DNA of 30,586 nucleotides from Candidatus Fermentibacterota bacterium. Its GTDB lineage: Bacteria > JAFGKV01. The stretch is from positions 1 through 30,586 of the forward strand of contig JAFGKV010000017.1 in assembly GCA_016928395.1 (NCBI GenBank), given 5' to 3'. Made by a program: the position numbers and the translations under genes. The notes beneath the pieces were generated by a model, which saw only the letters and a program-made list of their open reading frames with translations, did not search any database and was not told where the DNA came from. Below, one piece after another: positions 1-30,586 of the stretch; position 1 is the first letter of the stretch, and every line of letters starts with the position of its first letter.

Positions 1-7
1 TGGGCGG

Positions 8-60
8 GCCTGATAGCTGAGGGCCGATAGCTGACAGCCGATAGCCAACTGCTGACTGCC
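8..60. repeat. Degenerate 14-bp tandem repeat
   Basis: The 9-mer GATAGCTGA occurs at 12-20 and 26-34 and a variant GATAGCCAA at 40-48, giving an exact 14-bp period with GCC in front of the later copies. A further decayed GCTGACTGCC follows at 51-60. The repeat lies downstream of the last minus-strand gene and outside any coding frame I can support. I see no palindrome or mobile-element feature tied to it. It may continue to the left of the window. Confidence 0.6.
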
Positions 61-79
61 GGCCGTACTCTCCACTTCG

Positions 80-110
80 AAAAACCTGGGTGCTCTCGCG
101 CCCTCAGAGG
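80..110 (-). terminator. Possible intrinsic terminator after the ddl operon
   Basis: Read on the minus strand, CCT-(4-nt bulge)-GGG at 110-101 can pair with CCCAGG at 90-85, closing a 10-nt loop, and is followed directly by five T (84-80). It starts about 24 bp after the stop codon of the GWxTD gene. The stem is only six pairs with a bulge, so this is a weak call resting mainly on the T-run and the position. Confidence 0.33.
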
Positions 111-133
111 CCTCGCGGGCTTCTGAATTCCGA

Positions 134-1438
134 CTAACGCTCGTCTCTGATCAGATTGAGCAATACCTCCCATTCCGGGTTCGACAGCTCGCCTCGTACG
201 GTGGAGTGAACAAGGCGGAAGTCTCCGTATCCTCGTTCATCAACGAAGATGAACGTGCCCTGGCCTTCGATGGCATAGTTCCAGATCTCGTGATCGCGGG
301 TGGCGGGATTGGACACATTCCGGTCAAGATCCTTGGGAGGGCCGTAGACGATGTACACACGGCCCCTATCGGTGCGCCATCCGGGATCGTGCGCGGTGAA
401 GTACTGATTCGCGTGATCGTACCTCCTGATCATCTCTTCCAGGTAAGGATTGCCCGGGATGGTCGGATCAGGGTCGCGGACCGTCCAGAACCGCGTGATG
501 AAGTTGCTCTTTCCGGCATCGTCCAGGCTTTCGAAGAGCGCTCGCTCCTTGGATGAAACCAAATAGGCGAGTAAGTCACGGCTCTTCTGGAGTTCCTCCT
601 CGCTCAAGACGAGTGGTTGCGCGCCACCTTTTGGAGCCACCACGTGAAGATCGCGGCTGATCGCCGTGCGCAGTCCGGTGGAGGGATCTTCGACCCGGGC
701 CTCAAGATCGTACCTTCCCGGCGGGATACCGGCGAGACTCAATCCGGAAACTCTGACCACCCGGGCACCATCCCCCCGGCAGCCACCGGTACGGAAGGAA
801 CGCACCTCACGCCCTGCCCGGTCGGTCACGCGGTAGGTGAGACTGAAGCTGTCCGTGAGGGCGGATTGAGGTGTGAGATTGTAGATCTCCTGATACACAT
901 AGAGTATTGGGCTAGCGGCGCCGAAGGCCCGATCGGGCACGGGGACGATCCTGACCCCCCCACGAAGAAACTGCCCTTCGTCATCCTCCTGCGGCCTGGT
1001 GCCGGATAACAGCATGTCAGATAGCATGAGACCCGGGGCAGCGTAGGCGGGAACCCGAACTGGCCGGGTGATCGTATACTGGCGGTCGCTCCCGCGGTCC
1101 CGTGCCGTGATCACGAACACATACTCTCCTGGGGGCATCTCCAGGGTCGAGCTATCCAGGAAGTACACATCGTGACCTGAAGAATCGGGAGGTGCCGCCA
1201 GCTGCCGTTCCCAGCGATCCGAGAGCAGCGGCGTGCCTGAGGTATCCTGGACAGTCACAGAAAACGAGACTGCCGCCCGATCTCCTTCCGCCGTCTGAAG
1301 CACGCATAGGCTGTCGGTGGAAAGCTTGAGGGAAACTTCAACTACGGTGCCTTCGGCGGCCTGGAAGGTGGCCGTATCAACCCAGAGCCCCGCCGACGCG
1401 GCACCGGCCCACAGCAGAGCGACAACTACCCGCCGCAT
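134..1438 (-). CDS. GWxTD domain-containing secreted protein
   Basis: A 434-residue protein. The N-terminus (Met-Arg-Arg, then a hydrophobic stretch to about residue 18) looks like a signal peptide. Residues 20-270 appear beta-rich, and residues about 285-415 form a GWxTD domain with the diagnostic GWRTDRG at 353-359 followed by VYIVYGPP. The family is known from FCB-group and related phyla and its biochemical role is not established. I chose the ATG at 1436-1438 because a secretion-type N-terminus follows it; the longer open frame upstream reads as an antisense-like, Arg-rich stretch overlapping the aminotransferase. The gene overlaps the 3' end of the upstream aminotransferase gene by 13 bp, which suggests translational coupling in a ddl-aminotransferase-GWxTD operon. 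Confidence 0.85.
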   Translation of the reverse strand: MRRVVVALLWAGAASAGLWVDTATFQAAEGTVVEVSLKLSTDSLCVLQTAEGDRAAVSFSVTVQDTSGTPLLSDRWERQLAAPPDSSGHDVYFLDSSTLEMPPGEYVFVITARDRGSDRQYTITRPVRVPAYAAPGLMLSDMLLSGTRPQEDDEGQFLRGGVRIVPVPDRAFGAASPILYVYQEIYNLTPQSALTDSFSLTYRVTDRAGREVRSFRTGGCRGDGARVVRVSGLSLAGIPPGRYDLEARVEDPSTGLRTAISRDLHVVAPKGGAQPLVLSEEELQKSRDLLAYLVSSKERALFESLDDAGKSNFITRFWTVRDPDPTIPGNPYLEEMIRRYDHANQYFTAHDPGWRTDRGRVYIVYGPPKDLDRNVSNPATRDHEIWNYAIEGQGTFIFVDERGYGDFRLVHSTVRGELSNPEWEVLLNLIRDER

Positions 1439-2682
1439 CGATCCCGCTCCCGCTGGATCATTGCGGCAAACCGGCGCATCCCTTCGGTGATCTCCGGAGG
1501 AGATACCATGCTGAAGCTTGCCCGCATGCAGTCTCTCATGGGTCTCACCACCGCGAATGCGCTGCCGGGCACGAGCAAGACACATAGCTCCTCTGCGTCG
1601 CTCTTGATCATCCGGTCGGCGTCGAATCCACGCGGCAGCGAAAACCACACAAACATGCCGTGCCGGGGCACATTATATGCCACATCGGGGGGAAGATACT
1701 CCCTTGCCGCTCCGATCATGGCATCCCTGTTTTCCCGGTAGCACCGGCAGTTAGCCTCGATGAGTTCCATGAACCCCTCGGGACCGTGGACCTCGAGAAA
1801 CGAGACGAGCATCTCCTGAGCCGTCATGCTGGTATGGAGATTGGCGCACTGCTTGAACAGCACGAACTGCCGCATGATGGCCGCCGGCCCCGACGCGTAG
1901 CCCAGGCGAAGCCCCGGCGCAAACACCTTGGAGAACGAATCGAGACGAATCACCCTCTCGGGTGTCCCTTCCAGGGCCTGGAGCGTGGGGAGACGGGCCT
2001 CGCTATCGAGCGCAAGCAGCTGGTAGGGATCGTCCTCGAGGATGTAGAAGTCGTAGCGGCGGGCAAGGTCCAGGAGATGCCTCCGTCGCTCCAAAGAGAG
2101 CGTAACGCCCGCGGGGTTGTGACCCGAGGGGACGTCGTAGACGAACTTCGGCATGGGTTCGCCCCTCGCCGCAGCCGACTCGAGCACATCGGCGAGCTCA
2201 TCCGTGCACAGCCCGTCGCCGTCCAATCCCACAGTCCGGATCGTCGGGCAAAACGCTCTCACGGCAGACAGAGTGCCGGGGTACAGTGGCTCGGCGGCGA
2301 CGATCCAGTCACGCTCATCCAGGAACAGATAGGCGGCGATGAAGAGCCCCTCTTGGCTGCCATTGAGCACGACCAGCCCCGTATCGTCAAGATTCACGCC
2401 GTCCTTGAAGCGCTGCCACTGGGCAATGGCCTTGGCCAGCGCGGGATGGGCGGCGGTCGGTCCATATTGGGACGCCCGCGCCATGCGGTCACCAGTCAGT
2501 GTGACCGACCGGCCGCTTCGAAACGTGACTTCCACCTTGTCAAAGGCGAAGGTGGAGGGATTGGGATACCCGCCACCCAAGGATATCATGCCGGGAAGCG
2601 ACAGATAGGGCATGAGTTCACGGATGGGCGAGGGCTGAAGCCGACCTGCCCGCGCCGCTAGCCGTTCGCGTAGGCTCCGCAT
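1426..2682 (-). CDS. PLP-dependent aminotransferase (2-aminoadipate/aromatic type)
   Basis: A 418-residue fold-type I aminotransferase of the MocR/ARO8-like group without a DNA-binding domain. Visible landmarks: the substrate loop PGMISLGGGYPNP (30-42), NGSQEGL (107-113), the NPAG motif (189-192), Asp217 and Tyr220 in ILEDDPYQLL, and the PLP lysine Lys252 in SFSKVFAPGLRLGY. Enzymes of this group transfer amino groups from aromatic, branched or 2-aminoadipate-type amino acids to 2-oxoglutarate; the exact substrate cannot be read here. The start at 2682 is set by a perfect AAGGAGG four bases upstream; the 40-residue longer reading lacks this. It lies 82 bp downstream of ddl and overlaps the GWxTD gene. 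Confidence 0.9.
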   Translation of the reverse strand: MRSLRERLAARAGRLQPSPIRELMPYLSLPGMISLGGGYPNPSTFAFDKVEVTFRSGRSVTLTGDRMARASQYGPTAAHPALAKAIAQWQRFKDGVNLDDTGLVVLNGSQEGLFIAAYLFLDERDWIVAAEPLYPGTLSAVRAFCPTIRTVGLDGDGLCTDELADVLESAAARGEPMPKFVYDVPSGHNPAGVTLSLERRRHLLDLARRYDFYILEDDPYQLLALDSEARLPTLQALEGTPERVIRLDSFSKVFAPGLRLGYASGPAAIMRQFVLFKQCANLHTSMTAQEMLVSFLEVHGPEGFMELIEANCRCYRENRDAMIGAAREYLPPDVAYNVPRHGMFVWFSLPRGFDADRMIKSDAEELCVLLVPGSAFAVVRPMRDCMRASFSMVSPPEITEGMRRFAAMIQRERDRCGG

Positions 2683-2686
2683 AGGG

Positions 2687-2693
2687 CCTCCTT
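2687..2693 (-). promoter_or_regulatory. Shine-Dalgarno that fixes the aminotransferase start
   Basis: The minus strand reads AAGGAGG followed by CCCT and then ATG at 2682. This rules in the 418-residue product over an upstream in-frame start at 2802 that would overlap ddl. Confidence 0.75.
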
Positions 2694-2764
2694 CATTGAT
2701 AGTCTCCTGCCGCCCGGATCCGCGGGATAGCCTGGCGCGTGACGCCGCATCGTGCTTCTCCTCG

Positions 2765-3835
2765 TCAGGCACTGGCTGCGCGCCGGAACCGTTCCCATGC
2801 ATATGAGATCAAGGAGTCGACGATCTGAGAGAAGGTCATTCCTTCTGCCATGAACAGCCGGGGGAACATGCTGATCTCGGTGAACCCCGGTATGGTGTTG
2901 ATCTCATTGACCATCACCTCAGCGCCGCTCATCAGAAAATCCACCCGCGCATAGCCCGCGCCGTCGGCCACCCGATAGGCGGCCACCGCCATCTCTCGAA
3001 TGGTACGCACCATGTTGGCGGAGAGATCCCGTGCCGGGACAAAGAGCTGGGAATCAAGAACATACTTGGATTCATAATCGTAGAACCGGTTACGGGGGAC
3101 AATCTCCCCCAGCGTGCCAGCGGCCCGAGGGTCATCATTGCCCATGACCGCGCACTCGATCTCCCGAGCACCGTTCACCGCCTTCTCGATAATGACGGTT
3201 GGCCCGTAGCGCAGAGCCAGTTCCACCGAGGCGAAGAGGCCGTCCGCATCATCGACGCGAGTGATCCCGATACTTGATCCCAGGGCAGCCGGTTTGACGA
3301 AGACCGGCAGGCCCAACTTCTCAAGTGCGGCGCCAGCCTCGTGCTCGCTGTCCGCGGCCCAGTCCTTGGCGTGGACCGTTTCGAATGCCGGCGTGGGTAT
3401 GCCGTGATGCAGGAGGAGGGCCTTCAGGATTGGCTTGTGCATACAGACGCTGTTGAAGAGCACACCACCTCCCACATAGGGCACCCCCGCCGTCTCCAAG
3501 AACCCGTGAACGGTACCGTCTTCACCAAAGGGCCCATGCAGCAGGGGAAAGGCCATGTCCATCGCCGAGAGGATCTCCCAAAGCCCGCTCAGATCCGAAT
3601 GGGCATGATAGCGATGGCGGGCGGGATCCATGGCGTTCCCATAGGTGCCGGCCAGATGTGAGTGATCGTACAGCATTTCGATCCGTTCCCATGCGCCGTC
3701 CTGCCGGACATGTACCAGCATGACATCGTACCGACTGCGGTCAATGGCCCGCGCTACGGCGCTTCCCGAGACCAACGACACTTCTCGCTCGCTGGAACGG
3801 CCACCCATGATAACGGCAACAGTCGGCTTCGGCAT
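2765..3835 (-). CDS. ddl: D-alanine--D-alanine ligase
   Basis: A 356-residue cytoplasmic ATP-grasp ligase that joins two D-alanines for peptidoglycan precursor synthesis. Family motifs are present in order: GGRSSEREVSL (11-21), HGPFGEDG, the ATP-binding KPAALGSSIG, the omega-loop FYDYESKY, and the metal-binding VNEINTIPGFTEISMFP near the C-terminus. The tyrosine-containing omega loop fits D-Ala-D-Ala rather than D-Ala-D-Lac activity. The start is the ATG at 3833-3835 with AGGAGG at 3846-3841, preferred over an in-frame start ten codons upstream. It is the first gene of a minus-strand operon and is divergent from era across about 100 bp. Confidence 0.96.
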   Translation of the reverse strand: MPKPTVAVIMGGRSSEREVSLVSGSAVARAIDRSRYDVMLVHVRQDGAWERIEMLYDHSHLAGTYGNAMDPARHRYHAHSDLSGLWEILSAMDMAFPLLHGPFGEDGTVHGFLETAGVPYVGGGVLFNSVCMHKPILKALLLHHGIPTPAFETVHAKDWAADSEHEAGAALEKLGLPVFVKPAALGSSIGITRVDDADGLFASVELALRYGPTVIIEKAVNGAREIECAVMGNDDPRAAGTLGEIVPRNRFYDYESKYVLDSQLFVPARDLSANMVRTIREMAVAAYRVADGAGYARVDFLMSGAEVMVNEINTIPGFTEISMFPRLFMAEGMTFSQIVDSLISYAWERFRRAASA

Positions 3836-3937
3836 GATCTCCTCCTCTGGACACGACCGGTTCACCGGTGCAGATTAGCAGCCTCGCCAGCAAAGAGGCA
3901 ATGTCGCCGTGTATCGGAGCCGCTGTCGGAGGTAGGC
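3836..3937. promoter_or_regulatory. Divergent ddl/era intergenic region
   Basis: The 102 bp between the ddl and era start codons must carry promoters for at least one direction. On the minus strand TTGCCT and TAATCT, 17 bp apart (within 3873-3903), are a weak sigma70-like pair for ddl. I see no convincing pair for era. An ACCGGT-centred palindrome (CACCGGTTCACCGGTG-like, about 3856-3870) is also present, but I cannot assign it a role. Confidence 0.3.
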
Positions 3938-4885
3938 ATGACTGAACCTGCACACATGGAGAACCTCCCGCCCGAGAATATCGCTCCCGAGACGTTTCGT
4001 GCAGGCCACGTGGCTCTCGTTGGCCGCCCAAATATCGGAAAGTCCACGTTGCTGAATGCGCTGGTGGGGCAGCCTCTGGCCGCAGTGAGCCACAAGGCGC
4101 AGACCACGCGGCTGGTCGTGCGGGGCATCCTGAGTGGTCCGGGATTTCAGCTCGTGCTGGAGGACACTCCCGGTCTTCTCGACCCCCGCTCCGCCCTAGA
4201 TCGTTCCATGCTCCGGCTGGCACATCGGACAGCGGCCTATGCAGATCTCGTGGTTGCCATGGCACGGCCATGGACATCGACCGTGGCCGAAGACATGCAG
4301 ATGATCGAATCCCTTCCCGGCCACTCGCCGGTGGTGGTAGCCGTCAACAAGATCGATCTGGTGGACAAACCGCTCCTCCTTCCTGTGATGGCCCAGGTGG
4401 CCTCCCTAACGCGGGTGAGCGAGGTAGTGCCGGTGTCCGCCACCGGACGGGATGGCCTGGATGCCCTTGTCTGTGTGATGGCCTGCCACGTGCAAACCTC
4501 GCCGCCGTTGTATCCTCCCGACCAGGTGAGCGATCAGCCTGAGCGGTTCTTCGTGGCGGAGATCCTCCGGGAGCAGATCATGCTTCGCTATCACGAGGAG
4601 GTTCCCTACGCCACGGCCGTGGAGATCGAGGAGTTCGTCGAACGCGATCGGGGCAAAGACTATGTCCGAGCGGTAATCTGGGTGGAACGAGAGAGTCAGA
4701 GGATAATCCTCGTGGGCAAGAGAGGCGCCGCCCTCAAGGCGTTGGGCATCCATGCCCGAACCGCCGTAGAACAACTGCTGGACCGGCCGGTGTATCTGGA
4801 GCTGTGGGTCAAGGTGCGGCCCAAGTGGCGGGATCGTGAGGTCGACCTGGTCCGCTTAGGATTGGGCTCGGCACCATCTCAGTAG
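3938..4885 (+). CDS. era: GTPase Era
   Basis: A 315-residue GTPase that binds 16S rRNA and assists 30S subunit maturation. G1 is GRPNIGKS (29-36), G3 is DTPG (about 79-82), G4 is NKID (about 137-140) and the G5-like VPVSATG follows. The C-terminal KH domain (about 215-305) shows the Era signature VERESQRIILVGKRG and the end LWVKVRPKWRD. The ATG at 3938 has GGAGGT at 3928-3933; a second ATG at 3956 is possible but less well placed. About 20 residues precede the usual Era N-terminus. It stands alone on its strand, without the recO or rnc neighbours seen in many genomes. Confidence 0.96.
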   Translation: MTEPAHMENLPPENIAPETFRAGHVALVGRPNIGKSTLLNALVGQPLAAVSHKAQTTRLVVRGILSGPGFQLVLEDTPGLLDPRSALDRSMLRLAHRTAAYADLVVAMARPWTSTVAEDMQMIESLPGHSPVVVAVNKIDLVDKPLLLPVMAQVASLTRVSEVVPVSATGRDGLDALVCVMACHVQTSPPLYPPDQVSDQPERFFVAEILREQIMLRYHEEVPYATAVEIEEFVERDRGKDYVRAVIWVERESQRIILVGKRGAALKALGIHARTAVEQLLDRPVYLELWVKVRPKWRDREVDLVRLGLGSAPSQ

Positions 4886-5024
4886 TCGGAGTGCGCACCC
4901 GGGTCATGCCGGGCCACGATCGGGGGAGCGCCTCGGTGGACATAGACGGGAGCGAGTATTCGTCCAGCACGGGATGCGCCGGCGATGGAATGTCGCCCCA
5001 TTCGTAGTGCCGGACACTGAGTCG

Positions 5025-5052
5025 TTGACAGGGCAAGGGCGTCGGGTATCTT
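5025..5052 (+). promoter_or_regulatory. Sigma70-like promoter of the exopolysaccharide operon
   Basis: A consensus -35 TTGACA (5025-5030) is followed after 16 bp by TATCTT (5047-5052; 4 of 6 matches to TATAAT). It lies about 115 bp upstream of the wza-like start codon in the 282-bp gap after era, which otherwise holds no gene I can support. It is the best-looking promoter in the window and would drive the block from 5168 onwards. Confidence 0.5.
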
Positions 5053-5167
5053 GGTTCCCGGTTTCTCTTCTCAATCTCACCCGTGACCTATCCTGTCACA
5101 GAACCCATCATCTTGCGCAGGGTCCAACCACCCGAAAAGCACACACAGGGTTCGGAGGTTTTCTTTC

Positions 5168-6091
5168 GTGAAGGCTTTGTCCGCTTTCGTGACGGTAGTG
5201 CTCGCCGTCGGGCTGGTCGCCCACAGCCGGGCCAGCGAGATGTCCATCGAACCGGGAGACGTGCTTTCCATCACCGTGCAGGGCCAAGACGCATATACCA
5301 GAGTCGTCACGGTGAACTCCAAGGGAATGATCGAATACCCGTTCATGAGCAATGTGCCGGTCTCGGGGATGTCGACGGGGCAGCTATCCGAGTTCATTAC
5401 GTACAAGCTTGCCAGCGTGGTGCCGCGACCCGTGGTGCTGATCTCCATACCTCAAGCCTACATGATCCAGGTGAGCGTCCTGGGTCAGGTGAACAACCCC
5501 GGAGTTGTGCAGCTCTCGACACAGTCATCGGTACAGGAAGCCATTCAAAAGGCCGGGGGCGGGACGGGCATGGCCCGGCTGGACGGCATAAAGATCGTCC
5601 GGGAAGTCGAGGGAAACATACGCACGCAGATCGTGAACCTGCAGGAGTTCATGGCCACGGGCGACCCGAATCTGTTGTATCCCCTTCGAGATGGTGACAA
5701 GCTCATTGTGCCGGGAACGATCCAGGGCAACCGTGTGAACATCATGGGTGCGGTGGCGACCCCCGGCTTCTACTATATCTTCGAGAATGTCAGACTCCTT
5801 GACGTGATTACCAGGGCCGGCGGGTTCACCCCCAACGCGAAGAAGAACCAGGTCTGGATTGTGTCGACGACTTCGGGGGAATCGATCAGGCGCGCCGTCA
5901 ACGTCGACAAGTTCTTTAAGAGGGGCGATGCCGAATCCAATCCCGAGGTGTATGCCGGGGACAGCATCTTCGTCCCCGAGAAGGCCGAGGCTGTATTGAG
6001 CTGGGCGGGATTCGTCCAGTATGCCCGCGATATCACCCAGCTCCTCATCATCTACCTCACCATAGTGCAGATTGAGCGCTACAGTGACTAG
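5168..6091 (+). CDS. Wza-type polysaccharide export protein (OPX)
   Basis: A 307-residue outer-membrane polysaccharide export protein. A signal peptide covers about residues 1-22. The Poly_export domain follows (IEPGDVLSITVQGQD onward, about 27-100), then two SLBB-type segments (from QVSVLGQVNNPG at about 100, and from VNIMGAVATPGFYY at about 190). A C-terminal hydrophobic stretch (about 280-302) matches the position of the Wza membrane helix. There is no cysteine at the signal-peptide cleavage site, so it is not a lipoprotein as E. coli Wza is. The GTG start is supported by GGAGG at 5154-5158. It is the first gene of the cluster, 67 bp before its usual partner, the Wzc-like kinase. Confidence 0.92.
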   Translation: MKALSAFVTVVLAVGLVAHSRASEMSIEPGDVLSITVQGQDAYTRVVTVNSKGMIEYPFMSNVPVSGMSTGQLSEFITYKLASVVPRPVVLISIPQAYMIQVSVLGQVNNPGVVQLSTQSSVQEAIQKAGGGTGMARLDGIKIVREVEGNIRTQIVNLQEFMATGDPNLLYPLRDGDKLIVPGTIQGNRVNIMGAVATPGFYYIFENVRLLDVITRAGGFTPNAKKNQVWIVSTTSGESIRRAVNVDKFFKRGDAESNPEVYAGDSIFVPEKAEAVLSWAGFVQYARDITQLLIIYLTIVQIERYSD

Positions 6092-6158
6092 CGGACGCAA
6101 CCGTGTGACATCGCCGGTGCTGTGCAGCCGGCGGGGCCGAGAACCGCGAGGGTAAGCA

Positions 6159-8357
6159 GTGCAGCCACAGGAGACCAAGTATCAAGACTATGTCGACCTC
6201 CTCTTCCGGCGGAAAGGTGTGGTCATTACTGCCTTCCTCGTCGTGCTGGGAGTCACCTCATATTTCGCGCTCACCAAGGCCGACGTGTACCAAAGTACGA
6301 CCGAGATCCTGATCGACATTCCCGAGATCCAGGCAAGTCCATGGGAGCTCGCCATCGGCGGCAAGAAGGTCCGGTCCATTGATTTCTACCGGGCCATCCT
6401 TGAGAGTCAGCCATTTCTGAAGAAGGTCGCCCAGAAGGCCTACGAGGATGAGCTTTCCAGTGAGACATCCAACCTCACCTTGGACGCTGCGCTGTACCGG
6501 GTCGTCGGGAGGATCGGCTTCACTCCACAACGGCACGAGGGGTTCTACAGCCTCTCTGCCATCGCCAACGATCCCGACGAGGCCTTTGCGCTGGCTGACG
6601 CCGCCAAGGATATCTTCCAGGAGCAGTGCGATGTACTGGTGCGCCAGGATTCCCAGAAGCTGGTCGACTATGTGAGCGATCAGATCGAGGCGGTCAGCGA
6701 ACAGCTGGCCCAGTCCACTCATGATCTCGAGACATTCCAGCGTCAGCTCGGCGAAGTCCGGCTGGAGGAAAACCAGACCGTGGTCAGCGAGCTGGCCAGC
6801 TACCAGCAGCGTCAGAGCGAGGCCGCCAATCAGAAGGCGACCGTGCGGGGTGAACTAGCCAGCGTACGCGGCCAGTACTTGGCGCTGGATGCACGGATAA
6901 GGCCCAGTGGCCCCACCGGCAACACACGCCTGTCCCAGCTGCAAAACCAGCTTGCCCAGATCGATACCGATTTGGAGCGACTCCGCCTCACCCGGGAGCC
7001 TGATGATCCCGAAGTTCGCCAGTTACGCCGGGACCGCGAGAAGCTATCACGATCCATCGTGCAGGAGTCAATGTCTGGGGCAAGCAGCGGGTTAAACCCC
7101 TCCGCGGTTGCCGCGTGGCAGCAGCTTCAGGAGCGCGTGGGTCAGTTGGAGGCCGAACTGGACAAGCTAGAGCGGCAGGAACGTTTCTACCGCAACGAGA
7201 TCGTTCGCTTTCAGCGCGAGCACCCCGATCTTTTCCGTCAAACCATCGAGTTGGCACGGCTGCGGCGGGTGGTTGACACCCACAACAAGGCCATCAACTT
7301 CCTCGTGGAGGAACGCGAGAAGGCTCGCATCAAGGGGGCGACCGAGACGGCGGGCATCAAGATCATCGACAATCCCCGCAGGCCCGTTGCCCCTCTTCCG
7401 TCCCGCACGAAGACCTACATTCTGTTCGGCGCGGTGATCGGTATTCTTCTGGGGGTCGGTTCAGCGTATGCCTTGGAGTACTTCGACAACTCCATCCGCA
7501 CCGCCGAAGAGGTCCAGCGGTCCGTGGGCTTGCCGGTTCTGGGAACCATACCCCAGATCCGAACGGGCAATCGTGCCACGGGAACATATGCGGGCAATGT
7601 GTTCGGCATCGGCGAGGGAGCGGGAACCGCCGACGACACGATGAAGATGAGCGAGAAGATCATCACCCACTTCGCCCCCAAGGATCCCATCAGCGAGGCG
7701 TACCGAACCCTGCGCACCAACATTCAGTTCGCCCGCCTCGACACCCGGATCCGGAGCATGCTGGTGTCCAGCGCGGGGCCGAAAGAGGGCAAATCGCTGA
7801 CTGTCATCAACTTGGCCACCACCTTCGCCCAAATGGGCGAGAAGGTCCTAGTGGTGGATGCGGACATGCGGCGTCCGACCCAGCATCACCTGTTTGGTAT
7901 CGATCGCGATCCAGGGCTGACAACCTTATTGAGCCGACAGGATCTCACGCTTCGCGACATCATTCGTACCACCGAGGTGGAGAATCTCTTTGTCATCCCT
8001 GGAGGAAGCTCCGCCCCGAATCCCGCCGAGTTGCTGGGATCGGCGCGCATGGAGGCCCTCATTGCCGAGATGATGGAGGAGTTCGGGATGGTGGTGTTTG
8101 ACACACCGCCAGTAGTAGCCGTGACTGACGCACCGCTCCTGAGCCGCAAGGTCGACGGCGTGCTGCTGGTATGCCGGTGGGGCCAGACCGATCGGCAGCT
8201 TCTCATGCATGCGGTAGATTTGATGCGCAAGGTGGGCGCCAGCATGGTGGGGGCGGTGATGAACAACATCGATGTGTACCACCGGTACGGCTCCTACGGC
8301 CACTACTATCACTACTATTACTATAGTAGCGACGCGAAGCCTGGGGTGTCCACGTGA
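6159..8357 (+). CDS. Wzc-like polysaccharide co-polymerase / tyrosine autokinase
   Basis: A 732-residue inner-membrane protein that sets chain length and controls export through tyrosine autophosphorylation. The order is: N-terminal Wzz segment with TM1 (about 20-38), a long periplasmic Gln/Glu/Arg-rich coiled coil (about 160-400), TM2 (about 417-437), then the cytoplasmic BY-kinase with Walker A in GPKEGKS (about 540), Walker A' VVDADMRRP (about 565-573) and Walker B VVFDTPP (about 643). The tail around 705-724 holds nine tyrosines in about 20 residues, the autophosphorylation cluster. The GTG start has GAGGG at 6148-6152. The kinase is fused to the Wzz part, as in Proteobacteria, and I see no cognate low-molecular-weight phosphatase in the window. 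The 3' end overlaps the next gene by 4 bp. Confidence 0.94.
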   Translation: MQPQETKYQDYVDLLFRRKGVVITAFLVVLGVTSYFALTKADVYQSTTEILIDIPEIQASPWELAIGGKKVRSIDFYRAILESQPFLKKVAQKAYEDELSSETSNLTLDAALYRVVGRIGFTPQRHEGFYSLSAIANDPDEAFALADAAKDIFQEQCDVLVRQDSQKLVDYVSDQIEAVSEQLAQSTHDLETFQRQLGEVRLEENQTVVSELASYQQRQSEAANQKATVRGELASVRGQYLALDARIRPSGPTGNTRLSQLQNQLAQIDTDLERLRLTREPDDPEVRQLRRDREKLSRSIVQESMSGASSGLNPSAVAAWQQLQERVGQLEAELDKLERQERFYRNEIVRFQREHPDLFRQTIELARLRRVVDTHNKAINFLVEEREKARIKGATETAGIKIIDNPRRPVAPLPSRTKTYILFGAVIGILLGVGSAYALEYFDNSIRTAEEVQRSVGLPVLGTIPQIRTGNRATGTYAGNVFGIGEGAGTADDTMKMSEKIITHFAPKDPISEAYRTLRTNIQFARLDTRIRSMLVSSAGPKEGKSLTVINLATTFAQMGEKVLVVDADMRRPTQHHLFGIDRDPGLTTLLSRQDLTLRDIIRTTEVENLFVIPGGSSAPNPAELLGSARMEALIAEMMEEFGMVVFDTPPVVAVTDAPLLSRKVDGVLLVCRWGQTDRQLLMHAVDLMRKVGASMVGAVMNNIDVYHRYGSYGHYYHYYYYSSDAKPGVST

Positions 8358-9259
8358 GTGAAGAGCGTTGGATCCCCGACGGTGTCTCAATACTGATCCC
8401 TGCCTTCAATGAGGAAGACGGGATCGGGCCCACCATAGAGAGCGTGCAGCAAGCCCTGACACAAATCGACCTCCCCAGCGAGATCATCGTGGTTGACGAC
8501 GGAAGTACTGATCACACCGTCGAATGCGCCTCCCGGTACGAGGGCGTGCGGATCGTGCGCCATCGCCGAAACCGTGGCGTAGGGATCTCGCGGAACACCG
8601 GCATCCTGGCCGCACGCTTTCAGGCCGTAGGTATGCTGGATGCCGACGGCACCTACGCTGTGGACTCCCTGCCCGCCTTGGTGGAAGGCCTGGGCGAGCA
8701 TCACATGACTGTGGGGGCCCGCGTCGGCCGCAATGTCGCCCGCGACTGGGCCCGCATGATTCCCAAATGGATTATCCTCAGGCTTGCGTGCTACATCAGC
8801 GGCCAGAGAATCCCTGACCTGAACTCCGGCCTCAGGCTCTTCCGCAAGGACTCCGCGCTGCGCTTCTTCCCCATTCTACCCCGAGGGCACTCCTGGGTAT
8901 CGACCATTACCCTGGCGATGATGAGTAACGGCATGGACGTGCAGTTCGTTCCGATTGACTACTACAAGCGGATTGGCAAGTCCACGTTCCATCCGGTTCG
9001 CGATACCTACAACTACATCATGGTAATCGTCAGAACCGTCATGTACTTCGATCCGCTCAAGGTGTTTTTTCCGGCGGGGCTCGTTCTTCTTCTCGCAGGT
9101 ATCGCCAAGCTCGTGTTCGATCTTGTGAAGTTCAACGACATCAAGGAGAGCGACGTCATCCTCATCGTCGCCGCGCTCTTGGTGCTGTTCCAGGGCCTTC
9201 TGGCCGATCTCATCGTGGCGAGGACAAAACTCCGAGTGGGTGAGGGAGGGACTCGCTGA
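8354..9259 (+). CDS. Family 2 glycosyltransferase, membrane-anchored
   Basis: A 301-residue GT2 enzyme of the dolichol/undecaprenyl-phosphate sugar transferase type. The GT-A fold starts with SILIPAFNEED, followed by IIVVDDGSTDHT and the DxD-type LDADGTYAVDSLP. Two C-terminal membrane helices (about 235-257 and 270-292) resemble GtrB/ArnC-like enzymes that make polyprenyl-phosphate-linked sugars at the inner membrane. The sugar donor cannot be deduced. The GTG start lies in a GTGA overlap with the stop of the Wzc-like gene, and the 3' end shares one base with the next ATG (TGATG), so the genes are translationally coupled. Confidence 0.9.
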   Translation: MSEERWIPDGVSILIPAFNEEDGIGPTIESVQQALTQIDLPSEIIVVDDGSTDHTVECASRYEGVRIVRHRRNRGVGISRNTGILAARFQAVGMLDADGTYAVDSLPALVEGLGEHHMTVGARVGRNVARDWARMIPKWIILRLACYISGQRIPDLNSGLRLFRKDSALRFFPILPRGHSWVSTITLAMMSNGMDVQFVPIDYYKRIGKSTFHPVRDTYNYIMVIVRTVMYFDPLKVFFPAGLVLLLAGIAKLVFDLVKFNDIKESDVILIVAALLVLFQGLLADLIVARTKLRVGEGGTR

Positions 9260-10383
9260 TGGCAACAGTCTTGGTGACTGGAGGCGCCGGATTCATCGGC
9301 TCCCACATCGTCGACGCACTCATTGCCCGGGGCCACCAGGTCCGGGTGTTGGACAGTCTTGCGCCCCAAGTACACGGCTCGTCCGCCGCGCCTCCCGCCT
9401 ACCTGAACCCCGCGGCGGTGTTCTACCGGGGCCGTATCGAGGATCATGAGGCCCTGTCGGCCGCACTGCCGGGAGTTGACGTGGTGTTCCATGAGGCCGC
9501 CATCGTCGGAGTTGGGCAATCCATGTACGAAGTCCAGCGATATGTGGATGGCAATACCGGGGCCACTGCGGCATTCCTGGACTACCTTGTGCATCACCCG
9601 GAGGTCCGCCCCAAGAAGTTGGTGGTAGCCTCGTCCATGTCGATCTACGGAGAGGGCGCGTATGTGGACAGTGCCGGTATGCCGCTCTACCCTCGTCTGA
9701 GATCCCGGTCGCAGCTTGAGACCCGGGCATGGGAGGTCGTGGACGAGAGGGGCCTCGAGGCGACACCCTCCCCAACTTCCGAAGATAAGCCACTGTACCC
9801 CACGTCAATTTACGCGATAACGAAACGCGACCACGAGGAGATGTGCTTAGCCGTCGGATACGCCTACCGGATACCCACCGTCGCGCTTCGGTACTTCAAT
9901 GTCTACGGCCCTCGCCAGGCCCTCTCCAACCCCTACACAGGCGTCGGGGCAATCTTCAGCGCCCGGCTCCTCAACAATAAGCCGCCCTTGGTTTTTGAGG
10001 ATGGCCGTCAGACCCGCGATTTCGTCCATGTGTCTGACATCGTCCAGGCCAACCTCCGTGCCATGGAGACCGACGCTGCCGACTACCTCGCCGTGAATGT
10101 AGGCACCGGCACTCCCACCTCGGTGCTCCAGGTGGCATCCCTTCTGGCAGATCATCTGGGCTATGAAGGCACGCCGGTAGTCCTGGGGAAGTTCCGGGAA
10201 GGCGACATCCGGCATTGCTTTGCCGATATCTCACGAGCCCGGCATCTGCTCGGTTACGCTCCTTTGGTATCCATGAGCGGGGGAATACCCGAGCTGGTCC
10301 GATGGGTGAGCTCGCAGGAGGGTGTGATGGACCATACGGATCACGCCGCAGATGAGCTGAGGAAGTGGGGGTTGACGGAGTAG
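9259..10383 (+). CDS. SDR-family NAD-dependent nucleotide-sugar epimerase
   Basis: A 374-residue extended short-chain dehydrogenase. The NAD-binding motif GGAGFIGSH is at 8-16, the catalytic serine lies in ASSMSIYGEG and the catalytic Tyr/Lys pair in SIYAITKRDHEE. The stretches RYFNVYGPRQALSNPYTGV and FVHVSDIVQAN resemble dTDP-L-rhamnose 4-epimerase (WbiB-like) more than GalE, but the substrate is an inference. It supplies an activated sugar for the glycan. GGGAGGG lies shortly upstream of the ATG. It overlaps the following glycosyltransferase gene by 19 bp. Confidence 0.9.
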   Translation: MATVLVTGGAGFIGSHIVDALIARGHQVRVLDSLAPQVHGSSAAPPAYLNPAAVFYRGRIEDHEALSAALPGVDVVFHEAAIVGVGQSMYEVQRYVDGNTGATAAFLDYLVHHPEVRPKKLVVASSMSIYGEGAYVDSAGMPLYPRLRSRSQLETRAWEVVDERGLEATPSPTSEDKPLYPTSIYAITKRDHEEMCLAVGYAYRIPTVALRYFNVYGPRQALSNPYTGVGAIFSARLLNNKPPLVFEDGRQTRDFVHVSDIVQANLRAMETDAADYLAVNVGTGTPTSVLQVASLLADHLGYEGTPVVLGKFREGDIRHCFADISRARHLLGYAPLVSMSGGIPELVRWVSSQEGVMDHTDHAADELRKWGLTE

Positions 10384-11579
10384 ACGGCGGCCGACCCTTG
10401 CGGGTAGTCTTTTTCGGAAGCTACGACACCCACCGGCCCCGTTTTCGTATCCTCCGTAGGGGTCTGTCGCTTTCGGGCGATTCGATTGCCGAATGTCACG
10501 CATCGGTCTGGGGAAGCCTCGAAGACCGCAGCCACATACGAACGCCCATCGGCTACCTTCTCCCAGCAATCAAGTGGTGCTCGGCGCTTCCCCGTTTGAT
10601 GCGGGCATACCATGCGCTGCCTCCCCACGATGTCGTCCTCGTGCCGTATTTGGGACCCGGCGATGCTGTCATCGCCAAGCATGTAGCCCGCCGGAGCCGC
10701 GTACCGGTCGTGTACGATCCGTATGTGTCCCTGTATGAAACGGTCATCGGTGACCGGCAGATGGCCGGACCGCGCAGCGTCACAGGTCGTGCAGTCAGGA
10801 TGCTGGACGTATGGGCCTTTCGCGCCGCCGACGCCATTCTGGTCGACACTTCCTCTCATGGCAATCTCATGGCCGAGCAGCTGGATCTACCGATGCCTCG
10901 CCGCTTCGTGGTGCCGGTGGGCGCCGAGTCGGAGGTCTTCACCCGAAGCCCGCTGCCGCCACGGAGCCACCTTCACCGCGTCCTCTTCTACGGCTCGATG
11001 ATCCCACTCCACGGCATCGAGACCATCATCCGGGCCATCAGGGAGCTGGGGGACAGCCTGACCAGATTCACCTTGATCGGAACGGGCCAGGAGTATGCCA
11101 AAGCCAGGGCCCTGGCCAAGGAGTTATCCGCCGACCGCTCGATTGACTGGGTGGACCGGGTGACCTACGGACGGTTGCCTGGGGAAATCGAACAGGCAGA
11201 TGTCTGTCTTGGCATTTTCGGTGGCTCACGGAAGGCGCACTCTGTGGTGCCCAACAAGGTGTTCCAGGCCCTGGCCTGCGGACGACCCGTGATCACGGCG
11301 GATACCCCCGCCATACGGGAATGGTTCACCGACGGGGAAGACTGTATCTTGGTGCCACCTGGCGACCATCGTGGGCTGGCCTATGCTATCGGCCGAGTCT
11401 TGGCTGACAGCACGCTGCAGGAGCAACTCGCCCAGAAGGGATACGAGCTATTCACGCGCGCCTTCGCGCCGACGGCCGTCGGCGCTACGGCCCATAGAGC
11501 CCTGGAAGCGGTCGTGTCAGGCCACCGGCCTGCCTCCCCGGATTGCCCTGGTGAACAGGGTGGAACGCAGGAGAGGTGA
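10365..11579 (+). CDS. Family 4 (GT-B) glycosyltransferase
   Basis: A 404-residue GT-B glycosyltransferase, cytosolic face. The N-terminal Rossmann half begins RVVFFGSYDTHRPR. The C-terminal donor half shows VLFYGSMIPLHGIETII, FTLIGTGQEY and the nucleotide-sugar pocket VVPNKVFQALACGRPVITA. The likely start is the GTG at 10365 inside the 3' end of the epimerase gene; a TTG at 10398 just before the beta strand is a possible alternative with a poorer ribosome site. It is the last gene of the tightly coupled five-gene unit. The last ~25 residues are Pro/Gly-rich and unlike the fold, a normal disordered end. Confidence 0.88.
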   Translation: MGVDGVDGGRPLRVVFFGSYDTHRPRFRILRRGLSLSGDSIAECHASVWGSLEDRSHIRTPIGYLLPAIKWCSALPRLMRAYHALPPHDVVLVPYLGPGDAVIAKHVARRSRVPVVYDPYVSLYETVIGDRQMAGPRSVTGRAVRMLDVWAFRAADAILVDTSSHGNLMAEQLDLPMPRRFVVPVGAESEVFTRSPLPPRSHLHRVLFYGSMIPLHGIETIIRAIRELGDSLTRFTLIGTGQEYAKARALAKELSADRSIDWVDRVTYGRLPGEIEQADVCLGIFGGSRKAHSVVPNKVFQALACGRPVITADTPAIREWFTDGEDCILVPPGDHRGLAYAIGRVLADSTLQEQLAQKGYELFTRAFAPTAVGATAHRALEAVVSGHRPASPDCPGEQGGTQER

Positions 11580-11762
11580 CGCGGTGTACCATGAAGACGG
11601 CATGTCGCCATGTGTAGCTTCCAAAGGGCGACCTCAGGAAAGTACTCCCAGGGCCGTGCCCCCGTTCCTTCAATGGGTACGGCAGGCCCAATTGAAGATA
11701 GTGCTTCAGCGCACCCGGTGCCTGCGTCTCGGTGCGGCGTTCCCGAACCGTCCTGATTCCTC

Positions 11763-11769
11763 AAGGAGG
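11763..11769 (+). promoter_or_regulatory. Shine-Dalgarno that fixes the PorV-like start
   Basis: AAGGAGG lies six bases before the ATG at 11776, where a secretion signal begins. This excludes the 135-residue upstream extension of the open frame, which overlaps the glycosyltransferase gene. The rest of the gap 11580-11775 shows no convincing promoter, only a small TGAAG/CTTCA inverted repeat near 11691-11707. Confidence 0.7.
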
Positions 11770-11775
11770 GACGAT

Positions 11776-12891
11776 ATGAGACCTATGTTTGCTGCGTTGC
11801 TCCTCTTGGCCGTCATGACGGCTCCAGCTCATGCGTACGATCACAAGTATGCGGCCGAGTTCTTGAACATCGGGGTGGGTGCCCGGGCAGGCGCCATGGG
11901 AGGCGCTTTCAGCGCGGTGGCCGATGATGCATCAGCCGGCTACTGGAATCCTGCCGGTTTGCGGCTTCTCCCGCGCACGCAAATAGGTATCATGCACTCC
12001 GCCCAGTTCGGCAATGAGATCAAGTATGACTATCTCGTGTTCGGTTCGCCCGGCCAGGGCGAATCCTTCGGCGTCAGCCTCATTCGCATGGGCATCGACG
12101 ACATTCCGTATACTGACCACGCCTTCAACGATTGGGGACGTGACAACCTTCCGCCGGGCTCAGCCGGCGATGATCCCACAGATGAAACCCAGGGCAACGG
12201 ACAGTGGGACCCGTATGATCCTCTCTATCCGAATCTCCCCGGTGAAGGCATCGACGAGAGCGCCATAGCATACAAGAGCGATGTGGAGATGGCGCTTCTG
12301 GTGAGCTATGCCAAGACCATGGGGGCATTGAGCGTGGGGGCAAATGCCAAGTTGGTGAGGCAGGGTATCGGTGACGCCAACCTCCTAGGCCTCGGTGGTG
12401 ATGACAGTATGTTCGGATTCGGCGTGGACGTGGGCGCCCTCTATCAGGTACGTCCTTGGTGGCGCGCCGCAGGCGTCCTTCGTGACGCTGTGGGGACTCT
12501 CCTGGTGTGGAACAATGGAACGCGCAATACCAAGACACCGACTCTCACGCTGGGCAATGCGTTCCTTGCGTCTGCTGCGAGCCGACAACTGATGCTGATC
12601 GCGGCGGTGGATGTCGATCTTCGATTCGAGAACCGTCAGACGGCCAGCCAGTTCTCCAGCGGCGCCCTGAGCGCCGACCTTCGCGTTGGAGCCGAGGCGA
12701 TGTATCGAGAGGCCATCGCGTTGCGTGCCGGACTGCAGCCGTCATCAAAGGACAGCGAGCCCTATGGGAGAGCATGGGATCTCACTTTGGGCGCGGGGCT
12801 TGCGTTCCGTGGCCTCATGCTGGATTACGCCTTCACCCAGCACCCCGTGTTCGATCAGACCCACAAGGTCTCTCTGGGGCTTCACTTGTAG
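11776..12891 (+). CDS. PorV/PorQ-family outer-membrane protein
   Basis: A 371-residue predicted beta-barrel. The signal peptide ends near Ala-His-Ala (about 18-20). The family hallmark follows at about 33-67: FLNIGVGARAGAMGGAF and then ADDASAGYWNPAGLRLL. The remainder alternates hydrophobic strands with loops, one of them long and Asp/Pro-rich (about 115-160). It ends in Leu-His-Leu, close to a barrel-type C-terminal strand. In Bacteroidota PorV shuttles type IX secretion cargo and PorQ has a related surface role; relatives elsewhere are often unassigned. Here it sits between the glycan genes and the phosphatase-fold genes, 30 bp before the next gene, which suggests co-expression. Confidence 0.88.
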   Translation: MRPMFAALLLLAVMTAPAHAYDHKYAAEFLNIGVGARAGAMGGAFSAVADDASAGYWNPAGLRLLPRTQIGIMHSAQFGNEIKYDYLVFGSPGQGESFGVSLIRMGIDDIPYTDHAFNDWGRDNLPPGSAGDDPTDETQGNGQWDPYDPLYPNLPGEGIDESAIAYKSDVEMALLVSYAKTMGALSVGANAKLVRQGIGDANLLGLGGDDSMFGFGVDVGALYQVRPWWRAAGVLRDAVGTLLVWNNGTRNTKTPTLTLGNAFLASAASRQLMLIAAVDVDLRFENRQTASQFSSGALSADLRVGAEAMYREAIALRAGLQPSSKDSEPYGRAWDLTLGAGLAFRGLMLDYAFTQHPVFDQTHKVSLGLHL

Positions 12892-12921
12892 ATTCGCCCG
12901 GTGGCGGGCAAGGAGTACTGA

Positions 12922-14262
12922 ATGACGATGGCGCGAAGGGCAGGAGGAGGGATCGTCGTGATCGGCATCGACGGCGTTCCCCGCACACTCGTGCGAAGAC
13001 TGATTGATGAAGGGGTGATGCCGTGCATGAAGGCCCTGATGGGTGGCCGCGAACCCGCAGAACTGCACAGCGTTTATCCCACAGTATCATCCGCCGCGTG
13101 GACGAGTTTTATGACAGGGCTGCAGCCGCCGCGCCACGGGATCATGGGGTTCGTCAATAAGACCCAGGGAGGATACGGCATCGTGTTCCCGCGGCGGGAG
13201 CATATCCGCGGACCTTTGCTTCAGGAAATCGTGAGCACGGCAGGAGGATCGGTGTTCTCCATGGGGGTGCCGGTAACCTATCCCCCCATGGAACTTCACG
13301 GCGTGGTGATCTCCTGTTTCCTGTCTCCCGGCCTTGACAAGGCCGTGTGGCCCCCCGAGGAACTCCGCACGCTGCGGGATCTTGGCTATGTGATAGACCC
13401 GGATCCTCTCGTGGCCCACCAGGACCGCGCCCGGTTCATGGAACTTGTGCTGCTGGGGCTCCAGAAGCGTATCGACACCATCAAATACTACTTCCGCCGT
13501 CAGAACTGGGATCTTTTCTTGGCCCATGTCATGGAAACCGATCGTCTACATCACTTCTTCTGGCGTGACTACGCGGATCCTTCTGCTCCATTTCACTCCG
13601 ATTTCTTCCGGTTCTATCGCGAGCTGGACCGTCTCTTCGGTTGGCTGGGAGATGAACTGGGAGACTCCAAGAGACTTGTCGTATTGTCCGACCACGGCTT
13701 CTGCGGGTTGGACTGGGAAGTCAACGTGGGCAAGTGGATGGTCCAGCAGGGCCTCACTGAGCTTCGCGCACAGACTCCCGGACCGCCGCTGGCCAATATC
13801 GAGTGGAGCAGAACCACACTCTATAGCATGATACCCGGGCGCGTATGGGTGAATCAACAAGGCCGCGAGCCCGAAGGGATCGTGGCACCGGCCGACGTTG
13901 GTGCCGTGCTGGATGGGTTGCGTCAGGAGGCCATGGCGTGGCGTGATCCCCACGGGGTGCCGGTCTTGGAGAAAGTGCTGATACGAGAGGAGATCCCTGG
14001 GTTCACCCCGGGCCTCGATGCACCCGATGCATTGTTGGTCCCGCGGCGGGGGATGGATCTGAAGGATGGGGTGCTTCGCCCGGACGTGTTCGAGCGCAAG
14101 GTGCTGAGCGGCATGCACACCTATGACGACGCCCTGCTGTTTTTCGGGCCAGCCCCGATCCGGGCCGATCGTACGCCGTGGATCGGCGACATGGCGCCGA
14201 CCTTGCTTTCCGTCAGCGGGCTGGACGTCCCGGTAGGCCTCGACGGCGTTTCGCTTGTCTGA
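12922..14262 (+). CDS. Alkaline phosphatase superfamily protein 1 (type I phosphodiesterase-like)
   Basis: A 446-residue protein of the phosphodiesterase/nucleotide-pyrophosphatase branch. Visible metal-site elements are Asp17 in VIGIDG, the nucleophile position Ser56 in PTVSSAAWTSFMTG, a D-x3-H in ETDRLHH (about 205), DHG in LSDHGF (about 256) and a late histidine in SGMHTYDD. A threonine is usual at the nucleophile position, so serine is worth noting. No signal peptide or membrane helix is evident, so cytoplasmic action is possible. AAGGAG at 12910-12915 supports the start. Substrate unknown; the context suggests phosphate- or nucleotide-linked sugars or lipids. A 28-bp gap separates it from the paralogous gene. 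Confidence 0.86.
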   Translation: MTMARRAGGGIVVIGIDGVPRTLVRRLIDEGVMPCMKALMGGREPAELHSVYPTVSSAAWTSFMTGLQPPRHGIMGFVNKTQGGYGIVFPRREHIRGPLLQEIVSTAGGSVFSMGVPVTYPPMELHGVVISCFLSPGLDKAVWPPEELRTLRDLGYVIDPDPLVAHQDRARFMELVLLGLQKRIDTIKYYFRRQNWDLFLAHVMETDRLHHFFWRDYADPSAPFHSDFFRFYRELDRLFGWLGDELGDSKRLVVLSDHGFCGLDWEVNVGKWMVQQGLTELRAQTPGPPLANIEWSRTTLYSMIPGRVWVNQQGREPEGIVAPADVGAVLDGLRQEAMAWRDPHGVPVLEKVLIREEIPGFTPGLDAPDALLVPRRGMDLKDGVLRPDVFERKVLSGMHTYDDALLFFGPAPIRADRTPWIGDMAPTLLSVSGLDVPVGLDGVSLV

Positions 14263-14290
14263 TCTTCCACCTCGTACAAGGAGCCCCGGC

Positions 14291-15937
14291 ATGGCATCCA
14301 AGTGCATCCTTCTGGGCCTCGATGGCGCCACCTACGACCTTCTGGATCCGTGGATGGAGGAAGGAATCCTTCCTCATCTGAAGTCACTTCTCTCCCGGGG
14401 CGCCAAGGGCGTGCTCCGTTCGACCGACCCTCCGACGACCCCCCCAGCATGGACATCGGTTCTCACGGGCGTCAATCCTGGCAAGCATGGCATCTTCGAC
14501 TTCCGTGATTCCTATCACCGCGACCCACGTCGGCCTCTGGTGAGTTCCCGCAGTATGAGAGCGCCGCGGATCTGGCAGATCCTGAACGCCGCGGGGCTTC
14601 GCGCGGCCATCATGAACGTGCCCATTACCTTTCCCCCCGAACCGTTGGATGGGTTCATGATCTCGGGCATGATGACCCCCAACGATGAGGCCGACTACAC
14701 CTATCCGGCCGAACTCAAGAGCCGCCTGAACGATATGGTCGGCCACTACGTGGTTGATGTGGACATACCCCGCTATGACGTGGAAATCTGGAGCGACGCC
14801 GTCGTATTCTTCGATGACGTGGAGCGCGCCTTCACGAGACGATCCCAGGCGTTCCTGCGGCTTCTGGAGGAAGAGCAATGGGATTTTTTTATGGTGGTCT
14901 TCGTCGTCCTTGATCGCATCCAACACCTGTTCTGGAAGTACATGGTGCCGGAGTTCGACCACTACCATACGGAACTTGGCGCGCGGGTCCGTGAACGGGT
15001 GCGGGCAATATACACAAAGGTGGATGAGACCATAGGCGCCGTCATGGATCGGCTGGATAGTTCTACGACTCTGCTGCTCTGTTCCGATCACGGCTTTGGC
15101 GGCACCAAGGCTTGGTTCAATGTAAACCGGTGGCTAGAGCGGGAGGGATTCCTGACTCTCGTGCCGTCGGTCCGGTGGAAGAAACGCCTCTTCTACACAC
15201 TGATGTCGTGGAACGACTCGCCCTTAGTGAAGGCTTTGGTGCCCAAGTCACTGCAGAGCATGGTCAGGGGCCACATCCGCGCCGGTCGCTCCACCTTCAA
15301 GACCGATGTCTTGGCCACGGTAAACTGGGCGCGGACCACCGCCTTCTTCGCCAGTATCCCCAGCCAAGGCATCTATATCAACCGGGAGCTGGTGCCCGAG
15401 GGCAAGCGGGAGGCCCTCCGCACGCGTATCCGCCAGCGTCTTCTGGCACTAGAGGACCCCTCCACCGGGCGGCCCTTTATCGATCGAGTCATGTTTCCGG
15501 AAGAGATCTATCAAGGTCCAGAGACTGCCTACGCCCCGGACATTCTGTTCGTCGCCCAAGACTATGGCTATTTGGGACGGCAGCTCTTCGGCACGTCGGC
15601 CGTCATCGAGACGAGCCTTCATACTCCCAATGGCTTCCACCGGATCAGCGGCATCTTCGGCGCCTATGGCCCGCACATCGTTGCCGGAACTGCCGTAGAC
15701 GGCGCGGAGATACATGACATCACCGCCACGGTGCTCTATTCCATGGGAGAGCCGATACCGCCGTACATGGATGGAAAGGTACTCTCAGACATCTTCACGC
15801 CCGAGCACCGTCATGCGCACCCGATACGCAGGGGAAGTAACGCCCAGTACGAAACGGGGGATCGCGCCCACGAGTACTCGGACAATGAGCAACAGGAGCT
15901 GGAGGAGAGGCTCAGGAGTCTGGGCTACCTGGGCTGA
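14291..15937 (+). CDS. Alkaline phosphatase superfamily protein 2 (type I phosphodiesterase-like)
   Basis: A 548-residue paralogue of the preceding protein. It has Asp11 in LLGLDG, the nucleophile position Thr50 in TTPPAWTSVLTG, D-x3-H in LDRIQH (about 208-213), DHG in CSDHGFGG (about 266) and late histidines in TSLHTPNGFH. It is about 100 residues longer than its neighbour, chiefly after the DHG motif. It ends in a charged helix plus LRSLGYLG, a tail similar to that of the 1062-residue fusion protein downstream. The start at 14291 follows AAGGAG at 14278-14283; an in-frame ATG 12 codons earlier overlaps the previous gene. No signal peptide is evident. Substrate unknown. Confidence 0.87.
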   Translation: MASKCILLGLDGATYDLLDPWMEEGILPHLKSLLSRGAKGVLRSTDPPTTPPAWTSVLTGVNPGKHGIFDFRDSYHRDPRRPLVSSRSMRAPRIWQILNAAGLRAAIMNVPITFPPEPLDGFMISGMMTPNDEADYTYPAELKSRLNDMVGHYVVDVDIPRYDVEIWSDAVVFFDDVERAFTRRSQAFLRLLEEEQWDFFMVVFVVLDRIQHLFWKYMVPEFDHYHTELGARVRERVRAIYTKVDETIGAVMDRLDSSTTLLLCSDHGFGGTKAWFNVNRWLEREGFLTLVPSVRWKKRLFYTLMSWNDSPLVKALVPKSLQSMVRGHIRAGRSTFKTDVLATVNWARTTAFFASIPSQGIYINRELVPEGKREALRTRIRQRLLALEDPSTGRPFIDRVMFPEEIYQGPETAYAPDILFVAQDYGYLGRQLFGTSAVIETSLHTPNGFHRISGIFGAYGPHIVAGTAVDGAEIHDITATVLYSMGEPIPPYMDGKVLSDIFTPEHRHAHPIRRGSNAQYETGDRAHEYSDNEQQELEERLRSLGYLG

Positions 15938-16177
15938 TACCTGTGCGGCCCGGCTGGCTGGCCTGGTGATGGCTTACGATCCTTTGCGGGACGGTAGCCC
16001 TCTCGGCTCCCGGAATCCGGCGACCCTTGTGCAAGTCTGCCGAAGTCGTTTCTTGCTTTGATTCCAATTCCTTCAACCGATACTCGGAGGAATATGGCGC
16101 CGAGACGCCGCCCGCAGAATCCCCACCTTGGCGCGTGACACGACATCAGCGCCCACCGGCTCCGAAAGGCTTAACCG

Positions 16178-19100
16178 ATGACGCAATCTAGACGACGAAG
16201 CCCCCTCAGAAGCGCCCTCACCACAGTCGCAAAGATTGTCCTCACGGTGGCGGCCTTCTACGTACTCCTCAATCACAAGATCACCGACGAAAGCAACGTA
16301 GGGCTGCTGCTTCCTGACGGGTCCACCGAACAGATCGCCGTGGGCGACAGCCTGGCGTTGGCACAGGGAAATGCCGTGGTTGTCTCGTCCCGCCAACTGG
16401 CGGTGGACGGGACGATCATCCATATTCATGCTGGCGACTTCCTGCAGCGTTCCGACGGCCTCGAGGCCCAAGTGCTTCAGGAGGGCTCCACCACGACGTA
16501 TCGCGCCATCCGCGCCTACTTGCCTCGCATTCATGCCCGCACATTCTGGCTGTTTCTACTCATCGGGGCTGTGGTGAAGGCTGTCGGCATTCTCGCGAGC
16601 ATGCTGCGATGGCACATTCTCCTGTTGGGGCAACGCATTCGGTTCCCATTTGGTCACCTGGCGGGCACCTTTCTCATTGGCCGTTTCTTGGGCACCTTCC
16701 TTCCCTCCACCGTCGGGCTGGACGGGTACACCCTGTATGATGCTGCTCGCCACAGTCGCCGGACGGTGGAAGTCGCCGCCGCGAAGTTCATTGAGAAGAT
16801 CATGGGGATCGTGGGGATCCTCCTTACCTTTCTCGTCACCTTGCCCTTGGGCTACGCGGTGTTCCAGCACAATCTCGGGCAGAATGCCGCCCGGGTAACC
16901 ACCATCACGGTCGTCATCTCCTTCGCGGCCATCGGCGCGTTCTTCTTCGTGCTCCTGCGGCCTCAGATCGTCGACCCATTCATCAGACTCCTCCCCAAGG
17001 AGAGCAAACCCCGAAAGCTTCTGCGACACATCCGGGAAGCCGCCGGGGCCTATGACCATCGCAAAGGCATTCTGGTTGGCGCCGCATTCCTAAGCTTTCT
17101 CGTTCACTTCCTTACCGCCGTTATGTACTACTTCACGGCCCGGGCCATCGGCGCCACCGGTGCGAATGTCTGGGAAATCAGCTTCGCCAGTTCCATTCAG
17201 ATTTTCGCCACGGTCATAAGCCCCTTCACCATCGCGGGTGAAGGTGTCCGCGAGATCGTCACCTATGTGCTGTTGGGCGGTATGATGGGAGGTGAAGCGA
17301 CCATTCTGTTCAGCGCGCTGGGATTCTGGGCCGCCGAGGCTCTGACGCTGGCAGGTGCGGTGGTCTGGCTGGCGCGGCGGCGGGGCTATGCACCCCGATA
17401 CGTCGAAGTCGAAGGGATCCGCCTCGACCCTGCTGCGCCGGTGCCCGTTGTGCCCCGTCCTGCATCTTCTGCGCCCCGCGTGCCAGCCGGCCGGCGGATC
17501 GTGAGCGGGCTCATGGGAGGGCTGTTCGGCGGCGCGTTCCTTGGCTTCCTTGAAGCCCTGCTGGTGATACGGCTGGCAAATCAGGACGAAATGTGGGTTC
17601 TGCCCTACGCCTTCTTGCTCTATGGGCTTTGCGGGGCGGCCATGGGCGCCGTGGCGGGGGTCCTGATTGAGCCTGTCGCCCATGTTTCCGGACGAAGGGA
17701 GGTCCGAGGCACCACCTTCGCCTTGGCCTTCGCCGGTATCTTCGCCTTGATGGGTGCCGTGGTCACCAGATTCCGGCTGGTGCGGGATCTGTTCCGGGAG
17801 CGCCCGCCCCAGGGCATGCTTCTGCCGCTGGCCGTGCTATGCGCCGCCGTGCTGGTGGGAGTAGTTCTTTTCGTTCTGATGAGGAAACTAGCCCGGCGGG
17901 GAGGCCCGCTGGCGCCGCTGCGCGAACCACTCACCGGGCCCTTGGTCTATGCCGGGCTGCTGGGCGCCCTCCTGCTGGTAGCCTGGTGGGGCGAATCTGA
18001 GGCGCCCGCAGGCTCCGTCGACCCTGCGGCCCAGGCCCGAGTGGCGAGCCGGCCCAATGTGCTCCTCATCGTGGTGGATACCATGCGGGCAGACCGGCTG
18101 GGATGCTACGGCTATCCCCACGACACAAGTCCCGCGCTGGACGCCATGGCGGCCGAAGGAATTGTGTTCAAACACACGGTTGCCCAGGCATCGTGGACGA
18201 AGCCTTCCATCGCCACCATCCTGACCGGCCTATATCCGTCGACTCATCAGGCCACTAGTAAGGTCAGCACACTGCCGGACGCCGTTGTCACTATGGCCGA
18301 GGTCTTCCACGCCCAGGGATACTACACGGCGGGATTCGCTGACAATATCAACATCGCCCCCATGTTCGGATTCGGCCAGGGCTTCTGTGAGTATCGTTAC
18401 CTCGCCCCGGCCTACTTCTTCGGCGCTTCAGAGTCCGCATCGAAGCTCACTCTCTACGACCTGGTGCGGCTTGTGCGGGAGCGGTTTCTGTCCAAGGCGA
18501 AGCATGTCGACCACTACTACCGCGACGCCGAGTACGTGACGGATGAAGCCATCGGCTGGCTCAAGAGGAACAAGGATCGGCCCTTCTTCCTGTTCGTCCA
18601 TTACATGGATCCCCATGACCCGTATTTCGTGCACCCCTATAATGGCGTGGGGTATGCCCGCGTGTCCACGCCCAATCCTCCGCTGGAGATGGCGCCGAAG
18701 CTCTCTACGGTCTATGACCAGGAAATCGCGTTCTGGGATCGCAGCTTCGCCGACCTGATGGCCCATCTCCGATCCGAAGGGATTCTGGATTCCACCATCG
18801 TAGTCGTGACTGCAGATCATGGTGAGGAGTTTGCCGAGCACGGTGGATGGTGGCACGGGACCACGCTGTACGATGTAGAAATCCTGGTGCCGCTCGTGAT
18901 CCGGATGCCCCATGCGGTCTCGGCCGGCACGGTGATCACTCCGCAAGTCCGGCTGATGGATGTGGCGCCCACCTTGCTGGCGAGCTGCGGGCTTCCCGTG
19001 CCCGCGGCCATGCAGGGCCAGCCCTTAAACTGGGAACGTTCCGACTTCAGAGGTATTGATACCGTGTTCGCCGAGGAAGATTTCGAGGGCAATCTCCTGA

Positions 19101-19366
19101 CCGCAGTCAGGACCCCCGACTGGAAACTCATCCGGGCCAATCAACACAATCCGCGCGGCCTCGATCCGTTGGAACTCTATAATGTTGCCGCTGATCCCAG
19201 GGAACGTGTCTCGCGTGTGAAGGATAACCCCGATGCTGTGCGAGCACTCCAGGCAACCATCGACGACATTCAGCATGAGGCGATGAAGGTTGCGGTGCAA
19301 AGCCAGACCCACGAGTTGGATGCCGACACCAAGAAGCAACTCAGGGCCTTGGGGTACATGGAGTAG
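16178..19366 (+). CDS. Flippase-like (MprF-type TM) domain fused to a sulfatase-fold hydrolase/transferase
   Basis: A 1062-residue membrane protein with four parts. TM1 (about 16-32) is followed by an unassigned, probably beta-rich insert (about 35-118). Residues about 120-400 match the LPG_synthase_TM/UPF0104 family found in MprF and AglD, with GRFLGTFLPSTVGLDGYTLY (168-187) and FTIAGEGVREIVTYVLLGG (350-368). A second bundle of roughly four to six helices spans about 440-605. From about 625 there is a sulfatase-fold domain: NVLLIVVDTMRADRLGCYGY, the nucleophile region SWTKPSIATILTG, and TADHGEEFAEHGGWWHGTTLY. Thr674 occupies the position where sulfatases carry the formylglycine cysteine, so a phosphodiesterase or phospho-group transferase is more likely than a true sulfatase. 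The last domain should face the periplasm. GAAAGG at 16164-16169 supports the ATG. The 240-bp gap upstream (15938-16177) shows no clear promoter. Confidence 0.88.
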   Translation: MTQSRRRSPLRSALTTVAKIVLTVAAFYVLLNHKITDESNVGLLLPDGSTEQIAVGDSLALAQGNAVVVSSRQLAVDGTIIHIHAGDFLQRSDGLEAQVLQEGSTTTYRAIRAYLPRIHARTFWLFLLIGAVVKAVGILASMLRWHILLLGQRIRFPFGHLAGTFLIGRFLGTFLPSTVGLDGYTLYDAARHSRRTVEVAAAKFIEKIMGIVGILLTFLVTLPLGYAVFQHNLGQNAARVTTITVVISFAAIGAFFFVLLRPQIVDPFIRLLPKESKPRKLLRHIREAAGAYDHRKGILVGAAFLSFLVHFLTAVMYYFTARAIGATGANVWEISFASSIQIFATVISPFTIAGEGVREIVTYVLLGGMMGGEATILFSALGFWAAEALTLAGAVVWLARRRGYAPRYVEVEGIRLDPAAPVPVVPRPASSAPRVPAGRRIVSGLMGGLFGGAFLGFLEALLVIRLANQDEMWVLPYAFLLYGLCGAAMGAVAGVLIEPVAHVSGRREVRGTTFALAFAGIFALMGAVVTRFRLVRDLFRERPPQGMLLPLAVLCAAVLVGVVLFVLMRKLARRGGPLAPLREPLTGPLVYAGLLGALLLVAWWGESEAPAGSVDPAAQARVASRPNVLLIVVDTMRADRLGCYGYPHDTSPALDAMAAEGIVFKHTVAQASWTKPSIATILTGLYPSTHQATSKVSTLPDAVVTMAEVFHAQGYYTAGFADNINIAPMFGFGQGFCEYRYLAPAYFFGASESASKLTLYDLVRLVRERFLSKAKHVDHYYRDAEYVTDEAIGWLKRNKDRPFFLFVHYMDPHDPYFVHPYNGVGYARVSTPNPPLEMAPKLSTVYDQEIAFWDRSFADLMAHLRSEGILDSTIVVVTADHGEEFAEHGGWWHGTTLYDVEILVPLVIRMPHAVSAGTVITPQVRLMDVAPTLLASCGLPVPAAMQGQPLNWERSDFRGIDTVFAEEDFEGNLLTAVRTPDWKLIRANQHNPRGLDPLELYNVAADPRERVSRVKDNPDAVRALQATIDDIQHEAMKVAVQSQTHELDADTKKQLRALGYME

Positions 19367-19484
19367 CGGTGAAGAAGACGGGCCTCTTGGCGCATGGCAG
19401 ATGAGAGCGAGAATGGCTTTTCGTGGCACGCCAACTCTCTGTCTCATGGCTTCCGTCGCGTGTTCCGGCGGCGAAGGCCGCATC

Positions 19485-19491
19485 AAGGAGG
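19485..19491 (+). promoter_or_regulatory. Shine-Dalgarno that fixes the YbhB start
   Basis: AAGGAGG lies five bases before the ATG at 19497, giving a 154-residue product of normal family length. In-frame upstream ATGs have much weaker sites. Confidence 0.65.
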
Positions 19492-19496
19492 GCTTT

Positions 19497-19961
19497 ATGC
19501 GCATACTCGTCACCAGCCCCGCATTTATGGAAAGCGCCTCGATTCCCACCACGCACACGTGCGATGGAGAGAATCTCTCGCCGCCGGTGGCATGGAGCAC
19601 AATCCCTGAGGGCACACAAAGCATCGCCCTGCTCTGCGATGATCCTGATGCGCCACTCAAGACGTGGGTCCATTGGGTTGTCTACAATGTGCCGCCTTCG
19701 GCCCAGGGCCTTCCCCAGGGCGTGGCCCACGCAGAGGCCCTTCCTGACGGTTCCCGCCAAGGAATCAATGATTTCGGGCGCGTGGGGTATGGCGGTCCGT
19801 GCCCGCCCCAGGGCTCAACCCACCGGTACTTCTTCCGGGTCTATGCGCTGGATTGCACGCTCTCCGTGGGAAATCGAGCGACGAAGAGGAGTGTAGAGAA
19901 GGCCATGGAGGGCCACATCGTGGCCTCAGGGGTTCTGCTGGGGACCTACCGGCGCGCGTAA
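19497..19961 (+). CDS. YbhB/YbcL family Raf-kinase-inhibitor-like protein (PEBP)
   Basis: A 154-residue phosphatidylethanolamine-binding-protein fold. Both ligand-site signatures are present: CDDPDAPLKTWVHWVVYNVP and YGGPCPPQGSTHRYFFRVYALD. Bacterial members bind small phosphorylated or anionic ligands and their physiological role is poorly defined. The start follows a strong AAGGAGG. The open frame extends upstream through a hydrophobic stretch ending in a cysteine (ATG near 19412), so a longer, exported form is conceivable. It is the last plus-strand gene before a convergent hairpin and lies 130 bp after the fusion protein, so its link to the cluster is loose. Confidence 0.92.
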   Translation: MRILVTSPAFMESASIPTTHTCDGENLSPPVAWSTIPEGTQSIALLCDDPDAPLKTWVHWVVYNVPPSAQGLPQGVAHAEALPDGSRQGINDFGRVGYGGPCPPQGSTHRYFFRVYALDCTLSVGNRATKRSVEKAMEGHIVASGVLLGTYRRA

Positions 19962-19970
19962 GCACGGATG

Positions 19971-19999
19971 AAGGGCCACCGGCCTGGCCGAAGGCCCTT
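19971..19999. terminator. Convergent bidirectional terminator-like hairpin
   Basis: AAGGGCC (19971-19977) and GGCCCTT (19993-19999) form a perfect 7-bp GC-rich stem with a 15-nt loop, extendable by one G-T pair, in the 55-bp gap between the convergent YbhB and FN3-like genes. The downstream T-run is short (TTT into CGAAG). Position and symmetry argue for a terminator serving both strands. Confidence 0.5.
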
Positions 20000-20016
20000 T
20001 CGAAGAATGTGCGAGT

Positions 20017-20586
20017 CTACCGTTCGCCCTCGAGTGTTTCGCCGGAACCGGACCGCTGGGCAAGAGGTATGTTGGCTCCGAAGTCGAATTCCCCTGCCGT
20101 ATTGGATGCCGGAGATGTCTGGGTCGCGTTCCGGGCGATGCCGCGGAAGAAGTAGTTCGTAGTCTCGTTCCCAACACCTTGCGTGAAATCGAACTGGGTG
20201 GTGGGCGAGGCGACGGTCTGCCATGGAGACCCCGAGGGGTTGAAGAACGCCGTGGTGGTTCGGTACAGATCGTAGAGCGTAGCACCCGTGATAGCCGCCC
20301 ACGAAAGCCGTGCCGTCGTCGGGGTAAGCTGGACGATGTTCAGCACCATGGGCAGGAGGCCCCCGCCTCCCGTGGCGGCGTGCCAGAAGCCATGGTGGGT
20401 CTGATAGGCGCCCCCGGTGGAAATGCCCACCGGCGAACTCTGCCCGGTCGTACCTGTGACAACATAGGCGCCGCCGGTCATCCGGGCCCCGCCTCCGGCG
20501 ATCACCGATGGACCGACGATGTACTGGGCGTGGGCCGATACTGACAACACGAGGAGCCCAGCACAGAAGCTGATTAACGGACGCAT
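20017..20586 (-). CDS. Secreted protein with a C-terminal FN3-like domain
   Basis: A 189-residue protein with a clear signal peptide (cut near Ala-His-Ala at 18-20). A Gly/Thr-rich segment (21-70) ends in HHGFW, a pattern I associate with surface proteins of FCB-group and related candidate phyla. An FN3-like domain (about 84-169) ends in GEFDF, followed by a 20-residue polar tail. The FN3-like part clearly resembles the C-terminal domain of the C25 protease at the right end of the window. GGAGGTGAACC directly before the ATG supports the start. It lies 114 bp downstream of a same-strand aminotransferase, with a hairpin between, so it may be a separate unit; TTGCGC-N16-TACATT at 20660-20633 on the minus strand is a weak promoter candidate. 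Function unknown. Confidence 0.82.
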   Translation of the reverse strand: MRPLISFCAGLLVLSVSAHAQYIVGPSVIAGGGARMTGGAYVVTGTTGQSSPVGISTGGAYQTHHGFWHAATGGGGLLPMVLNIVQLTPTTARLSWAAITGATLYDLYRTTTAFFNPSGSPWQTVASPTTQFDFTQGVGNETTNYFFRGIARNATQTSPASNTAGEFDFGANIPLAQRSGSGETLEGER

Positions 20587-20655
20587 GGTTCACCTCCGAC
20601 GAAAATGAACACCGTGGGCATTACGACTGGCTAATGTAACCCATCGAGAGCCGTG

Positions 20656-20673
20656 CGCAAGGCTTCCCTTGCG
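20656..20673 (-). terminator. Hairpin after the aminotransferase
   Basis: CGCAAGG (20656-20662) and CCTTGCG (20667-20673) form a 7-bp stem with a 4-nt loop, 28 bp downstream of the aminotransferase stop. An outer CCATCG/CGATGG pair (20641-20646 and 20672-20677) offers an alternative fold. There is no T-run, and the same bases include the -35-like TTGCGC noted for the FN3-like gene, so termination and promotion are competing readings. Confidence 0.4.
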
Positions 20674-20700
20674 ATGGCCCATTCGGGGACCTCCCGGAAG

Positions 20701-21918
20701 CTATCTGCCGTGGGCACCCATGGTACTCCCATAGGCCTCCAGTCCGGCGGCCAGGGAATCCATGGCGCGGTCGATGTCGCCGCAGTTCAGGACGTACGCA
20801 AGCCGTGCTTCGCTTTGACCAAGCCCGGGCGTGGCATAGAAGCCGTTGGCCGGCGCGATCATGACCGTGGTGCCTTCGTGCCGGTGATCCGTGAGCAACC
20901 AGGCGGCGAAGTGATCGGCGTCGGCGACCGGTAGCCGCGCCACCATGTAAAACGCACCACCCGGCAGCTTGCAGTCGACCCCCATCCCCAACAGACGTTG
21001 ATGCAGGAGGCGACGGCGACAATCGTATTCCTCTATGACCCGCTCAAAGTACTCGGGCGGTGTGTCAACTGCGGCGGCGGCGGCAATCTGGTCCACCGTG
21101 GGCGGGCACAACCGCGCCTGGCCGAAGCGCAGGATGGAGTTCATGAAGCCGCTATTTCGGGACACGATGCATCCGATCCGGGCGCCGCAGGCGCTGTAGC
21201 GCTTGGATATGCTGTCTACCATAACGGCATGCTCATCCATTCCCGGAAGGTCCAGGATGCTGACATGCTTCTTGCCGTCGTAGACAAACTCGCGGTACAC
21301 TTCATCGGCGATAACAAAGACCCCTCGGCGACGGGCGATATCGGCAACCCCGTCCAGTTCTTCCCTGGTAAAAACCGCGCCGGTCGGATTTCCCGGGCTG
21401 CACAGTACGATGGCGCGGGTTCGGGGGCCGACCAAAGCCTCAAGTTGATCCAGCGGCGGCAGTGCGAAGTTGTCTTCCAGTCGCGTGGTGAGAGGTTTCA
21501 CTGTCAGACCGGCCATCATGGCGAATCCATTGTAGTTGGTATAGAACGGTTCGGGGATGATAATCTCATCCCCGGGATCGGCCACGGCCATTAGGGTCAA
21601 AATGATGGCCTCGCTGCCCCCTGTGGTGACGAGGATGTCACGCTCCGACAATGGTATGCCCCACCGCTCATAGTAGATGATCAGCTTCTTCAGGTAAGCC
21701 GGCAGCCCTGCGGATGGACCGTACGGCAGCACCGAATCGGAGAACTCACGGTAGCCTCTCAATAGCTCGACGGGACTCTCGATATCGGGCTGCCCGATGT
21801 TGAGGTGAAAAACGTGTACCCCCTCGTTCTGCGCAGCAACGCAGAGGGAGTGCAGTTTTCGAATGGGTGAGGCCGGCATCGCCTTGCCTCGAGACGAAAC
21901 CTCCGGTACCCGTGCCAT
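20701..21918 (-). CDS. Class I/II PLP aminotransferase (aspartate aminotransferase-like)
   Basis: A 405-residue fold-type I aminotransferase. Landmarks are NIGQPDIESP (40-49), the PLP phosphate-side VTTGGSEAI, SPGNPTGAVFTREEL (174-188), DEVYREFVYDG (205-215) and Lys239 in SISKRYSACGARIG. The layout matches the aspartate/LL-type Ib aminotransferases acting on 2-oxoacids in the cytosol; substrate is not assignable. The ATG is preceded by AAGGAGGAGTAA, and the SD begins right after the stop codon of the 99-residue ORF upstream, suggesting an operon with it and the lipoprotein gene. It is not closely similar to the aminotransferase at 1426-2682. Confidence 0.93.
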   Translation of the reverse strand: MARVPEVSSRGKAMPASPIRKLHSLCVAAQNEGVHVFHLNIGQPDIESPVELLRGYREFSDSVLPYGPSAGLPAYLKKLIIYYERWGIPLSERDILVTTGGSEAIILTLMAVADPGDEIIIPEPFYTNYNGFAMMAGLTVKPLTTRLEDNFALPPLDQLEALVGPRTRAIVLCSPGNPTGAVFTREELDGVADIARRRGVFVIADEVYREFVYDGKKHVSILDLPGMDEHAVMVDSISKRYSACGARIGCIVSRNSGFMNSILRFGQARLCPPTVDQIAAAAAVDTPPEYFERVIEEYDCRRRLLHQRLLGMGVDCKLPGGAFYMVARLPVADADHFAAWLLTDHRHEGTTVMIAPANGFYATPGLGQSEARLAYVLNCGDIDRAMDSLAAGLEAYGSTMGAHGR

Positions 21919-21928
21919 TTACTCCTCC

Positions 21929-22228
21929 TTATGGGTGTATCGAACGGCCCATGAGCCATGGAGCGGCCAATTGCGATGCAAGCTGGTGGGAGGATTGCCC
22001 GGAGAGCACGCCATCCACCTCAATGAGAAGGGCTCTGAGCTCGCTGTCGGGTTTGGCATCCACAATGGCCGCCAGGGGCCCCAACGCCACCGCCCACCGC
22101 TGCAGGAGATCACGGAGCAACCACGGAGAACATGCATTGACCGCCATTCGAAGGTCATGCAGGTACTCAGCGCGATCCGATTCAGCCCTGGCTTCCATAA
22201 GACTGGTGTCACTCCTGAGTGCGCGCAT
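21929..22228 (-). CDS. Small orphan protein, 99 residues
   Basis: I do not recognise this protein. It is predicted mostly helical, Leu/Ala-rich, with no signal peptide or membrane helix and one cysteine. Support comes from fit: it fills the gap between the lipoprotein gene (21 bp upstream) and the aminotransferase (10 bp downstream), its stop runs directly into the aminotransferase SD, and its codons look like those of its neighbours. The ATG at 22228 lacks a good ribosome site; an ATG ten codons later (22198) has AGGAG about 12 bases upstream and could be the true start, giving 89 residues. A competing frame on the same strand (21919-22389) is Arg/Ser/Gly-rich and overlaps both neighbours, so I rejected it. 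Confidence 0.5.
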   Translation of the reverse strand: MRALRSDTSLMEARAESDRAEYLHDLRMAVNACSPWLLRDLLQRWAVALGPLAAIVDAKPDSELRALLIEVDGVLSGQSSHQLASQLAAPWLMGRSIHP

Positions 22229-22249
22229 ACAAGCCCATGACCCGACCTG

Positions 22250-23446
22250 TCAGAACACGAAACGGCAGATCTCGCGGCCGGAACCCTGGCCTCCGCCATG
22301 GGCCTCGCTGGCCTCGAAACTGCCGCTGTACATCTGCACCTCCCCCCTGACCGCGACAACCACCCGGAAGTCGGCCCCCCCGCCGTCACAGGACATCCAG
22401 TAGTTCACGCGAACAACATACTCACCTGAGGGAGGTGTGCCGGTATCGTAGGTAATATTCTCATTGTTCACATGATCTTGCTGACAGGCGGCATTGGAGT
22501 CAAGATCCAGCACTCCGCCGGAGGCGGAGACGGGATTGGCGTAGTAGATCTCCTCGCCCGTAGGCTCGACGAGATAAAGATCAACATCCTGGCTTGGTCG
22601 GAATGACAGGCTCACCTGCACATCGCCACTACCGACCCGGATGAGCGTGGGGTTGAATCGTGCCACCACACCATACGCGGGGCCGGGTTCTTCAGACATG
22701 AACTGAAGCACGAAGCTACCCGCAGCACTCTGCGAGATCAAGATCACCATGCTTACCTCTCCCGGCAGCCCTGTGGTAGGAAGCCGGAAGTACCCTCGGG
22801 CGTTGGGGACACCCACGACAACGGCCGTGGCCGGCACGCTGCAGGTCAGGGTGACCTCCATGGAACCGCCGTTTATGATGACGCTGTCGCCTACGACATT
22901 GGTGATGGTCACGCCCGCTGTGGGCGTTGGAAGTTCCTCATCCACATAGGTCGCGCCCACTACCTCCTTGATGTAGTACCCAACTGATTCACCGGAAAGC
23001 ACATCGATGCCGTGCTGCGCAGGAGCAAGGACGGAACCATCGACTCCCCTGGCACCACACCTGAACGCAAAATCCTCCCGGTTGGCGGTGGAAAGCCGCC
23101 CGCGGACCCGCGTCTCCGTGTTCATGCTGTCAGCAGGTATCAAGAAATACCCCACCGCATCGACGGCACCGACGATGATCTCCTTCACGCCCCGCGGATG
23201 GCTCAACGTGATAGAAAAAGTCGAACCCTGGCCCAGGGCCGAATCCGCGGTCACGACGTGCAAAGAAGCCGGTACGGTGGACGCGGGCATCTCTGCGCCC
23301 GAGACATAGTGGGCATCAAAGACCTCCCCGATGAAACTGAGCACAGAGACCGGGGCAGGAGGCGGGGCAGTGGACTCCTTGCCGCATGAGACGAGGGCAA
23401 GGCAGAGTATCAGCGCAAAGGCGAGGGGGCGGAAGAAAAATGGCAT
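22250..23446 (-). CDS. Lipoprotein with duplicated Ig-like repeats and a YfaP/DUF2135-like domain
   Basis: A 398-residue predicted lipoprotein. The signal peptide ends in LVSC (18-21) followed by Gly, so outer-membrane sorting is expected. Two related segments of about 95 residues follow (about 38-130 and 159-255), each with a VG-x-GYF-x-LP core (92-104 and 211-223). Residues about 275-375 resemble the YfaP/DUF2135 domain: DVDLYLVEPTGEEIYY, then GGVLDLDSNAA, NNENITY and GEYVVRVNYW. A Ser/Gly-rich end follows. The start at 23446 has GGAGGAG in the leader; the 14-residue longer frame lacks a lipoprotein signal. It heads a minus-strand operon with the small ORF and the aminotransferase. Function unknown. 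Confidence 0.84.
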   Translation of the reverse strand: MPFFFRPLAFALILCLALVSCGKESTAPPPAPVSVLSFIGEVFDAHYVSGAEMPASTVPASLHVVTADSALGQGSTFSITLSHPRGVKEIIVGAVDAVGYFLIPADSMNTETRVRGRLSTANREDFAFRCGARGVDGSVLAPAQHGIDVLSGESVGYYIKEVVGATYVDEELPTPTAGVTITNVVGDSVIINGGSMEVTLTCSVPATAVVVGVPNARGYFRLPTTGLPGEVSMVILISQSAAGSFVLQFMSEEPGPAYGVVARFNPTLIRVGSGDVQVSLSFRPSQDVDLYLVEPTGEEIYYANPVSASGGVLDLDSNAACQQDHVNNENITYDTGTPPSGEYVVRVNYWMSCDGGGADFRVVVAVRGEVQMYSGSFEASEAHGGGQGSGREICRFVF

Positions 23447-23868
23447 CGTGCTCCTCCAGGCTGTCGTGAGAGGACTGTCATTCAACACGGAATGATGAGC
23501 GGCCCGTCCCGATTGTCAATCCGATCATAGACATGGCTCAAGTGGCACCGCGGATTGATCTCGGCACTCAGAGGATTCGACCTAGGAGGATTGATGACCG
23601 CATGACTGGCCACCTGGAGGCATAGCTGAGAAACGTGCCGCATCGCGGCGCTCGCGGTTGACGGTTTCACAGCCTACGGTTCTGTCGAATGCTCTCCCCT
23701 GCCGGCTACCGACTGTTTCGGGCGCCTCCCACCGCATTCCCCAATTCGGTGTGCTGTGTCGTTCCATTCGCTTTCTTTGCGCTCCTCACCGATATCAGTG
23801 AGATTGTGTTCTGTTTCGGATTCTGGATCGTGCCCAGAGCAACCGCCGATAGACCAAGGAGCACAGTC
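23447..23868. other. Divergent intergenic region between lipoprotein and GH31 genes
   Basis: This 422-bp stretch holds no gene I can support. The in-frame extension upstream of the GH31 start is open but has a composition unlike a secreted protein and no ribosome site. On the minus strand a consensus TTGACA occurs at 23519-23514 but without a good -10. A 6-bp inverted repeat, TCATTC-N6-GAATGA (23478-23495), lies where that -10 would be and could be an operator. On the plus strand TTGACG at 23658-23663 also lacks a -10. Promoters for both flanking genes must lie here, but I cannot place them. Confidence 0.4.
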
Positions 23869-26319
23869 ATGAGACTTCTCACCCTTCTGTGCGGTGCCCT
23901 CTTGTGCGGAAGCGCATCCGGCACCAGTGGATCATACACTTTTCTTGGTGAAGTCCACCACGTCGATGCGAAAGACGCAGGTGTCGCGTTGACCTGCGAC
24001 CACGGTATCACCCTTCAGATTAGCTTCCTTGACGCCCAGGTGGTGCGTGTCACTTTGACCCGTCCGGGCGATGAACGCCCGCTGGGCCATGCCATAGCGG
24101 AGATCCCGTGGCCACGGCCTCATGAGATCGAGACGCATGAGGAAAGCCTCCTCATTGAGATTCGCTCGCCGGATCTGGCGGTCAACGTGCGCAAGCGCCC
24201 GTGCCGGATCAGCATTCGCGATCGGCACACTGGGGCCATCCTTGCCGAGGACGATCCGGGCATGGGCATCGGGTGGGACGGTGCCGAGGTAAGGAACTGG
24301 AAGACAATAGCTCCACACGAGCGGTTCTTCGGGCTGGGCGAGAAGACCGGCCCTCTTGATGTGCGTGGCCGGGAGCTCGTGCTGTGGAATACCGATAATC
24401 CCCACCATGACAACAACAGCGATCCGCTCTACCAGTCGATCCCTTTCTTCATCGGCCTACGGGACGGGCATGCCTTTGGTACCTTCTTCAACAACAGCTA
24501 TCGGAGCCGGTTCAACTTCGGCGCAGGCAACCTCCGCTACTACTCCTTTGCCGCCGAAGGCGGGGTCCTCGACTACTTCTTCATCAACGGTCCCCGCGTG
24601 TCCGAGGTGGTCCGGCGCTACACCGACCTCACGGGCCGAACGCCCATGCCGCCGATGTGGGCCTTGGGCTACCAGCAGTGCCGTTGGAGCTACTATCCCG
24701 ATACCGAGGTTCTGCGCATCGCCCGCACCTTCCGGGAAAAGGGGATCCCCGCCGATGTGATCTACTTGGATATTCACTACATGGACGACTATCGGGTCTT
24801 CACCTGGCACCCAGAGCACTTCCCGAAGCCCAAGGAACTGCTCAAGACTCTGGGTACCATGGGGTTCAAGGTCGCAGTGATCATCGATCCCGGCATCAAG
24901 GTCGATACCGAGTACCCGGTCGCGCTGCAAGGTCTGGCCGGCGACCATTTCGTGAAGTATCCCGACGGGCAGCTGTACGTCGGCGAAGTGTGGCCTGGGC
25001 CCTCGTACTTCCCTGACTTCAGCCGGCCCGCCACGCGGGTGTGGTGGGGTTCGCTGTTCAAGGGATTGGTGGATCTGGGTGTCCGCGGGTTCTGGAACGA
25101 CATGAACGAACCCGCGGTGTGGGGCCAAGCCTTTCCCAATGAGGCCGTCTTCGATGATGAGGGGCGAGGCGCCACGGGCAAGAAAATGCACAACCTCTAC
25201 GGATTCCTCATGGCCCAGGCGACCTACGATGGAGTCAGAACGCTGCAACCTGCACTGCGGCCCCTGGTGATCACCCGGGCAGGCTTTGCCGGAGAACAGA
25301 GATTCACCTCGGTGTGGACGGGTGACAACCAGGCCACCTGGCAGCACCTTGAGATGGGTGTGCGCATGCTCCAGGGCATGGGCCTCTCGGGCCTGCCTTT
25401 CGTGGGTACCGACGTGGGAGGCTTCAGCGGCACGCCGTCCCCTGAGCTGTTCGCCCGGTGGGTCCAGTTCGGCGCTGTCTCACCCTTCTTCCGGGCCCAC
25501 ACCCACCATGGCAGCGGCGACCAGGAGCCCTGGTCATTCGGCGAGGAGGTCGAGGAGATCGCCAAGGAAACCATCACGCGGCGCTATGCCATGCTTCCCT
25601 ATTTCTACAGCCTTTTCTGGGAGGCCCACACCACCGGCGCTCCGCTGCTCAGACCGCTGTTCTGGCATCATCAAGACGATCCATTAGTCTATGACCCGGC
25701 CACCCACACCCAGTTTCTTTTGGGCGAGCATCTTCTGGTCGCGCCGGTGGTTCGGGAGGGGCACGATACGCGGCGGGTCTATCTGCCGGAAGGCATGTGG
25801 CTCGATCTAGCCACCGAAATGGTCCATCACGGTCCGGGCACGATCATGGTCGACGCTCCCCTGGCGCGTGTGCCTGTGTTTCTGGGCGATGGCGGGATTC
25901 TCGTGTCGCAGGAGCCTATGCAATTCGTGGGCGAGCTGAAGCCGCGCCTGCTCAAGATCGACGCCTTCCCCGCGGACGAGCCCTCGGCCTTCATTCTCTA
26001 TGAGGATGACGGGGAGACGTGGTCCTATGAGCGAGGGGTGTATCGAACCACGACGATCTCCTGTGAACGCGACGGCGACTCCGTGCAACTGGACTTGCGG
26101 CCTTGCCATGAGACCTACGATCCCGGCCCCAAGGCGATCGAGGTGAAGATCCACGCCTGCCCGAAGCCGGCCCGCGTTCTTGATTCGGAGAGCATCCTAG
26201 CCCAGGACGCCGCTTTCCGTGGGTGGCGGTGGGACGAGGCAACACGCATTCTGACTATCAGCGTCATGGATCACCGGGTTTCGCACTCCCTCACGGCCGA
26301 GTTGGCGCCGATCGAGTAG
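23869..26319 (+). CDS. Secreted GH31 alpha-glucosidase
   Basis: An 816-residue glycoside hydrolase family 31 enzyme, which cleaves terminal alpha-linked glucose or xylose with retention. A signal peptide covers about residues 1-18, so it acts in the periplasm or outside. The N-terminal beta-sandwich contains HERFFGLGEKTGPLD (150-164). The catalytic barrel contains the nucleophile Asp411 in FWNDMNEPAVWG and the acid/base Asp486 in WTGDNQATW, plus VGTDVGGF and RAHTHHG further on. Beta-sandwich domains follow to the C-terminus with LYEDDGET. The start has AAGGAG at 23856-23861. It stands alone, with no transporter or regulator of sugar uptake in the window. Alpha-glucosidase is the default reading; alpha-xylosidase or another GH31 specificity is possible. 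Confidence 0.93.
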   Translation: MRLLTLLCGALLCGSASGTSGSYTFLGEVHHVDAKDAGVALTCDHGITLQISFLDAQVVRVTLTRPGDERPLGHAIAEIPWPRPHEIETHEESLLIEIRSPDLAVNVRKRPCRISIRDRHTGAILAEDDPGMGIGWDGAEVRNWKTIAPHERFFGLGEKTGPLDVRGRELVLWNTDNPHHDNNSDPLYQSIPFFIGLRDGHAFGTFFNNSYRSRFNFGAGNLRYYSFAAEGGVLDYFFINGPRVSEVVRRYTDLTGRTPMPPMWALGYQQCRWSYYPDTEVLRIARTFREKGIPADVIYLDIHYMDDYRVFTWHPEHFPKPKELLKTLGTMGFKVAVIIDPGIKVDTEYPVALQGLAGDHFVKYPDGQLYVGEVWPGPSYFPDFSRPATRVWWGSLFKGLVDLGVRGFWNDMNEPAVWGQAFPNEAVFDDEGRGATGKKMHNLYGFLMAQATYDGVRTLQPALRPLVITRAGFAGEQRFTSVWTGDNQATWQHLEMGVRMLQGMGLSGLPFVGTDVGGFSGTPSPELFARWVQFGAVSPFFRAHTHHGSGDQEPWSFGEEVEEIAKETITRRYAMLPYFYSLFWEAHTTGAPLLRPLFWHHQDDPLVYDPATHTQFLLGEHLLVAPVVREGHDTRRVYLPEGMWLDLATEMVHHGPGTIMVDAPLARVPVFLGDGGILVSQEPMQFVGELKPRLLKIDAFPADEPSAFILYEDDGETWSYERGVYRTTTISCERDGDSVQLDLRPCHETYDPGPKAIEVKIHACPKPARVLDSESILAQDAAFRGWRWDEATRILTISVMDHRVSHSLTAELAPIE

Positions 26320-26481
26320 CCGATCCGAGACGGCGCTGTGCTCGCTCCGCGAGAGACGGATAGTTCTCAGTTGGGCGTGGTGCGAGCCCTCCGCGCCGGG
26401 TAGTCAAGACGAATCCCGACCCTCCAGAAGGTAGAAAGCACGGATCGTACACCAGGAGGAAAGACGCACCCTCGGCGTCAT

Positions 26482-26508
26482 CCGCCGGAGTCCTGCAGAA
26501 ACCGGCGG
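26482..26508 (-). terminator. GC-rich inverted repeat after pyruvate kinase
   Basis: CCGCCGG (26482-26488) and CCGGCGG (26502-26508) form a perfect 7-bp stem with a 13-nt loop, starting one base after the pyk stop codon on the minus strand. There is no T-run. It lies in the 190-bp convergent gap between GH31 and pyk and may act as a factor-dependent or bidirectional terminator. The rest of that gap (26320-26481) shows only a small CTCGC/GCGAG hairpin near 26341-26353. Confidence 0.35.
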
Positions 26509-26509
26509 T

Positions 26510-27928
26510 TCAGCGACGACCGACCGTGTGCACCTGAAGGGTATTAGTCTCGCCACCGCCTCCGAAGGGAATCCCGGCGGTAAGGACTATACGCTCACCC
26601 CACCCAGCCAGGCCCAGATCCTGTACCCTGGCCAACATGCCTGCAATCAACACGTCGGTAGTTTCCGGCTCCGGCACCAGAACGGGCGTAACACCCCATA
26701 CCAGCGCCAGGTGGCGAAGAGTTGTGCGGTTTGGCGTCATGGCGACAATGGGCATGGGGGGCCGGTGCCGTGCGACCATACGAGCCGTGGTGCCCGACAT
26801 GGTCGGGGTGACGATGGCCTTGGCGTCCAACCCGCGGGCGATCTGCACGGCCGCGGCACTGATGGCCCTCGTGATGGAGGAGGGCCCTTCAGGAGCCGTC
26901 TCGATGGGAGCGCCAGGCAGCTCGTGGGACTCCGCGTGAAGGCAGATCCGAGCCATGGTCTCCACCGCCTCCACCGGGTAATGCCCTACCGCGGTCTCGC
27001 CGGAGAGCATGACCGCGTCTGTCCCGTCCAGAATGGCATTAGCCACGTCGGATGCTTCCGCCCGGGTAGGATAGGGGCTCTCGATCATAGTCTGCAGCAT
27101 CTGGGTGGCGGTGATGACCGGTTTTCCCACGCGGTTGCACGCGCGAATGATCCGTTTCTGATGAAAGGGAACCTCTTCCGCCGGTGTCTCCACGCCCAGA
27201 TCTCCCCTGGCGACCATGACCGCATCCGCCTCCTCCAGGATGGAGTCGAATGCGTCCAACGCCTCGGGCTTCTCTATCTTGGCGATGATGGCCATGTCGG
27301 CCTTGGCATGCTCGACAAGCTGCCGCAGCTCGCAGATATCGGAGGGCCGCCGCACAAATGAGAGCGCGACGAAATCGGCCTTCTGCTGAATGGCAAATGC
27401 AAGATCCTCACGATCCTTGGCGGTCACGGCCGACATGGAGAGGGAGCCGCCGGGAACATTGATTCCCTTGCGTGCCATGAGCCTTCCACCTGTCACCACC
27501 CGGGACTTGACACACCCGTCCCCGACGTCGATCACCTGCACTTCCAGCGCACCGTCATCAAAGAGCACGCGCTGCCCCTCGCGGAGGTCGCGCAACAAAC
27601 CAGGGTGCGGCACGGGCACAGTGTCCACAGATGCCGGCTCCCCGGCACAGAGCCGAACCGTCGCGCCCTGGATCAACTCCATCCCTTCTAAAGGAAGCGC
27701 CCCGACCCTCAACTTGGGGCCCTGGAGGTCCGCCAAGATGCCGACGAGACGGCATTCCTCGTCCGCGATTCGGCGTATGGTGGCGATGGCTTCAGCCTTC
27801 GTGGCGTGATCGCCATAGGAGAAGTTGATCCGTGCGAGGTTCATACCGGCGCGAATCAGCGCCCGGATCATTTCCGGGGAGCTGGATGCGGGGCCAATGG
27901 TGCAGATGATCTTTGTCCGGCGCTTCAA
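26510..27928 (-). CDS. pyk: Pyruvate kinase
   Basis: A 472-residue cytoplasmic enzyme that makes pyruvate and ATP from phosphoenolpyruvate and ADP. Visible motifs: KIICTIGPASSS at the N-terminus, ARINFSYGDH (usually NFSHG), the active-site IAKIEKPEALDAFD followed by AVMVARGDLGVE, the AVMLSGETAVGHYP strand and the C-terminal GGGGETNTLQVHTVGRR. The length matches single-domain-set bacterial PykF/PykA-type enzymes. The start codon appears to be TTG (27926-27928), with GGAG about eight bases upstream; no better in-frame start precedes the conserved N-terminal strand. The 155-bp gap upstream shows no clear promoter. Confidence 0.95.
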   Translation of the reverse strand: MKRRTKIICTIGPASSSPEMIRALIRAGMNLARINFSYGDHATKAEAIATIRRIADEECRLVGILADLQGPKLRVGALPLEGMELIQGATVRLCAGEPASVDTVPVPHPGLLRDLREGQRVLFDDGALEVQVIDVGDGCVKSRVVTGGRLMARKGINVPGGSLSMSAVTAKDREDLAFAIQQKADFVALSFVRRPSDICELRQLVEHAKADMAIIAKIEKPEALDAFDSILEEADAVMVARGDLGVETPAEEVPFHQKRIIRACNRVGKPVITATQMLQTMIESPYPTRAEASDVANAILDGTDAVMLSGETAVGHYPVEAVETMARICLHAESHELPGAPIETAPEGPSSITRAISAAAVQIARGLDAKAIVTPTMSGTTARMVARHRPPMPIVAMTPNRTTLRHLALVWGVTPVLVPEPETTDVLIAGMLARVQDLGLAGWGERIVLTAGIPFGGGGETNTLQVHTVGRR

Positions 27929-28083
27929 GGTCCACGCTCCGCGACATCAGAGAACATGACGGGGATCATGGAAGGGAGGAGACCAGCCATCTCACGGTCA
28001 AGTCCTGCAATGGTCCATCCAGCCGTCCTGCGCCAATGGCAGCGAGGCCACCAGGTCCGGCCGCCAAAGCCATGCGTCAGGGA

Positions 28084-30586
28084 CTACTCCTGAATCTCGA
28101 AGTCAAACTCGCCCACCGGCGGGGAAGCGGGGGACTCATTGCCCGCAGCATCCGTGGCCGTGACGCGATACGTGTAGTTCACAGCCACATCACCCAACCC
28201 CTCGGTGATCTGGACGCTGGTGCCCGCCGGCGTGGCCCACGGCGTCATGCCCTGGACACTGAAGAAGGCCGACAAGCTGCGGTACACAGAGTAGTAATCG
28301 ACACCGACATTGTCGGTGGCGGGGCTCCAGCTCAGCGTACCGTCATTGGCCAACATCGGATTCGAAGGTGTAGTGGGTGCGAGTATGTCGCCTCCCGCCA
28401 GCCAAGACAGCGAGCGGGAGATGACGGTTCCGATATTGTCGGGATTCGACGCAAGAGCTGGGAATGCCTCCAGCGGCACGCCGAAGAACATCGTCTTGAA
28501 GGACGCGGGGCCCTCCCCGGCATACCGGATCACCACAGAGCTATTGCTGCCTTGCATTCTGAACACGGTGACCGCCCCGATTCCCGGGGTGATCGCATCC
28601 GGCATGACATCCAGCCCGGTGGGGTAGGACAGTGTCGCGCTGATCCCATCACCGACGGGGTCACCGGTCGTGCCATCCACTGCCGAGCCGCTTATGTTCG
28701 CCTGAGAGCTGGTGATGCGCAGATAGGAAGTCGTCAAAGGTGCCGAAGGATAGTTCGGCGCGTAGTTCTCCGCCGAGAGCAGCAGCGAGCCCTCCTGGTT
28801 CAGATAGGCAATCAGGTTGGCCTGATTGTCGGGCGTGATGCCGGTCGAGCCCTGGTCGCCCGCGGTCCAGATCACGGTGTGATGGGCCAGCAGGGTATCC
28901 AACGGCACCACGGCCTTGCCTGGATCGAAGGTGTTCCACCGGGTGTGGGCGTACCCCAGTTCGAGCAGGGCGTCGATGATACGGGTTTCGGTGATCTCCG
29001 CATCGGAATCCACCACCAGAAGGTCGGCCTGGCCAATCAGGAGGTTCACGACGCCCGAGACACTATGGAATCCAGCATTGGAGCTTATCTGGAGTGAGAG
29101 CTGCGCTCCGTAGGGTATCGGGCAGTCACCATCCGCGGTGAGGGTGAACGTGGGGCTGATGGTTTGAGCACCTGAAGGGATGTCTCCCAGAGCCTGGGTT
29201 GTCGGGCCAATGATCGTCAGGTAGGGATCCGATTCACTAATCGCAAGCTGCGTACCCAAGGCGGTACCGGATCCGCCATTGACCACGGTGACGGTGAGGC
29301 CCACCGTTTCGCCCGGATCAAGCCGGCCATTGCCGTTGCCTTCCGTGTCGTCTATCTGCCAGCCAGCCTCGGCCAGATCAGGAGCATGAACCGTGAGGGG
29401 AAAGTCTGCCTCCCACGAGTCAAGACCAGAGACGATGTCCAGATGGAAGGGCACTACCGTATTGTCCGCCAGCGATCCCACCTCGAACACGTACGGCTCA
29501 CCCGGCAGCGCCGTCGCTCCCGGCGCCATGTCGCCGTATCCCTGGCTCGGCGCCGTCACCGCGATCTGACCATTCGTCGTGCTTAAGGTGCCCACCACCC
29601 CATACGCCGTCTCGATGCCGACATTCTTCAGCTCGATGTTCAGCGACACCGTCTCGCCGATATCCGCCTGCCCATCGCCCAGCACCGTGGTGCTCTGGTA
29701 GATCACATACGGCCCCGTCGGCGGGATTACCTCGATATCCGCCTGGATCGGCTCCTTGTTGTACCCCGTGATCGTCAGCTTCACCGTGCCCGGCACATTC
29801 AGCGGCTCGTTCAACGTCACGTTCACCGTGCCCGCGCCGTCCGTATATCCCGAACCAAGCCATTCGCCTTCCGCCGAGACTCCCACCAACGCCCCCTCCA
29901 CCCCCGCTACCGTCACCGGAATCGAACTCGTCCCCACCAACACCGCCGTCGGATACGTCGCCGCCATGGCTGCCGGACTGTCCGTCCGCATCTGCACCGA
30001 ACAGTCCCCGAAAATGATCCACGTGTTGAAATGACTTGTGCCGTCATACCCTCCGTTGTAGTGCTCCAGCATCGCCATGCCCCCGATGAACAGCGTGCCG
30101 CCTACCGTATTGTACCGGTCGCTCACCAGACTGTCCACAAACCCCTGCTGCCCGTATTGCGGGGGAGTCCAGCCCTGGCTTATGCTGGACATGTAGGCAG
30201 CCAAAGCTCCCCGCGGCTGGCCCCCGCTCTGCGCCCGGAGCCACGCCTCGCCGAAACACGTCGTCGTGCTGAAGTTCCCATTGTCGCATGCCACCGAGTG
30301 TATCACCGGCAGCATCCAGTAGTTCGACAACGCATTCACATTCGTGTTCGAAAACCCGGTCGTACCCCATGACGTCGACGAGCCATGCCCCATGTACACC
30401 ACCAGGCTCCGCCCCTCGTTCAACGCCGCCGTCACCATCGCCGCCGTCGCCGAAGGATCGTAGATCTGATCCATCTCCGTGTACGTGTAGTTCAATAGCT
30501 TTGTCCGAAACCCGTTTATCCACTGATAGTCCGGCGGGCTCCCCTGGTTGCTGGCAATCCCTGTCGCCTTGTGATACCATGCAGAA
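28084..30586 (-). CDS. Gingipain-like C25 cysteine protease, 3' part (5' end outside window)
   Basis: About 833 residues are visible; the frame stays open to the right edge, so the signal peptide, propeptide and N-terminal catalytic half are missing. The catalytic His lies in MGHGSSTSWG (codon 30387-30385) and the catalytic Cys in HSVACDNGNF (codon 30288-30286), both closely matching gingipain R. The AYMSSISQGW and NTWIIFGDCSVQMRT segments also fit. Next is a C25_C Ig-like domain ending in TGYNKEPI, two CARDB-like domains (LGDGQADIGETV and GNGRLDPGETV), a ThuA/flavodoxin-like domain (ADLLVVDSDAE onward, about 29035-28400) and a final FN3-like domain ending GEFDFEIQE. Substrate specificity cannot be inferred. 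A secreted or surface protease is the firm reading; the first in-frame start-like codon at 30495 is not the real start. Confidence 0.92.
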   Translation of the reverse strand, partial: SAWYHKATGIASNQGSPPDYQWINGFRTKLLNYTYTEMDQIYDPSATAAMVTAALNEGRSLVVYMGHGSSTSWGTTGFSNTNVNALSNYWMLPVIHSVACDNGNFSTTTCFGEAWLRAQSGGQPRGALAAYMSSISQGWTPPQYGQQGFVDSLVSDRYNTVGGTLFIGGMAMLEHYNGGYDGTSHFNTWIIFGDCSVQMRTDSPAAMAATYPTAVLVGTSSIPVTVAGVEGALVGVSAEGEWLGSGYTDGAGTVNVTLNEPLNVPGTVKLTITGYNKEPIQADIEVIPPTGPYVIYQSTTVLGDGQADIGETVSLNIELKNVGIETAYGVVGTLSTTNGQIAVTAPSQGYGDMAPGATALPGEPYVFEVGSLADNTVVPFHLDIVSGLDSWEADFPLTVHAPDLAEAGWQIDDTEGNGNGRLDPGETVGLTVTVVNGGSGTALGTQLAISESDPYLTIIGPTTQALGDIPSGAQTISPTFTLTADGDCPIPYGAQLSLQISSNAGFHSVSGVVNLLIGQADLLVVDSDAEITETRIIDALLELGYAHTRWNTFDPGKAVVPLDTLLAHHTVIWTAGDQGSTGITPDNQANLIAYLNQEGSLLLSAENYAPNYPSAPLTTSYLRITSSQANISGSAVDGTTGDPVGDGISATLSYPTGLDVMPDAITPGIGAVTVFRMQGSNSSVVIRYAGEGPASFKTMFFGVPLEAFPALASNPDNIGTVISRSLSWLAGGDILAPTTPSNPMLANDGTLSWSPATDNVGVDYYSVYRSLSAFFSVQGMTPWATPAGTSVQITEGLGDVAVNYTYRVTATDAAGNESPASPPVGEFDFEIQE

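Follow-up and report, generated by a model that had tools for sequence, protein, structure and literature searches.

A UPF0104 flippase-type domain fused to a sulfatase-fold enzyme predicted to lie outside the membrane in Candidatus Fermentibacterota and other bacterial phyla

What does a cell do with a protein in which a membrane domain of the kind that flips lipids runs on, in the same chain, into a complete sulfatase-fold enzyme? Such a protein is encoded in the window, the stretch of 30,586 nucleotides from a Candidatus Fermentibacterota bacterium (contig JAFGKV010000017.1) that was analysed here. Its best domain match alone would label it simply 'sulfatase'. The reading that we prefer, at a probability of roughly one half, is an inner-membrane enzyme that flips a lipid and then transfers or cleaves its head group.

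Domain layout and membrane topology

The fusion gene occupies positions 16178–19366 of the forward strand as a single frame from ATG to stop, with no internal stop codon, and encodes 1062 amino acids. The chain begins with a predicted transmembrane helix (residues 9–31; 16202–16270), its N-terminus inside, and continues with an extracytoplasmic segment between helix 1 and helix 2 (residues 32–118; 16271–16531), for which the AlphaFold2 model shows beta strands at residues 34–106. These are followed by a UPF0104/LPG_synthase_TM flippase-type domain (residues 120–400; 16535–17377), a second membrane bundle of five helices without a Pfam family (residues 439–605; 17492–17992) and an alkaline-phosphatase/sulfatase-fold catalytic domain (residues 626–1062; 18053–19363), all on the forward strand. 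Pfam searches placed PF03706 (LPG_synthase_TM) at residues 125–383 (E = 3e-16, 60.2 bits against a cut-off of 33.4), PF00884 (Sulfatase) at 626–935 (E = 6e-48, 164.2 bits, above the cut-off) and SGSH_C at 887–1017, also above its cut-off. The model, built from an alignment of 32 relatives, has a mean pLDDT of 84.4 and exceeds 90 across most of the catalytic domain (an alignment of only seven rows gave 65.9), and its second-bundle helices span residues 439–467, 474–504, 510–538, 548–572 and 586–605.

The initial annotation had described one 1062-residue frame joining the flippase domain, the bundle and the sulfatase fold. The frame is indeed intact, the same fusion occurs in many assemblies, and the domain limits agree with Pfam and AlphaFold2 to within a few residues; the N-terminal helix and beta-rich ectodomain (residues 9–106) that precede the flippase domain had been overlooked. 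This N-terminal region is present in the phylum of the window and in G079/G221 and absent in G279/G142. A frameshift or assembly chimaera was ruled out because the same three-part frame recurs in many independent assemblies.

The proposed UPF0104/MprF-type identity of the first membrane domain was borne out by the profile match and by an intact polar core of the family. PF03706 scores above its curated cut-off in all 27 fusions scanned, and among 44 fused rows the core residues Asp182, Glu206 and Lys207 (Lys or Arg in the family core) are found in 41, 44 and 41, respectively, while Gly356, Arg358 and Glu359 of the GxRE motif (356–359) are found in 44, 43 and 44. Arg169 and His310 are signature residues specific to the flippase clade of the fusion. 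The modelled domain contains two broken-helix pairs (158–174/181–193 and 331–347/357–370), whose breaks coincide with TM3a-3b and TM7a-7b of Rhizobium tropici MprF (RtMprF; PMC8131360), as judged by helix order and not by superposition. A sequence profile of the membrane half matched no solved structure, and the fold matches listed by VIA and Foldseek are to the catalytic domain.

The second bundle was detected in every fusion tested, including Myxococcota-like ones outside its profile (E = 9e-17 to 3e-22), and, with a bundle profile made from fusions alone, in none of the unfused relatives tested. The idea that the bundle accompanies the catalytic domain in flippase-less paralogues, hinted at by G000:C3, which aligns from residue 480, was dropped because the fusion-only profile found no bundle in those proteins; earlier matches there were circular, the profile used for them having contained the same paralogues.

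Positive-inside charge counts and net charge predict, in agreement with the initial annotation, a periplasmic catalytic domain, on the side of the membrane away from the cytoplasm. In a set of 27 fusions, Lys/Arg is for the most part more frequent in the loops predicted to be cytoplasmic than in the outer ones, the catalytic domain carries a net charge of -23 (27 relatives), and in the charge-count topology a cytoplasmic linker (residues 400–438) followed by five helices puts this domain outside. However, the loop at 532–548, which contains invariant residues and is itself outside by charge count, is unusually Arg-rich and speaks against this placement.

The catalytic site

The predicted metal ligands of the catalytic domain are Asp634 (18077–18079), which aligns with a Glu in EptA, and the pair Asp880-His881 (18815–18820); the predicted nucleophile is Thr674 (18197–18199), at the formylglycine Cys position of sulfatases. 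All of these codons, like that of His893 (18854–18856), lie on the forward strand. In the window and 25 other fusions compared, Asp634, Thr674, His808, His813, Asp880, His881 and His893 are invariant. Profile alignment with E. coli K-12 proteins sets Thr674 against the Cys of the sulfatase-like YidJ and the Thr of EptA, and His893 against a Lys in YidJ and a His in EptA. The zinc ligands of Neisseria EptA are Glu240, Thr280, Asp452, His453, His383 and His465 (PMC10525099), and the spacing from 452 to 465 in that enzyme equals that from 880 to 893 in the fusion. The site accordingly shows the EptA-type pattern of a Thr nucleophile, Asp-His ligands and two further His residues, with Asp in place of Glu as the first ligand.

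Sequence and fold, each taken as a whole, bring the catalytic domain closer to S1 sulfatases and phosphonate monoester hydrolases than to EptA or LtaS. The closest fold is an S1 sulfatase (6hr5; Z = 44.1, rmsd 2.2 over 351 residues), and phosphonate monoester hydrolases reach a Z of about 37. Curated EptA models gave 17.7 to 32.4 bits against cut-offs of 561–660, and the lipoteichoic acid synthase model 10.9 bits against a cut-off of 970. Judged by its residues, the site is of a Thr-nucleophile, phospho-group type, set on an S1-sulfatase/phosphonate monoester hydrolase fold; the fusion may work like EptA and LtaS but is not a member of those families. The fold match, the predicted Thr674 nucleophile and the conserved metal ligands agree with the earlier description of a complete, metal-dependent enzyme of the sulfatase or phosphatase fold.

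A classical formylglycine-type S1 sulfatase is ruled out by the active-site residues. The C/S-x-P-x-R motif is missing, with Thr in every fusion at the formylglycine Cys/Ser position and no Arg at the CxPxR position; the sulfatase Lys that follows the DHG motif is His893 in all fusions; and the GKWH motif is not kept. The same substitutions weigh against sulfuryl chemistry of another kind, in which a sulfated lipid or glycan intermediate would be exported and its sulfate removed or transferred outside, with Thr674 replacing formylglycine. Closeness to S1 sulfatases speaks for this alternative, as do some of the gene neighbourhoods described below; taking both sides together, we regard it as unlikely.

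A second alternative concerns the reaction rather than the group involved. After flipping, the catalytic domain might do no more than trim or recycle a phosphodiester linked to a lipid, such as a used carrier lipid, with no transfer step. It would suit the likeness to phosphonate monoester hydrolases, the PF01663 similarity seen in all fusions scanned and the two further phosphodiesterase-like genes that adjoin the fusion. The fusions nevertheless keep the second-site histidines that serve transfer in EptA, with which hydrolysis would still be possible, and we consider hydrolysis as the sole activity improbable.

Two separate observations concern the catalytic domain at large: plasmid records gave partial matches only, to this domain, and the G000 genome holds over a dozen sulfatase-fold genes on many contigs, several of them on membrane proteins.

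Distribution, ancestry and gene neighbourhoods

Genome searches found the three-part protein in at least four bacterial phyla, at least three of them other than that of the window. In the window's own phylum all three genomes examined carry it, and two of these correspond to named records, one of Candidatus Eisenbacteria Prado127 (at 78% identity) and one of Candidatus Fermentibacteria CSMAG_2897 (at 65%). In the phylum of G279 and G142, the fusion was found in 58 of 68 genomes, one copy each, and in 37 of the 38 of good quality, with open frames of at least 900 residues in 51 genomes. The phylum of G079/G221 yielded two full copies and one cut copy in eight genomes, and a Myxococcota-like phylum yielded fusion-type frames in at least 35 of 187 genomes, together with 16 stand-alone close flippases. 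A thin sample across bacteria revealed the fusion in only a few other lineages; more were found in a denser sample around G627, whose locus has 70.7% G+C. The genome searches used the membrane half, and the catalytic half was read directly in 25 loci besides the window in one comparison and in 11 loci in another. Because the fusion is a single-copy gene in nearly all good genomes of one phylum and occurs in at least three other phyla, its function in the cell envelope is very probably a basic one.

The fused catalytic domains have a single origin: all 44 fall into one clade (support 0.999), apart from 14 unfused domains. The tree of flippase domains places 12 stand-alone proteins within the fused group, a pattern that fits one fusion followed by later losses of the catalytic part; repeated fusion could also have produced it. 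These stand-alone proteins (L122–L131, and L041 and L042 in G059 and G093) belong to the same clade, and most carry its signature residues. The idea of a split gene, with a stand-alone flippase beside a separate catalytic gene, was ruled out: in the stretches read, neither the ten Myxococcota-like stand-alone flippases nor the two in G059 and G093 have a catalytic domain of this type next to them. In L127, such a domain is found some 4.5 kb from the flippase.

Since 12 close stand-alone flippases have no adjoining catalytic domain in the stretches read, the flippase can work alone. Their persistence would fit a role for the catalytic domain that is mainly regulatory or structural, the flippase being the working part, by analogy with YejM/LapC of E. 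coli, a membrane protein that has the alkaline-phosphatase fold and carries a signal-transducer annotation. Yet the metal and nucleophile residues are fully conserved across phyla, unlike those of a decaying site, which makes this role very unlikely.

In the window, the fusion terminates a co-directional run of forward-strand genes. The run includes genes for a polysaccharide export protein of the SLBB/Wza type (5168–6091), an AAA/Wzc-like protein (6159–8357), a GT2 (8354–9259), a sugar epimerase/dehydratase (9259–10383) and a GT4 (10365–11579), an outer-membrane-type protein gene, and two genes for type I phosphodiesterase-like proteins (PF01663) without evident signal peptides, PDE-A (12922–14262) and PDE-B (14255–15937). 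These neighbours suggest a link to the export of a polysaccharide or glycolipid. G001 keeps the gene order from the Wzc-like gene through the fusion, and PDE-B adjoins the fusion in the window and in a second phylum. Elsewhere in the window, a gene of the PF01161 phosphatidylethanolamine-binding-protein family (YbhB type) follows closely after the fusion (19491–19961, forward strand, with an inferred start). On the reverse strand, 134–1648 encodes a GWxTD-domain protein (PF20094) adjoining an aminotransferase and a D-Ala-D-Ala ligase-type gene, and 28084–30585, reaching the window edge, encodes a large protein in which a C25 (gingipain-type) peptidase region is joined by its Ig-like domain.

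A different neighbourhood was found in G079, G221 and G292 (loci L039, L040 and L151), where the fusion belongs to an operon with the exact order PDE-A, ATP sulfurylase, PHP-domain gene, PDE-C, APS kinase, PDE-B, fusion. PDE-D comes next in G079 and G221; in G292 the contig stops within the fusion gene. The window retains PDE-A, PDE-B and the fusion in the same relative order. PAPS reductase (PF01507) was not found in these three genomes and was found in 14 of 14 controls; of the two sulfotransferase families searched, PF13469 and PF00685, neither was found in G079 or G221 (genomes 86–90% complete), and G292 has one PF00685 match. Of 22 loci in the phylum of G279, 9, spread over five families, have a PF13469 sulfotransferase gene no more than 3 kb from the fusion, against 0.085 expected from random independent placing, a figure that is only indicative as genomes within one phylum are related. 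The Myxococcota-like loci have GpsA, a FeoB-like gene and a Cys/Met-metabolism gene near the fusion.

These sulfation-linked neighbourhoods were not foreseen in the initial annotation, and plain phosphotransfer does not predict their presence in two phyla. They are the genomic evidence in favour of sulfuryl chemistry, against which stands the absence of sulfur-activation genes beside the fusion in the window and in the Myxococcota-like loci examined. A bolder version would make the fusion the step at which the product leaves through the membrane in a so far undescribed pathway for the sulfation of lipids or glycans. In it, alkaline-phosphatase-superfamily enzymes, namely the PF01663 proteins inside and the fused domain outside, would perform the sulfuryl transfer for which known sulfotransferases are responsible elsewhere. 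It draws on the operon of exact order with APS kinase in three genomes and on the absence of the tested PAPS-using families from G079 and G221, the two more complete of the three. We think it quite unlikely. Should the sulfur link hold, the fusion would also be a clue to a user of activated sulfate not known so far.

A proposed flip-then-process enzyme and its known counterparts

In the preferred reading, a flip followed by processing of the head group, the UPF0104 domain would move its substrate, a lipid or a glycan linked to one, into the outer leaflet, and the five-helix bundle would anchor the catalytic domain in the periplasm, where the conserved outward loop of the bundle (Phe532, Asp537 and Glu541) may help to hold the lipid head group. 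At a putative metal site formed by Asp634, Thr674, Asp880 and His881, plus His813 and His893, Thr674 would attack the phosphodiester of the delivered lipid to give a phospho-Thr intermediate, from which the group would pass to an envelope acceptor or to water. The two modules would then be coupled. Several observations speak against this reading: the catalytic domain is closer to S1 sulfatases than to EptA or LtaS, close flippases exist without such a domain beside them in the stretches read, sulfation-linked genes accompany the fusion in two phyla, the profile of the membrane half matched no solved structure, and one loop predicted outside is Arg-rich.

The initial annotation had named no characterised protein with this domain order, and no published description of it was found in the literature searched. 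The phosphoethanolamine transferases EptA/MCR resemble the fusion in having a five-helix bundle and a periplasmic alkaline-phosphatase-fold domain with a Thr nucleophile and the same pattern of metal ligands. LtaS likewise joins a five-helix bundle to an extracytoplasmic alkaline-phosphatase-fold domain with a Thr nucleophile and that ligand pattern. However, EptA and LtaS show weak sequence similarity to the fusion and have no flippase domain, and the fold of the fusion is nearer to S1 sulfatases. With S1 sulfatases and phosphonate monoester hydrolases it shares the fold and the C-terminal subdomain, but it differs from S1 sulfatases in lacking the formylglycine Cys/Ser and the CxPxR Arg, in having His893 for Lys and in being membrane-bound. 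Stand-alone UPF0104 flippases (YbhN, GpgF and the C-terminal domain of AglD) share the PF03706 family and its core residues with the fusion, which is set apart from them by its fused extracytoplasmic enzyme and the clade-specific Arg169 and His310.

MprF shares the overall plan: its UPF0104/PF03706 domain likewise leads into another membrane bundle and ends in an enzyme at the C-terminus; PaMprF has been described as a promiscuous scramblase (PMC11980842). The fusion was ruled out as an MprF family member by its missing synthase domain: Pfam found no match to PF09924/DUF2156 in it, the C-terminus being PF00884. The second bundle has five helices, in contrast to six (TM9-14) in MprF. The original picture of a flippase joined to an outside phosphatase-fold enzyme is supported in part, by the polar core, the Thr site and the predicted topology; the likeness to MprF holds only at the level of the plan. 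The MprF enzyme is a cytoplasmic GNAT-type aminoacyl-lipid synthase, and that of the fusion is a sulfatase-fold domain predicted outside. If the preferred reading is true, the fusion combines a flippase with an enzyme that acts on head groups at the outer face, all within a single polypeptide, as the mirror image of MprF, whose enzyme works inside.
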